Shown: positions 1-64,000 of the stretch, in pieces | Layout: the number at the start of each line of letters is the position of its first letter | How positions within the stretch are numbered: the first letter of the stretch is position 1 | Source: an uncultured Cellulomonas sp. | GTDB lineage: Bacteria > Actinomycetota > Actinomycetes > Actinomycetales > Cellulomonadaceae | Assembly: GCF_947494015.1 (NCBI RefSeq) | Contig: NZ_CANLTL010000012.1 | Location: forward strand, 83,558-147,557 | Reading direction: 5' to 3' | Length of the DNA: 64,000 bases | Notes under the pieces: model-generated | Seen by the model: only the letters and a program-made list of their open reading frames with translations | Database searches by the model: none | Told to the model about the DNA's origin: nothing | Translations under genes and position numbers: made by a program

Positions 1-223
1 CGTAGGGACCGAGCCGGGAGTACAACGGCACCAGGTGCGCCCGGGCCAGCACGTTGACCGAGTCGATCTGCAGCAGGCCGAGCCGGCCGATCACGGCCTC
101 GAGGTGGCGCATCGTGATCCGGGTGCCGGGGGCCGGCCGGACCCGGTCCAGGCCCTGTGCCGCGAGGGCGACCCGGCGCGCCGCGCCGAGGGTCAGGACG
201 TCGGCGGGGCGGGAGGCGGGCAT
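1..223 (-). CDS. Winged-helix DNA glycosylase/YcaQ-like protein, N-terminal fragment (runs off window)
   Basis: Reverse translation from ATG at 223: MPASRPADVLTLGAARRVALAAQGLDRVRPAPGTRITMRHLEAVIGRLGLLQIDSVNVLARAHLVPLYSRLGPY; the 'LQIDSVNVLARAHLVPLYSRLGPY' motif is typical of the YcaQ family. Confidence 0.8.
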   Translation of the reverse strand, partial: MPASRPADVLTLGAARRVALAAQGLDRVRPAPGTRITMRHLEAVIGRLGLLQIDSVNVLARAHLVPLYSRLGPY

Positions 224-333
224 GCGCCCATCCTCCCGCCCCGCCCCTCCCCGCCCCGCCACGGTGGCGCCGGCGCGTCCGGGCTGCGGTCAGCCCACGG
301 GTCGGCGGCGCTCGGCGCGCGGTCGGTCCGCGG

Positions 334-990
334 TCAGCGCGCGGCTCGCGCCACCCCGTCGGCGGACGCCGCGGGCGTCGAGCGCAGGACGGGCGTGTCG
401 AGCTTGATCACGCCGTACGACCAGCCGTGGCGCCGGTAGGCGACGGACGGCTGGGCGGTCTCCGCGTCGATGAACAGGTAGAAGTCGTGGCCGACGAGCT
501 CCATCTCGTACAGGGCGTCGTCCACGGTCATCGGGTGGGCCTCGTGGGTCTTCTCCCGGATGACGACGGGCGAGTCGCCGAGCACGTGCTCGACCGCCTC
601 GCCGGGGGCTGGTGCCGGCGTCGGGGACTCCGGCTCGGCGGGCGCCGGCGGCCGGACGTCGACGGGAGGCACCAGGGTGTGGTTGCGGTGGTCCTTGCGC
701 CGGTCCCTGTTGCGCCGCAGCCGCTCCAGCAGCCTGCCGGTGGCGACGTCCAGGGCGGCGTATCGGTCGTCGGCCATGGCCTCCGCCCGCACCACGGGCC
801 CGCTGTCCACGACCGTCAGCTCCACGCGCTCCCGGATTCCGGCCAGCCGCGGGTTGTTCTCGTGGGTCACCTCGACGTCGATGCGCTGCGCCTGGGGCGC
901 GAGCTGCTCGACCTTGGCGAGCTTCTCCTCCACGTGACGGCGGAACTTCTCGGGCAGCTCGGCGTGCCGACCGACGACGACAATGTCCAT
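334..990 (-). CDS. hpf: Ribosome hibernation-promoting factor, long HPF form
   Basis: MDIVVVGRHAELPEKFRRHVEEKLAKVEQLAPQ... plus C-terminal dimerisation domain (VIREKTHEAHPMTVDDALYEMELVGHDFYLFIDAET). Confidence 0.93.
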   Translation of the reverse strand: MDIVVVGRHAELPEKFRRHVEEKLAKVEQLAPQAQRIDVEVTHENNPRLAGIRERVELTVVDSGPVVRAEAMADDRYAALDVATGRLLERLRRNRDRRKDHRNHTLVPPVDVRPPAPAEPESPTPAPAPGEAVEHVLGDSPVVIREKTHEAHPMTVDDALYEMELVGHDFYLFIDAETAQPSVAYRRHGWSYGVIKLDTPVLRSTPAASADGVARAAR

Positions 991-1146
991 GGGGACCTCC
1001 GGGATCGTTCGAAGGGCGGGCCTCACCCGCCCGGTGGACGTGCGCTGACTCACCCCGTAGGGCGGTCGGACGGCACCACCTCCTCCCCTGCCGCGGGTGC
1101 GGGACGGCCGACGTGGCCGTGCCGAGCACGGCTCGACCGACGCCCG

Positions 1147-2019
1147 TCACCCGGCGTTGGCCCCACCGTAACCCTGGCGCCGGACGTCCTCCACGCGACC
1201 GTGGCCGGGCGGCGGTGTGGCCGCGAGCGTGATCGCCGCGACGACCCGCGCACCGGCCGCCCGGACGGCGTCGTCGCAGGTCGCGAGGGTCGCCCCGGTG
1301 GTGAGCACGTCGTCGACCAGCAGCACGGGGTGGCCGGGGGGCGGCAGCGGGACGCCGCGTCGCCACCGGACCCGGCCGCGCAGGTTGGTGCGCCGCGCCC
1401 GCGCGGTCAGGCCCACCTGGTCGTGCGCACCGCGCCGCTGGACGAGCACGGCGGCCGCCCGGGCGGGCAGCCCCGCCTCGGTGCATCCGCGGGCGACGCC
1501 GACGGCCAGCGCCCCGACCAGGTCGGCACCGCGCCGTCGTCGCGCGACGGCGGAGGACGGTGCCGGGACCACCTGCAGCGACCCGGCGGCGCCCGGCAAG
1601 CCGGCGGCCCGCAGCACGGCCGCGACCTGGCCGCCCGCACCGGCCAGCGCCGCGGTGAGCACCGGGGTCAGGTCCACCCGACCGCGGTCCTTCCACGCCA
1701 CCACCAGCTCGCGGACCTCCCCGGTGTACGGCGCGAGCGTCCAGACCGGCAGCGGCGCCCGCCCGACCCGGTCCAGCCGTGGGGCGGCGGCCTCGCAGCG
1801 CCACACCGGTCCGGTCAGGCGCGCCAGGCACGGGGTGCACAGGGCGACGTCGACCTGCCCGCAGCCGGCGCACTCCAGCGGCACGACGAGGCGGGCGAGG
1901 TCGCGGGCGGCCCGGGCCAGCGCGCCTGCGGGCCCGCCCGCTGCGTCGGCGCGCGCCGGGGACGGGCCGGCGAGCGGCCCCTCGGGCGGCGGGCGGGGCG
2001 GCGCCGGCGGCACGGTCAT
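1147..2019 (-). CDS. comF: ComF family phosphoribosyltransferase
   Basis: CAGCGQVDVALCTPC zinc motif and PRPP motif VLLVDDVLTTGATLATC. Confidence 0.88.
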   Translation of the reverse strand: MTVPPAPPRPPPEGPLAGPSPARADAAGGPAGALARAARDLARLVVPLECAGCGQVDVALCTPCLARLTGPVWRCEAAAPRLDRVGRAPLPVWTLAPYTGEVRELVVAWKDRGRVDLTPVLTAALAGAGGQVAAVLRAAGLPGAAGSLQVVPAPSSAVARRRRGADLVGALAVGVARGCTEAGLPARAAAVLVQRRGAHDQVGLTARARRTNLRGRVRWRRGVPLPPPGHPVLLVDDVLTTGATLATCDDAVRAAGARVVAAITLAATPPPGHGRVEDVRRQGYGGANAG

Positions 2020-2164
2020 CCCGCCTGCGTACCGCTCCGACCGACCGCGGCTGACGGTCGTCCACCGCCGCACCGGTGCCCGCGCCGGAACCGGCGCCTG
2101 TGGACGCCTCGGACCGGGGTCGCCCGAGGTCGACCCCGTCAGGGCCGGTCCGGGGCCGACCGGC

Positions 2165-3859
2165 TCACCCGGGGAACGCGGGCGCGCGCACCCCCTCGGC
2201 CGCGACCACCCACGAGGTGCCGCGCAGGCTCCACAGCGAGCCCGTGCCGGTCACGGCGTACACGGCCCGCTCGCCACGTCCCGCGGCCAGCCCGACCGCC
2301 GGCTCCACCGGCAGCGCCGGCACCGCCCGGGTCTGGCCCGAGACGGGCACGAAGTGCACCGTCGGACCGGTCATGGTCCCGCTCGTGCCCAGCACGGCGA
2401 GGGTCGACTCGTCGACCCAGACGACGTCGGTGGCGTCCAGCAGCGGGGCGCCGACCCGCATCCGCTCCCCCAGCCGCTGCGGGGTCCCGGAGTCGTCACG
2501 CACGACACCGGCCACGTCCACCGTCACCCCGTCCGCCCCGACCGAGACGACGGCGATCCGGGTGCCGTCCCGCGCGACCTGCAGCGACCGGACCACCCGG
2601 TCGTCCAGCCACGGTGCCTCCACGTCGACCGCCGTCCCGTCACCGCGCACCGCGGTGACCCGGCCCGCCGACGCCGACGGCCCCGACCAGATCCAGTCGG
2701 CCGGGTCGACGGACGGCTCGACGAGCGCCGGCCCGGTCAGCAGCACGCGCGGCGACCCGCCCGGCTCCGGCACACCCACCAGGGTGTCCGGACCGCTCAG
2801 CACGACCGTGGGGTCGCCGTCCGCCGACCACGCCAGGCCGCGCGTGTCCGCCGCGCCCAGGGCCCCGAGCTCGGGGACGGGGACCGGCTCGGACCCGTCC
2901 AGCACGTGCACGCGGTCGTCGGCCAGGACCCGCAGGTCCGACCCCGGCGACGGGTCCACCGTCAGGTCGGCCGCCGGCGGGTCGACCATGGGCGCCCCGG
3001 CGATGGTGATCTCGACGTCGCGGATCCGCGGCAGCTCGAGCACCTCCTCGAGCTGGGCCTTGAGCAGCGCACGGTCACGCTCGTCCGCCGCGGCCACGGC
3101 GGCGGTCAGGTCGACGGTCGCGGTGCCGTCCGCGTCCACGGGCACGGACTCGACCGCCAGCTGCGTCCCCTCGGGGAACGCCGTCCGGACCGCGTCGCGC
3201 AACCAGGGCGAGGGCCCCTCGAGCAGCTCGCGGACCGCGTAGGTGGCGGTGTTGCGCTGCGGGAACCAGCGGATCTCGGGGACCAGCTCGTCCCTCTCGG
3301 GGGTCAGGAAGTACAGCGGTGCGGGCCGGTAGACGGACTCGAAGATGGGCTCGGACATGAGCACGCCGTCGTCCAGCGCCGTGATCCGCCACTGCCCGGA
3401 GGCGTCCTGCACGAGGTCGAACACGGCCTCCTGCCGGGCGCCGGGCGGGCTCTCCCAGTAGCGGCCGTCGGCGTCGACGGTGGCCACGACCGGCAGCGTG
3501 ACGCTCACCTGCGAGCCGTCCGCGGACAGCCGCAGGTCCAGCGGCTCGGCGGTGGAGTAGACGACGACCCCCTCGTCGGGGACCCACTCGGTGCGGGCCC
3601 CGACCGTCAGGTACTGGCGGGCGACCGCGTAGTTGTCGCTCAGCCCGGCGGCGGCCGCCGCGAGGAAGCCCTGCACGAGGGCGACCGGCTCGGCGTCGGC
3701 CGGCGGGCTGTAGGCGAGCGGGAAGACGGTGCCGGGCTCGTCCACCCGGCCGTCGCCGACGGCCACCGGACCGTTCGTGGGGATCGAGACGCAGCCGCAG
3801 AGCACGAGCGCGAGCAGCGCCGCGAGCAGGGGGCCGCGCGACGCGGCACGGGGGCTCAT
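2165..3859 (-). CDS. lpqB: LpqB-family lipoprotein (GerMN plus beta-propeller)
   Basis: Lipobox LVLCGC at N-terminus; sits directly downstream of mtrB; LpqB-like sequence throughout. Confidence 0.9.
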   Translation of the reverse strand: MSPRAASRGPLLAALLALVLCGCVSIPTNGPVAVGDGRVDEPGTVFPLAYSPPADAEPVALVQGFLAAAAAGLSDNYAVARQYLTVGARTEWVPDEGVVVYSTAEPLDLRLSADGSQVSVTLPVVATVDADGRYWESPPGARQEAVFDLVQDASGQWRITALDDGVLMSEPIFESVYRPAPLYFLTPERDELVPEIRWFPQRNTATYAVRELLEGPSPWLRDAVRTAFPEGTQLAVESVPVDADGTATVDLTAAVAAADERDRALLKAQLEEVLELPRIRDVEITIAGAPMVDPPAADLTVDPSPGSDLRVLADDRVHVLDGSEPVPVPELGALGAADTRGLAWSADGDPTVVLSGPDTLVGVPEPGGSPRVLLTGPALVEPSVDPADWIWSGPSASAGRVTAVRGDGTAVDVEAPWLDDRVVRSLQVARDGTRIAVVSVGADGVTVDVAGVVRDDSGTPQRLGERMRVGAPLLDATDVVWVDESTLAVLGTSGTMTGPTVHFVPVSGQTRAVPALPVEPAVGLAAGRGERAVYAVTGTGSLWSLRGTSWVVAAEGVRAPAFPG

Positions 3860-5517
3860 CGGGCGTCCAGGTGGTCGAGGTCGGGCACCCAGGTGGGGTC
3901 GGCGGTCGAGCGGGGCTGCGGCATGTCGGGCCCGGTCTCCGGCTCGTCGTCCGGCGGGGCCAGCGGCAGCGGCGAGTGGGTGAGGAGGATCCCGGCCCGC
4001 CGCGGCAGCGTCAGCCGGAAGCTCGCCCCCCGCCCGGGCCGTCCCCACGCCTGCAGCCAGCCGCCGTGCAGATGTGCGTCCTCGAGCGAGATCGCCAGGC
4101 CCAAGCCGGTTCCACCGGTCGTCCGGGCGCGCGCCGGGTCCGCCCGCCAGAAGCGGTCGAACACGTGGACCGCCTCCTCCGGCGTCATGCCCACGCCCTG
4201 GTCCCGCACCACGACCGCGACCGCCTGGGCGTCGTACGCGACGGTGACCTCGACGGCGCTGCCCTCGGCGTGCTCGACCGCGTTCACCAGCAGGTTGCGC
4301 AGGATCCGCTCGACCCGGCGCGGGTCGATGTCCGCGGTGCAGGCGGCGTCCGGCAGGTGCACCCGCAGCCACGTGTGCTTGGACTCCGCCAACGGCAGGG
4401 CGTGCTCGACGGCGGCCGAGACGACGTCGCGCACGTCGCGGCCCTCGGCGTCGAGCATCGCCGCGCCCGCATCGAACCGGCTGATCTCCAGCAGGTCCGC
4501 GAGCAGGTCCTCGAACCGGTCGAGCTGCTGGGTGAGCAGCTCGGCGGAGCGCTTGGCCGCGGGCGGGAACTCGTCGCGGACCGCGTGCAGCACCTCGCCC
4601 GCCATCCGGATGGTGGTCAGCGGGGTCCGCAGCTCGTGCGAGACGTCGGAGACGAACCGGCGCTGGAGCGTGGACAGCTCCTCCATGCGACGGATCTGCT
4701 CCTGCAGGGACTCGGCCATCTCGTTGAACGACCCGGCCAGCGTGGCCATCTCGTCCTGCCCGTGCACGGTCATGCGCTCGGTGAGGTGACCGTCGGCGAG
4801 CCGCGCGGCCACCTGGGCCGCGCTGCGGACCGGGCTCACCGTCTGCCGGGTCACCAGCCAGGTCATCGCTCCGAGCAGGGCGACCAGGGCCACGGCCCCG
4901 GCGGCGAGCGAACCCTGGATGAGCCGCAGCGTCTCCTGCTCGGAGGCGAAGGAGTACAGGTAGTAGAGCTCGAACCGGCCGCTGCCCGGCAGCTCCACCT
5001 GGGACCCGACCATCACCCCCGGCTCGACGCCCGCCCCCACCGGGATCGCCACCGACTGCCAGTGCTGCCCGTCGCCGTTGCCGACCGCCTCGCGCAGCTC
5101 GGTGCTGATCAGCGGCACCCGCCGGTCGTCGGAGGCCACCGGCTGGACGACCCCGGGCCCCTGCCCGATCGGCTGCTGGATGATCACGTCACGGTCCCCG
5201 GCGCCGCCGACCTGCAGCGCCCGGACGAGGTCGATGAACAGCAGCTGCACCTGGGTGTTCGCCGGGGCGGCGTCGAAGTTGTCCTGGGCCTGCCGGGTCG
5301 AGCGTGAGCTCTCGTTGAGCACCTCCTCCAGGCGCTGCTCGAACAGTCCGTCCCGGATGGAGTCCGACAGCACCCCGCCGACCAGCAGCATGGTCGCCAG
5401 CCCGATCACGAGGGTCGAGGTGATGACCCGCACCTGCAGGGACGACCGCCACCGGCGCAGCGCCCGGCGCGAGAGCACCCGGACCCGGACGCGGGTGTGC
5501 CGCAGGAACCGCCTCAC
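3856..5517 (-). CDS. mtrB: MtrB sensor histidine kinase
   Basis: HAMP, H-box VSDVSHELRTPLTTIRM, N-box NLLVNAVEHAEG, GGTGLGLAIS; GTG start overlaps the mtrA stop (GTGA). Confidence 0.92.
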   Translation of the reverse strand: MRRFLRHTRVRVRVLSRRALRRWRSSLQVRVITSTLVIGLATMLLVGGVLSDSIRDGLFEQRLEEVLNESSRSTRQAQDNFDAAPANTQVQLLFIDLVRALQVGGAGDRDVIIQQPIGQGPGVVQPVASDDRRVPLISTELREAVGNGDGQHWQSVAIPVGAGVEPGVMVGSQVELPGSGRFELYYLYSFASEQETLRLIQGSLAAGAVALVALLGAMTWLVTRQTVSPVRSAAQVAARLADGHLTERMTVHGQDEMATLAGSFNEMAESLQEQIRRMEELSTLQRRFVSDVSHELRTPLTTIRMAGEVLHAVRDEFPPAAKRSAELLTQQLDRFEDLLADLLEISRFDAGAAMLDAEGRDVRDVVSAAVEHALPLAESKHTWLRVHLPDAACTADIDPRRVERILRNLLVNAVEHAEGSAVEVTVAYDAQAVAVVVRDQGVGMTPEEAVHVFDRFWRADPARARTTGGTGLGLAISLEDAHLHGGWLQAWGRPGRGASFRLTLPRRAGILLTHSPLPLAPPDDEPETGPDMPQPRSTADPTWVPDLDHLDAR

Positions 5518-6197
5518 CGCGCCGTCGCGCCCGCCCTGTACCCGACGCCGCGGACGGTCACCACGATCTCGGGCCGCTCCGGGTCGGCCTCGATCTTCGA
5601 GCGCAGGCGCTGCACGTGGACGTTGACCAACCGGGTGTCCGCCGCGTGGCGGTACCCCCAGACCTTCTCCAGGAGGACCTCGCGGGTGAAGACCTGCCAG
5701 GGCTTGCGCGCGAGCGCGACCAGGAGGTCGAACTCGAGCGGCGTCAGCGAGATCGCGGCGCCGTCGCGGGTCACCCGGTGGCCGGTGACGTCGATCTCCA
5801 GGTCGCCGATGGTCAGGTGCTCGGGGGTGGGCTCGTCGCTGCGGCGCAGCCGGGCACGCACCCGGGCGACCAGCTCCTTGGGCTTGAACGGCTTGGAGAT
5901 GTAGTCGTCCGCGCCCGACTCCAGGCCCAGGACGACGTCGACCGTGTCGCTCTTGGCGGTGAGCATGACGATCGGCACGCCGGACTCGGCCCGGATCAGC
6001 CGGCACACCTCGGTCCCGTCCTTGCCGGGCAGCATGAGGTCCAGCAGGACCAGGTCCGGCTGGACGGAGCGGAACATGCCCAGCGCCTCGTCCCCGTGCG
6101 CGCAGATCACCGGCTCGAACCCCTCCGAGCGCAGCACGATCCCGATCATCTCGGCGAGAGCGACGTCGTCGTCGACCACCAGCACACGACCCTTCAT
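5514..6197 (-). CDS. mtrA: MtrA OmpR-family response regulator
   Basis: MKGRVLVVDDDVALAEMIGIVLRSEGFEPV...LVLLDLMLPGKDG...PFKPKELVARVRARLRR; winged-helix C-terminus. Confidence 0.95.
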   Translation of the reverse strand: MKGRVLVVDDDVALAEMIGIVLRSEGFEPVICAHGDEALGMFRSVQPDLVLLDLMLPGKDGTEVCRLIRAESGVPIVMLTAKSDTVDVVLGLESGADDYISKPFKPKELVARVRARLRRSDEPTPEHLTIGDLEIDVTGHRVTRDGAAISLTPLEFDLLVALARKPWQVFTREVLLEKVWGYRHAADTRLVNVHVQRLRSKIEADPERPEIVVTVRGVGYRAGATAR

Positions 6198-6297
6198 GAC
6201 CCCATGGTGTCACCCCGACGCACCGGCACGCTGCACGGTGGGGCCGCACGGACGAGGGACGGTCGGCGGGCGCCGCGCAGCCGGTCGCGTCCCGTGC

Positions 6298-6418
6298 CCT
6301 GCGTGCGGACCTGCGTGCGGACCTGCGTGCGGGCCTGGGTGCGGACCTGCGTGCGGGCCTGGGTGCGGACCTGCGTGCGGGCCTGGGTGCGGAGCGCGTG
6401 GGGGACCTGCGTGTGGGA
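6298..6418. repeat. 12-bp minisatellite (consensus cctgcgtgcgga / cctgggtgcgga), about 8 good copies plus degenerate ends
   Basis: Direct reading of cctgcgtgcgga cctgcgtgcgga cctgcgtgcggg cctgggtgcgga ... between divergent mtrA and the 6527 gene. Confidence 0.9.
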
Positions 6419-6526
6419 CCGGCGTGGAAGGATGACGGGGCCGGGGGCGGCGACGTGCCCGGCGTCCGTCGTGCCCCACCAGCACCACCACGCGACCCGT
6501 GGCCGCCACCGAGAGGCTCACCGCCC

Positions 6527-7771
6527 ATGACGACGCCGAGCGACCCGACGCCCCCGGGCTGGGCCTCGCCCGCACGCCCGGCCGGCTCCCGGCCCGACGA
6601 CACCGGCCCCGCGCAGCCGGGCCCGTCCGGGACCGACCCGGCACGGCCCGACGCGCCGGTGGCGTCCGGCAGCAGCGCGGCGCCACCCGTCCCACCGGGC
6701 GGGTGGGGGCCCGGGTACACCTCGCCGACCGCGGGCCCGCCCGGCTACGGCACCGGCGCCATGCCGCCCCCGCCGGGGCTCACCGGTCCCCAGCCCGCGG
6801 GGTACGGCGGCGGCCGGCCGTACGGCTACGCCCCACCAGCACCGCGCCCGGGGATCATCCCGCTGCGCCCCCTCGGTCTGGGGGAGATCCTCGACGGCGC
6901 CTTCCGGGCGATCCGGGCCAACCCGCGGGTCATGTTCGGGCTGAGCGCCGTGGTCGTGGCGATCGCGGTTGCGATCCAGTCGGTCATCCAGTGGTACGTG
7001 ACCGGCCTGCTCGCGAGCGAGCTCTCGCAGGCCGTCGCCACGCTGGACCCGGGCGGCGACCTCGGCTTCGCCGAGACGGTGGCCCCGGGCCTCGCGGCCG
7101 GGTTGACCGCCCCGGTGATCTCGATCGCGACGACCGTGCTGACCGGCCTGCTGATCGTGTCCGTGAGCCGGTCGGTCATCGGCCAGCGGATCTCGGTCGG
7201 CGAGGTGTGGTCGCAGTCGTGGCGCAAGGTCGCCGTGCTGGTGGTCTTCTCGATCGCCACCACGCTGCTGGTCCTGGCCGTCTGGGCGGCCTTCGTCGCG
7301 CTGCTCGCTGTGCTCGGGGTCAACGAGCAGTGGGCCGCCATGGCGACGCTGGCGATCCTCGGTGGTCTGGGCCTGGTGGCGGCGACCGCCTGGTTCCTGA
7401 TCCGCATCCTGCTGGTGCCCGCCGCCCTCGTGCTCGAGGGCACGGGCGTGACGACCGCCGTGCGCCGCGCGTGGAAGCTGACGCGTGGGAGCTTCTGGCG
7501 GCTGCTCGGGATCTACCTGCTGACGTCGGTCATGACGGCGATCGTCGCGTCCATCATCGTCACGCCCGTCAGCATGGTGGCCAGCTTCGTGCTCCAGGAC
7601 CCGCTGCTGACGTCGTTCGCCGGCATCGTGGTCGCGGCCGTGGTGAACATCGTGGCGTACACGCTGACCACGTCCTTCATGGCGGCGGTGCTCGCGCTGC
7701 TCTACGTCGACGTGCGGATGCGCCGGGAGGCGCTGGACGTGGAGCTCGCGCGGGCCGCGAGCGCGGCGTAG
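6527..7771 (+). CDS. Multi-pass membrane protein, glycerophosphoryl diester phosphodiesterase membrane-domain-like
   Basis: Pro/Gly-rich N-terminus then PLGLGEILDGAFRAIRANPRVMFGLSAVVVAI..., several TM helices. Confidence 0.75.
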   Translation: MTTPSDPTPPGWASPARPAGSRPDDTGPAQPGPSGTDPARPDAPVASGSSAAPPVPPGGWGPGYTSPTAGPPGYGTGAMPPPPGLTGPQPAGYGGGRPYGYAPPAPRPGIIPLRPLGLGEILDGAFRAIRANPRVMFGLSAVVVAIAVAIQSVIQWYVTGLLASELSQAVATLDPGGDLGFAETVAPGLAAGLTAPVISIATTVLTGLLIVSVSRSVIGQRISVGEVWSQSWRKVAVLVVFSIATTLLVLAVWAAFVALLAVLGVNEQWAAMATLAILGGLGLVAATAWFLIRILLVPAALVLEGTGVTTAVRRAWKLTRGSFWRLLGIYLLTSVMTAIVASIIVTPVSMVASFVLQDPLLTSFAGIVVAAVVNIVAYTLTTSFMAAVLALLYVDVRMRREALDVELARAASAA

Positions 7772-7780
7772 GCGCCGCCC

Positions 7781-8425
7781 GTGCGCGCCGACGTCCCGGT
7801 CGTCCCGGACGCCGAGACCGCCCGGCGGTGGGCGACCGAGGAGCTCGCCGACCCCGTCTACCACGGCGGCCCGAGCCTGCTGTCCCGTCTCGTCGAGTGG
7901 TTCCTGTCGCTGTTCGAGGGGGACGTGCCCGGGCTCGGTCTGCCGCCGGCCGTGGTGGGCGCCGTCGTCGTCCTCGTCCTCGGGCTCGTCGTCGCGGTGG
8001 CGCTGTGGGTCGCCGGGCCGGTGCGCGCTGCCCGACGCACGCGCGAGTCCGTCGTCGTCCTGGGGGACGACAGCCGCCGGGCCGCGGAGCTGCGGGCCGC
8101 CGCCGACGCCGCGGCGGCGCGGGGCGACTGGTCCGCCGCGGTGCTCGACCGCTTCCGGGCGATCGTCCGCGCCCTCGAGGAGCGGGCCCTGCTCGACGAG
8201 CGACCCGGCCGCACCGCGCACGAGGCGGCCGAGGCGGTCGGTGCGCGGCTGCCTGCCCGCACGGGCGAGCTGCGGCGGGCCGCGCGGGTGTTCGACGACG
8301 TCTGCTACGGCCACGTGACGGTCGGTGCCGACGCCGACGCCTGGCTGCGGTCGCTCGACGACGCCCTCGCGCAGACCCGCCCGGCGACGGCGGACCGGCC
8401 GGTGGCCGCCGGTGGTGCACCGTGA
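7781..8425 (+). CDS. DUF4129 domain-containing protein
   Basis: Context with DUF4350/MoxR/DUF58; ARRWATEELADPVYHGG... TM ...FDDVCYGHVTVGADADAWLRSLDDAL. Confidence 0.82.
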   Translation: MRADVPVVPDAETARRWATEELADPVYHGGPSLLSRLVEWFLSLFEGDVPGLGLPPAVVGAVVVLVLGLVVAVALWVAGPVRAARRTRESVVVLGDDSRRAAELRAAADAAAARGDWSAAVLDRFRAIVRALEERALLDERPGRTAHEAAEAVGARLPARTGELRRAARVFDDVCYGHVTVGADADAWLRSLDDALAQTRPATADRPVAAGGAP

Positions 8426-9672
8426 CGGCGCCGGTCGACGTCGGGCCCGCGGCCCCGGGAGGGCAGGGCGGGGCCGGCGGGGAGCACCGTCCGGTGCCGG
8501 GCGCCACCGTGGTGGGTGACGGCACCACCACCCGGGACCGGACGCGGCGCCGCTGGCAGCGGTGGCGCTGGCCCGCGGTGGTCGCGCTGCTCGTCGTGCT
8601 GGTCGGGCTCGCTGCGGCGCTGCCGGAGCCGGCCCGCTCGACGGTGCCGCTCGCCCCCGACAACCCCCAGGACCTGGGCGCCCGGGCACTCGCCCAGATC
8701 CTGGAGCGGCAGGGCGTCGAGATCGAGTACGTGCGCCGCAGCGCCGAGGCGCTCGCGGAGGCCGAGCGCGGCGGGACGGTGCTCGTGACCGGCTCGACGC
8801 TGCTGACGATCGACCAGATCGAGGCGTTGGCGGCCCTGCCGAACGATCTCGTCCTGCTCGAGCCGGACCCCTCGATGCTGTTCGCGGCCACCGACGCAGC
8901 AGAGACGGCGGCGGTCGCCGGCCCCCCCGGCCTGCGGTCCGCGCAGTGCGACGACCGCGACGCCCTGGCCGCCGGTGCGGTGCGGGTCGGCGGGGGCGGC
9001 TACCTGGCCCTCACCGACGACGCGACCGTGTGCTTCCTCGGCGGCGCGCCGGGGGTCGGTGCGTACCTCGTCGTGGACGGTGACCGCCGGATCACCGCGC
9101 TCGCCGACGCCTCGCTGCTGACCAACGCCGAGCTGGCCGACATGGGCAACGCCGCACTCGCCGTGCGGATGCTCGGCCGCCAGGACCGGCTGGTCTGGTA
9201 CGTGCCGTCGATCGACGACTTCGGGACCGATGCCCTGGCCACCGGCCCCGCGCTCGGCGACCTCGTCCCGCCGTGGGCGGCGCTGCTCGGGCTGCAGGCA
9301 CTGGTCGTGGCGGCGGTCGCCGCCGTGTGGCGCGGACGCCGCCTGGGCCGCCTGGTGACCGAGCCGCTGCCGGTGACGGTGCGCGCGGCGGAGACGACCC
9401 GCGGCCGCGGCCGGCTGTACCGTCGGGCGCGGGCCTACGGCCACGCCTCCGCCGCCCTGCGCGCCGGCACCGCGAGCCGGGCGGCGACCCGCCTGGGCCT
9501 CCCCCGCTCCGCCGGTGCGCCGGCCGTGATCGATGCGCTGGCGCGCGCGACCGGCCGACCCACCGACGAGATCGCCGGGCTGCTGTACGGCCCACCCCCC
9601 ACCGACGACGCCGGCCTCACCCGGCTGGCACGCAGGCTCGACGACCTGGAGAGCGAGGTTCACCGACCGTGA
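8422..9672 (+). CDS. DUF4350 domain-containing protein
   Basis: GTG start overlapping previous stop; VPLAPDNPQDLGARALAQILERQGVEIEYVRRSAEALAEAERGGTVLVTGSTLLT. Confidence 0.82.
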   Translation: MTAPVDVGPAAPGGQGGAGGEHRPVPGATVVGDGTTTRDRTRRRWQRWRWPAVVALLVVLVGLAAALPEPARSTVPLAPDNPQDLGARALAQILERQGVEIEYVRRSAEALAEAERGGTVLVTGSTLLTIDQIEALAALPNDLVLLEPDPSMLFAATDAAETAAVAGPPGLRSAQCDDRDALAAGAVRVGGGGYLALTDDATVCFLGGAPGVGAYLVVDGDRRITALADASLLTNAELADMGNAALAVRMLGRQDRLVWYVPSIDDFGTDALATGPALGDLVPPWAALLGLQALVVAAVAAVWRGRRLGRLVTEPLPVTVRAAETTRGRGRLYRRARAYGHASAALRAGTASRAATRLGLPRSAGAPAVIDALARATGRPTDEIAGLLYGPPPTDDAGLTRLARRLDDLESEVHRP

Positions 9673-10859
9673 CCGAGGCACACCCCACCGGATCCCATGT
9701 CCTGCGACCCGACGAGGAGCGCGGCGAGGCGCCGGCTCGGCCGCCGGTGCAGGGGCTCGAGCAGCCGGCGCACGAGCGGCCGGAGCAGCCGGCGGGGCAG
9801 CCGTCGGAGCAGCTCCCGCCGCCGATGCCCCCCTCCCCGGCACCCGCGCCGATGCCGGCGCCGACACCCGTGCCGTCCGCGGCGGACGCCGCCTCCGCGC
9901 CGGCGCCGTCGGCCGACCTGCGTGACCGGCTGGGCCTCGTGCGCGCGGAGGTCGCCAAGGCCGTCGTCGGGCAGGACGCCGCGGTGACCGGGCTGGTCAT
10001 CGCGCTGCTGTGCCGCGGGCACGTGCTCCTCGAGGGCGTGCCCGGGGTGGCCAAGACGCTCCTGGTGCGCACCCTGTCCGCCGCGCTGGACCTGGACACC
10101 AAGCGGGTCCAGTTCACCCCGGACCTCATGCCCGGCGACGTCACCGGCTCGCTGGTGTACGACGCCCGGACCGCGGAGTTCTCCTTCCGCGAGGGCCCGG
10201 TGTTCACGAACCTGCTGCTCGCCGACGAGATCAACCGCACGCCCCCCAAGACGCAGGCCTCCCTGCTGGAGGCCATGGAGGAGCGGCAGGTCAGCGTCGA
10301 CGGCGTCCCGCGGCCGCTGCCGGACCCGTTCCTGGTCATCGCGACGCAGAACCCGGTCGAGTACGAGGGCACCTACGCGCTGCCGGAGGCGCAGCTGGAC
10401 CGCTTCCTGCTCAAGCTCGTGCTGCCGTTGCCCGAGCGCGAGCAGGAGGTGGAGGTGCTGGCCCGGCACGCGGCCGGCTTCGACCCGCGCGACCTGCACG
10501 GCGCGGGGGTGCGTCCGGTCGCCGGCGCGGACGTGCTGTCCCGGGCCCGCGCGGAGGTCGCCCGGGTGCAGGTCGCCCGGGAGGTGCTCGGCTACGCCGT
10601 GGACGTGTGCCGGGCGACGCGTCAGTCGCCGTCGCTGTCCCTGGGCGTCTCTCCCCGCGGCGCGACCGCCCTGCTGGCCACCGCCCGCGCGTGGGCCTGG
10701 CTGTGCGGGCGCGGCTACGTGACGCCCGACGACGTCAAGGCCCTCGCCCACCCGACGCTGCGGCACCGGGTGCAGCTGCGCGCCGAGGCCGAGCTCGAGG
10801 GCGTCACGACGGAGAGCGTGCTGGACACCGTGCTCGCCGCCGTGCCGGTCCCCCGCTGA
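9669..10859 (+). CDS. MoxR family AAA+ ATPase
   Basis: HVLLEGVPGVAKTLLVRTL Walker A, LLADEINRTPPKTQASLLEAMEERQVSVDG, ATQNPVEYEGTYALPEAQLDRF. Confidence 0.95.
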   Translation: MTEAHPTGSHVLRPDEERGEAPARPPVQGLEQPAHERPEQPAGQPSEQLPPPMPPSPAPAPMPAPTPVPSAADAASAPAPSADLRDRLGLVRAEVAKAVVGQDAAVTGLVIALLCRGHVLLEGVPGVAKTLLVRTLSAALDLDTKRVQFTPDLMPGDVTGSLVYDARTAEFSFREGPVFTNLLLADEINRTPPKTQASLLEAMEERQVSVDGVPRPLPDPFLVIATQNPVEYEGTYALPEAQLDRFLLKLVLPLPEREQEVEVLARHAAGFDPRDLHGAGVRPVAGADVLSRARAEVARVQVAREVLGYAVDVCRATRQSPSLSLGVSPRGATALLATARAWAWLCGRGYVTPDDVKALAHPTLRHRVQLRAEAELEGVTTESVLDTVLAAVPVPR

Positions 10860-10910
10860 CGCCCCGGCGCCGCCGAGATGGCTGCGAGGTCGCTCTGAGA
10901 TGACCCTGAC

Positions 10911-12203
10911 ATGGCTCTGACCTGGCGCGCGGTGGCCCTGACCGCGGTCGGTGCCGTCCCGGTGCTGCTGGTGCCGGTGCCCGGGACCGTGCTGCTCTGG
11001 GCGCTGCTCGTGGTCGCCCTGTGCGCACTGGACGTGGCCCTGGCGGCGTCCCCGCGGCTCGTCGCCGTCTCCCGTGCGTTGCCGGCCTCGGTCCGGCTCA
11101 CCGAGCAGACCCGCTCGGTGCTCACCGTGACCAACACCAGCTCGCGGCGGCTGCGCGCACTGGTCCGCGACGCGTGGCAGCCGTCCGCGGGCGCGCAGGG
11201 GAACCGGCACGCGGTCGACCTGCCGCCGGCCGAGTCCCGGCGCCTGGTCACCGTGCTGGTGCCCACCCGGCGCGGTGACCGGCTCGCCGACCTGGTGACG
11301 ATCCGCTCGTTCGGCCCGCTCGGGCTCGCCGCCCGGCAGGCGTCCGTCGCGGTCCCGGCCGTGCTGCGCGTGCTGCCCGAGTTCGCCTCCCGCCGTCACC
11401 TGCCCAGCCGGCTGGCCCGGTTGCGCGAGCTGGACGGGCGCGCCGCCGTGCAGGTGCGGGGGCAGGGCACGGAGTTCGACTCCCTGCGCGAGTACGTCGT
11501 CGGCGACGACGTCCGGTCCATCGACTGGCGCGCCACCGCCCGGCGCTCCGAGGTGGTGGTCCGCACCTGGCGACCGGAGCGGGACCGGCGGGTGCTGCTC
11601 GTGGTGGACACATCCCGCACCTCCGCCGCCCGCATCGGCGAGGCACCGCGGCTGGACGCGTCCATCGAGGCGGCGCTGCTGCTGGCGGCGCTGGCCGGAC
11701 GGGCCGGGGACCGCGTCGAGCTGGTGGCGTTCGACCGCCGCGTGCGCGCGCGGGTCGCCGGGGCGCACGGCAGCCGGCTGATGCCGGCGCTGGCCGACGC
11801 CCTCGCCCCGCTCGAGCCGGCTCTGGTCGAGACGGACTGGCCGGGTGTGGTCCGCGAGGTCCGGGCGCGGCTGTCGCAGCGGTCCCTGGTCGTGCTGCTG
11901 TCGGCGCTCGAGCCGGCGACCGTGGAGTCCGGGCTGCTCGGCGTGATCGGCGGGCTGACCCGCGACCACACCGTGGTGCTCGCGTCCGTGCGTGACCCGG
12001 AGTCGGACGGCCTGCGGTCGGGCCGCACCAGCGCGGCGGAGGTCTTCGACGCCGCCGCGGCCGAGCGGGCCCAGCTCGAGCGGTCCGCGGCGGGTGGGCG
12101 GCTGCGCCAGCGCGGCGCCGAGGTGGTCGACGCCCTGCCGGACGACCTCGCTCCCTTGCTGGCCGACACCTACCTCGCGCTCAAGGCGGCCGGCCGGCTC
12201 TGA
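10911..12203 (+). CDS. DUF58 domain-containing protein
   Basis: GTEFDSLREYVVGDDVRSIDWRATARRSEVVVRTWRPERDRRVLLVVDTSRTSAAR signature. Confidence 0.93.
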   Translation: MALTWRAVALTAVGAVPVLLVPVPGTVLLWALLVVALCALDVALAASPRLVAVSRALPASVRLTEQTRSVLTVTNTSSRRLRALVRDAWQPSAGAQGNRHAVDLPPAESRRLVTVLVPTRRGDRLADLVTIRSFGPLGLAARQASVAVPAVLRVLPEFASRRHLPSRLARLRELDGRAAVQVRGQGTEFDSLREYVVGDDVRSIDWRATARRSEVVVRTWRPERDRRVLLVVDTSRTSAARIGEAPRLDASIEAALLLAALAGRAGDRVELVAFDRRVRARVAGAHGSRLMPALADALAPLEPALVETDWPGVVREVRARLSQRSLVVLLSALEPATVESGLLGVIGGLTRDHTVVLASVRDPESDGLRSGRTSAAEVFDAAAAERAQLERSAAGGRLRQRGAEVVDALPDDLAPLLADTYLALKAAGRL

Positions 12204-12273
12204 CCGGGCGACGGCCCGCGCACGCGTGGACGCCCTCCTTGTGGCGGGGTCCCGGGCGCGCGACCATCGACCC

Positions 12274-12876
12274 ATGCCCCGACGCGCAGCGGCCGACGAC
12301 GCCCGGGTGGCGGCCCTCGCCGCCAGCCGCGCCCTGCTCACGGTGACCGCCGTCGCGGTCGCGGCCGGGGCGCTGGTCGCCGCGTGCGCACCGTCGACCA
12401 CGGGCCGCCGCGGGGCCGGTGCGCACCGCACGCCCGCACCCCGGGCACGGGTCGACGCCGCCCTGCGCGAGGCCGGTGCGAGCGGCCTCGGCGTCGCCGT
12501 GTGGGTGCCGAACGGGCTGTGGCTGGACGGTGACCCGGGCGCGGAGCCGTTCGTCCGAGCCCTGGAGTGGGTCGCGACCACCGGACCGTCGGCCGCGCCG
12601 TCGGGCACCGTGACCGTGCGCCAGGACGCGGCCGGCGACGGGGCGGTGCGCGTGGTGGTGACCGACGACGACGCGGAGCTGGCCGCGGCGCTGGCCACCC
12701 TGGCGGACGCCGACACGCTCGTCCGCGACCGTGCCGGCTGGCTCGTCGTCACCGGCAGCAGCGTCCGCCCCCTGCTCGCCGGGGACCGGGCCGGCCTGCC
12801 CGGCACGTTCACCGTCGCGCAGCTGCGCGACCGGCTCGCCGCCCGCGCCCCGGGCGGCGAGCCGGTCGGCAGCTGA
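12274..12876 (+). CDS. Putative lipoprotein, unknown function
   Basis: TM helix plus lipobox-like LVAAC near N-terminus; ORF and start codon fit gene spacing. Confidence 0.6.
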   Translation: MPRRAAADDARVAALAASRALLTVTAVAVAAGALVAACAPSTTGRRGAGAHRTPAPRARVDAALREAGASGLGVAVWVPNGLWLDGDPGAEPFVRALEWVATTGPSAAPSGTVTVRQDAAGDGAVRVVVTDDDAELAAALATLADADTLVRDRAGWLVVTGSSVRPLLAGDRAGLPGTFTVAQLRDRLAARAPGGEPVGS

Positions 12877-12904
12877 CCACGGGGGCAGCCGGTACGGTCA
12901 CGGC

Positions 12905-13516
12905 ATGACCCAGGGCCCCGACGCAGCCGCGCGCCCGCCCGGCGGACCGCGGGTGCCGCGGGCGGACCGGCCACCGGCCGCGCCCCCGCGCCCCGCACTG
13001 GACGGCGAGGGCTTCGCCGCCGCGATGGAGCTCGGCGGGCCGCCGCCCGCCCTGGTCACGGCGGTCCTGCTCTGGCTCGCCGGCAGCGCCGCCGCGCTCG
13101 TCGCCGTCGCAGCGCTGTGGATGCAGCGGGCGGCGGTCCAGGGGCGGCTGGCCGCGGTCGCCGTCGAGCAGGACCCGTCGGTCGCCGCCGACGTCGTCGC
13201 CGAGAGCGTCCGGTACGCGTTCGCCGCCGCTGCCGGCGGGGTCGCGCTGGTCGCCGTCGTCCATGCGGCCCTCGCGCTGCTGCTGCGCCGGGGACGGTCC
13301 TGGGCGCGACCGGCTCTGGTGGTCGCCGGTGCACTGGGCGTCGCGGTGGCCGTCGCGGTGCAGGAACTCGCCGCGGCCCCGGACCGTGCCCTGCTCGCCG
13401 ACCCCGTGCGGGTCGCGCTGCTGGTCCACGCCGGGCTCGTCGTGGCGGCGCTCGGCGCGATGCTCACCCCGAGCGCGGGACGGTGGCTCAGGCGCGCCCG
13501 GGCGCTGCGACGCTGA
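12905..13516 (+). CDS. Hypothetical membrane protein (about 4 TM helices)
   Basis: LVTAVLLWLAGSAAALVAVAALWM... hydrophobic segments; converges with the IniC-like gene, 3' ends overlapping 29 bp. Confidence 0.6.
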   Translation: MTQGPDAAARPPGGPRVPRADRPPAAPPRPALDGEGFAAAMELGGPPPALVTAVLLWLAGSAAALVAVAALWMQRAAVQGRLAAVAVEQDPSVAADVVAESVRYAFAAAAGGVALVAVVHAALALLLRRGRSWARPALVVAGALGVAVAVAVQELAAAPDRALLADPVRVALLVHAGLVVAALGAMLTPSAGRWLRRARALRR

Positions 13517-15038
13517 CGGGCTCGAGCAGCGCCTCGCACGTGCGCACCACCAGCCGGCAGGCCCGACGCGTCTCGCGGTCGGCCAGCGGGTGCCGGCCCC
13601 GCTCCAGCCACTCCTCGCGCGCCCGTCGGGCGGCCTCGGCCACGCGGTCGGGTTCGGCGTCGGGGGGCAGCGCCAGCCGGTCGGTCGGCCGGTCGCCCTG
13701 GGCCCCGAGCAACCGCTCCGCCGCGGCCAGGGCGTCGGCGGGCAGCGCGAGGCCCGGGGTCCGCAGCGCCCTCAGCAGCTCGAGCTCGCGCACACCGTGC
13801 CCGGCCAGCGTCAGCCGCTCGCACTCGGCCGCCAGCTCGCGTCCCCCCGGGACGGGGTGCTCGTCCAGCAGCCGGGTCAGGGCCAGCACCGCGCCCTGGG
13901 CCCGCAGGACGTCCCGCCGCGCGGTCAGCTGGGCGTCGAGCACCCGGCGCAGCTCGGTCAGCCCGCTGCGGCGCTCGAGCTCGCCCGCCAGCACCGGCGC
14001 GGGCAGGTCCTGGGTGCGCAGCAGGGTGAGCGCGAGCCGGACGCCGAACAGCCCGAACCGGGACAGCAGCGCGGCCCGCGCCGCGGCCGGCACGGGCAGG
14101 TCGAGGGACGGCCGCCGGAACCGGTCGACCGACAGCAGCAGCCCGTCGGTCACCGTCCGGTCCAGCCGGGCCAGCGCGCGCAGGTCGGCGACCTCGTCCT
14201 CGCGCAGCGTCTGCCCGGTCACGGCGAGCAGCCCGGCGACCGGTACCACGGTCTGCACCAGCGGTCGCAACGACGCCTCCCCGCGGTACCGCTCGGCCAC
14301 ACGCCCGGAGGCGATCATCGCGTCGATCCGGCCCACCCCGACCTCGTCCGCGCGGGACAGCACGGCGACGGTCCCCGGCGCCGCCCCGCGTGCCCCGCGG
14401 CCGGCGCCGAACGACTCCAGGAACCGGACGTCGGTCGCGTGCAGGTGTCTGAGCAGGTAGACCACCGCGTCGACCACGGGCTCGCCGTCGGCCGGCTCGC
14501 CGTCGTCGCCGGTGAGGAACGCCCGGGTCCGCTCGGAGACGTCACGGGAGAGCGAGTCCAGCCCGGGGGTGTCCACCAGCGTCGTGCGCCGCAGGCCCGG
14601 TGCCGGCCACCCCACCTCGATCCGGTCGATCTGCGGCGCCGGTCGCCCGCGCAGGTCGATCTCCAGCCCGCCGGGTCCGCGCCGCGGCGGGCTGGACCAG
14701 GGGGCGCCGTCGACCGGGTGCACGGTGACCGACGGCGTCCGGGTCCACCGGTACCAGGTCAGCACCCGGGTGCACTCGGCGTGGTCGCTGGCGGCGAGCT
14801 CCACGCCGAGCAGCGCGTTGAGCAGGGTCGACTTGCCGGCCTTGAGCTTGCCGGCCAGCGCGACCCGCAGCGGTGCGTCGAGGCCGGCGAGCCGACGCTC
14901 GAGCGTGCCGACCGCCTCGGCGGCACCGGCGCCGGGTGCGGCGGCGTAGGCCGCCACCGCCCGGTCCAGCAGGTGGCGGACCTCCACGACGGCGCGGGGG
15001 CCGGGGCTCTGCTGCGCGGGCTCGTCCGCTCCGCTCAC
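13488..15038 (-). CDS. iniC: Dynamin-like GTPase, IniC-like
   Basis: P-loop VALAGKLKAGKSTLLNALLGVELAASDHAECTRVLTWY, G3 LVDTPGLDSLSRD, G4-like LSRADEVG; paired with the IniA-like gene. Confidence 0.82.
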   Translation of the reverse strand: MSGADEPAQQSPGPRAVVEVRHLLDRAVAAYAAAPGAGAAEAVGTLERRLAGLDAPLRVALAGKLKAGKSTLLNALLGVELAASDHAECTRVLTWYRWTRTPSVTVHPVDGAPWSSPPRRGPGGLEIDLRGRPAPQIDRIEVGWPAPGLRRTTLVDTPGLDSLSRDVSERTRAFLTGDDGEPADGEPVVDAVVYLLRHLHATDVRFLESFGAGRGARGAAPGTVAVLSRADEVGVGRIDAMIASGRVAERYRGEASLRPLVQTVVPVAGLLAVTGQTLREDEVADLRALARLDRTVTDGLLLSVDRFRRPSLDLPVPAAARAALLSRFGLFGVRLALTLLRTQDLPAPVLAGELERRSGLTELRRVLDAQLTARRDVLRAQGAVLALTRLLDEHPVPGGRELAAECERLTLAGHGVRELELLRALRTPGLALPADALAAAERLLGAQGDRPTDRLALPPDAEPDRVAEAARRAREEWLERGRHPLADRETRRACRLVVRTCEALLEPVSVAAPGRA

Positions 15039-16888
15039 GCCGGCACCCCCACGCGGGTGGCCGGGGCGTCGACCAGCCGCGCCGCGGCGGCCCGGACGCC
15101 CTCGATGCGGGCCACCGTCGCGCGGACGTGCGCGGCACGCTCGGCGCGGTCCGCCTCGCCCGCCTTGGCGGCCTCGCGCGCGGTGCGCACCGAGTCGTCC
15201 AGCGACCGGTACAGCTCGTCCGCCGTCGTCGTGAAGTGGTCCCGCAGGACCCGCTGCATCGTGCGCAGGCGGTCCTTGGAGTCCTTGCTCACCTGGAAGA
15301 TCACCTCGTCGACGTGCCGGCGCACGGCCGCCTTGGCCTCGGCCTGGCGGCGCTTGACCCGGGCCCGGTGGTCGTCCCGGTACGCCTTGCCGCCCATGAT
15401 GACGCCGATGCCGACGGAGAACGGGTTGATGATCGACATCCCGAGGGTGACCGCCGTGACCATCCCGAACATCAGGATCCCGCCGTAGGACCCGCGCAGG
15501 GCGATCAGCGTCTTCTGCGTCGGCCCGACGCGCTCGACCTCGACCCGCTCCAGGCGCGCGACCAGCTCGAGCACCTCGTCGCTGTCGCCGCGGAGCAGCT
15601 CGGGCAGGGCCACGGTGCCGTCCCGGTCGAAGTGCTGGGCGACCTGCCCCGCGAGCCACTGGGCCCGCTCGTGCGCCCACACGAAGTTGGCGGCCACCGC
15701 GGAGGCGATCCGCTGGACCAGCCAGCCGTCGAACTCGTCCCACACGACCCCGGGGTCAGCGGTGTCGACCGCCTCCTCGGCCTCCCGGGTGATCTTGCGC
15801 AGCCGGTCGCGCAGGTCGTACTCGACGTCCGCGGCCAGATCGGTCACCCCGTCGCCCAGCGTCTGCTGCCATCGCGCGGAGCGGCGCCGCAGCTCTCCCG
15901 TGGTCTCGCGCGCGGCCACCAGCTCCTCGATCATCGCGGCGCTGCCGGCGGGGTCCTCCAGGGCGCTGAGCTCGGCCCGGGCGGACATGGCCAGGTGGTC
16001 GGTGACCGCCAGGACGTCGTGCGTGGTCGACCGGCGCGCCAGCGTGCCGGCCCGGCCGACGACGTCCTCACGCAGGTACGACACGAGCTCGGGGAAGCCG
16101 GACTCCCCGTGCAGGTCGGCGTCGCGGGTGCGCGCGGCGTGCAGCCGCAGCGCGGACGACACCGGCATGAGCCGCACCCGCGCCCCCGCCGCCTCCAGGT
16201 GCCCGCGGTCGAGGTCGGCGACCTGCCGCCACTGCGGGTACAGGTCCGTCTTGGTCAGCACGCAGGCGACGGTGGGGCACAACCGCATGGCGTGGTCGAG
16301 GAACTCCAGCTCGGGCTCGGAGTACTCCTGGGCGGCGTCCGACACCAGCAGCACCGCGTCGGCGGTCGGCAGGGCCGCCATCGTGTTCGCGGCATGGGTC
16401 GACCCGAGGCCGCCCACGCCCGGGGTGTCGACGAGCACCAGCCCGTCGGCGAGCAGGCTGCGCGGCAGGGTCACCTCGGCGTGCGAGAGCCGGCGGGCGT
16501 TGCCGGGGTTGCCGAGCTCGGACACGTGCTCGGCCAACGACTCCAGCGGGACCGGCACCCGGGTGGCCGACGCCGTCGCGGCGGCACCGGAGCCGTCGTC
16601 CGGCAGGTCGGGGGGCGCCAGGACGAGTGTGGCGGACGGCACGTCACCGTGCGCGACCACGGTCGGCACCGAGGTCGCGACGTCGTCGTCGACCGGGCAC
16701 ACCGGCGCGTTGACCAAGGCGTTCACGAGCTGGCTCTTGCCCTGCTTGAACTCCCCCACCACGAGCACCCGGACGTGCGGGTCCCGCAGGCGGCGTCGGG
16801 CCGCCTCCAGGCGAGCCATGAGGTCGGGGCGTCCCGAGTCGGCCGTCACCTCGACGGCACGGTCGAGCAGGTCGGCAAGTGGTTCCAC
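15035..16888 (-). CDS. iniA: Dynamin-like GTPase, IniA-like
   Basis: P-loop VLVVGEFKQGKSQLVNALVNAPVCPVDDDVATSVPT, G3 LVDTPGVGGLGS, G4 LTKTDLYP, hydrophobic membrane-insertion segment GGILMFGMVTAVTLGMSIINPFSVGIGVIMGGKAY. Confidence 0.87.
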   Translation of the reverse strand: MEPLADLLDRAVEVTADSGRPDLMARLEAARRRLRDPHVRVLVVGEFKQGKSQLVNALVNAPVCPVDDDVATSVPTVVAHGDVPSATLVLAPPDLPDDGSGAAATASATRVPVPLESLAEHVSELGNPGNARRLSHAEVTLPRSLLADGLVLVDTPGVGGLGSTHAANTMAALPTADAVLLVSDAAQEYSEPELEFLDHAMRLCPTVACVLTKTDLYPQWRQVADLDRGHLEAAGARVRLMPVSSALRLHAARTRDADLHGESGFPELVSYLREDVVGRAGTLARRSTTHDVLAVTDHLAMSARAELSALEDPAGSAAMIEELVAARETTGELRRRSARWQQTLGDGVTDLAADVEYDLRDRLRKITREAEEAVDTADPGVVWDEFDGWLVQRIASAVAANFVWAHERAQWLAGQVAQHFDRDGTVALPELLRGDSDEVLELVARLERVEVERVGPTQKTLIALRGSYGGILMFGMVTAVTLGMSIINPFSVGIGVIMGGKAYRDDHRARVKRRQAEAKAAVRRHVDEVIFQVSKDSKDRLRTMQRVLRDHFTTTADELYRSLDDSVRTAREAAKAGEADRAERAAHVRATVARIEGVRAAAARLVDAPATRVGVPA

Positions 16889-17002
16889 GCGGCAGCTCCA
16901 GGGGTCGCACCGAGTAACCCATCGCGTGGGCAGGTCCCGCAACACCGGCGCGCCAGGTGGTGCGGGACCTGTCCCGCGGACGTGGGCCGCGGACCGGCGC
17001 AC

Positions 17003-17041
17003 GGCGGGCCGCGTCGCGCTCGTGGCGCGACGCGGCCCGCC
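17003..17041 (-). terminator. 17-bp perfect stem-loop 9 nt after the iniB-like stop codon (terminator/attenuator/stabiliser)
   Basis: ggcgggccgcgtcgcgc-tcgtg-gcgcgacgcggcccgcc, perfect inverted repeat; no U tract. Confidence 0.8.
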
Positions 17042-17049
17042 TGGGTCGG

Positions 17050-18369
17050 TCAGGCGATCGGGTCCTCCTCCTCCACCGGCGGCAGCCCGTCGACGTCGGT
17101 GGAGTTGTCGGAGTTGTCGCTGTTGTCGGAGTTGTCGGAGTTGTCGCTGAGCACGATGTCGTCGTAGCCGTCGTCGTCGGAGTTGTCGGAGTTGTCGCTG
17201 TTGTCCGAGTTGTCGCTGTTGTCGACGACGGAGTTGTCGACCACCGAGTTGTCGGAGTGGTCGGAGTTGTCGACCACCGAGTTGTCGGAGTTGTCGCTGT
17301 TGTCCGAGTTGTCGGAGCTGTCGACGACCGAGTTGTCGACCACCGAGTTGTCGGAGTTGTCGGAGTTGTCGGAGTTGTCCGAGCTGTCGACGACCGAGTT
17401 GTCGACCACCGAGTTGTCGGAGTTGTCGGAGTTGTCGCTGTTGTCCGAGTTGTCGCTGTTGTCGACGACCGAGTTGTCGACCACCGAGTTGTCGCTGTTG
17501 TCCGAGTTGTCGGAGTTGTCGCTGCTGTCGACCACCGAGTTGTCGGAGTTGTCCGAGTTGTCGGAGTTGTCGCTGCTGTCGACGATCGAGTTGTCGACCA
17601 CCGAGTTGTCGCTGTTGTCGGAGTTGTCCGAGCTGTCGACCACCGAGTTGTCGCTGTTGTCGCTGTTGTCCGAGTTGTCGGAGCTGTCGACGACCGAGTT
17701 GTCCGTCACCGAGTTGTCGGAGTTGTCGGAGTTGTCCGAGTTGTCGGAGTGGTCCGAGCTGTCCGAGTTGCCCACGACGTTGCCGTCGCCGAGCACGTTG
17801 CCCGCCCCGACCACGGCCGGCCCGCTGATGTCCTCGCCCGCCGCGACGCCGCCGTTGGCGACCACGGGGTGGATGTCGAACATCTGCTCCACGTCGCCGT
17901 CGGCCCAGATGTTCTGGTTGACCGAGCTGTCCACCACGGTGTCGCGGTCGTCGATGATCGTCGAGTTGTACGTGTAGGTGGCGATGAGGTTCTGCAGCTG
18001 GGGGACGACGTCGTCGCCGCTGCCCGCCGCGCTCCCGGCACCGACGGCGGCCGGGACCGCAGCCGGCGCCGCGGCAGCGGAGGCGGCCGGGACGGCGCTG
18101 ACGGCACCGCCGCCGCCCGAGCTCCCGCCGGAGCCGCTGAGGGTCGCCGGCGCGGAGTTGCCGCCGCCGAAGTCGTAGTCCCGGTCCATGCTGACCGGGG
18201 ACTGGTCGAGCACCACCGGGATGACGTCGTCGAGGTCGGCCGAGGTGATGTCGCCCAGACCCGCGTCCTCGAGGGCGCCCTGCGGGTCCTCGACGAAGGC
18301 CTGCGCGGCCTCGGGGTCACGGAGCAGGTTGAGGATGAAGTCCAGGAGCGTGCTGGCTACGTGCGGCAT
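17050..18369 (-). CDS. iniB: IniB N-terminal-domain protein with long Asp-Asn-Ser repeat tail
   Basis: N-terminus MPHVASTLLDFILNLLRDPEAAQAFVEDPQGALEDAGLGDITSADLDDVIPVVLD resembles mycobacterial IniB N-terminus; C-terminal part is DNSDNSDNSVVDNSVVDSS... repeats; directly upstream of two dynamin-like genes. Confidence 0.85.
   Translation of the reverse strand: MPHVASTLLDFILNLLRDPEAAQAFVEDPQGALEDAGLGDITSADLDDVIPVVLDQSPVSMDRDYDFGGGNSAPATLSGSGGSSGGGGAVSAVPAASAAAAPAAVPAAVGAGSAAGSGDDVVPQLQNLIATYTYNSTIIDDRDTVVDSSVNQNIWADGDVEQMFDIHPVVANGGVAAGEDISGPAVVGAGNVLGDGNVVGNSDSSDHSDNSDNSDNSDNSVTDNSVVDSSDNSDNSDNSDNSVVDSSDNSDNSDNSVVDNSIVDSSDNSDNSDNSDNSVVDSSDNSDNSDNSDNSVVDNSVVDNSDNSDNSDNSDNSDNSVVDNSVVDSSDNSDNSDNSDNSVVDNSVVDSSDNSDNSDNSDNSVVDNSDHSDNSVVDNSVVDNSDNSDNSDNSDNSDDDGYDDIVLSDNSDNSDNSDNSDNSTDVDGLPPVEEEDPIA
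17098..17770. repeat. 9-bp tandem repeat array (gtcggagtt/gtcgctgtt family) encoding (DNS)n with VVDNS/VVDSS interruptions
   Basis: Direct reading of the sequence within the iniB-like CDS. Confidence 0.95.
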
Positions 18370-18687
18370 GTCGATCCCTCTCGTGCTGGGTGCGGGCGTG
18401 CTGCCCAGGTGGACGCTAGGGAGGGCCGGCGGGTGCAGGTATCGGGGACTTGCCCCCTACTTGGCCGTCGCCGTTGGGGGATCCTGCGCATTCCGGCGGT
18501 CGAGGGCGACGCGCGGGTCGGTGACACCTCGTCGGCGGCGACGGAGCGGGATCCCGGGGTCGACCGTCAGGTGAATCTGGGGTGAAAGGGACGAAACGGC
18601 TGGTCCGCTCGGTGCGGACGGGGGCATCATGGGCCCCGCGGGCGCCGACGAAGGACTCGCGGCGTCTGCGTGGGGAGAGGGCCGGGC
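18370..18687. promoter_or_regulatory. Divergent control region between iniB-like and Hsp70-like genes
   Basis: 318-bp gap between divergent starts; contains GGGGacttgCCCC inverted repeat (about 18444-18457) and several GGGGA/GGGGT blocks. Confidence 0.5.
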
Positions 18688-19953
18688 ATGGGGTACACCC
18701 TGGGGGTCGATCTCGGCGGCCCGGAACCGGTCGCCGCCGTCGGCCACCCGGACGGCAGCTCGTCGGTCGTGGTCGGCCTGCCCGCCGCCACGCTGACCGA
18801 CGCGGTGGATCGGCTGGGGACCCCCCAGGACGGCTGGGACGGCGTCGGCACCGCTCCCCTCGTGCTGGCGGACGCCGTCGCGCGCTGCGTGGGGCACGCC
18901 GCGGCGACCCGGCGTGACCGGCCGTCCGACCTGGTGGTCAGCCACCCGGCGGCGTGGGGCCCGTACCGCGTGGGCCTGCTCGCCGATGCGCTGCGCGGCC
19001 ACGACCTGCCACCGTGGCGCCTGCTCCCGGACACCGTCGCGATCGCCCGTCAGGCCGCTGCGACGGATCCCCGCCTCGCACTCGGGCCGTGCCGGCTGGC
19101 CGTCGTCGACATCCGCGACGAGCAGACGAGCGTGGGCGTGGTGGCGGTCGCCGGGGACGCGCAGCCGGCCCCGCCGCCCCGCCTCGTCGGCCCGGTCCGG
19201 GTGGTCGCGGAGCTCGCCTCCGCCGACCTGGACGACGCCGTCCTGGCACACACCGTCGCGGTCGCCGCGGACCTCGGGCTCCTCGACGCGTCCGGGCTGA
19301 CGCCGGATGCGGCCGAGCGGCTGCGCGCCGCCTGCCGATCCGCGGCGGACGAGGTGCTGACCGCCGGTTCGGCGGTCGTGGGCTACCCGGCCCCGGACGG
19401 CGCCCGGCCGATCCGGTCGGTGCTCGCCGACGTGGAGCCCCGGCTGCACGACCGCAGCCGCCACGCCGTCGCGCAGGTCGCCGCGGCGGTGGGCAGGCTC
19501 GCACCCGCCGGCGTCGACGCGGTCGTGCTGTGCGGCCGGCTCGCCGCGATGCCGCTGCTGACCGAGCTCGTCGCCGAGCGGTTCGACGCCCCCGTCACCG
19601 TGGTGCCCGGCGGCGACACCGTCGCGGCCCGCGGAGCGGCGACCGCGGCGGCGCTGCTGCGCCCCGAGCCCGCCGCCGACCGCACCGCCGTCCCCCGTCC
19701 CCGCGACACGGACGCAGCCGCCGCCGAGGGGGATGCGGCTCACCGTCACGGTCGCCGCCGCGCCCCGGTGCGGTCCCGGCCCAGCTCCCGCCCGCTGCGG
19801 GCGACCGCCGCGGCGTGGATCGGGACGCTGGTCCTCGGGGTGCTCGCCGCGGCGGTCGCCGACGACGCCGTCGCGCGCAGCGACCACGGGCACGACGCGC
19901 CGGCCGGCGTCGTGGTCACGGATCCGCCGCCGCCCGGGACGTCGCGCGGATGA
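18688..19953 (+). CDS. Hsp70/actin-fold ATPase-like protein lacking a substrate-binding domain, with C-terminal TM helix
   Basis: MGYTLGVDLGG phosphate-1-like, VVSHPAAWGPYRVGLL, VVLCGRLAAMPLLTELVAERF adenosine-like motif; C-terminal WIGTLVLGVLAAAVADDAV helix. Confidence 0.75.
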   Translation: MGYTLGVDLGGPEPVAAVGHPDGSSSVVVGLPAATLTDAVDRLGTPQDGWDGVGTAPLVLADAVARCVGHAAATRRDRPSDLVVSHPAAWGPYRVGLLADALRGHDLPPWRLLPDTVAIARQAAATDPRLALGPCRLAVVDIRDEQTSVGVVAVAGDAQPAPPPRLVGPVRVVAELASADLDDAVLAHTVAVAADLGLLDASGLTPDAAERLRAACRSAADEVLTAGSAVVGYPAPDGARPIRSVLADVEPRLHDRSRHAVAQVAAAVGRLAPAGVDAVVLCGRLAAMPLLTELVAERFDAPVTVVPGGDTVAARGAATAAALLRPEPAADRTAVPRPRDTDAAAAEGDAAHRHGRRRAPVRSRPSSRPLRATAAAWIGTLVLGVLAAAVADDAVARSDHGHDAPAGVVVTDPPPPGTSRG

Positions 19954-22900
19954 CCGCGACGCTGCCGCCCCCCGCCCCCGACGTCCCGGTCGCCGACCCG
20001 GCGACCGGTGGCACCGCCGCCGGAGGAGGACCGGCGGCCGCGCTCACCGCCCACCCCGTGCTCGGCCGTGCGCTGTCGTGGGTCGACCGGACCCCACAGG
20101 CGCCGCTGGTGCTGGCGATCTGCGGCACCGGCGGCACCGGCAAGTCGACGGCACTGGCCGCGCTGCGAGCCGCGTACCGCGCGGCGGGCGACCCGGTGGT
20201 GAGCGTGCGTGGACGGGCCGGCGTCCGGCCGGACGACCTCGCCGCCGCCGGCAGCCGTCCCGTCCTGGTCGACGACGCCCACCTGCTGCCGGTGGACGCC
20301 CTGGAGTGGCTGCTCGAGCGCGCCGACGACGACGCGACCCGGCTCGTCCTCGCACACCGGCCGTGGCCCCGGCCGGCTCCGCTGGCCGACCTCGTGCGCG
20401 AGCTGGACGCGCGCGCGGCCGTGGTCGGGCTGGGCGCCCTGGACCGGTCCGGGGTCGCGGCGCTCGCGCACCACCGCCTGGGCCGGCCGGCACCCGCCTC
20501 GGTCGTGGACGCCGTGGTCCACCTGTCCGCGGGGGTGCCGCGGCTCGCCGACCTGCTGCTGACCGACGCGGCGCTGAGCGGCGCGGCGTCGCCGCCCACG
20601 GCCGGGCCGACGCGGCCCGCACCCTGGCCACGGGCGTGGCCGGGATCCGCGGTGCTCGCCCAGGTCGACACGGACCTCGACGCCGCCGGGAGCGGGGCAC
20701 GCGCGGTCGTGCTCGCCCTCGCGCTCGGCGGCACACCGGAGCCCGCGGTGCTGTCCCCCGCGCTGGGACTGGCTCCGGATGTCGTCGCGCGCTCGCTGCA
20801 GACGGTCGGCGCAGCGGGACTGCTGCTCGCCGACGGGTCGGTCGTGCCGGTGGTGGCGCAGGCGCTGCTGGCGGCGTGCCCGCCCCGGGAGGCCCGCGCC
20901 GTCGTCCGCGCCCTGATCCGGGCCGGCCTGGACCACGGCGACGACGCCGCGGCGGTGGCGGCCCGCTTCGACGGCCACGGCGGCGGCCCGGAGCTGGTCG
21001 TGGCGCTGCGGGACGCGGCGGCCGCGGTCGGCGCGACGGACCCGGCGCGCGCGGCCGACCTGCTGCGCGCGGGCCTGCCGACCGGTGCGTCGGATCCCGC
21101 GGCGGTCGTGGAGCAGGCACGGTACGCGGCACTGGCCGGTGACCTGCACCGCGCCACCGCCCTGGTCGACGACGTGCTGGCGGCGGCGAGCGGACCGGTC
21201 GCCGCGGCGGCCGCGTCGGTGGCGACCGCGGTCCTCGCGCACCGCGGCCAGCTCGCCACCGCGGCCGCACCGCACCGAATCAACGCCGGCACCGGGTCGC
21301 AGCCGACCCCGGGCACGTGGCAGCCGCGGGTGACCTGTCCGGACGACCCGGCGGGCGAGGCCGCCGCCACCGTCGTGCTGCTGGGCTCGGGTGCCGTCAC
21401 GTCGTGCCTGCCCGGACCCGGCGCCACGGCCACCGCTCCCGGTGCCGGCACCCGCACCGGCACGGACGGGGCCACCGGTACCGTCGAGGTCCGGTCCGGG
21501 CCGGCGCCGGGCGCGACCACGCGGTCGTGCGCGCAGGCGCTGCTGGCCCAGGGCCTGCGTGAGTCGGTGCTCGGGGACGGCCGGCGCTGCCTGGCCACGC
21601 TGTCCCGGGCGTCGGCCCTGGTGGGCGGCGACGGCCGCGACACCCTCATGGCGGACACCCCGGCCGCGCTCGGCGCACTCGCCGCGCTCAGCGCCGGCGA
21701 GCCGGGGCACGCCGAGCGGCTGCTGCACCGGGCGATCGGCAACGGCGAGGGCGGCCCGGTCGCACAGCCCCGCCACCACCTGCTGCTCGCGTGGGTCGCG
21801 ATGGTCGGCGGACGGTGCGAGGAGGCGCGCGCGCGGGTGGCCGTGGCCCGGACGGCCGCCGGGGACCGCTGGGGCGAGCGCGACGAGCTCGTCCTGCGGG
21901 CGCTGGAGGTCGGGGTGGCGCGCCGGTCGCACGACCTGGGCGCGCTCACCCGCGCGTGGCCCGGCGCCTGGCAGGCGCTGCTCGGCCACGGGCTGGACCT
22001 GTTCATGCTGCTGCCCCTCGGCGAGCTCGCGGTCGCGGCGGCGCGCCTGGACCGCTCCCACCAGGTGGCGGCCCACCTGGAGGAGGCGGGCGGGCTGCTG
22101 GCCCGCGCCGGGGAGCCGGTGCTGTGGGCCACGCCCCTGCACTGGTACGGGGTGCGGGCGGCGATCGTCGCGGAGCGGCCCGAGTCGGTCGCCCCGCACG
22201 CCACCGCACTGGTCCGCGGCGCGGCGACCAGCCGCCACGCCGCGATGCTCGCCGAGGCGGGCCGGGTCTGGGTGCAGGTGCTCGCCGGGCGCGTGGAGCC
22301 GGCAGCCGTCGAGCGGGTGGCGCGCCGGCTGCACGCGGCCGGGCTCGGCTGGGACGGCGCGCGGCTCGCCGCGCACGCCGCGGCGCACACCGAGGACCCG
22401 CGCAGCGGGGGCCGCCTGCTGCACGTCGCACGCGACCTGCGCGCGGGCACGGACCGGGCCGTGACACCGGCGCCCGTCCTCCCGGCGGTGGGACACCGGC
22501 GGGTGCCGTCGGACGCGGCGGCCCCGGTGGCGTCACCGCGGCCGTCCCCGACGCCGGCGAGCACGGCGCCGACGCGGGCGGCCGCCGTGCCGGCGTCGTC
22601 GTCCGCCGGCCCGGCTGCGGGGACCGCTCGCGGCTGGACGGGTGCCGCGACGCCCCCGGCGGCACCGGTGCGGGCGGCCGGCGGGCCGCCGTCGTCAGCG
22701 CGGGAGGCGGCCGGGACGCGGACCGCGCCGGGACGGCCGGACCCCTCCGGCCTCGGGGACGCGGCACCCGAGATGGCCGTCCACCTGTCCGTGCGCGAGC
22801 TGGAGGTCGCGCGCCTGGTGGTGGCCGGGCACACCTACCGCGAGATCTCCGAGCGGCTGTACATCTCCGCCAAGACGGTGGAGCACCACATGGCCCGCAT

Positions 22901-23000
22901 GCGGCAGCGGCTCGGGCTGGAGTCACGGGCGGCGCTGCTGTCGCACCTGCGCGCCCGGGTCGCCACGCTGCCCGGGGAGCGACCGGAGCAGCCGGCCTGA
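19950..23000 (+). CDS. Large STAND-type ATPase with C-terminal LuxR HTH (MalT/IniR-like regulator)
   Basis: Walker A ICGTGGTGKSTAL, Walker B RPVLVDDAHLLP, C-terminal LSVRELEVARLVVAGHTYREISERLYISAKTVEHHMARMRQRLGLESRAALL; ATGA overlap with the Hsp70-like gene. Confidence 0.88.
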   Translation: MTATLPPPAPDVPVADPATGGTAAGGGPAAALTAHPVLGRALSWVDRTPQAPLVLAICGTGGTGKSTALAALRAAYRAAGDPVVSVRGRAGVRPDDLAAAGSRPVLVDDAHLLPVDALEWLLERADDDATRLVLAHRPWPRPAPLADLVRELDARAAVVGLGALDRSGVAALAHHRLGRPAPASVVDAVVHLSAGVPRLADLLLTDAALSGAASPPTAGPTRPAPWPRAWPGSAVLAQVDTDLDAAGSGARAVVLALALGGTPEPAVLSPALGLAPDVVARSLQTVGAAGLLLADGSVVPVVAQALLAACPPREARAVVRALIRAGLDHGDDAAAVAARFDGHGGGPELVVALRDAAAAVGATDPARAADLLRAGLPTGASDPAAVVEQARYAALAGDLHRATALVDDVLAAASGPVAAAAASVATAVLAHRGQLATAAAPHRINAGTGSQPTPGTWQPRVTCPDDPAGEAAATVVLLGSGAVTSCLPGPGATATAPGAGTRTGTDGATGTVEVRSGPAPGATTRSCAQALLAQGLRESVLGDGRRCLATLSRASALVGGDGRDTLMADTPAALGALAALSAGEPGHAERLLHRAIGNGEGGPVAQPRHHLLLAWVAMVGGRCEEARARVAVARTAAGDRWGERDELVLRALEVGVARRSHDLGALTRAWPGAWQALLGHGLDLFMLLPLGELAVAAARLDRSHQVAAHLEEAGGLLARAGEPVLWATPLHWYGVRAAIVAERPESVAPHATALVRGAATSRHAAMLAEAGRVWVQVLAGRVEPAAVERVARRLHAAGLGWDGARLAAHAAAHTEDPRSGGRLLHVARDLRAGTDRAVTPAPVLPAVGHRRVPSDAAAPVASPRPSPTPASTAPTRAAAVPASSSAGPAAGTARGWTGAATPPAAPVRAAGGPPSSAREAAGTRTAPGRPDPSGLGDAAPEMAVHLSVRELEVARLVVAGHTYREISERLYISAKTVEHHMARMRQRLGLESRAALLSHLRARVATLPGERPEQPA

Positions 23001-23032
23001 CCGGTCGACCGGGACGGGCTGCCGCCGTGCGC

Positions 23033-24022
23033 CTACCCGGCGACCGGCAGCACGTGGCCGGCACGGTCGGCGTCCAGGTCACCGGTGTGGCCCGCCGCGA
23101 CCGCCCGGCGCCCCAGCACGATCGTGTAGACCCAGAACGCCGCCAGGACGAGCACGCCGACGGTGATCTTCACCCCCCAGGGCAGCGCCGAGCCGGTCAC
23201 GAAGCCCTCGACGAGCCCGGACACGCCCAGCACACCGACGAGGCCGATCGCGACCGTGAACAGCGCGCGCGCCTCCTCCGCGAGCGCCCGGGACCGCGGA
23301 CGGCGCCCGGGGTCCACCCAGGTCCAGAACAGCCGCAGCCCCGCGGCACCCGCGACGAAGACGGCGGTCAGCTCGAGCAGGCCGTGGGGGGCGATGAGGG
23401 ACAGGAAGATGTCCAGGCGTCCCTCGTCGGCCATCATCCCGCCGGTCGCGCCGACCATGACGGCGTTGTTCACCAGCACGAACAGCGGCCACACGCCGCT
23501 GATCCCCAGTCCCACGCACTGGGCGGCGATCCAGGCGTTGTTCGTCCAGACCATGGCCGCGAACCCTGCCGACGGGTCGTAGTACTGGGCGAACGCGTCC
23601 TCGGCGTAGGACCGCCGCTCGGACGGCGTGCCCATCGCGGCCAGCGCGGCGGGGTCCGTGGCCACCCACGTGCCGGCGGCCACCGCCACCAGCAGGCACG
23701 CGACGGTGACGGCGACGGTCCACCAGCGGATCCGGTACAGCGCGGCCGGGACCGTCAGGACGACGAACCGGGCGACGTCGCCCCATGCGGGCTCGTGCGC
23801 GCCGGCGATGGTGCTGCGGGCGCGGCCCAGCACGTCCGACAGGCGCGCCACCGTCACGGCGTCGGGGGCTGCGGACCGGACCGTCGACAGGTCGGTCGCG
23901 ACCGCCTGGTAGAGCCGGACCAGCTCGTCGGCCTCCGCCCCGTTCAGCCGGCGCCGGCGGGCGAGCTCGTCCAGCCGGGTCCACTGCGGTCCGCGCACCG
24001 CGGTGAAGGCATCGAGGTCCAC
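23033..24022 (-). CDS. Stage II sporulation protein M family membrane protein
   Basis: VDLDAFTAVRGPQWTRLDELARRRR...VWTNNAWIAAQCVGLGISGVWPLFVLVNNAVMVGATGGMM...APHGLLELTAVFVAGAAGLRL. Confidence 0.9.
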   Translation of the reverse strand: MDLDAFTAVRGPQWTRLDELARRRRLNGAEADELVRLYQAVATDLSTVRSAAPDAVTVARLSDVLGRARSTIAGAHEPAWGDVARFVVLTVPAALYRIRWWTVAVTVACLLVAVAAGTWVATDPAALAAMGTPSERRSYAEDAFAQYYDPSAGFAAMVWTNNAWIAAQCVGLGISGVWPLFVLVNNAVMVGATGGMMADEGRLDIFLSLIAPHGLLELTAVFVAGAAGLRLFWTWVDPGRRPRSRALAEEARALFTVAIGLVGVLGVSGLVEGFVTGSALPWGVKITVGVLVLAAFWVYTIVLGRRAVAAGHTGDLDADRAGHVLPVAG

Positions 24023-24142
24023 GCCCGATACCCTGCCACAGCGCCCGGCCGTGCCGGGTCGCCCGTCACCCCACCGCCCGGCACGGGCCGGGTTCGGACC
24101 GGGGTGGTCGGCGGGCGGGACGACGAGGGGACGCAGCGCGCG

Positions 24143-24961
24143 ATGACCGACGGGATCCTGACCGGTGAGGGCGTGCTGCTGGACTCGCGGCCGGCGTCGT
24201 TCGCCACGCGCATGCTCGCCGGGCTGCTCGACATCGTCGTGCTCGGGGCGCTGATCTTCGCGATCGTCGTCGTGGTGGGCGTGCTCGGCGCTGAGGTCGG
24301 CCCGCAGGCGGGCCAGGCGATGCTCGTGGTCGCGCTGGTGCTCGTCATGGTGGTCGTGCCCACCACCGTCGAGACGCTGACCCGGGGCCGGTCGCTGGGC
24401 AAGCTCGCGGCCGGCATCCGCATCGTGCGGGACGACGGCGGGCCGGTCCGCTTCCGGCAGGCCTTCGTGCGGGCGCTGACCGGCGTGGGCGAGCTGTGGC
24501 TCACGGTCGGGTCGGTCGCGCTGATCACGTCGATGGTCAACAACCAGGGCAAGCGGGTGGGCGACATCCTCGCCGGCACCTACGCCGTGCGGGTCCGCGG
24601 TGCGGTCCGCGCCCTGGCACCGCTGACGATGCCGCCGGCCCTGGCCGGGTGGGCACGCACGGCCGACATCGGCCGTCTGCCGGACGGTCTGGCCCTGTCC
24701 GCACGGCAGTTCCTGGGCCGCGCCGCCACGCTGCACCCGGCGTCGCGCGCGGCGATGTGCGCCGCGCTCACCGCCGAGATCGGGCGGTACGTGGCCCCCG
24801 GGCCGCCGCCCGGGACGCCGCCGGAGGCGTTCCTCGCCGCGGTGCTGGTCGAGCGCCGGGACCGGGAGTTCGCCGCCGGCAGCCGCGCGGCGGAGGTGGC
24901 CCGCGCGGAGGCGCACGTGCTGCAGCGCCTGCCGCACGCGGTGCCCGACCCGGTCGACTGA
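24143..24961 (+). CDS. RDD family membrane protein
   Basis: PASFATRMLAGLLDIVVLG...RGRSLGKLAAGIRIVRDDGGPVRFRQAFVRALTG...NNQGKRVGDILAGTYAVR. Confidence 0.92.
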   Translation: MTDGILTGEGVLLDSRPASFATRMLAGLLDIVVLGALIFAIVVVVGVLGAEVGPQAGQAMLVVALVLVMVVVPTTVETLTRGRSLGKLAAGIRIVRDDGGPVRFRQAFVRALTGVGELWLTVGSVALITSMVNNQGKRVGDILAGTYAVRVRGAVRALAPLTMPPALAGWARTADIGRLPDGLALSARQFLGRAATLHPASRAAMCAALTAEIGRYVAPGPPPGTPPEAFLAAVLVERRDREFAAGSRAAEVARAEAHVLQRLPHAVPDPVD

Positions 24962-24981
24962 GCCGACCGGGTCGGGGCGCA

Positions 24982-25007
24982 GCACCCGGCCCGTGCGGGC
25001 CGGGTGC
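24982..25007. terminator. Bidirectional stem-loop between convergent RDD and ahcY genes
   Basis: gcacccggcccg-tg-cgggccgggtgc, 12-bp perfect arms. Confidence 0.75.
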
Positions 25008-25009
25008 CG

Positions 25010-26476
<1,467 letters not shown>

Positions 26477-26517
26477 GTCACTCCAGTGCTGAACGGATGG
26501 GGCACGGGTCGGCAGGG

Positions 26518-26549
26518 GTCGGCGCGCGCCGACCGGTGGGTACCCACCG
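26518..26549. promoter_or_regulatory. Two abutting 16-bp perfect palindromes in the ahcY leader
   Basis: GTCGGCGCGCGCCGAC directly followed by CGGTGGGTACCCACCG. Confidence 0.7.
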
Positions 26550-26686
26550 ACGCCCGCCTGGGCACGGCAGGACACGACCGAGGCCGGGCGTCCCGCCAGC
26601 TCGCCCGGCGCAGCCCCTCTGGGCCGTGGGCATCACCGACGCCGTGCGTACCGATCGTAACGGCGGGGCACTGGGAGACTGTTCCC

Positions 26687-28324
<1,638 letters not shown>

Positions 28325-28334
28325 GCGGCGGCCC

Positions 28335-29282
28335 TCAGGCCCCGTCGCCGGTGACCGCGCGGGACGCGGCCGCCCGGCGCAGGTCCGGCTCGAGGTAGAT
28401 GACGGCTGTGAGCTGCGGTACGGCCGCCCGGATCCGGCGCTCCGCCGCGTCGATCGCCCGGGCCACCCCGGCCGCGTCGACCGACTCGTCCGGCTCGAAC
28501 TTCGCGGCCACCAGCAGCTCCTCCGGTCCCAGGTGCATCGTCCTGAGGTGGATGAGGGAGCGGACACCGGGGCCGACGACGGCGCTCTCGATCGCGCGCA
28601 CCGCCGAGGCGTTCGCCGACTCCCCCAGGAGCAGGGACCGGGTCTCGATCGCCAGGACGATCGCGATGAGGACGAGCAGGATGCCGATCGAGGCGGTGCC
28701 GGCGGCGTCGTAGCGGCCGTCCCCCGTGATGAGCGTCAGTCCGACGCCGGCCAGCGCGAAGGAGAGCCCCACCAGCGCGCCGAAGTCCTCGAGCAGCACG
28801 ACGGGGATCTCGGGCGCCTTCGCGGTCCGGATGAACGACGGCAGGCTCTGCGTGCCGCGCACCTGGTTCGCCTCGTGCACCGCGGTCCGGAACGACAGCC
28901 CCTCCATGACCATCGCGGCCACGAGGACGGCGACCGGCACCCACTGCCACTGCGTGATCGGGTGCGGGTCCTGCCACTTGTGCCACGCCTCGTACAGCGC
29001 GAACAGCCCGCCGAGGCTGAACAGCACGATCGCGACGATGAACGCGTACAGGTACCGCTCCCGGCCGTAGCCGAACGGGTGCCGGGCGTCGGCCTCCTTG
29101 CGCGCCTTGCGGCCGCCGACCAGCAGCAGCAGCTGGTTGCCGGAGTCGGCCAGGGAGTGCACGGACTCGGCGAGCATCGAGCTGGAGGAGGTCAGCAGGA
29201 ACGCGACGAACTTGGTCAGCGCGATGCCGAGGTTGGCCGCCAGCGCGGCCAGGATGGCCTTGGAGCCACCGTCGTGCGCCAC
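28335..29282 (-). CDS. Cation diffusion facilitator family transporter
   Basis: ILAALAANLGIALTKFVAFLLTSSSSMLAESVHSLADSGNQLLLLVGGRKARKEADARHPFGYGRERY. Confidence 0.93.
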   Translation of the reverse strand: MAHDGGSKAILAALAANLGIALTKFVAFLLTSSSSMLAESVHSLADSGNQLLLLVGGRKARKEADARHPFGYGRERYLYAFIVAIVLFSLGGLFALYEAWHKWQDPHPITQWQWVPVAVLVAAMVMEGLSFRTAVHEANQVRGTQSLPSFIRTAKAPEIPVVLLEDFGALVGLSFALAGVGLTLITGDGRYDAAGTASIGILLVLIAIVLAIETRSLLLGESANASAVRAIESAVVGPGVRSLIHLRTMHLGPEELLVAAKFEPDESVDAAGVARAIDAAERRIRAAVPQLTAVIYLEPDLRRAAASRAVTGDGA

Positions 29283-29509
29283 TAGCGGCCCGCGCCGGGC
29301 GCGGAGACGGGCCGCGCGTCGTCGGCCAGCAGCACCGGGATGCCGTCCCGCACGGGGTAGGCCAGCGGGTTGTCGGGGTCGGTGGACACCAGCTCGGGCG
29401 AGCCGTCCGGGCCCACCCCGTCCACGAGCGTCGCACCGGTCACCGGGCACCGCAGGATGTCACGCAGCCAGGGCTCCAGGGCCCCGGCCGCCGCCTCGTG
29501 CTCGCTCAC
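29282..29509 (-). CDS. Trm112 family protein
   Basis: LEPWLRDILRCPVTGATLVD...AYPVRDGIPVLLADDARPV. Confidence 0.9.
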   Translation of the reverse strand: MSEHEAAAGALEPWLRDILRCPVTGATLVDGVGPDGSPELVSTDPDNPLAYPVRDGIPVLLADDARPVSAPGAGR

Positions 29510-31083
29510 AGCTCCCCCTCGGCGGCGGTCTTGGCGGCGGTGTCGGCGCCCGACACCCCGGTCGCCCCGGTCACGCCCGCGGCCGCGGCGGGCGGTGTGG
29601 TCTCGCGGACCAGGGCCAGGACGTCGTCCCGGACCTTCTCCATGACGTCCTCGTCGGCCGCCTCGACGTTGAGCCGCAGCAGCGGCTCGGTGTTGGACGC
29701 ACGCAGGTTGAACCACCACCGCGGGTGGCTGTCCCAGTGGCTCACGGTCAGCCCGTCGAGCTCGTCCACCTCGACCGGGCCCGCGCCCTGATGGGTCACG
29801 TACGCGTGCACGACACGCTCCCGGGCCGACGCGACGTCGTCGACCCGCGAGTTGATCTCACCCGAGGCGGCGTACGGCTGGTAGGCCTCGGCGAGCGCCG
29901 ACAGCGGGGCGCCCTGCTCGCCCAGGGCGGCCAGCACGTGCATGGCCGCGAGCATGCCGGTGTCGGCGAAGAAGAAGTCCCGGAAGTAGTAGTGCGCGCT
30001 GTGCTCGCCGCCGAAGACGGCGTCGTGCTCGGCCATCTGCGCCTTGATGAACGAGTGGCCCACCCGGGTCCGCACGGCGGTCGCCCCGGCCGCGGTGACC
30101 AGGTCCGGGACGACCTGGGAGGTGATGAGGTTGTGGATGACGACGGACTGGCGACCGGCGGCGCGCTCGCGCTCGATCTCGCGCAGGCCCACCAGCGCCG
30201 TGATCGCCGACGGGCTGACCGGGTCGCCGTTCTCGTCGATGACGAAGCACCGGTCGGCATCGCCGTCGAAGGCGAGCCCGAGGTCGGCGCCGTGCTCGAC
30301 GACGGCCGCCTGCAGGTCCCGCAGGTTCTCCGGCTCGAGCGGGTTGGCCTCGTGGTTGGGGAACGTCCCGTCGAGCTCGAAGTACAGCGGCACGACGTCC
30401 AGCGGGAGCCCGGGCAGGCCGGCGGCGGAGCCGAGCACGGCCGGTGCCGTGTGGCCGCCCATGCCGTTGCCGGCGTCGACCACCACCGTCAGGGGGCGGA
30501 TCCCGGACAGGTCGACCAGCGACCGCAGGAAGCCGGCGTAGTCGGCGAGCAGGTCGCGGTCGGTGACCTGCCCGCGATCGGCGGCGGCGACCTCCGGGAC
30601 GGCGTCGGCGAGGTACCGGCCGGCGAGGTCACGGACCTGCGCGAGCCCGGTGTCCTGGCCGACCGGGCGCGCGCCCGAGCGGCAGAGCTTGATGCCGTTG
30701 TACTCGGCCGGGTTGTGGCTGGCGGTGAACATGGCGCCGGGCATGCCGAGCGCGCCGGACGCGTAGTACAGCCCGTCCGTGGAGCACAGCCCGATCCGCA
30801 CGACGTCGACGCCGCGCGCGGCCAGCCCGTCCGCGAAGGCCCCGACGAGCTCGGGCCCCGACGGGCGCATGTCGTTGCCGATGACCACGGCCGGCCGGCC
30901 GGTGGCGGCCCCGGTGGCACGGGTGGCGTCCGGCAGGACCACCACGTCGGCGAACGCGGCGCCGATGGCCCGCGCGATGCGGGCGTCGAGCTGGTCCGGC
31001 ACCACACCGCGCACGTCGTAGGCCTTGATCAGCGCGGACAGGTCGACGCAGGCATCCAGGGGGTTCTCAGGCACGGGGACCAC
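29506..31083 (-). CDS. manB: Phosphomannomutase/phosphoglucomutase
   Basis: IKAYDVRGVVPDQLD...TASHNPAEYNGIKLCR...AFDGDADRCFVIDENG...RASNTEPLLRLNVEA; GTG start (31083 or 31074). Confidence 0.95.
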   Translation of the reverse strand: MVPVPENPLDACVDLSALIKAYDVRGVVPDQLDARIARAIGAAFADVVVLPDATRATGAATGRPAVVIGNDMRPSGPELVGAFADGLAARGVDVVRIGLCSTDGLYYASGALGMPGAMFTASHNPAEYNGIKLCRSGARPVGQDTGLAQVRDLAGRYLADAVPEVAAADRGQVTDRDLLADYAGFLRSLVDLSGIRPLTVVVDAGNGMGGHTAPAVLGSAAGLPGLPLDVVPLYFELDGTFPNHEANPLEPENLRDLQAAVVEHGADLGLAFDGDADRCFVIDENGDPVSPSAITALVGLREIERERAAGRQSVVIHNLITSQVVPDLVTAAGATAVRTRVGHSFIKAQMAEHDAVFGGEHSAHYYFRDFFFADTGMLAAMHVLAALGEQGAPLSALAEAYQPYAASGEINSRVDDVASARERVVHAYVTHQGAGPVEVDELDGLTVSHWDSHPRWWFNLRASNTEPLLRLNVEAADEDVMEKVRDDVLALVRETTPPAAAAGVTGATGVSGADTAAKTAAEGEL

Positions 31084-31171
31084 CCTAGCCAGTGCCCGCG
31101 GCGCGGCCCGGCGCCCGGGTGACGGCCCGGGACGCCGTCGCAGGTGAGCCGCTCGCCGGTCGCCGGTGCGG

Positions 31172-31552
31172 TCAGGCCTTGGCGGCGCTGCCGAGCACCG
31201 CGTCCAGCCCCACGGCGGCGCCGTCGGCGGCGAACCACGCCCGGACCTCGCAGTGGTGGCACGAGACGAACGTGACCGCGGTCCCGTCGGTCAGGGTCAT
31301 GGCGAGCCGGGTGAGCGACGTGCCGGCGCACCCCGAGCAGCGTGCGAGGTGGGCCTGGGCCGGTGCCGTGGCCGTCACGATCGACCCGAGCCGGACGGGG
31401 GCCGCCTCGGTCCGACGACTGCGGCCCCGCTGGCTGGGGACCGACGACGTCGCCCGGGTGCTCGTGCGGGCCGCCGTCACGGCGCCGACCGGGGTCGGGA
31501 ACGTGGTCGGCAGCGCCGGGGCGTCGTCGTGCTTCGTCTCCGGCACCCTCAC
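31172..31552 (-). CDS. Hypothetical protein with CxxC...CxxC zinc-ribbon-like motif
   Basis: RCSGCAGTSLTRLAMTLTDGTAVTFVSCHHCEVRAWF; between manB and DUF3499. Confidence 0.7.
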   Translation of the reverse strand: MRVPETKHDDAPALPTTFPTPVGAVTAARTSTRATSSVPSQRGRSRRTEAAPVRLGSIVTATAPAQAHLARCSGCAGTSLTRLAMTLTDGTAVTFVSCHHCEVRAWFAADGAAVGLDAVLGSAAKA

Positions 31553-31553
31553 C

Positions 31554-31910
31554 TCAGGCCCCGTCCCCGCGCAGCACCCGCAGGTGCCCGCGACGGCCGA
31601 CCTCGGTGGCCTGCACGGGCTCGGGGGCCCGGTGCCGGGGACGCCCGGCCTCGCGCACGGCGTCGGCGAGCGCGAGCAGGTCGTCCTGGCTGGGACCGGA
31701 CTGGACGAAGTCGGGCGTCAGTCGCACGACCTCCCACCCCCGCGGGGCGGTGAGGCGCTCGGCATGATCGGCGCACAGGTCGTACGAGTGCGGCTCGGCG
31801 TGGTTGGCGAGCGGCCCCAGGACCGCGGTCTGGTCGGAGTAGACGTAGGTCAACGTCGCGACGGCACCGCTGTCGCAGGCGGTGCGCGAGCACTGACGGA
31901 CCGATCTCAC
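31554..31910 (-). CDS. DUF3499 family protein
   Basis: VRSVRQCSRTACDSGAVATLTYVYSDQTAVLGPLANHAEPHSYDLCADHAERLTAPRGWEVVRL. Confidence 0.92.
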   Translation of the reverse strand: MRSVRQCSRTACDSGAVATLTYVYSDQTAVLGPLANHAEPHSYDLCADHAERLTAPRGWEVVRLTPDFVQSGPSQDDLLALADAVREAGRPRHRAPEPVQATEVGRRGHLRVLRGDGA

Positions 31911-32032
31911 ACGCGAACGGTACCTGCCCGGCCGCGGACCGCAGTACCGGCACGCGACGCACGCGCGGGTGATCTCGCCGCCCGCCCGCCACCGGGCCCG
32001 GCACCGGACGCGTGCGCCGTTACGCTGCTGCG

Positions 32033-32482
32033 GTGAGCAGAGCGCCCGCTCCCCGCGAGCCCGTCCGTCCGGCCCGGCGTCGCGACCGCCGCGGCCGGGG
32101 CCTGCGCGGTCCGCTCCTGCCGCCGGCGCTGCCGGCGTACCGCACCCGGGCCGAGCGGTTCGACGACCTCGTGCTCGCCGCGGTGGAGCGGCTGGAGAAG
32201 CGGTGGGCGCGCCAGCTCGACGGCGTGGAGTTCGCGGTCGAGGACGTGCCGCCCTCGCAGCCGGCGCCCTGGGAGCACGGTGGTGTCCCGCTGGGTCGGT
32301 ACTTCCCGGCCGACACCGGCCTGGCCGCCCGGATCGTGGTGTACCGGCGTCCGGTGGAGACCCGGGCGGTGGACGCCGAGGAGCTGGAGGACCTGGTGCG
32401 GGACGTCGTCGTCGAGCAGGTGGCGCACCTGCTGGCCCGCAGCCCGGACGAGGTGGACCCCGAGTACTCGGGGGGGCACTAG
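32033..32482 (+). CDS. Metallopeptidase family protein (zincin-like)
   Basis: RAERFDDLVLAAVERLEKRWARQLDGVEFAVEDVPPS... ; conserved divergent pairing with DUF3499. Confidence 0.83.
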   Translation: MSRAPAPREPVRPARRRDRRGRGLRGPLLPPALPAYRTRAERFDDLVLAAVERLEKRWARQLDGVEFAVEDVPPSQPAPWEHGGVPLGRYFPADTGLAARIVVYRRPVETRAVDAEELEDLVRDVVVEQVAHLLARSPDEVDPEYSGGH

Positions 32483-32493
32483 CCTCGGGTGCG

Positions 32494-33354
32494 ATGAGCC
32501 CCACCTCGCGCCCGCCGGTCCGGGTGATCTGCGTGACGTACAACCCCGGACCCGAGCTGGACGCCCTCGCCGCCTCGCTCGCCACGGCGACCGCGAGCCC
32601 GGTCACCCTCGTCCTGGCCGACAACGGCTCGACCGACGACCGTCCGGAGCGGGTGGCCGCCGCGCACGGCGGGCAGGTGCTGCGGATCGGCGACAACGTG
32701 GGGTACGGCGCGGCCGCCAACCGCGGCGCGCAGGACGCGACCGAGCCGTGGCTGGTCGTGGTGAACCCCGACATCGTCTGGGCGCCCGGCTCGCTGGACG
32801 CGCTCCTGGCCGCCGCCGAGCGGCACCCGACCGGCGGTGCGTTCGGGCCGGTCCTGCTCAACCTCGACGGGTCGGTGTACCCGTCGGCCCGGGCGCTGCC
32901 GTCGCTGACCCAGGGGGTCGGGCACGCGCTGTTCGCGCGGCTGTGGCCGGGCAACCCCTGGACGCGTGCCTACCAGCGCCGGCAGGAGTCCGCCGAGCGC
33001 ACCGAGCGCGAGGCGGGCTGGCTGTCCGGCGCCTGCCTGCTGCTGCGCCGGGAGGCCTTCACGGCGGTCGGCGGCTTCGACCCGGCGTACTTCATGTTCT
33101 TCGAGGACGTCGACCTGGGCGAGCGGCTGGGACGCGCCGGCTGGCGCAGCGTCTACGTGCCGTCGGCGCGGGTGACGCACGTCGGCGGGACCTCCTGGCG
33201 GGACCGTCCGGCCCGGATGATCTCCGCGCACCACACCAGCGCCCGCCGCTACCTGCACCGGCGCTACCACCACCGGTACCAGGCGCCGCTGCGGGCGGCG
33301 ATCAGCCTGGGCCTGGCGGTGCGCGAGGCCGTGGAGCTGCGCCGCGCGGGCTGA
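32494..33354 (+). CDS. Glycosyltransferase family 2 (WbbL-like)
   Basis: VICVTYNPGPELDALAASLA...LADNGSTDDRPERV...GACLLLRREAFTAVGGFDPAYFMFFEDVDLGERLGRAGW. Confidence 0.92.
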   Translation: MSPTSRPPVRVICVTYNPGPELDALAASLATATASPVTLVLADNGSTDDRPERVAAAHGGQVLRIGDNVGYGAAANRGAQDATEPWLVVVNPDIVWAPGSLDALLAAAERHPTGGAFGPVLLNLDGSVYPSARALPSLTQGVGHALFARLWPGNPWTRAYQRRQESAERTEREAGWLSGACLLLRREAFTAVGGFDPAYFMFFEDVDLGERLGRAGWRSVYVPSARVTHVGGTSWRDRPARMISAHHTSARRYLHRRYHHRYQAPLRAAISLGLAVREAVELRRAG

Positions 33355-33386
33355 CGCCCGGTCGCGTCAGCGCAGGCCCCAGGCGG

Positions 33387-35189
33387 TCAGGGCAGGCCCA
33401 GCCGGTCCGCGCGCCGGACCAGGACGGCGGGCGGTGCCTGCGGCCCGGGGACGGGGGTCAGGACCGAGAGCAGCTCGTCCGGCCCCTGGCCGGACGTCGC
33501 CAGCACCCACCACGCCAGCGTCGCCGGCCCGTCCGCGCCGGTGGCGGCCTCGTCGGTGCCGTCGCCCTGGTCGGCCGTGCCGGCGTCGGTCTGCGTGCCG
33601 CCGTCGGTCTGCGTGTCGTCGCCGCCCCGGGCAGCGGCGTCCGTGTCGGCGTCCGTGTCGGCGTCCGTATCGGCGTCCGTGTCGGCGTCCGTGTCGGCGT
33701 CGTCGCCGGGGGCGCCGGCGGCGGGGCCGCTCAGGTCGTCCACGGGCACGACGTCGTCGGGCACGAGCTGGACCGCGGCGACCGGGCGTCCCCGGCCCAG
33801 CGTGGCGGCGTCCACGCGCTCGGTGGACCCGGCCGGCACGGTCACCCGCTGCTCACCCAGGACCTCGCCGTCGGAGCCCAGCGCCCGCAGCACGCCGCCG
33901 GCGGGCCGGACGCCGCCCCCGTCGGCCTCGGCGCCCGGCGGCGCCACCGATCCGATGACGACCGTGCCGGTGACGCCCGCCGGGATCGCGACGACACCGG
34001 CCGCTCCCACCGGGCCGGACGCGACCCAGGCTCGCTCGAGGGTGGGGATGTCGTCGAGCTCGACGGGTGGACCCTGGCGGGTGAGCACCGCCCCGGCGAC
34101 GACCGGGGCGTCGGCGTCGACCACCGCCGTGTACGGCCCCGCCGGCAGCCCGGCCAGGGACACGTCGGTCACCTCCCCCGGACCGAGCTCGACCTCCTCC
34201 GCTCCGGCCAGGGTGACCGGCCCGTCGGGGCCGAGCAGGGTCAGGCCGACGCGGGCCCGCTCGTCCCCGGGCGCGAGCAGCCGGACCTGGGCCGTGTCGC
34301 TCGCGCCGGTCTGGCTCGCCGGCACGACCAGCCCGCCGACCACCTGGCGGGTCGCGGGTCCGGCCCCCGCGGTCACCAGGTCGGTGCCGGCCGGGGTGAA
34401 CCCCTGCAGCCGGCTGTCCTGGATGTGCGCGGACACCAGCCCACCGGCCGCGCTGACGTGGACCGCGACCCGTCGCTGCTCGGCGGCGATGCCCTCGAGC
34501 AGCAACCCGCGCTCCGCACCGGGGGCGACCAGGAACGTCCCGCCGCCGACCACCTCGACCGGCCCGGTGGGACCCCACACCTCCAGCGACACCTCGGCCG
34601 GGGTCCGCCCCGCGTTGGCCACGACCAGCAGCGCGCTGCTGCCGATCTCGGTGCTGCCGCCGACCAGCCAGATGCTGGCCGAGGGCTGCTGGCAGGACGC
34701 CGCCGCGAGCCCGCGCAGGTCGCCCTCGGTGGTGACCGAGGCGCTGGCGCCGCCCGCCGGTGCCGCCACGTCACCGGCCGGCTCGACCCGCAGGACCGTC
34801 GCGCCGTCGACGTCCGCCAGGCCGTCGACCCCCGCCGGTCCGGCGCCGGGCAGCCGCAGCAGCGGCGAGCCGCCGCCGAGCGGGGACAGGGTCGCGGGCG
34901 GGGCCGTCCGGGCGCCCGCCGGCGCCGTGGTGGCGACCCGCTGCGCGGTCAGGGTGTCCACCGGGGTCGGGTCGAACGCGGCGTCCCCGGCGGCGCTGTC
35001 GTCGGGCAGGACGAGCGGCCCCGGGCACACCAGGGTCGTCGCCGTCGGCGGCACCTGCACCACCGCGCCGGGCGCCGCCGGCACGGGCGGCACGTCCAGC
35101 CACGTGCCCGCCACGGCCACGCCGGCGACCACGGCGACGGCGGCGATGCCACCGGCCAGGCGGGCGATCCGTCCGGTCCGGCGGCTCAT
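33387..35189 (-). CDS. DUF5719 family protein (secreted/anchored)
   Basis: N-terminal TM; context adjacent to GT and WhiB; contains DADT repeat tract. Confidence 0.75.
   Translation of the reverse strand: MSRRTGRIARLAGGIAAVAVVAGVAVAGTWLDVPPVPAAPGAVVQVPPTATTLVCPGPLVLPDDSAAGDAAFDPTPVDTLTAQRVATTAPAGARTAPPATLSPLGGGSPLLRLPGAGPAGVDGLADVDGATVLRVEPAGDVAAPAGGASASVTTEGDLRGLAAASCQQPSASIWLVGGSTEIGSSALLVVANAGRTPAEVSLEVWGPTGPVEVVGGGTFLVAPGAERGLLLEGIAAEQRRVAVHVSAAGGLVSAHIQDSRLQGFTPAGTDLVTAGAGPATRQVVGGLVVPASQTGASDTAQVRLLAPGDERARVGLTLLGPDGPVTLAGAEEVELGPGEVTDVSLAGLPAGPYTAVVDADAPVVAGAVLTRQGPPVELDDIPTLERAWVASGPVGAAGVVAIPAGVTGTVVIGSVAPPGAEADGGGVRPAGGVLRALGSDGEVLGEQRVTVPAGSTERVDAATLGRGRPVAAVQLVPDDVVPVDDLSGPAAGAPGDDADTDADTDADTDADTDADTDAAARGGDDTQTDGGTQTDAGTADQGDGTDEAATGADGPATLAWWVLATSGQGPDELLSVLTPVPGPQAPPAVLVRRADRLGLP
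33636..33704. repeat. 12-bp tandem repeat (gtgtcggcgtcc) encoding (TDAD)n in DUF5719 gene
   Basis: Direct reading; DADTDADTDADTDADTDADTDA. Confidence 0.9.
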
Positions 35190-38100
35190 CGGGCTCCTCC
35201 TCGACGACGGCGCAGCGGCAGGGCGAGCAGGACGACCAGGCCGAGCAGCACGGCCTGGACGACCGACCACACCCGGCGCTCGGTGGTCTCGTACGACACG
35301 GTCAGCACGCCGCCCGACCCGCCGACGGCGAACGCCTGCCGCCAGCCGTCCTCGACCGCGGGCAGCTCGCGTCCGTCCAGCCGGGCCGTCCACCCGGGGG
35401 CGGACCGCTCGGCCAGGACGACGGTCCGATCCTCGTCACCGGCCGGCACGACGCTGCGGACCGACAGGTCCCCGGCGGCCAGCGCGGTGGCCTCGCCGTC
35501 CGGGTCGACCAGGCGCGCCCACGAGGTCACCGGGGCCTGGGGTGCGGGCGCGGGGGCGGCGCCGTCGTCGGCGGCGCCGGTCGCGGACGCGCGGTCCGTC
35601 GTCCGTCCGGTGGACGGGACGGCTGGGCGGACGACCCGCCAGATCACCCCCGTCTCGCTCTCGGTGATGCGCTCGAGCCCCGCGGTGGCGTCCAGGCGTC
35701 CCACGAGCTCCGCGCGCGGCGCCGCACCGGCGTCGCCGGTCGCCGGCGGGACGAGCACCGCACCCACCGCGAACGCGGCCAGGTCCCCCGAGACGTCGCC
35801 CACGGCCCCGGACGCGAGCCGGGCCACCAGCCGCTCGAGGGCCGTCGTCGCCGGATCCGGGTCGACGGGCCGGGCCGCGGAGACCCGGCCGTCCAGGCCG
35901 CGCGCCCGGGCGGCGGCCGAGGTCTCGGTCAGCTGCGGCCCGTCCCCGCGCAGCACGCCGTAGGTCACCCCGCCGTCGTCCGCGGGCGCCAGGGCGAGCA
36001 CCCGCGAGCGCGCCTCGGAGGTCTGCGGCTGACGTCCGACGGCCGGCACGACCGGTCCGGCGAGCGTGGTCACCGCCGGGCCCGTGCCGCCGTCCCCGGT
36101 CCGCTCCAGGGCCAGCCACTGCGTGAGCGGGACGAGCGGGGCGAGCACCGCGAGACCGGTGAGCGCACCGGCCGCGACCTGGCGCCAGCCCCACGCGTGC
36201 CGCGCGACCCGCGCCCGGACGCCGTCGGCCCCCAGGACGGCGGCCGCGAGCAGGCCGAGCATCAGCAAGGACACCCCGGCGCCCGGCCAGCCGCGCACCA
36301 CCGCACCGTCGACCACGGCGGTCTCGACCCGCGCGGCGAGCACGGCGGCGGCGAGCCCGCAGGCGGCGACCAGCCAGCCGGCACGCACACCCCGCGCGAC
36401 GCCGGGGCCGCGCAGCAGCGCGAGCAGCGCCAGCAGCACCAGGACCGCGCCCAGGACCAGCGCGAGCAGCGTCGCCACGTCGGCACCGACCGCGTCGGCC
36501 AGTCCGGTCCCGGGCGGCACGGGCCGCCCGAGCAGCGCCTGCCACGCGGGCGCAGCGGCGGACGGCACGGGCAGCGCCGGCTCGGCCACCAGCGCACGCC
36601 AGCCCCCCGCCGTCCAGCGGGTCACCGCGTCCTGAACCAGCGGCCCGGCCAGCACCAGCGCGGGCAGGGCGACGAGCAGCAGCCGGCGCCGGCTGCCGCG
36701 GGCGGCCAGGGCGACCGCGACCAGGGCCACCAGCCCGGCGGGCAGCAGCACCGGCGCACCGGCGACGGCGACGGCGAACGCGAGCCCGCCGGCCGCGGCG
36801 GCGGTGACCGAGCCCGTGCGGTCGGGGCCGTCCTCGGCGGCAGGCGTGCCGGGCGGCGGGGGTGGCGGCTCGTCCGGGTCGGGCACGACGAGCGCCGTGG
36901 CGCCGCGGGCCACCGGCACGTCGGGGGCCTCGGCGCCCGCCGGGCCACCTGCGGTGGCCGTCGCGCCGCCCGCCGCCGCGGCGGCGCTGTGCCCGGCCTC
37001 CCCGTCCCGGGCCGGGCCGGTCGCGGCACCGACCTCGTCGGCGTCGTCGTGCGCGGACCGCGCGCCCACCAGTCCGGAGACGACGACGTCGCGTCGCTGC
37101 ACGCCCAGCGCCCGCGCGACGCCGAGCGCAGCCCAGGGCAGCGCGGCGTGCGCGAGGACCGCCCCGAGCCGTCCGCCGTCCACGGCGGCGTGCAGGGCCG
37201 GTGCCGCCACCCAGACCAGCGCGGCCCACCAGCGCAGCCCGACCGCCCGGGTCGCCGCACCCGCGGCGAACCAGGCGCCGGTGCCGGCGAGCAGCAGACC
37301 GCCGAGGTAGAGCAGGTCCACGGCGCCCTGGGTCACGCCGCCGGTCAGGACCGTGACCGGGACCAGCACGGCGAGCAGCGGGTCGGCCGGCGCGGGCCGG
37401 CCCAGTCCCCCGTCGACCCACCCGAGGGTGACCGCCCGCCACAGCGCACCCAGGTCGGCCCCGGCCGGCAGCAGACCGCCACCGGTCAGCGGCCGGCCCC
37501 CGACCGCGGCCACCAGGAGCGGACCGAGCGCCACCACGGTGAGCGCCACCAGCGCCACCAGCAGGGCGCCCAGACCGAACCGCCTGCGGGTGGCCAGCTC
37601 GGCGAGCTCGGCCAGCTCGAGCTCGCTCGGCGCCTGCCGCACCCGGCGCACCTCGCGGCGGGCGAGCAGCCGGTCACGCTCCTCGCGGATCACGTCCCGC
37701 CACGACGCCTGCAGGGGTCGCAGCGATCGGCGCGGCAGCCGGCGTGCGCGCCGGGCGGTGGCGCGCGACCGGGCCATCCGGCCCGGGTTGACGATCGCGA
37801 CCACCGGGGCCGCGAGCTCGGCCGTCGCCAGCACGGCGTCCTTGCTCGCGACGCGGTACAGCGACCGCACCACGGCGGCGACCAGGAACGCGACGGTGAG
37901 CAGCGGCAGCAGCGGCAGCGGCACCGCCGCGAGCCGGGCGTGCACGTGCGCGCGGCGCCGGGTCGCGAACGACCGTCGTGGGTCGGCCGACGGGCCGACG
38001 CGCGGGTCGGGTGGCGGGTCGGCGGGCAGGTCGGCCGGCAGGTCGGCCGGCAGGTCGGCCGGCGCGGTGTCCGGCGGGGCGGCCGACCGGTCCGCCGACA

Positions 38101-39007
38101 GGTCGGCCGCGGTGGCCGGGGCGTCGTGCGGGTGGGGGTCCTGCGGGTGGGCGTCGTGCGGGTGGGCGTCGTGCGCGGCCGTGCCGGTCAGGACGTGCAG
38201 CAGGTCGTCGTCGCGCAGCCCGGCGTAGGACGCGCGGGCGTGCCGGACCGCCGCCCGGGGGACGACGACGACGCGGTGACCGGCGAGCCGGGCCCGGCGC
38301 GACAGGTCCAGGCCGTCGCCGAACGGGCCCAGCGCGGGATCGGGCCCGCCGAGCTCGTCCCAGACGTCCCGCTTGACCAGCGCGCCGGCGAGCCCGACGG
38401 CGAGCACGTCCTCACGCCCGTCGTGCTGGCCCTGGTCGACCTCGCCGTTCTCCAGGCCGGTGACCCGCCGGCCGAGGCGGGACGTGGTCAGCCCGACCTC
38501 GAGCAGGCGGGTCGGGTCGTCCCAGGCACGCTGCTTGGCCCCCGCGACCGCGACCGACGGCGCGTGCTCGACGACCCGGACCAGCTCGGCGAGCGCGGTC
38601 GGCTCCGGTGCGCTGTCGTCGTGCAGCAGCCACAGCCAGCCGGGGGTGTCCGTGGCGGCACCCGTCCCGAGCGCGCCCCGGACGGCGTCACCGAACGTCC
38701 GCGCGCCCGGCGTCGAGAGCACCCGGACCTCGGTGCCCGTCCCGGCGAACGCCGCGCCGGCCAGCCGCTCGACCGCCGGGTCGACGGCGGCGTCGATGCC
38801 GGCGCCGGTGCGGGCGGGGAGCGGTGCGGACGTGGCCGGCGGAGCGGCGTCGACGACCAGGACGGCGTCCGGGGTACGCGTCTGACCGGCGAGCGCGCGC
38901 AGCGTCGTCGGCAGGTAGCGAGTGGTCCCCCGGGTCACCACGACGGCCGTGGTGCGGGGACCACGGCGGAGCGGGAGGGGTCCGGTGACGGGCGGTGAGT
39001 CAGTCAT
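35186..39007 (-). CDS. Very large (1273 aa) glycosyltransferase family 2 / multi-TM protein
   Basis: N-terminal TTAVVVTRGTTRYLPTTLRALAGQTRTPDAVLVVD...GWLWLLHDDSAPEPTALAELV; long C-terminal TM region. Confidence 0.85.
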   Translation of the reverse strand: MTDSPPVTGPLPLRRGPRTTAVVVTRGTTRYLPTTLRALAGQTRTPDAVLVVDAAPPATSAPLPARTGAGIDAAVDPAVERLAGAAFAGTGTEVRVLSTPGARTFGDAVRGALGTGAATDTPGWLWLLHDDSAPEPTALAELVRVVEHAPSVAVAGAKQRAWDDPTRLLEVGLTTSRLGRRVTGLENGEVDQGQHDGREDVLAVGLAGALVKRDVWDELGGPDPALGPFGDGLDLSRRARLAGHRVVVVPRAAVRHARASYAGLRDDDLLHVLTGTAAHDAHPHDAHPQDPHPHDAPATAADLSADRSAAPPDTAPADLPADLPADLPADPPPDPRVGPSADPRRSFATRRRAHVHARLAAVPLPLLPLLTVAFLVAAVVRSLYRVASKDAVLATAELAAPVVAIVNPGRMARSRATARRARRLPRRSLRPLQASWRDVIREERDRLLARREVRRVRQAPSELELAELAELATRRRFGLGALLVALVALTVVALGPLLVAAVGGRPLTGGGLLPAGADLGALWRAVTLGWVDGGLGRPAPADPLLAVLVPVTVLTGGVTQGAVDLLYLGGLLLAGTGAWFAAGAATRAVGLRWWAALVWVAAPALHAAVDGGRLGAVLAHAALPWAALGVARALGVQRRDVVVSGLVGARSAHDDADEVGAATGPARDGEAGHSAAAAAGGATATAGGPAGAEAPDVPVARGATALVVPDPDEPPPPPPGTPAAEDGPDRTGSVTAAAAGGLAFAVAVAGAPVLLPAGLVALVAVALAARGSRRRLLLVALPALVLAGPLVQDAVTRWTAGGWRALVAEPALPVPSAAAPAWQALLGRPVPPGTGLADAVGADVATLLALVLGAVLVLLALLALLRGPGVARGVRAGWLVAACGLAAAVLAARVETAVVDGAVVRGWPGAGVSLLMLGLLAAAVLGADGVRARVARHAWGWRQVAAGALTGLAVLAPLVPLTQWLALERTGDGGTGPAVTTLAGPVVPAVGRQPQTSEARSRVLALAPADDGGVTYGVLRGDGPQLTETSAAARARGLDGRVSAARPVDPDPATTALERLVARLASGAVGDVSGDLAAFAVGAVLVPPATGDAGAAPRAELVGRLDATAGLERITESETGVIWRVVRPAVPSTGRTTDRASATGAADDGAAPAPAPQAPVTSWARLVDPDGEATALAAGDLSVRSVVPAGDEDRTVVLAERSAPGWTARLDGRELPAVEDGWRQAFAVGGSGGVLTVSYETTERRVWSVVQAVLLGLVVLLALPLRRRRGGAR

Positions 39008-39040
39008 CTGTCCCTATGGTGCGCCCGCCCGCGGGGTGGA

Positions 39041-39367
39041 TCAGACCACGCGACGCTTGAGCTTGCGCCGCTCCCGCTCGGACAGACCGCCCCAGATGCC
39101 GAACCGCTCGTCGTGCTCGAGGGCGTACTCCAGGCACTCGGACCGGACGTCGCAGCCGGTGCAGACGCGCTTCGCCTCCCGGGTCGAGCCGCCCTTCTCG
39201 GGGAAGAACGCCTCGGGGTCGGTCTGGGCGCACAGCGCGCGCTCCTGCCAGCCCATGGCAGGGTCGTCCTGCGGGGTGCCGAAGATGGGCAGCACGGGGG
39301 CCACCGCGATGGCCGGACGGTCCTGGTCCGAGGGGAACGGTCCGTCCTCGTCGAGCAGATTCCACAT
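39041..39367 (-). CDS. whiB: WhiB family Fe-S transcriptional regulator (WhiB2/WhmD-like)
   Basis: WQERALCAQTDPEAFFPEKGGSTREAKRVCTGCDVRSECLEYALEHDERFGIWGGLSERERRKLKR. Confidence 0.95.
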   Translation of the reverse strand: MWNLLDEDGPFPSDQDRPAIAVAPVLPIFGTPQDDPAMGWQERALCAQTDPEAFFPEKGGSTREAKRVCTGCDVRSECLEYALEHDERFGIWGGLSERERRKLKRRVV

Positions 39368-39414
39368 GCAGGTGCCTCCGGCTCGAGTGCGGTGAGATGT
39401 CGTGCGCTAGAGGA

Positions 39415-39443
39415 ATTACACGCGTGTCGTTCCCGATAGTCAA
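39415..39443 (-). promoter_or_regulatory. Predicted sigma70-like promoter of whiB with overlapping ACACGCGTGT palindrome
   Basis: Minus strand: TTGACT - 17 nt - TGTAAT, palindrome at 39418-39427. Confidence 0.7.
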
Positions 39444-39514
39444 GCGCGCAGGTGGTAGGCGGTGGAGCGGCGACGGTCGGCCTCGGGGCCGGGCTCGCCC
39501 GTAGCCTGGCGCCC

Positions 39515-40288
39515 ATGCCCGCACCCGCGCCCCTGCCCGCACTCGTCGACACCCTGGCCGCGAGCGGCGGCAGTCCCCGGCTGACCGCCTACGACGCGGA
39601 CGGCGAGCGGGTGGAGCTGTCCGGCGCCGTGCTGGCCAACTGGGTGGCGAAGACCACCAACCTGCTCGTCGAGGAGCTCGACGTCGCCCCGGGGTCGACC
39701 GTGCGGCTCGACCTGCCCGCGCACTGGCGCACGCTGGTGTGGGCGATGGCGACCTGGCGGGCCGGCGGCTGCGTGGTGCTGGGTCAGCAGGACGGCACCG
39801 ACGTCGTCGTGACCGACCGCCCCGAGCCCGGCGTCGCGGACGCGGTGGTGGCGGTGGCCCTGCCCGCCCTGGCCCGCCGCTTCGACGGCACCCTGCCGCC
39901 GGGGGCGGTCGACGCCGCGGCGGCCGTGATGACCTACGGCGACGTCGTCGGCTGGACGCCCGCGACCGACCCGGCGGCCCCCGCGGTCCGCGCGGGGGTC
40001 GCCGTCGGCCCGCAGACCGCCGGCGACGCGGAGGTCACCGAGGTCGACCACGCCGCGCTCGCCGGCTGGGCGACGGCCGGGACGACGTCGGCCCCGGGCG
40101 ACCGCGTCCTGCTGGCGGCCGACCCGGACCGGGCCACGGTCCCCCGCTGGCTGCGGACCGCCCTGGGCGTCCTGCTCGGCGGCGGCTCGCTGGTCCTGGT
40201 CGGGCCCGCGCTCGCGGTCGAGCTCGCGACCGACCCCGCGCGCCGGGACCGCCTGGTGGCCACGGAGCGGGTGACCGCCGGCGCGTGA
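39515..40288 (+). CDS. TIGR03089 family protein
   Basis: ALVDTLAASGGSPRLTAYDADGERVELSGAVLANWVAKTTNLLVEELDVAPGSTVRLDLPAHWRT. Confidence 0.88.
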   Translation: MPAPAPLPALVDTLAASGGSPRLTAYDADGERVELSGAVLANWVAKTTNLLVEELDVAPGSTVRLDLPAHWRTLVWAMATWRAGGCVVLGQQDGTDVVVTDRPEPGVADAVVAVALPALARRFDGTLPPGAVDAAAAVMTYGDVVGWTPATDPAAPAVRAGVAVGPQTAGDAEVTEVDHAALAGWATAGTTSAPGDRVLLAADPDRATVPRWLRTALGVLLGGGSLVLVGPALAVELATDPARRDRLVATERVTAGA

Positions 40289-40305
40289 TCTCCCGGACGG
40301 GCGCG

Positions 40306-41181
40306 TCAGACGCCGGACGGCTTGCGGAACGCGACCAGCATGATGTCGCTGAGCGACCGCGAGTTGAGCAGCGGCGCGGCGAGCCACCCGACGACCACGG
40401 ACGCGACCGTGACCGGGGACGGCCGCCGGTCGAAGTGCGCCCGCTCCCACAGCCCGGCCCGGCTCATGCTCGGCAGGTGGGTGACCTCGACGACCTCGAG
40501 CCCCAGCGAGCACCCCAGCCGGGTCAGCGCACCGGCGTCGAAGTACCACAGGTGCGGGGACGGCAGGCCGCGCTGCCACAGGCGGTCGAACACGCTGGGG
40601 ACCCCCAACCGGCGCAGGACGTCGGCGACGCGGTACACGATCCCCCGCCGGTCCGGGATGTTGACCACGAGCAGCCCGCCCGGCGTCAGCCGCGACGCGC
40701 TCTCGGCGAGCGCCTCACGCGGGTCGGGCAGGTGCTCGAGCACGTCGTTGAAGGTGATGACGTCGAACAGGTCGTCCGGCCGCAGGGCCTCGGGGAAGAA
40801 GCCGATCCGCACGTCGGACCCCGCGCCGATGGCGCGTCGGGCGACGGCGACGTCCGGCTCGACGCCCACCGCGCGCAGGCCCTGCGCCGTGGCCCGCTGC
40901 AGGAGCCAGCCGTGGGCGCTGCCCACGTCGAGCAGCCGGGCACCGTCCGGGGCACCCCACGACCGGATCCGCTCCACGACCGTGGCGTTGTTCTGCCGTC
41001 GCAGCTGCGCCAGCCCCGTCGCCCGGGCCGTCTCGTCGATGAGGTCCGGGTCGTCGTTGATCGTCACGTCGAGGGTGGAGGCGTGCGTGCCGCACCGGGG
41101 GCACCGCACGTGCCAGGCGGGACCCGCCGCGGTCATGGGGGTGAGGCAGACGCAGCAACGGGGAGCAAGCACTCCGAGCAC
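40306..41181 (-). CDS. Class I SAM-dependent methyltransferase with N-terminal zinc-ribbon-like motif
   Basis: CCVCLTP...CPRCGTHAS; LLDVGSAHGWLLQRATAQGLRAVGVEPD; FDVITFNDVLEHLPDPREAL. Confidence 0.88.
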   Translation of the reverse strand: MLGVLAPRCCVCLTPMTAAGPAWHVRCPRCGTHASTLDVTINDDPDLIDETARATGLAQLRRQNNATVVERIRSWGAPDGARLLDVGSAHGWLLQRATAQGLRAVGVEPDVAVARRAIGAGSDVRIGFFPEALRPDDLFDVITFNDVLEHLPDPREALAESASRLTPGGLLVVNIPDRRGIVYRVADVLRRLGVPSVFDRLWQRGLPSPHLWYFDAGALTRLGCSLGLEVVEVTHLPSMSRAGLWERAHFDRRPSPVTVASVVVGWLAAPLLNSRSLSDIMLVAFRKPSGV

Positions 41182-41196
41182 TCTACCGGCGGTCCG

Positions 41197-42378
41197 TCAG
41201 GGCACGTCCGCCTGGACGAGGGTGCCGGCGCCGCACGCCGTCAGGCTCCCCTCGGCGGCCGGCACGAAGACCGACCCGCCGCGCTCGAGGCGCACGCTGT
41301 GACCGGCCGACGACACGGTCACGACACCGTCGAGGCAGAGCAGGACCCGCGGTCCCCGACCGGGCAGCGGGTGCACGCCGTCGTCGTCGAGGTCGGTGAT
41401 GGACAGCTCGAAGTCGTCCACGGGGGCGTAGAAGACCCGGGTCGCGCCGTGGAACACCTCCGGTGCCGTGCGGATGGGCGGTGCTGCGACGTAGTCGACG
41501 CACTCCAGCAGCTCGTCGACGTCCACGTGCTTGGCCGTCAGCCCGGCCCGCAGGACGTTGTCGGAGTTGGCCATCACCTCCACGCCGAGGCCTCCCAGGT
41601 ACGCGTGCACCCCACCGGCCGGGACGAACAGGGCCTCGCCCGGCTGCAGGGACACGGGGTTGAGCAGCAGGGCGGCCACGACGCCCGGGTCGCCGGGGTA
41701 GGCCGCCGCGAGCGTGAGCACGGTGGCGTCGGCGCGCGGCGACGTCGAGCCGGCCGCCAGCCGCTCCCGGCACGCCTCGACGAGCTCGGCGACGTCCTGC
41801 GCCGACGGCCGGTCGGCCGGGTCGAGCAGGCTGGTGAACGCGGCGCGGACCCCGGCGGGCGAGGGATCGGCGCGCAGCACCCCGTGCAGCTTGTCGGCGA
41901 GCGGTGAGGCGAGCCCGGCGAACAGCTCCGCGGCGCGGCGCGGCGCACGGAAGCCGCACAGCGCCTCGAACGGCGTCAGCGCGTACACCAGCTCGGGCTT
42001 GTGGTTGCGGTCGCGGTAGCTGCGGTGCGGGGCGTCCACCGGGATGCCGGCCCGCTCCTCGGCGTCGAAGCCGGCGCGGGCCCGGTCCACGTGCGGGTGC
42101 ACCTGCAGCGACAGCGGCTGGGCGGGCGCGATCAGCTTGAGCAGGTAGGGCAGGCAGTCCCCGAAGCGGGCCCGCACGTCGTCGCCGAGCATCGCGCTCG
42201 GGTCCGACGCGATGAGGGCGGCCAGGTCCGGGTGCTCCGCGGCCTCGACCAGCGCCGGCGAGCTCGGGTGGGCCCCGAACCACAGCTCGGCGACCGGCGA
42301 CCCGTCCACCGGTAGGCCGAGCAGCCCCGGGATGGCGGTCGGCGAGCCCCACGCGTAGTCCCGGGTGGTCGGCTGCAT
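41197..42378 (-). CDS. manA: Mannose-6-phosphate isomerase, class I
   Basis: RDYAWGSPTAIPGLLG...SLQVHPHVDRARAGFDAEE...YRDRNHKPELVYALTPFEALCGFR...VFVPAGGVHAYLGG. Confidence 0.95.
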   Translation of the reverse strand: MQPTTRDYAWGSPTAIPGLLGLPVDGSPVAELWFGAHPSSPALVEAAEHPDLAALIASDPSAMLGDDVRARFGDCLPYLLKLIAPAQPLSLQVHPHVDRARAGFDAEERAGIPVDAPHRSYRDRNHKPELVYALTPFEALCGFRAPRRAAELFAGLASPLADKLHGVLRADPSPAGVRAAFTSLLDPADRPSAQDVAELVEACRERLAAGSTSPRADATVLTLAAAYPGDPGVVAALLLNPVSLQPGEALFVPAGGVHAYLGGLGVEVMANSDNVLRAGLTAKHVDVDELLECVDYVAAPPIRTAPEVFHGATRVFYAPVDDFELSITDLDDDGVHPLPGRGPRVLLCLDGVVTVSSAGHSVRLERGGSVFVPAAEGSLTACGAGTLVQADVP

Positions 42379-42526
42379 GGTGAACACCGGCAGGTCCCCT
42401 CTCGTCGGCCCTCCAACGATAGGCGGGACTCGGCGGCGGGTCGCCGAGGCACCGCCGTCCGGGTGCAGGGCCGGCACGTTTTCACCCGGCAGGCGGCGCG
42501 AGCCGGGTGCGGCACACTAGGGGACC

Positions 42527-43396
42527 ATGCGCGGAATCATTCTGGCCGGAGGCTCGGGGACCCGACTGCACCCCATCACCCTGGGGGTCAGCAAGCAGCT
42601 CGTCCCGGTGTACGACAAGCCGATGATCTACTACCCGCTGTCCACCCTGATCCTCGCGGGCATCCGGGACGTGCTGGTGATCACCACCCCGCACGACGCC
42701 GAGCAGTTCCGGCGGCTGCTGGGGGACGGCTCCCAGTTCGGCATCTCCATCACCTACACCGTGCAGGCCGAGCCGAACGGCCTGGCGCAGGCGTTCGTGC
42801 TGGGAGCGGACTTCGTCGGCACGGACTCCGCGGCGCTGGTCCTGGGCGACAACATCTTCTACGGCGCGGGCCTGGGCTCACAGCTCGGGCGGTTCGAGAC
42901 CATCGACGGCGCCGCGGTGTTCGCCTACCGCGTCGCGGACCCGACCAGCTACGGCGTCGTGGAGTTCGACGCCGACGGCACGGCGCTCTCCCTGGAGGAG
43001 AAGCCGGCCCGCCCCAAGTCCAACTACGCGGTGCCCGGCCTGTACTTCTACGACAACGACGTCCTGGCGATCGCGCGCGACCTGCAGCCGTCGGCGCGCG
43101 GGGAGTACGAGATCACCGACGTCAACCGGCACTACCTCGAGCAGGGGCGGCTGCGGGTCGAGGTGCTGCCGCGCGGGACGGCATGGCTGGACACCGGGAC
43201 GTTCGACTCGCTGGTGGAGGCCTCGGACTACGTCCGGACCATCGAGCACCGCCAGGGGCTGAAGGTCGGTGCGCCCGAGGAGGTCGCCTGGCGGCGCGGC
43301 TTCCTGTCCGACGACGACCTGCGGGTCCGGGCCGAGGGCCTGGTCAAGTCCGGCTACGGCCGCTACCTGCTGGGGCTGCTCGACGAGGGTCGCTGA
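42527..43396 (+). CDS. rfbA: Glucose-1-phosphate thymidylyltransferase
   Basis: [55 protein letters not shown]. Confidence 0.97.
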
Positions 43397-43416
43397 CCCG
43401 CCGCCCGGAGCCGGCG

Positions 43417-43440
43417 GGGCGCGGCGTCAGCGCCGCGCCC
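43417..43440. terminator. Bidirectional stem-loop between convergent rfbA and methyltransferase genes
   Basis: gggcgcggcg-tcag-cgccgcgccc, 10-bp perfect arms; the tca is the stop codon of the minus-strand gene. Confidence 0.7.
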
Positions 43441-45274
43441 GCCGCAGCACCGGCAGGCGCCGCAGCACCCGCAGTCGCTCGGGCAGCGCCCGCACGACCC
43501 GCAGCGGCCCGGTGATGCGCCAGGACACGGTCCGCCGGACGGCGTCGTGCGTGGCCCGCTCCAGGCGCAGCTCCTCGCGCAGCGCGTCCGCGTCGGCGAC
43601 GACCGCCGCGACGTCACGCACCACCCGCAGCGGGGCGTCCAGCGCGATCGCGTCGGACGCCTCGACCGTCAGGCCGAGCACGACGGACTGGAACGCCCGC
43701 TCGCGCTCCCAGTGCTCCACCAGCGTGCGGTCGTCCAGCTCGACCCCGTACCGGGACGCGACCGCCGTGATCAGGTCCCGCAGCTGCAACGGCGTGCCGC
43801 CGGCCGGGGACCGGACCGCGAGCAGCGAGGCGAGGGAGTCGTACAGCGCGCGGAACACGACGTAGGACGACGGCACCGGCCCCTGCGCGCACCACTCGAG
43901 GTCGATGAACTGCGCCGACCCGTCGGCGTCCACCAGGAGGTTGCGCGGCAGCGCGTCGACCAGGCCGCCGTCGACCGTCCCGGCCGGCGTCGGGTCGCCG
44001 GTCGTGGCGCCGAACGCGTCCCACCAGGTGCCGAACCACCCCGCCACGTCGTCGACGGTCCAGCCGTCCCGGCCCACCACGTCGGCCAGGACGTCCGTCC
44101 ACGGCCGCGCCCGCACGTAGGGCTCGTCCACGAGCAGCATCCGGGTGCCGGCGACGGTGTCCGGCAGCTGCGGCAGCACCCGCTCGCGGCGCACCTCGAG
44201 CCCCGTGCCGGTCGCCCTGAACGCGGTGGCCTTGGCGAACTCGGGACGGCGGTCGGTGCTGCCGTAGTACCAGGCGACCGTGCGCGACGCCGGCAGCGGG
44301 CGGGTGGAGGCCCGCACCAGGAAGGAGTTGGCCAGGTCGGGCAGCAGCCCGTTGCGGTGCACCGCCCGCCAGGCGCGCTCGAGGTCGAAGGTGGTGACCT
44401 CGGGCCGCTGGTGGTCGGCGCGACCCGACGGCACCACCAGCGGCAGCGGGTCGAAGTCGGCCCCCGGAAGCAGCGCGGCCTCGGTCACCACCGACGTCGG
44501 CAGCTTGTAGTCCGGGAACGGGTAGTACCAGGCCTGCTCGTCCAGGCCGGCGTCCGACAGCCGCCGACGCAGCTCGCCCCGACCGAAGGTGACGACCGTG
44601 CCGGCGTCGTAGCGGTCCTCGACGCCGAACATCCGCCTCCCGACGTGGTCCTCGGGGAAGCCCGCCAGGTACTTCAGCCCGAGCTGGTTCTCGATCGCGA
44701 GCACGAGCTGGCCGCCGGGTGCGAGCAGGGACGCGAGGTGCTCGAGCATCGCGTCCACCGGGTCGCGGCCGGCCGCGGGGAAGAACAGCCGGCTGTACTC
44801 CAGCACCCCGATGACCACCACGGTGCCGAACGCGCCCGGCGCGACCAGCCCCTGCACGGTGTCCGCGACCACCCGGACGCCGGGCAGGTCACGGCACCGC
44901 TCCACGCACGTCGCGGCGCGGCGCGGCGACCCCTCGATCGCCACCACGTCGTGGCCGTGCTCGCCGAGCACGCGGGTGACCGCGCCCATCCCGGCGCCCA
45001 CCTCGAGCACGGGCCCGTCGAGGTCGTCGAGCAGGGGCCGCAGCAGGTTGGCCCGCTGCGAGCTCAGGTGGTAGCGGGACGGCCAGTCCCGGATGCCCGC
45101 GGCCAGCTCGCGCGAGAAGGTGCCCACGTCCGTGGCGGCACGCACGGTGTCACCGATCCAGGTCTCGACGTGGTCGCCGTCGTTGTAACGGAAGTCGGGC
45201 CGGGCGCCGTCGGGCACCCACAGGCCGCGCTGGGCGTCCTCGCGGTAGCCGAGCGCCGACAGGTCGATGGTCAT
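43427..45274 (-). CDS. SAM-dependent methyltransferase with C-terminal extension (glycan-associated)
   Basis: GPVLEVGAGMGAVTRVLGEHGHDVVAIEGSPRRA...LLAPGGQLVLAIENQLGLKYLAG; C-terminal SWRITGPLRVVRALPERLRVLRRL. Confidence 0.85.
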   Translation of the reverse strand: MTIDLSALGYREDAQRGLWVPDGARPDFRYNDGDHVETWIGDTVRAATDVGTFSRELAAGIRDWPSRYHLSSQRANLLRPLLDDLDGPVLEVGAGMGAVTRVLGEHGHDVVAIEGSPRRAATCVERCRDLPGVRVVADTVQGLVAPGAFGTVVVIGVLEYSRLFFPAAGRDPVDAMLEHLASLLAPGGQLVLAIENQLGLKYLAGFPEDHVGRRMFGVEDRYDAGTVVTFGRGELRRRLSDAGLDEQAWYYPFPDYKLPTSVVTEAALLPGADFDPLPLVVPSGRADHQRPEVTTFDLERAWRAVHRNGLLPDLANSFLVRASTRPLPASRTVAWYYGSTDRRPEFAKATAFRATGTGLEVRRERVLPQLPDTVAGTRMLLVDEPYVRARPWTDVLADVVGRDGWTVDDVAGWFGTWWDAFGATTGDPTPAGTVDGGLVDALPRNLLVDADGSAQFIDLEWCAQGPVPSSYVVFRALYDSLASLLAVRSPAGGTPLQLRDLITAVASRYGVELDDRTLVEHWERERAFQSVVLGLTVEASDAIALDAPLRVVRDVAAVVADADALREELRLERATHDAVRRTVSWRITGPLRVVRALPERLRVLRRLPVLRRARR

Positions 45275-45323
45275 GGTGTCCGTTCCGGGGAGCAGCGAGG
45301 TCGGGCGGTGCACGGCCCGCAGG

Positions 45324-46184
45324 TCAGGCCGGCACGGTCGCCGCGAGGACCGCGCTCGCCGCGGCCGACCACCTCGCTCGCCAGTCGCCGATGGGCTCCA
45401 CCCCGGCCCGCCGCGACGCGTCGTGGCCGAGCACCGAGTACGCGGGCCGTGGTGCCGGACGGACGAACGCCCCGCTGGTGGTCCGCCGCACGATCGCGGG
45501 GTCCATGCCTGCCGCGGCCACGACCTCGCACGCGAAGCCGTGCCAGGAGGTCTGGCCGGACGCGGTGCCGTGGTAGGTGCCGCTGGGCGCGTCGGCCTCG
45601 ACCAGGCGCACGACGAAGTCGGCGAGGTCGACGGTCCAGGTCGGCTGCCCGACCTGGTCGTCGACGACGTCGAGCCCACCGCGCTCCGCGGCGACGCGGG
45701 CGATCGTCCTGGGGAAGCAGGGGCCGCCCGCGCCGTACAGCCAGGCGGTGCGCACCACGAGGTGGTCCGGGGCCTCGGCCCGCACGGCCCACTCCCCGGC
45801 GGCCTTGGTCCGCCCGTAGGCCGACCGGGGGGCCATCGGCGCGTCCTCGGCGTACGGGGAGTCGGCCGCGCCGTCGAACACGTAGTCGGTCGAGACCTGG
45901 ACCAGGCGGGCACCGTGCACGGCCGCGGCCCGGGCCAGCAGACCGGCCGCCGTCGCGTTCACCGTGAAGGCGTCGCCCTCGCGGGTCTCCGCGTCGTCGA
46001 CGGCGGTCCACGCGGCGCAGTTGACCACGACGTCGTGGCCCCGGACGGCGTCGGCCACGGGGCCCGCCGCGGTGACGTCCAGGGTCGTGCGGTCGGTCGC
46101 GGTCACGTCGTGCCCGCGGTCACGCAGCGCGGCCACGACGTCCTGCCCGAGCATCCCGCCCGCACCTGCCACCAACCAGCGCAC
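45324..46184 (-). CDS. rfbD: dTDP-4-dehydrorhamnose reductase
   Basis: MRWLVAGAGGMLGQDVVAALRDRGHDVTATDR...VNCAAWTAVDDAE...VSTDYVFDGAADSPYAEDAPMAPRSAYGRTKAAGEWAV. Confidence 0.95.
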   Translation of the reverse strand: MRWLVAGAGGMLGQDVVAALRDRGHDVTATDRTTLDVTAAGPVADAVRGHDVVVNCAAWTAVDDAETREGDAFTVNATAAGLLARAAAVHGARLVQVSTDYVFDGAADSPYAEDAPMAPRSAYGRTKAAGEWAVRAEAPDHLVVRTAWLYGAGGPCFPRTIARVAAERGGLDVVDDQVGQPTWTVDLADFVVRLVEADAPSGTYHGTASGQTSWHGFACEVVAAAGMDPAIVRRTTSGAFVRPAPRPAYSVLGHDASRRAGVEPIGDWRARWSAAASAVLAATVPA

Positions 46185-46255
46185 ACCCGCTCCTCACGTC
46201 TTCCCCGCCACACGACCGCCCCAGCCTACGGGTGGGCGCCGTCCGCCCGTGCCGG

Positions 46256-47125
46256 TCAGCGCAGCGTGGGACGCAGCCGCGGCATCCGGCCGAGCTCGCG
46301 CTCGAGCCACCGGTCCCGCACGAGCGTGCCGGCGCGCAGCCCGCGCACGAGCGCCGGGACGGTCAGGCACCGCGCCCGGTAGGCGTCCTCGAGGGTCCCG
46401 GCGGCCAGGCGCGCATGGTCCGCGCGCCAGTGCCAGCCGACCTCCGGGTCCAGCTCGGTGTTCGCCGCGTACGCGGACCCGCCGTTGGCGATCTTCGTGC
46501 GGAACTGCGGCCAGGACCGCAGCGGCACGTGCAGGACGTCCAGCGGCTCGGTCTCCAGCCGCGCCCCGAGCAGCGGCCCGACGGCGTCGTGGTTGCCCTG
46601 CGGGACGACGACGTCCGGGTCGCCGCGGTGGCACACCTTGGGCGCCAGCGGGGTGCCCCGCTCGCTCACCGTGCGCAGGTTGCGCCAGCGCAGCCGGCGC
46701 ACCCACGGTCGGCCGCGGCCCAGCCGCCCCACGTCCGGGAAGCCGACCAGGTCGGTGCGGCGCGCGAGCACCGTGCCGCGGTCCGCGGGCACCTCGGCCA
46801 GCACGTCGACCAGGCGGCGGGACCGGTCGGCCGGGACCCAGAACTCGTCCGCGTCGAGGTTGATCACCCAGTCCGCCCCGTGCACGCTCGCGGCCCGCCG
46901 CGCCATCGCGGTCACCCACCGGGCCTGCCGGTAGTCGTGCGACGGCTCGTGGTGCAGCTCCAGGACGCCGGCCCGCTGGTAGGCCCGCAGCACCTCGACG
47001 GTCCCGTCCACCGACCCGTTGTCCGTCGCGACGACCATCGCCACGCCCTGGGCGAGGTGGTGCTCGATGGTGGCCGCGACGACGTCGGCCTCGTCGCGCA
47101 CCAGCAGCGTGGCGACGAGCCTCAC
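46256..47125 (-). CDS. Glycosyltransferase family 2 protein (GT92-like)
   Basis: VRLVATLLVRDEADVVAATIEHHLAQGVAMVVATDNGSVDGTVEVLRAY...WVINLDADEFWVP. Confidence 0.87.
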   Translation of the reverse strand: MRLVATLLVRDEADVVAATIEHHLAQGVAMVVATDNGSVDGTVEVLRAYQRAGVLELHHEPSHDYRQARWVTAMARRAASVHGADWVINLDADEFWVPADRSRRLVDVLAEVPADRGTVLARRTDLVGFPDVGRLGRGRPWVRRLRWRNLRTVSERGTPLAPKVCHRGDPDVVVPQGNHDAVGPLLGARLETEPLDVLHVPLRSWPQFRTKIANGGSAYAANTELDPEVGWHWRADHARLAAGTLEDAYRARCLTVPALVRGLRAGTLVRDRWLERELGRMPRLRPTLR

Positions 47126-48279
47126 CCGGCCTCCTCGGTGAGCAGCCGGCGGGCGGTCGCCAGGGCCCCGCGCCCGTCCGCCGCGAGGTGCACCCCCGGC
47201 AGCGCGTGGGTCCAGGTCTCGACCGTGGCCGACACCTTGCCGTAGGCGTTGTCCAGCACGACGTGCGGGATCCCGAGCATCGCGCACAGCAGGTGCCCGT
47301 GCAGCTTGTCGGTGACCACGACGCGCGAGCCGCTGAGCAGGTCCAGACCGTGCCGGACCCACCGCCGCCCGAGCGGGTCGTAGGTCCGGGCCACCACGGC
47401 GTGCGCCGGACGGGCCCAGCGCACACCGTCGTCACCGGCACGCCACCGGTGCGCGACCGCGCCGTTGACCCGGAGCATCCACCGTCCGGCCCGGTCCCAG
47501 CCGGCCTGCGCGGCCGCGATGCCCTCCATCCACTCCACCCGGGTGACGTCGGCGTCCTCGGGGCCCGGCTCGTCGTAGGGCACGTGCTCGGGGTCGCCGG
47601 GGCGCCGGGCCAGCCACAGGACCGGCCGGGTGACCGGGACGGTCCGCGCCAGCCGGCCCAGGCCCAGCGCGTGGTCCGGGGACAGCGCGGGCTCCACGCC
47701 GAGCTGCTCACGCGCCCGGGTCACCGACGCGTGCTCGCGGACCAGCAGCCGGAAGCCGCCGTGCGCGGCGACGACGTCGGCCATCGCGGCGGCGTTGGCC
47801 GGGTCCCGGAAGTGGACGCTCTGCGGCAGCTGCAGGACGGGGTTGTGCCGCAGCTCGCGCAGCACCCGCATCCGGGTGCCCTGCTGCCCGGCGTACAGGT
47901 CGCCGAGGTTCCCACCGCCGTTGAGGAGCACCGGGGCGTCGCCCACGGCGCGGCGCAGCGCGCGCGGGTCGGTGTCCCACCACGCGGAGCGGTACCGGAC
48001 CCGCACGCCCAGCTCGGCGAGCAGCGCCCGGGTGCCGAGCCAGATCGCCGGGTCGCCCGGGTTGCCGTGGTTGGGGAAGTTCACCAGCGCGACCGTCCGG
48101 GCGCCGTCCAGCGCGGTCGCCAGCACGTCGCGCGCCACGTCGCGCAGCGCCTCGACCGACCGCGGCGCCGAGGCGGGAGCCGCTGCCGATGCCGCTGCCG
48201 ATGTCCCCACGCTGCCCACCTCCACCGGCCGGGTGCCGCGTCGACGGCGGCCGGTGTCCCGGCCGCACCGATCGGTCAC
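47122..48279 (-). CDS. Polysaccharide pyruvyl transferase family protein
   Basis: LVNFPNHGNPGDPAIWLGTRALLAELG...PVLLNGGGNLGDLYAGQQGTRM...VVVTDKLHGHLLCAMLGIPHVVLDNAYGKVSA. Confidence 0.93.
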   Translation of the reverse strand: MTDRCGRDTGRRRRGTRPVEVGSVGTSAAASAAAPASAPRSVEALRDVARDVLATALDGARTVALVNFPNHGNPGDPAIWLGTRALLAELGVRVRYRSAWWDTDPRALRRAVGDAPVLLNGGGNLGDLYAGQQGTRMRVLRELRHNPVLQLPQSVHFRDPANAAAMADVVAAHGGFRLLVREHASVTRAREQLGVEPALSPDHALGLGRLARTVPVTRPVLWLARRPGDPEHVPYDEPGPEDADVTRVEWMEGIAAAQAGWDRAGRWMLRVNGAVAHRWRAGDDGVRWARPAHAVVARTYDPLGRRWVRHGLDLLSGSRVVVTDKLHGHLLCAMLGIPHVVLDNAYGKVSATVETWTHALPGVHLAADGRGALATARRLLTEEAG

Positions 48280-48347
48280 CCTAGCGGGCCGCCGCTAGGC
48301 TGACCGGCGCCGTGACAGCGGCCACCCGACGTGAGGAGAGCCCGACC

Positions 48348-48965
48348 GTGGAGTTCCGCGAGCTCAGTGTCCCCGGGGCCTGGGAGTTCACCCCCCGCCA
48401 GTTCGGCGACCCGCGAGGCGTGTTCCTCGAGTGGTTCAAGTCCGGCCCGTTCGCCGAGGCGGCCGGCCACGCGCTGGACCTGCAGCAGGCCAACGCGTCG
48501 GTGTCCGCGGCGGGCGTCATGCGCGGCATCCACTTCGCCGACGTGCCGCCCGGTCAGGCCAAGTACGTCACCTGCGCCAAGGGTGCGGTGCTCGACGTCG
48601 CGATCGACGTCCGGGTGGGATCGCCCACCTTCGGCCGGTGGGACACCGTCCTGCTGGACGACGTCGACCGGCGCGCGGTCTACCTGTCCGAGGGGCTGGG
48701 CCACGCCTTCCTGTCGCTCGAGGACGACTCCACGGTGCTGTACCTGTGCTCGACGGGGTACTCCCCCGGCCGAGAGCACGGCATCCATCCCCTGGACCCC
48801 GAGGTCGGCATCGAGTGGCCGACCGTCGACCGGGCGGGGCGGCCGCTGACGCCGCAGCTGTCCGACAAGGACCAGGCCGCACCCGGCCTGAGCGAGGCCC
48901 GTGAGCAGGGCCTGCTGCCGACGTACGCCGCAGTGCAGGAGTACGTGGCGTCGCTGCGGGGCTGA
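48348..48965 (+). CDS. rfbC: dTDP-4-dehydrorhamnose 3,5-epimerase
   Basis: VFLEWFKSGPFAEAAGHALDLQQANASVSAAGVMRGIHFADVPPGQAKYVTCAKGAVLDVAIDVRVGSPTFG. Confidence 0.95.
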   Translation: MEFRELSVPGAWEFTPRQFGDPRGVFLEWFKSGPFAEAAGHALDLQQANASVSAAGVMRGIHFADVPPGQAKYVTCAKGAVLDVAIDVRVGSPTFGRWDTVLLDDVDRRAVYLSEGLGHAFLSLEDDSTVLYLCSTGYSPGREHGIHPLDPEVGIEWPTVDRAGRPLTPQLSDKDQAAPGLSEAREQGLLPTYAAVQEYVASLRG

Positions 48966-48984
48966 CCCGTCGCCCGGCGGGCGC

Positions 48985-50109
48985 TCAGCCGGCTGCGCGG
49001 TGCGCGGACCGGAACGCCTCGACGTGCACCTCGGCGGCGGCCGCCCAGGTGAACTGCGCCGCGCGCCGCACCGCCGCCCGGCCGAGCGAGTCCCGCTCGC
49101 CCGGCGCGTCGAGCAGCGCGGCCAGCCCGGCGGCGATCGCGGGCTCGTCCGGCTCGCAGTACGCGACCGCGTCGCCGCCGACCTCGGGCAGCGACAGCTC
49201 CCGCGTGGTGAGGACGGTCGCGCCGCAGGCCATGGCCTCCAGCACCGGCAGCCCGAACCCCTCCCCGAGGCTGGGGTAGGCGAGCACCCGGGCCCCGCTG
49301 AGGAAGGGCGCCAGGTCGTCCACCGGCAGGTAGCCCGTGCGCCGGACGTCCAGGTGCGCCGGGACCGCGTCGATCGCCGGCTGCACCCGGTCGTCCCAGC
49401 CCGGGCCGCCGGCCAGGACGAGCGCCGGCGGGTCGGGACGGTCGGCCACCGCGGTGACCCAGGCACGCACCAGCGCGGGCACGTTCTTGCGCGGCTCGAG
49501 GGTGCCGAGGAACCCGACGTAGCTGCGTCCGGCGAGCCCGAGCGACGCCGCGACCCGCTCCCGCTCGCCGTCGTCCACCGGGTGGAACACCGCCGGGTCC
49601 ACCCCGTGCGGGGCGACGTGGAAGCGCCGGGGGTCCCCACCGGCGTGCTCGAGCACCGCCGACCGGGTCGCCTGGGACGGCACCACCAGGGCGGCGGCCC
49701 GGCGCACCGCCACCCGGGTCGCCGTCCGGAAGAACCGCGCCTTGACCGGCGAGTGCAGCTCGGGGTGGCTGAAGAAGGTCGCGTCGTGCAGGGTCACCAC
49801 CACGGGCACCCGCGAGCCCAGCGGCATCGTGTAGTGCGGGCTGTGCACGACGTCGGCGGCGACGCGCCGGGCCAGGGCGGGCAGCCCGGTCTGCTCCCAC
49901 ACCAGGCGCCGCGGCCGGTCGGCGATGCCCGGCACCGCGACGACGTCCGCCCCCGGCACGGTCTGCCCGAACGCCTCGGCGTCGCGCGCCTGGGCCGCGA
50001 CCACCAGCGACACCCCGAGCCGGGCGACCTCGGGCAGCAGCGCCTCGACGTAGCGCCCGACGCCGCCGCGCTCGGCCGGGATGGCCGTCGCGTCCACCAG
50101 GACCCGCAT
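48985..50109 (-). CDS. Glycosyltransferase family 1/4 (GT4) protein
   Basis: GGVGRYVEALLPEVARLG...GFLGTLEPRKNVPALVRAW...YPSLGEGFGLPVLEAMACGATVLTT. Confidence 0.93.
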   Translation of the reverse strand: MRVLVDATAIPAERGGVGRYVEALLPEVARLGVSLVVAAQARDAEAFGQTVPGADVVAVPGIADRPRRLVWEQTGLPALARRVAADVVHSPHYTMPLGSRVPVVVTLHDATFFSHPELHSPVKARFFRTATRVAVRRAAALVVPSQATRSAVLEHAGGDPRRFHVAPHGVDPAVFHPVDDGERERVAASLGLAGRSYVGFLGTLEPRKNVPALVRAWVTAVADRPDPPALVLAGGPGWDDRVQPAIDAVPAHLDVRRTGYLPVDDLAPFLSGARVLAYPSLGEGFGLPVLEAMACGATVLTTRELSLPEVGGDAVAYCEPDEPAIAAGLAALLDAPGERDSLGRAAVRRAAQFTWAAAAEVHVEAFRSAHRAAG

Positions 50110-50213
50110 CGTTGTCTCCTCGTCCGTCGGCGAAGGTGCGGCCCCATCCCACCACGCCCGCGCGGGCGCTCCGGGCACGGCCCCACCGGGGACCGCTCGG
50201 TAGGGTCCGGCGC

Positions 50214-51326
50214 ATGCCGACCCGACTCCCCACCACGGTGGCCATGGTCACCGAGCAGTGCTGGCAGCGCGTCCCGGGCGGGTCGGCGACGTACGTCGTC
50301 GAGCTGAGCCGGGCGCTCGCGGACCGCGACGACACCCGGCTGGTCGGGGTGACGGCGCTGCACCGGCGCGGCGACGTGCCCCGCCCGGGGCTGGAACCGA
50401 CCGTGGACCGCAGCGCCGTCGCGCCGCTGCCCCGCGCCGCGCTCTACCGGGCGTGGAACCGGGTCGGCGCCCCGCGCCCCGAGCAGCTGGCCCGCGGGGT
50501 CGACGTCGTGCACGCCACGACCTGGGCGGTGCCGCCCACCCGGCGCCCGCTCGTGGTCACCGTGCACGACGTCGCGTTCCTCACCGAGCCCGAGCACTTC
50601 ACCGCGCGCGGGGTCGGGTGGTTCCGGCGCGGGCTGCAGCGGGTGGTCGCCGAGGCCGACGCCGTCGTCGTCCCGTCCCGGGCGACGTGGCAGGAGTGCG
50701 TCGCCGCGGGCATCGAGCCCGGACGCCTGCGACTGGTGCCGCACGGCGTCCGGGTGGTGCGTGCCGAGCCGGGCGCCGTCGAGGCGTTCCGGCGCCGCCA
50801 GGGGCTGAGCCGCCCGTACGTGCTGTGGACCGGCACGCTCGAGCCGCGCAAGAACGTCGGCGCTCTGCTGACCGCGTTCGAGCGCCTCACGGCCGCCGAC
50901 CCCGGGCTGGACCTGGACCTGGTGCTGGTCGGCCCGACCGGCTGGGGCGACGTGCCGCGGCCGGCGTCGGACCGGGTCCGCCGGCTCGGGCGCCTGTCGC
51001 CCGCGGACCTCGCGTGCGCGTACGAGGGGGCCCGCGCCTTCTGCTTCCCCTCCACCCGTGAGGGGTTCGGCATGCCGGTGCTCGAGGCGATGGCGCACGG
51101 CGTACCGGTGGTCACCTCGGCGGGGACGTCGATGGCTGAGGTGGCCGGCGACGACGCGCTGCTGGCCGACCCGCGCGACCCCGACGCGATCGCTGCGCAG
51201 CTGCTGCGGGCGGTCGGCGCCGACCACGACGCGCTCGCCGCGGCCGGGCTGCGCCGCGCCGGCGAGCGCACCTGGGCGCAGGCGGCCGCGGCGACCGTCG
51301 AGGTCTACCGCACGGCGGCCGGCTGA
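50214..51326 (+). CDS. Glycosyltransferase family 1/4 (GT4) protein
   Basis: PGGSATYVVELSRAL...WTGTLEPRKNVGALLTAFERL...CFPSTREGFGMPVLEAMAHGVPVVTS. Confidence 0.93.
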   Translation: MPTRLPTTVAMVTEQCWQRVPGGSATYVVELSRALADRDDTRLVGVTALHRRGDVPRPGLEPTVDRSAVAPLPRAALYRAWNRVGAPRPEQLARGVDVVHATTWAVPPTRRPLVVTVHDVAFLTEPEHFTARGVGWFRRGLQRVVAEADAVVVPSRATWQECVAAGIEPGRLRLVPHGVRVVRAEPGAVEAFRRRQGLSRPYVLWTGTLEPRKNVGALLTAFERLTAADPGLDLDLVLVGPTGWGDVPRPASDRVRRLGRLSPADLACAYEGARAFCFPSTREGFGMPVLEAMAHGVPVVTSAGTSMAEVAGDDALLADPRDPDAIAAQLLRAVGADHDALAAAGLRRAGERTWAQAAAATVEVYRTAAG

Positions 51327-51415
51327 CCCCGGCGGGCCGCCCGGGTCCGCCGGCGCCGTCAGAGGGGCTCCGAGGGCTCCGGGGCGGTGCGCCACCACCG
51401 GTTAGGATCCTGGGC

Positions 51416-52156
51416 GTGCCCCTGGACCACTCGCGCGCGCTCGTCGTGCTGCCCGCCTGGAACGAGGAGGAGTCGCTCGGCGGGGTCCTCGCGGAGATCG
51501 CCGAGACGCTGCCGGGGATGGGGGTGCTCGTGGTCAGCGACGGCTCGGTGGACCGCACGAGCGCGGTGGCCCGCGCCGCGGGCGTCCCGGTGCTCGAGCT
51601 CCCGATCAACCTGGGCGTCGGCGGCGCCATGCGGGCCGGGTACAAGTACGCCGAGCGTCATGGCTACTCGGTGATGATCCAGCTCGACGCGGACGGCCAG
51701 CACGACCCGCGCGACGTGCCGTCCCTGCTCGCCGAGATGGACCGCGAGCGGGCCGACGTCGTCATCGGGGCCCGCTTCGCCGGCATCGGGTCCTACAGCG
51801 TGCGCGGCCCGCGGCGCTGGGCCATGAAGCTGCTGTCCGGCACCCTGTCCCGCATCGCCGGGACGACGCTGACCGACACGACCTCCGGCTTCAAGGCGTG
51901 CGGTCGGCGAGCGATCTCCCTCTACGCCCGCAACTACCCCGCGGAGTACCTCGGCGACACGGTGGAGGCGCTAGTGACCGCGTCCCGCGCCGGGATGGTC
52001 GTACGGCAGGTGGGGGTGCAGATGCGGCCACGCAGCGGCGGCACCCCGTCGCAGTCGCCGGCGCAGGCCGCGCTGTTCCTCGGTCGTGCCGTGCTCGCCC
52101 TGGCCCTGGCCCTGACCCGTCCCCGGGACGTGCTCACCGAGGAGGCGCACCGATGA
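51416..52156 (+). CDS. Polyprenol-phosphate-sugar synthase-like GT2 (DPM1-like)
   Basis: ALVVLPAWNEEESLGGVLAEIAETLPGMGVLVVSDGSVDRT...QLDADGQHDPRDVPSLL. Confidence 0.92.
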   Translation: MPLDHSRALVVLPAWNEEESLGGVLAEIAETLPGMGVLVVSDGSVDRTSAVARAAGVPVLELPINLGVGGAMRAGYKYAERHGYSVMIQLDADGQHDPRDVPSLLAEMDRERADVVIGARFAGIGSYSVRGPRRWAMKLLSGTLSRIAGTTLTDTTSGFKACGRRAISLYARNYPAEYLGDTVEALVTASRAGMVVRQVGVQMRPRSGGTPSQSPAQAALFLGRAVLALALALTRPRDVLTEEAHR

Positions 52157-52611
52157 GCGGGTACCTGCTGGCCATCGGGCTGTCGGTCGTCTTCCTCGTC
52201 CTGCTGTTCGTGCTGCTGTCCACCCGCCGGCTGCGGGAGAAGTACGCGGCGATCTGGATCGCGCTCGCCCTGGGCGTGTGCGTGCTCGGCGCCTTCCCCG
52301 GGCTGGTGTTCTGGCTGACCCGCGTGACCGGCGTCGAGGTGCCGGCCAACCTGGTGTTCGCCCTGGCGATGACGGTCCTGCTCGCGGTGTGCCTGCAGCT
52401 CAGCGGTGAGATCTCCAACCTGGAGGAGGAGACCCGCACGATCGCCGAGGAGCACGCCCTGCTCGAGGCCCGGGTGCGCGAGCTCGAGCAGGCCGCGCCG
52501 GTGCGCTCCGTGCCGTCGGCCCCGTCGGCGCCCGCCGTGGCGTCGGCGCCCTGCGTGCCGCCGGCACCCTCGGTGCCGGACGGGCACCCGGCCCCGAGCG
52601 CCGAGGTCTGA
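52153..52611 (+). CDS. DUF2304 domain-containing protein
   Basis: MSGYLLAIGLSVVFLVLLFVLLSTRRLREKYAAIWIALALGVCVLGAFPGLVFWLTRVTGVEVPANLVF. Confidence 0.9.
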   Translation: MSGYLLAIGLSVVFLVLLFVLLSTRRLREKYAAIWIALALGVCVLGAFPGLVFWLTRVTGVEVPANLVFALAMTVLLAVCLQLSGEISNLEEETRTIAEEHALLEARVRELEQAAPVRSVPSAPSAPAVASAPCVPPAPSVPDGHPAPSAEV

Positions 52612-52646
52612 GCGTCGACGACGGGCGGGTCACCGGTCTGCAGGCC

Positions 52647-53027
52647 GTGCGCGACCGGGCCCGGCGCAACCCGCTGCTGGCCTACGTCCTGGTGGGTGGC
52701 CTGAGCTACGCCGTCGACGCCGGGCTGCTGCTCGCCCTGTCGAGCGGGCTGGGCGTCGCGGTGTGGGTGGCCGCGACCGTCGGCTACTGGACGTCGGTGG
52801 TGGTGAACTTCGGGCTGAACCGGCTGCTGTTCCACACCGGCGCCGGCGGTGTGCACCGGCACGCGGTGCGCTACGGCGCCCTGCTGGCGGTCAACTACCT
52901 GGTCACGCTCGGCGTGCTGCACCTCGGCGAGCAGCTGGGCGTGCCGCTGCTGGTGACCAAGACCTTCGCCGTGGGCCTGACGACCTGCTGGAACTTCGTG
53001 CTGTACCGGGTGTGGGTCTTCCGCTGA
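52647..53027 (+). CDS. GtrA family protein (putative polyprenyl-phosphate-sugar flippase)
   Basis: LLAYVLVGGLSYAVDAGLLLALS...GYWTSVVVNFGLNRLLFH...NFVLYRVWVFR; start may be slightly upstream. Confidence 0.87.
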   Translation: MRDRARRNPLLAYVLVGGLSYAVDAGLLLALSSGLGVAVWVAATVGYWTSVVVNFGLNRLLFHTGAGGVHRHAVRYGALLAVNYLVTLGVLHLGEQLGVPLLVTKTFAVGLTTCWNFVLYRVWVFR

Positions 53028-53061
53028 GCCCGCCGCGCGGGCACGACGGCGGGCGGCGGCG

Positions 53062-54756
53062 TCAGGCCGGCCGGCCCCGGCCCGTGGCGACGTGCGTGCC
53101 GGCGTCGTCGGGCACCGTGGTCGCGCCGCCCGGGTCGGCGACGTCGGCCTCCGCGCCGTCCGCGTCCGGCGCGTCGACGGCGCGCGCGTCGCCCGTGCGG
53201 GACGGGCCGGGCTCGGCCGCACGCAGCAGCGCGACGGCGACCAGCGCCCACCCGGCGGCGTAGGCCGCCAGCAGGACCCACGGGTTGACCGGCGGCAGCC
53301 AGGACGTGGCGCTCCACCCGATCCACTCCCCCGACGCGCCGTTGACGTACCGGTGCATGTTCACCGCGTACGCGACGACGTGACCGGCCGCGACCACCAG
53401 GACCGCCAGGCGCAGCACCCGGCGGTCGAGCCACGCAGGCAGGCCTCGGTCGCGGGCCTGCACGGCCAGGCCGGCCAGCACCGGGAGGCCGACCGCCAGC
53501 GGGAGCATGTAGCGCCCCTGCCAGATGACGCCCAGGTAGCGCGCCTGGAAGTACTGCACCGCGACCGGCAGCCCCAGCACCACCAGCGCCGTGCCGGCCA
53601 TCGCGACCAGGACGCGGGCGCGCGCGAGCGCCACCCCGAGGCCCACCACCAGCCCGACCACCCCGGCGAACGCGTAGTAGAGCCAGCCCGGCAGGGTGGT
53701 GTCGAGCCAGCCGAAGATGCCGATCATGCTCTGCAGGTAGTAGCTGGTCTGCCCCAGGGTGGTCGCGACGATCGGCAACCCGACGAGCTCGGGGTTGATC
53801 ACCCGGCTGACCGTGGGCAGCGCGTCGGCGAGCAGGATCCACAGCCCGGCCGCGACGCTGCCCGCGGCGGCCAGCGCGATCCACGGCCACGACCGCCGGT
53901 CCCGGAGGACCGCCAGCACGCCCGACCACGGCGAGGCGACCAGCACCGCGACCAGCAGCACGACGAGGAAGAGCGGGCTCATCCCGCGCGAGTTCACGAA
54001 CAGCACACCGATCAGGGCGATCCGCGCGAGCCGGCGGGTCAGCAGGTCCGGCCGCGGGTAGCGCAGCGTCGTGAGCAGGCACACCCACAGCGCGATCGCA
54101 CCCATCACCTCGGTGGTCTGCGGGTTCACGGCGCTGGACAGGTAGATGACCATGGGGGTGGTCGCCGCGAGCAGCCCGTACACCAGCCAGTGCGCGCGTC
54201 CCACCTCGGCCAGCGTCCGCACCGCCGCCGCGAACATCGCGCTGGCCAGCACCGCGCTGACCAGCCGCATGAGGTAGAGCGTGTGCTCGCCGACCGGGAA
54301 CAGGCTGGGCACGCCGACCACCGCGTAGTACAGCGGGTTGTAGGCGGCGGCCGTGGTGACGACCGGGGTCTGCTCACCGAGGTCGCCGTCGAGCTCGGGC
54401 TGGCAGCTCGCGGGCTGGTCGGGCTCGAAGGCGATGCAGTACTGCAGCTCGATGGCCGCCTCGAACAGCTCGGGGACCTCCGCCTCGCCCGACCCGGCCG
54501 GCAGCCCCTCGGTGTCGGGCACCCACTGCCCGCGCACGGTCGCCGCCGCCTTCGTGGCGTGGGACGCCTCGTCGACCGACGCGATCAGCGGGTTGCCGAC
54601 CACCCACCCGGAGGTGACCAGCAGCATGGCGACGAAGGACAGCCAGAACACCCCACGCGGGGTCCGGGGCGCCCACGGCCGCCGGCGCCCCGGCGTGGCG
54701 GCCACGCTGCCGAGGCCCGTGCCGTCGCCGCCCGGCAGCGTCGCGGCGGTGCTCAT
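53062..54756 (-). CDS. DUF2142 domain-containing membrane protein (GT-C-like)
   Basis: Many TM helices; WVVGNPLIASVDEASHATKAAATVRGQW...YNPLYYAVVGVPSLF. Confidence 0.87.
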   Translation of the reverse strand: MSTAATLPGGDGTGLGSVAATPGRRRPWAPRTPRGVFWLSFVAMLLVTSGWVVGNPLIASVDEASHATKAAATVRGQWVPDTEGLPAGSGEAEVPELFEAAIELQYCIAFEPDQPASCQPELDGDLGEQTPVVTTAAAYNPLYYAVVGVPSLFPVGEHTLYLMRLVSAVLASAMFAAAVRTLAEVGRAHWLVYGLLAATTPMVIYLSSAVNPQTTEVMGAIALWVCLLTTLRYPRPDLLTRRLARIALIGVLFVNSRGMSPLFLVVLLVAVLVASPWSGVLAVLRDRRSWPWIALAAAGSVAAGLWILLADALPTVSRVINPELVGLPIVATTLGQTSYYLQSMIGIFGWLDTTLPGWLYYAFAGVVGLVVGLGVALARARVLVAMAGTALVVLGLPVAVQYFQARYLGVIWQGRYMLPLAVGLPVLAGLAVQARDRGLPAWLDRRVLRLAVLVVAAGHVVAYAVNMHRYVNGASGEWIGWSATSWLPPVNPWVLLAAYAAGWALVAVALLRAAEPGPSRTGDARAVDAPDADGAEADVADPGGATTVPDDAGTHVATGRGRPA

Positions 54757-54766
54757 TCGGCGGTGC

Positions 54767-56011
54767 TCATTCGGCAGTGGCCGTCCGCACGTCCTGCCCG
54801 GCCGGCACCAGCGCGACCGGCGGGCTGAAGTTCTCCCACCTGCTGCCCAGCACGATCGGCCCGCCGGACTCGCGCGGAGCGCCCACCATGACCTCGAACC
54901 GCGCCGCGCGGCGGTGCTGGTCGTAGTCGTGCGTGATCTGCTCGTCGACCACCGACGTGTTCAGCTCGAACACCCCGGGCTGCAGCGGCAGCGCGGGCAC
55001 GACGAGGTCGACCGACCCCGAGCCCTGCAGCCGGGCCGGCACGAAGCCCGCGTCACGGGTGTGGTGCGACCACAGGTGGGTGCCCTCGAGCGTGTGGATC
55101 GAGGCGCCGAAGACCGGCGTGTCCACCCCGCCGGGGGCGACGTAGTGCAGCCGCACCGTCATCGCGTCCCCGGTCCGGAAGGTGCGCTGGTCCTGGCCGT
55201 GGGCGTCGAGGAGCTCGACCCGCTCGACCTGGATCTCCCCCGAGCCCCAGCGCATGCCGCCGTCGGTCACCTCCTGCGCGGCGTGCCCGGTCTCGGTGTA
55301 CTCGTCGACGATGTCGGTCGCCTTGCCGACGTCGACCAGGGTGCCGTGGTCCAGCCACGCCGCCCGGTCGCACAGGCTGCGCATCTCGCCCAGCCCGTGG
55401 CTGACCACGACGACGGTGCGCCCGTCGTTGCGGAACTCGGCGAACTTCTCCCGGCACTTCTCCTGGAACTGCATGTCGCCGACGGCGAGGATCTCGTCCG
55501 CGAGCAGGACGTCCGGCTCGACGTGGATCGCGATGGAGAACCCGAGGCGCACGTACATGCCGGAGGAGTAGTTCTTGACCGGCTGGTCGATGAACGCGCC
55601 GATCCCGGCGAAGTCGACGATCGCCTCGAGCTTGAGGTCGATCTCCCGCTTGCTCATGCCCAGGATCGAGCCGTTGAGGTAGATGTTCTCGCGCCCGGTC
55701 AGCTCGGGGTGGAACCCGGACCCGAGCTCGAGCATCGCCGCGACCCGTCCCCGGGTGGTGATCGTCCCGGTGTTGGGCTGCAGGATGCGGGCGATGCACT
55801 TGAGCATCGTCGACTTGCCCGAGCCGTTGTGGCCGAGCAGCCCGAAGGTGCCGCCCTCGGGGATCTCCAGGGAGACGTCCCGCAGCGCCCAGAAGTCCTC
55901 GTACGTCGCGCGGCCGCGCCGCAGGATCGTCGCCTTGAGCGACTGGTTGCGGTCCCGGTACACCCGGAAGGACTTGGAGACGTCGTCGACGACGACGGCC
56001 GGTGTGCTCAC
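54767..56011 (-). CDS. wzt: Polysaccharide ABC transporter ATP-binding protein with C-terminal carbohydrate-binding-like domain (Wzt)
   Basis: VVVDDVSKSFRVYRDRNQSLKATILRRGRATYEDFWALRDVSLEIPEGGTFGLLGHNGSGKSTMLKCIARILQPNTG; C-terminal Wzt-like extension. Confidence 0.92.
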   Translation of the reverse strand: MSTPAVVVDDVSKSFRVYRDRNQSLKATILRRGRATYEDFWALRDVSLEIPEGGTFGLLGHNGSGKSTMLKCIARILQPNTGTITTRGRVAAMLELGSGFHPELTGRENIYLNGSILGMSKREIDLKLEAIVDFAGIGAFIDQPVKNYSSGMYVRLGFSIAIHVEPDVLLADEILAVGDMQFQEKCREKFAEFRNDGRTVVVVSHGLGEMRSLCDRAAWLDHGTLVDVGKATDIVDEYTETGHAAQEVTDGGMRWGSGEIQVERVELLDAHGQDQRTFRTGDAMTVRLHYVAPGGVDTPVFGASIHTLEGTHLWSHHTRDAGFVPARLQGSGSVDLVVPALPLQPGVFELNTSVVDEQITHDYDQHRRAARFEVMVGAPRESGGPIVLGSRWENFSPPVALVPAGQDVRTATAE

Positions 56012-56937
56012 AGCTCCTCCACGACCCGTGCCGAGAACTTGCGGAAGACCAGCAGCCCGACCAGCACCGACGCGACCGCCCACGCCAGGCAGATGACCCA
56101 CTGCCCCGCCGTCGGCCACGCGTAGTCGTAGATCATCGTGCGGAACGCACCGGTGAACGCGGCCGCCGGGTTGAGGCCGTAGATCAGCTCGAGCGGGATC
56201 GCCTGGCCGAGCACGGTCCAGCCCCGGTCGTCCACGCGCTGCTGGACGTCGTCGGTGATGAGCGTCAGCGGGTAGATGATCGGGGTCGCGTAGAACCACA
56301 GCTGCATGAACAGGCTCATGATGTGCTGGGTGTCGCGGAAGTAGACCATCGCGATCGACAGGCTCATCGCGATCCCGATGGCGAAGGCGCTGATCAGGAC
56401 CATGAACACCGCGATCGCCGGGACGAACAGCAGGACCTCGAACCCGCCGGCCAGGCCCACCACGACCAGCAGGACGCCCATCTCGATGGCGAACGTCAGG
56501 GTCATCGACAAGATGACCGACATGGGCAGCACGAACCGGGGGAAGTAGACCTTGGTCAGCAGGCCGGAGTTCACCACCAGCGAGTTCATCCCCGCGGTGA
56601 TCGCCCCGGACATGAAGTTCCACGGGATGAGGGCGGCGGCGAGGAACAGCACGAACACGTGCAGGTCGCCGTTGCGGCTGGGCTGGAACGGCACCCGCAG
56701 GAACAGCCCGAACACCACGCTGAGGATGGCCAGGGTCACCAGCGGGTTGATGAACGACCACAGCCGACCGAGCGCGGTGCGCTTGAACTGGGTGCGCACC
56801 TCGCGCACGGTCAGGTTGCGGACGATCTCGAACGAGCGCTGGCGGTCCTCGCGGACGCTGCTCGATGCCCCGCCGGCGAGTCGTCGCGACGAGCCGCCGG
56901 GCGGCGACGTCGGGGACGTGGTGGGTGAGACTGCCAT
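56008..56937 (-). CDS. wzm: Polysaccharide ABC transporter permease (Wzm)
   Basis: LTVREVRTQFKRTALGRLWSFINPLVTLAILSVVFGLFLRVP...FYATPIIYPLTLI...ELIYGLNPAAAFTGAFR. Confidence 0.92.
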   Translation of the reverse strand: MAVSPTTSPTSPPGGSSRRLAGGASSSVREDRQRSFEIVRNLTVREVRTQFKRTALGRLWSFINPLVTLAILSVVFGLFLRVPFQPSRNGDLHVFVLFLAAALIPWNFMSGAITAGMNSLVVNSGLLTKVYFPRFVLPMSVILSMTLTFAIEMGVLLVVVGLAGGFEVLLFVPAIAVFMVLISAFAIGIAMSLSIAMVYFRDTQHIMSLFMQLWFYATPIIYPLTLITDDVQQRVDDRGWTVLGQAIPLELIYGLNPAAAFTGAFRTMIYDYAWPTAGQWVICLAWAVASVLVGLLVFRKFSARVVEEL

Positions 56938-57041
56938 GTGGCGATGGTCCTCAGGGGTCGACTGGCGGGACGTGGACATGCTAGGTGACGCGCCCGGGCC
57001 ACCCCGACCGGCCGGTGACCGGTCGGGGGCGGCCCGGGCGC

Positions 57042-58619
57042 CTAGGCGCCGCCCGCGGGCGGCGGGCGCCGCGCCAGCGGGTTGACGTACGGGTCCTCGT
57101 CCAGCCCCACGCTCCAGCGCCGGCGCAGCGTGGCGACCTCGCGGTCGGTGACCGTGGGGACGCGGGTCTGCGACTCGTAGTGGTCCAGCGTCGCGTACGG
57201 CGTGTAGAGGTTGCGCAGACCCGCCGCCCGGGCCTTCAGGCACAGGTCCACGTCGTTGAAGTTCAGCGGCAGCGCCGGCGAGAAGCCCCCCAGCCTGCGG
57301 AACGTGTCCGCGCGCACCACCTGGCACGCGGCCGTGACCGCCAGCCGCTCACCGGTGAGCTGGGCCAGCCCCCCGAGCTCGAGGGTGTCGGCGGCGGCCC
57401 GGAACAGCACGTGGGTCGGGATGCCCTCGTGGGCGTACACGCCGGCGTGCTGCAGCGTGCCGTCGGCGAACAGCAGCCGGGCACCGACCAGGCCGACGTC
57501 GTCGGCGTCCAGCAGCGAGGTCAGCTCGTGCAGCCAGCCGGCCGACCGCACCTGGGTGTCGTCGTTGAGGAAGCACAGCACCTCCCCGGTGGCGGCGGCC
57601 GCCCCGAGGTTGCACTTGCGCGAGAAGTCGAACTCGCCCTGGAACGGCACGCTCACCCAGTCCCCGCCGGTGATCTGCTCGATCTCGGCGAGCACCGGCG
57701 CCGGGGTCTCGGCGTCGTGCACGACGACCAGCTCCAGGTCGGGGTAGCGGTCCGCCGCCCACAGGCCGCGGACGAGCTCGACGACGTGCACCCGGGTGAA
57801 CCCGTGCACCACCGACGCCCCGCCGCGGGTGGGCACGACGACGCTGACCCGCTCCCCCCGGGACCGGCGCACCACCCGCTGTCCCACCGGCCGCCCGTCG
57901 ACCTCCACCGGGGAGACGCTGACGGCGTCGATGCCGACCCGGGCGCAGTGCTCGGCGACCACCCGGCAGCGGTCGGCGGCCGCGCCCACGACGTACGGCG
58001 GCTCGGCCGGCCAGGCCCGGGCGTCGCGGTGGTAGTACGTGCCGGGCACGTGCGCGGGAGCCCCCGACCGTTCGGACACGCGCAGCACGAGGTCGTACCA
58101 GCCGGCGCTCCCGGTGCTCGGGTCGACGCCGCCGACGTCGTGCACCGCGGCGGTCGGCAGCACGGCCAGGGCCACCGCGTAGGGCTGCGACCGCAGCAGC
58201 TCCGGGGAGTACCCCGGCTTGAGCCAGGCCTCGAGCAGGCCGCCGTCCGGCGCGACCGTGCCCTCGTCGGTGTACACCCACGAGTCGGGCGACGCGGCGT
58301 CGGCGACCACCTCCAGCGCGTCCTGGGCGAGCATGTCGCCGGGCTCCACGACGGCGACGTAGGTGCCGCGGGCCTGCGCCAGCGCGGCCGCGAGGTGCTC
58401 GGCGTCGGTCGTGCCCGCGCTGCGCACCGGCGACACCCGCGGGTCACGGGCGGCGATCTCGTCGACCTCGGCCGCCGTCGCGGGGGCGGTGCCCGGCGCG
58501 ACGGCGACGACCCACTGCCACCGGCGCGACGTCTGGGACTCCAGGGAGGCGAAGGTCCGGTGCAGCGACGCCGGGGCCGACACCACGGTCAGCACGGTGA
58601 CGACCGGCAGGTAGCTCAC
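57042..58619 (-). CDS. Glycosyltransferase family 2 protein
   Basis: VVVPTRGGASVVHGFTRVHVVELVRGLWAADRYPDLELVVVHD...LCFLNDDTQVRSAGWLHEL...FNDVDLCLKARAAGLRNLYTPYATLDHYES. Confidence 0.92.
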   Translation of the reverse strand: MSYLPVVTVLTVVSAPASLHRTFASLESQTSRRWQWVVAVAPGTAPATAAEVDEIAARDPRVSPVRSAGTTDAEHLAAALAQARGTYVAVVEPGDMLAQDALEVVADAASPDSWVYTDEGTVAPDGGLLEAWLKPGYSPELLRSQPYAVALAVLPTAAVHDVGGVDPSTGSAGWYDLVLRVSERSGAPAHVPGTYYHRDARAWPAEPPYVVGAAADRCRVVAEHCARVGIDAVSVSPVEVDGRPVGQRVVRRSRGERVSVVVPTRGGASVVHGFTRVHVVELVRGLWAADRYPDLELVVVHDAETPAPVLAEIEQITGGDWVSVPFQGEFDFSRKCNLGAAAATGEVLCFLNDDTQVRSAGWLHELTSLLDADDVGLVGARLLFADGTLQHAGVYAHEGIPTHVLFRAAADTLELGGLAQLTGERLAVTAACQVVRADTFRRLGGFSPALPLNFNDVDLCLKARAAGLRNLYTPYATLDHYESQTRVPTVTDREVATLRRRWSVGLDEDPYVNPLARRPPPAGGA

Positions 58620-58951
58620 CGGCGACGCCGCCCCGCCTCGGCGGCCCGGGCCCGCTGGAGCTCGTCGACCTGGCCCCGCAGCGCGTGCACCTCCTCGGTC
58701 AGCGCCTGCACCGCGGCCTGGGCCGCGTCGCGCTCGACGGTCGCCGCGGCCTCGCGCTGCGCCGCGCGCTCGGCACGCTCCTCGGCGCGCACGGCCCGCA
58801 GCTCGGCGCGCACGCTCAGCGCGCGCGCCGTCCCGGCCTCGGCCTCGAGGCCGCGGACGAGGTCACGCAGGTACAGCTCGGCCTCGGGCGGCAGCATCGC
58901 CAGCTGGGCCTGCACGTCGTCGGTGCGGCTCGCCGTCTCGGGTGTGCGCAT
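58616..58951 (-). CDS. Small Ala/Arg-rich coiled-coil protein
   Basis: Heptad-rich RAELRAVRAEERAERAAQREAAATVERDAAQAAVQALTEEVHALRGQVDELQRAR; ATGA-type overlap with the GT. Confidence 0.7.
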   Translation of the reverse strand: MRTPETASRTDDVQAQLAMLPPEAELYLRDLVRGLEAEAGTARALSVRAELRAVRAEERAERAAQREAAATVERDAAQAAVQALTEEVHALRGQVDELQRARAAEAGRRRR

Positions 58952-59135
58952 GCGGGGCCACGACTCCTTCGAGGTAGCGGTCACCGGGCGGCACCCGGCC
59001 GGTCGCGCCGCGCGCTATACAACCACCAATCGGCGGGTGCTCTAAGGTGAGCGGGCCAGCCGAGCGGGACTGCGGCTCCCCTGGAGCCCGAGAGCGCGCC
59101 CGGGCCCAGCAACCGCCAGCGGAGGCGCCCCCGAC

Positions 59136-60527
59136 ATGGCCCAGCACGCGCCGAGCACCACCCCGCGCCGTTCGGTCCTCGTCCTGACGGACGACGTCCT
59201 GTCCTCCTCGATGGCCGGTCCGGCGATCCGGGCGTGGAACATCGCCGAGGTGCTCGCCGACCACCACGACGTGCGGCTGGCCTCGACGGTGCGGTCGGAG
59301 GCGAGCTCGCCGCGGTTCGCCGTCTGCGACGGGACGCCCGAGCGTCTGCGCGGCATCGCCGAAGGGCAGGACGTCGTCGTCGTGCAGGGCTTCACCCTGG
59401 CCAAGAACCCGTGGCTGGCCGACCTCGGTGCGCGGGTCGTGGTCGACCTGTACGACCCCATCCACCTGGAGATCCTCGAGATGGCCCGGCAGGAGACCGC
59501 GCGCCGCCGCACCGAGATGCTGCAGGCCTCGGTCCGCGCGCTGCAGGTCCAGGCCCGGGCCGGCGACTTCTTCCTGGCCGCCTCCGAGCGGCAGCGTGAC
59601 TTCTGGCTGGGGCACCTCGCCGCCTGGGGGCGGGTCAACGACGCGACGTACCGCCAGGACCCGACGCTGCGCGCGCTGATCGACGTCGCGCCGTTCGGGA
59701 TCCCCCGCGAGCCCGCCACGACGGCCTCGCCGGCGATCAAGGGCCGGATCGACGGGATCGGCCCCGACGACGTCGTGCTGCTGTGGGGCGGCGGCGTCTA
59801 CAACTGGTTCGACCCGGTGACCCTGGTGCGTGCGCTCGGCGAGCTGCGCGACTCGGCGCCGGCCGTGCGGCTGGTGTTCATGGGCACCACCCACCCGTCC
59901 ATGGCCGACCCCGAGACGGCCGCCCTGCGCGAGGCGGTGCGCGCGGCCACCGACCTCGGGCTGGTGGGCACGCACGTGTTCTTCACCGAGGGCTGGGTCC
60001 CGTACGCGCAGCGGGCAGGCTTCCTGACCGACGCCGACCTGGGCGTCTCGACCCACTTCGACCACGTCGAGACGTCGTTCTCCTTCCGCACCCGCATGCT
60101 CGACTACCTGTGGGCCGGCCTGCCGATCGTGTGCACGTCCGGGGACACGTTCGCCGACCTGGTCGCCGAGCACGACCTCGGCCGCGTGGTGCCGCCGCGC
60201 GACCCGGCGGCCCTCGCCCGGGCGATCACCGAGCTGCTGGACCCCGACGTCCGGGCGGGCTGCACCGACCGCATCGCCGCAGTGCGTGAGCGCTTCCGGT
60301 GGGACGTCGCGCTGCGCCCGCTGGTGGACTACGTCGCCGAGGCACCCCGGGCCGCCGACCTGGCGGTGCGCACCAGTGCCGTCGGACGGGCCGCCGCACT
60401 GGGCGCCCGGGTGGACGACCTGGCCGGCGAGGTCCGGCGGTACGTCGAGGCCAACGGCTGGCAGCGCCTGGCGCGCCGAGCCGGGCAGCTGGTCTGGCAG
60501 CGAACCCGTTCCCTCACGCACCTCTAG
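59136..60527 (+). CDS. Glycosyltransferase family 4 protein
   Basis: VLTDDVLSSSMAGPAIRAWNIAEVLADHHDVRLAS...LLWGGGVYNWFDPVTLVRAL...STHFDHVETSFSFRTRMLDYLWAGLPIVCTSGD. Confidence 0.92.
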   Translation: MAQHAPSTTPRRSVLVLTDDVLSSSMAGPAIRAWNIAEVLADHHDVRLASTVRSEASSPRFAVCDGTPERLRGIAEGQDVVVVQGFTLAKNPWLADLGARVVVDLYDPIHLEILEMARQETARRRTEMLQASVRALQVQARAGDFFLAASERQRDFWLGHLAAWGRVNDATYRQDPTLRALIDVAPFGIPREPATTASPAIKGRIDGIGPDDVVLLWGGGVYNWFDPVTLVRALGELRDSAPAVRLVFMGTTHPSMADPETAALREAVRAATDLGLVGTHVFFTEGWVPYAQRAGFLTDADLGVSTHFDHVETSFSFRTRMLDYLWAGLPIVCTSGDTFADLVAEHDLGRVVPPRDPAALARAITELLDPDVRAGCTDRIAAVRERFRWDVALRPLVDYVAEAPRAADLAVRTSAVGRAAALGARVDDLAGEVRRYVEANGWQRLARRAGQLVWQRTRSLTHL

Positions 60528-60534
60528 GACCCGC

Positions 60535-63177
60535 ATGCGCATCGTCGTCGTCTCCTCGCACTTCCCGCCCAACTTCGTCTCGGGCGGGACGCTCGTGCCG
60601 TACCGCGCCGCCCTGGGGCTGGCGCAGCGGGGCCACGAGGTGTTCGTGTACGCGGGCCGGATCGACCCGTCCAGCCCCGACGGGGAGGTCACCGAGGAGC
60701 GCACCGCCGACGGTCTGACGATCCGGTGGGTCACGTGCACGTCGGCGACGGAGTGGGCCTCGGACACCAACTTCTCCAACGGCGAGGTGGAGGCGGACTT
60801 CGCCGCCTACCTGCAGGCCGTCCGGCCCGACGTCGTGCACGTGCACGCCATCCAGGGCTTCGGCGGCGGGCTGGTCCCGCTCGCGCGCGCGGCGGGAGCC
60901 GCGGTGGTGATCACCATGCACGACCTGTGGTGGTGGTGCGCCCGCCAGTTCATGGTGGAGCCGTCGATGCACGCGTGCCCGGTGGTCCCGGCCGCCGGCG
61001 TGTGCCCGTGCGCGCGGGACAACGCGTGGCTGCAGGCGCGCAACCACCGGCTCGCCGCGCAGGGCCGCACGGCCGACCTGGTGCTCACCCCGTCGGCGAG
61101 CATGCGCCGCATCCTGGTCGCCAACGGCGTCGACCCGGCGCGGGTCCAGGTCGACGAGAACGGCGTCCCGGACGACGTCGTCCGCGTCGACCCGGTGGCG
61201 CCCGGCAGCGTGCAGCAGGAGCAGGAGCAGGCGCCCCGCACCGGTCCGCTGCGGCTGATGTTCGCCGGCGGCACCCACGCGCTCAAGGGCGGCCCGCTGC
61301 TGCTGGAGGCCGCCGCCCGCCTGGTGGACCGGCCCGGCTGGGAGCTGGAGATGTACGGGTGGGAGGGCCGCACGGTCCCGGCGCACCTCGAGGGCCACGT
61401 GCGGTTCCGGGCGCCGTACGCACCGCACGAGGCCGCCGAGGTGCTGGCGGCCCACGACGCGCTCGTCCTGCCGAGCCTGGCCCGCGAGTCGTACTCGCTG
61501 CTCACCCGGGAGGCGCTGCGGGCCGGGCTGCCGGTCCTGACCTCCGACACCCCCGGGCCCACCGAGGCGGTCCGGGACGGGGTCAACGGGCTCATCGTGC
61601 CGATCGGCGACGTCACCGCGCTCGCCGCGGCGATGGAGCGGCTGATCAGCGAGCCGACCCTGCTCGCCGACCTGGCGCCCGACCGCAGCGCGGTGCGGCT
61701 GCGCACCGTGGACGAGCAGGTCGACGCGAACGTGGCCCAGTACGAGCGGCTGCTCGCCGAGCGCTCCGCGGCCGAGGCCGCCGAGGCGGCGGCGGCGACC
61801 CTCGAGGTGACCGACCGGCCGCTGCCGCCCATCCGGCAGGTGCTGCTCGCCAGCGGCATCGGCAGCGCGCCGCTGCGCTACCGCGGCCGGCTGCCGCAGG
61901 AGGGACTGGCGCTGCACGGCGTGCGGATGGACGTGCGGATGTACCGCGACGTCGACGTCGCCCGGCTCGCCCGGTCGACCGACGCGCTCGTGCTCTACCG
62001 CACCCCGGCGACCGAGCAGGTGCTCGACCTCGTCGCGATGGTCCGGGCCCGCCCCGGTCCGGTGCCGGTGCTCTTCGACATCGACGACCTCGTCGTCGAC
62101 CCCGACCTGCACGCCGAGATCGACCCGCTGCTCGAGGTCCTCGACCCCGAGGACCGCCGCCGCTACTGGCAGGGGGTGCGCCGCTACCGCACCACGCTGG
62201 AGTCGGCCGACGCCTTCATCGGGTCCACCGACCCGCTGTGCGCGGCGATCCACCGGCTGACCGGCATGCCGGTCCACCGCTTCGCCAACGGCGTGGGCAG
62301 GCACCTGGCCCAGGCGAGCGACCACGCGCTGCGCCAGCCGCGCCGGCCGGGTCCGCTGCGCATCGGCTACCTGTCCGGGACCAACACCCACAACGCCGAC
62401 TGGGCCTTCATCGAGGGGGCCGTGATCGACGCGATGCAGGCGCGACCGGACCTGGAGCTGTGGCTGGGTGGCCTGCTGGACGTCTCGCCGCGGATGGACC
62501 CGTACACCGCGCGCGTGCGGCGCCTGCCGCTGATGTCCTGGCTGGAGCTGCCCACCGTGCTGCGCGACCTGGACGTCAACCTGGCGCCGCTGAACGTCGG
62601 CACCCAGTTCAACGAGGCCAAGAGCGCGATCAAGCACCTCGAGGCGGCGCTCGTCGAGACGCCGACGATCGCCTCACCCACCCAGCCGTTCCGGGAGGCG
62701 ATCCGGCACGGGGCCACCGGCTACCTCGCGCACTCCGCCGCGGAGTGGACCGAGCTGCTGCTGCGCCTGGTCGACGACGCCGCGCTGCGGTCCTCGATGG
62801 GGCAGCGCGCCCGCACCGAGGTGCTGCTGGACCTGTCCCCCGCCCTGCAGGGGCGCCGCTACCTCCAGATCCTGCAGTCGGCCCAGGCGGACGTGGCCGA
62901 GCACGGGCACCGGCCGATGCTGGCGGGCTTCACCCCGGAGACCGAGAACGAGCCGTTCTTCCGGTGGGACGCCGAGCCGTACGAGGGCGCCCCGTGGCTC
63001 CAGGCGCCCGGTCGCCCGGGCGAGCCGGCAGCCCGCGACCTGCGCCGCATCGTCTCGGACTACCGGGTCAGCGCGTTCGGGTACCTCGCCGACCAGGGCG
63101 TCGCCGCCACGACCGTCAAGGTCGCGACGGTCGCCGGGCGACTGCCCGCACGCGCCCTGCGCCGGCTGGCCCGCTAG
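60535..63177 (+). CDS. Bi-domain glycosyltransferase (two GT4-like domains, 880 aa)
   Basis: N-terminal MRIVVVSSHFPPNFVSGGTLVPYRAALGLAQRGHEVFVYAG...LPSLARESYSLLTREALRAGLPVLTSD; second domain from about residue 430 with FDIDDLVVDPDLH...RIGYLSGTNTHNADWAFIEGA. Confidence 0.88.
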   Translation: MRIVVVSSHFPPNFVSGGTLVPYRAALGLAQRGHEVFVYAGRIDPSSPDGEVTEERTADGLTIRWVTCTSATEWASDTNFSNGEVEADFAAYLQAVRPDVVHVHAIQGFGGGLVPLARAAGAAVVITMHDLWWWCARQFMVEPSMHACPVVPAAGVCPCARDNAWLQARNHRLAAQGRTADLVLTPSASMRRILVANGVDPARVQVDENGVPDDVVRVDPVAPGSVQQEQEQAPRTGPLRLMFAGGTHALKGGPLLLEAAARLVDRPGWELEMYGWEGRTVPAHLEGHVRFRAPYAPHEAAEVLAAHDALVLPSLARESYSLLTREALRAGLPVLTSDTPGPTEAVRDGVNGLIVPIGDVTALAAAMERLISEPTLLADLAPDRSAVRLRTVDEQVDANVAQYERLLAERSAAEAAEAAAATLEVTDRPLPPIRQVLLASGIGSAPLRYRGRLPQEGLALHGVRMDVRMYRDVDVARLARSTDALVLYRTPATEQVLDLVAMVRARPGPVPVLFDIDDLVVDPDLHAEIDPLLEVLDPEDRRRYWQGVRRYRTTLESADAFIGSTDPLCAAIHRLTGMPVHRFANGVGRHLAQASDHALRQPRRPGPLRIGYLSGTNTHNADWAFIEGAVIDAMQARPDLELWLGGLLDVSPRMDPYTARVRRLPLMSWLELPTVLRDLDVNLAPLNVGTQFNEAKSAIKHLEAALVETPTIASPTQPFREAIRHGATGYLAHSAAEWTELLLRLVDDAALRSSMGQRARTEVLLDLSPALQGRRYLQILQSAQADVAEHGHRPMLAGFTPETENEPFFRWDAEPYEGAPWLQAPGRPGEPAARDLRRIVSDYRVSAFGYLADQGVAATTVKVATVAGRLPARALRRLAR

Positions 63178-63256
63178 GCACCGCCGGCGGACGCGCCTGT
63201 CGCGCCGCTGCCGTCCGGCCCCTCGACGAAGTGGCCGGGGGGCCGGACCGCCGTGC

Positions 63257-64000
63257 TCAGCGCGGGACCTCCACGCCCACGGTGAACGACGCCCCGGGCG
63301 CGACCGTGAACGTCTGCGGCCCGGGCAGGGTGAACCCGGCCGGCACCGCCACCGCCACCGCGCAGTACGTCCCGGGGAACGCCGAGATCGGGAACGACCC
63401 GTCCGCCGCCGTGCGCATCCGGGAGAACACCGTCGAGCACGTCGCGTTGCGGATCTCGAACACCGCACCGACCACCGGCGCGCCCCCGGACGTGGCCACC
63501 AGCCGGCCCGACGACGCCGCCGCCGGCACCTCGACCCGGGCCGTGAACCCGCCGGCCCCGACCGCGAACGTCAGCGGCCCCGGCAGGGTGAAGCCGGCCG
63601 GGACCGACACCGCCACCGCGCAGTAGGTGCCCGGGAACGCCGTCACCGGGAAGGAGCCGTCCGCGCCCGTGCGCATCCGGGAGAACACCGTCGAGCACGT
63701 CGCGTTGCGGACCTCGAACACCGCACCGGCCACCGGCACGCCCCCCGAGGAGGCCACCACCCGGCCCGACGACGCCGCCGCCGGCACCTCGACCCGGGCC
63801 GTGAAGGCGCCCGCCCCGACCGCGAACGTCTGCGTCGCCGGCAGCGCGTACCCCGACGGCACCGACACCGCGACCAGGCAGTACGTCCCGGGGAACGCCG
63901 TCACCGGGAACGCCCCGTCCGCGCCCGTGCGCATCCGGGAGAACACCGTCGAGCACGTCGCGTTGCGGACCTCGAACACCGCACCGGCCACCGGCACGCC
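63257..64000 (-). CDS. SpaA/prealbumin-like tandem-repeat protein, C-terminal part (continues beyond window)
   Basis: Three near-identical units GAVFEVRNATCSTVFSRMRTGADGSFPVTAFPGTYCAVAVSVPAGFTLPGPLTFAVGAGGFTARVEVPAAASSGR. Confidence 0.8.
   Translation of the reverse strand, partial: GVPVAGAVFEVRNATCSTVFSRMRTGADGAFPVTAFPGTYCLVAVSVPSGYALPATQTFAVGAGAFTARVEVPAAASSGRVVASSGGVPVAGAVFEVRNATCSTVFSRMRTGADGSFPVTAFPGTYCAVAVSVPAGFTLPGPLTFAVGAGGFTARVEVPAAASSGRLVATSGGAPVVGAVFEIRNATCSTVFSRMRTAADGSFPISAFPGTYCAVAVAVPAGFTLPGPQTFTVAPGASFTVGVEVPR
63257..64000. repeat. 258-bp (86-aa) tandem coding repeat, about 2.9 copies in window
   Basis: ggagaacaccgtcgagcacgtcgcgttgcgg recurs at 63422, 63680 and 63938. Confidence 0.95.

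Follow-up and report, generated by a model that had tools for sequence, protein, structure and literature searches.

A predicted ini locus of a Cellulomonas species headed by an IniB variant with an acidic Asp-Asn-Ser repeat tail

The iniBAC operon was first found as an isoniazid-induced operon in tuberculosis, and IniB has remained poorly understood. Cellulomonas has no mycolic-acid envelope. In a stretch of 64,000 nucleotides from an uncultured Cellulomonas sp. (contig NZ_CANLTL010000012.1; hereafter the window), a gene on the minus strand at 17050 to 18369 encodes a protein that a preliminary description, made from the sequence alone, had called IniB-like and that carries a long series of Asp-Asn-Ser (DNS) triplets. 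The locus raises two questions: is this protein an IniB, and what might an IniB do with such a tail? The open reading frame is intact, starts with ATG, encodes 439 amino acids, and ends in TDVDGLPPVEEEDPIA. Its GC content by codon position (0.59, 0.40, and 0.98) is coding-like.

The likeness to IniB held up well. Amino acids 7 to 55 (18205 to 18351, minus strand) match the IniB N-terminal domain profile NF038175 with 79.2 bits, against a curated cut-off of 40. The related profile NF038176, for the IniB*/Rv0340 family, scored 52.7 bits, under its cut-off of 100, and the protein was not assigned to that family. Since conservation extends to the complete ini locus with its promoter, we regard it as almost certain that the window protein is the IniB of an ini locus. 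Behind the N-terminal domain, on the same strand, lie a Gly/Ser/Ala linker (about amino acids 66 to 118; 18016 to 18174; pLDDT below 50), a helix predicted by AF2 between linker and repeat (amino acids 121 to 132), and a conserved motif, IDDRDTVVDSSVNQNIWADGDVEQMFDIHPVVANGGVAAGED (amino acids 139 to 180; 17830 to 17955), with 17 invariant columns in 22 aligned rows. This motif, SVNQNIWAxGDVxQxF in its core, was absent from the preliminary description. It precedes the DNS repeat tail (amino acids 209 to 423; 17101 to 17745), directly ahead of which stands a G-rich GNVxGDxNxVG stretch, and the protein closes with an acidic end (amino acids 424 to 439; 17053 to 17100).

By its gene order, iniB heads a complete ini (envelope-stress) locus in this Cellulomonas species. 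It lies directly upstream of genes for two dynamin-like GTPases on the minus strand, one iniA type (15035 to 17002; Dynamin_N, 69 bits), for which the Mycobacterium smegmatis IniA structure 6j72 is the best PDB match (E value of 2.8e-136), and one iniC type (13488 to 15038). Divergent from iniB, on the plus strand, are a DnaK/Hsp70-like gene (18670 to 19953; HSP70 E value of 0.0018, below the curated cut-off) and an adjacent iniR-type gene (19950 to 23000) encoding an AAA/STAND ATPase with a C-terminal LuxR helix-turn-helix (HTH) domain; the HTH is clear (GerE, 49.7 bits), and the AAA match is borderline. Homologues of the iniR-type protein occur at mycobacterial and related ini loci, with E values of about 1e-25 to 1e-31 in the ATPase region and 50 to 70% identity in the HTH region. 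The iniA stop codon and the GTG start of iniC share bases in a GTGA (15035 to 15038, minus strand), as do the stop codon of the DnaK-like gene and the ATG of the iniR-type gene in an ATGA (19950 to 19953, plus strand), which suggests translational coupling within each gene pair. In mycobacteria iniR is found next to iniBAC, and in M. smegmatis a dnaK-like gene lies beside iniR (PMC5760070).

A small membrane-protein-like open reading frame (12731 to 13516, plus strand) is convergent with iniC. A membrane protein occupies the same convergent position in 47 of 65 long ini loci, without homology to the window frame being implied.

Comparison of iniB upstream regions revealed a conserved promoter element of about 40 bp, CCCC[C/T]A-N15-AGGGG-N5-CCCCGAT, common to iniB loci of several actinobacterial families; in Cellulomonas, it is followed by CCTAG about 20 bp further on. 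In the window it reads CCCCCAAcggcgacggccaagTAGGGGGcaagtCCCCGAT (18441 to 18480, minus strand), and the candidate -10 region is CCTAGCGT (18413 to 18420, minus strand), in which CCTAGC is invariant in six Cellulomonas. Of the 79 loci, 32 have the strict pattern ahead of iniB, and 1.06 Mb of sequence contained it in only 1 other place; a looser form was found at most of the iniB loci. With a pattern of five base classes, the element occurs a single time in its own genome, at the window position. We infer that it is a candidate operator of the IniR-type regulator. IniR has been reported to regulate iniBAC exclusively (PMC5760070), and one regulator with one genomic target would agree with this.

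A query of genome contigs with the single protein returned no relatives; an alignment query returned 79 loci on nonmycobacterial actinobacterial contigs, from Cellulomonas, Arthrobacter and its kin, Microbacteriaceae, Georgenia, Pseudonocardiaceae, and others. No relatives were found in viral contigs and phages. An IniR match was present in all 65 of the long loci and matches to IniA and to IniC in 64; over all 79, many of which are cut by contig ends, the counts for IniA, IniC, and IniR were 71, 72, and 75, respectively. Several Microbacterium loci carry iniA and iniC convergent to iniB and not downstream of it. At L081 and L086, on Pseudonocardiales-type metagenome-assembled contigs, there is an IniB-like gene and no match to IniA, IniC, or IniR within the stretch examined. 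In a sample of 395 genomes of the class, which are related and so do not count as independent, IniB passed the cut-off in 37, every one of which belongs to the 49 that have IniA. Three of five Cellulomonas genomes had both iniB and iniA, and two had neither. Our literature search found no paper naming Cellulomonas together with IniB and none using the NCBIfam name.

The conserved motif was present in 9 of the 395 genomes, every one of them with IniA, and was not found in the mycobacteria of the sample. In diverged form it also occurs outside IniB. Extra proteins next to iniA (G371, G240, and G202) combine a diverged motif with DNS or NDSFN repeats and have no IniB domain, and a similar DNS-rich protein adjoins iniA in G378. 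In Microbacteriaceae-like genomes, such DNS/NDSFN-rich proteins lie directly beside iniA at L119 (212 to 2099), at L121 (2 to 1096), and, both on the minus strand, at L120 (about 6162 to 6281) and L126. As motif and DNS tail can stand beside iniA without the IniB domain, they appear to be tied to the dynamins and not to the IniB domain alone. We also considered the broader idea that IniA always has an acidic partner and rejected it: of 14 iniA loci with no adjacent IniB match, 2 had a diverged motif protein beside iniA, 3 had another acidic open reading frame, and 9 had no acidic frame in the stretch.

The Asp-Asn-Ser repeat that the preliminary description had reported is real. The reading frame occupies exactly 17050 to 18369, and the tail has 51 DNS triplets, as read in a draft assembly of 44 contigs, against 2.5 expected from composition. 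They form runs of 1 to 6 units interrupted by VVDNS, VVDSS, VTDNS, and IVDSS, and the VV, IV, and VT pairs are spaced mostly 17 and 5 amino acids apart, giving a super-unit of about 22 amino acids. The codon for Asp is always GAC and that for Asn always AAC (GC3 of 0.98). Ser codons are a well-mixed set of TCG, TCC, and AGC in proportions as in iniA, and identical neighboring Ser codons number 16, against 22 in shuffles, slightly fewer and thus not clustered. Most DNS units are therefore not recent copies, and the repeat does not look like the result of recent DNA slippage alone. There is one exact 57-bp repeat, with a spacing of 66 bp. The other genomic occurrence of GTGGTCGACAACTCG, on contig C7, is a lone 15-mer.

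Long (DNS)n tails are retained in two other Cellulomonas orthologues, those of C. aerilata (83 DNS) and C. fimi SB (58 DNS). Elsewhere the repeat is lineage specific: DSHN and NDSHDD units in Pseudonocardiaceae, SDDDTYSY units in Herbiconiux, and DSFN together with DNS in Arthrobacter, with NDSFN also among the units. Over 68 tails the median content of Asp/Glu is 30% and that of Lys/Arg 0.5%, and Cys is absent. Judged by these sequences, what is conserved is the composition of the tail, acidic and almost without Lys/Arg, and not the sequence of the repeat. A quick IniA tree places long DNS runs in separate positions (Cellulomonas, Mycetocola, and the A. agilis group), the length classes being arbitrary. 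A DNA pattern for (DNS)3 occurred in 7 of the 395 genomes, 5 times at ini loci and 2 times outside; both outside matches were judged to be chance, one being a run of three units within an NRPS-like protein (G410) and the other a DNT run within a TetR-like protein (G113).

Other members of the family have quite different tails. Gly/Ala-rich, barely charged ones are found in some mycobacteria and in Rhodococcus-like genomes and relatives. The preliminary description had set the DNS tail against a glycine-rich mycobacterial region. It is correct that some mycobacterial IniB proteins are Gly/Ala-rich and that the window protein lacks such a C-terminal region, but the contrast was drawn too sharply, as at least one mycobacterial-type IniB, that of L154, another genome of the same genus in the sample, itself has a tail of DNS and DSFN units, with TDNSIDIDDSFNTDNSTNDSFNDNSVDNSV toward its end. 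Because tails vary within the NF038175 family, we do not take a Gly/Ala-rich C terminus as defining IniB. At the opposite extreme of tail composition, IniB-like proteins at L156 (6988 to 9576) and L157 (6053 to 8929) carry very long Gly/Ala/Leu/Asp repeats of more than 860 amino acids.

Could the tail be simply tolerated, as a near-neutral, slippage-prone 9-bp repeat, while the N-terminal domain and the motif do the work? Its unit and length do change fast between lineages, short-tailed IniB members exist in Microbacterium, and the near-exact alternating repeat units of G378 suggest recent slippage there. We nevertheless consider this reading unlikely for the window protein, which has an unbroken frame and a mixture of Ser codons. 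The narrow range of composition over the 68 tails also argues against it, as does the recurrence of DNS-rich repeats in separate lineages and in iniA neighbors that lack the IniB domain.

A second reading takes IniB for a structural cell-wall protein or an exported one, as proposed for mycobacterial IniB, and has cations or wall polymers bound extracellularly by its acidic tail. This would suit an acidic and hydrophilic tail, and IniB has been called a homologue of cell-wall proteins from its Gly-rich region (PMC6715688, PMC13413693). Against this, the window protein has no signal-peptide-like or transmembrane-like stretch, as the preliminary description had noted for the signal peptide; the highest 19-residue Kyte-Doolittle mean, 1.39, falls in the Ala linker. 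The ESX-type signature YxxxD/E does not occur before the motif in the window protein and is found in the first 120 amino acids of only 27 of 80 family members. Since the likely partners are cytoplasmic dynamins as well, we think a role outside the cell improbable. Loose binding of cations by the tail is possible, but the divalent-cation-binding polymer that had been suggested is not supported in the form of a specific Ca2+ polymer, given a repeat unit that changes between lineages and a tail in which no RTX nonapeptide can be seen. Glycosylation, suggested at the same time, fares no better in its N-linked form, with a single N-x-S/T sequon in the tail against 52 Asn residues.

The regular triplets, the evenly spaced VV pairs, and the G-rich stretch just ahead of the tail invite a third reading, in which the repeat folds or polymerizes, as a β-solenoid or an amyloid-like fiber and perhaps with cations, into a scaffold for the dynamins. 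An AF2 model built with 39 relatives gave four N-terminal helices (amino acids 4 to 17, 19 to 27, 29 to 35, and 43 to 56; pLDDT of about 72 to 94 by blocks of 10 residues, mostly 80 to 94), the helix at amino acids 121 to 132, and low confidence in the rest, with a tail that had no strands and a pLDDT near or below 50. In a second, trimmed job the motif was near 50, and neither tail nor motif received a confident fold. A Foldseek search of the PDB gave no significant match. AF2 is biased toward false β-solenoids on perfect repeats (PMC11795689), and the missing solenoid therefore counts against one, although low confidence is weak evidence and no proof of disorder. Together with a repeat unit that is not conserved, this makes a folded or polymeric repeat, including the β-solenoid raised in the preliminary description, quite unlikely. 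The models suggest that the DNS tail is probably disordered.

The N-terminal domain also has faint likenesses to NHLP/LigA-like sequences. Among 20 members, NF038399 matched 11 (best E value of 3.8e-4) and LigA 7, all below curated cut-offs; SonA from the PDB matched the IniB N-terminal domain weakly (E value of 0.016), and SonA and LigA were among its top Foldseek matches, none of them significant. A distant link of the domain (18205 to 18351) to the NHLP/LigA-like leader superfamily is thus possible. That IniB is itself RiPP-like, a leader followed by a repeated core with enzymatically modified Asp, Asn, or Ser, is very improbable despite the consistency of these weak similarities, as every match stays below its curated cut-off and no typical modification enzyme was found among nine window neighbors examined or recognized in the families conserved across the 65 loci.

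The explanation that we prefer for the whole, tentatively and at somewhat less than an even chance, is that IniB is a cytoplasmic protein whose polyanionic tail helps the IniA/IniC dynamins by charge crowding. The IniR-type ATPase/LuxR activator would, on sensing some inducing signal, bind the one dedicated operator and probably switch on iniB, iniA, and iniC. With no visible export signal, IniB would probably stay in the cytoplasm. Its sequence-conserved parts, the SVNQNIWAxGDVxQxF motif and the helical N-terminal domain, probably bind proteins, and synteny and co-occurrence point to IniA/IniC as the likely partners. The tail, hydrated and disordered, would be a long polyanion in which selection maintains charge, length, and the lack of Lys/Arg and not the exact sequence; that relatives keep its charge and composition and not its sequence suggests a flexible polymer beside membrane-remodeling dynamin-like enzymes. 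Many such tails may gather with IniA/IniC at the stressed membrane. There, in what is the least certain step, like-charged disordered chains would crowd and repel each other, assisting weak IniA fission and keeping the assembly soluble.

Charge-crowding help is proposed because IniA alone shows little fission activity in vitro, with help from IniC suggested (PMC6715688), mycobacterial iniB transcript is apparently present in excess (PMC5760070), and in eukaryotic adaptors membrane curvature is driven by disordered domains (PMC4515776). What speaks most against the proposal is the very low charge of Gly/Ala-rich IniB tails, since repulsion between like charges can then not apply to every IniB protein. 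The several iniA loci with no recognizable IniB or acidic partner, and L081 and L086 with an IniB and no IniA match in the stretch, also count against it. A bolder form of the proposal sees in IniB and the DNS-rich proteins without an IniB domain the bacterial equivalent, induced by stress, of the disordered proteins that curve membranes in eukaryotes. They would be polyanionic, disordered membrane partners of IniA/IniC selected for composition and not for sequence, which would give acidic-tailed IniB a function other than that of a structural cell-wall protein. We regard this as speculative and, taken as a whole, rather unlikely.

How does the window protein compare with known systems? Its weak resemblance in N-terminal sequence and fold to NHLP/LigA-like leaders (SonA and the Os1348 family) stands against a locus in which no maturase was found and the partner genes encode dynamins. 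The eukaryotic proteins epsin and AP180 would act in a similar way, with a bulky disordered domain at membranes beside fission machinery, but without homology and as an analogy only. The IniB*/Rv0340 family (NF038176) matches its N-terminal 50 amino acids and differs in length and tail. Many actinobacteria with an ini locus lack a mycolic-acid outer layer. Locus, regulator, and promoter element are all present in such bacteria, which makes it improbable that mycolic acids are needed for what the system chiefly does. Two concrete, testable pieces of IniB are its composition-conserved tail and the NQNIWA motif. The closest counterpart is the IniB of mycobacterial iniBAC (Rv0341 type), with which the window protein shares the N-terminal domain, the position as first gene before iniA and iniC, and an adjacent IniR-type regulator; it differs in having the SVNQNIWA motif, which the sampled mycobacteria lack, and a long DNS tail in place of a Gly/Ala-rich one. 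The acidic DNS-tailed protein is a variant of IniB and not a new system.
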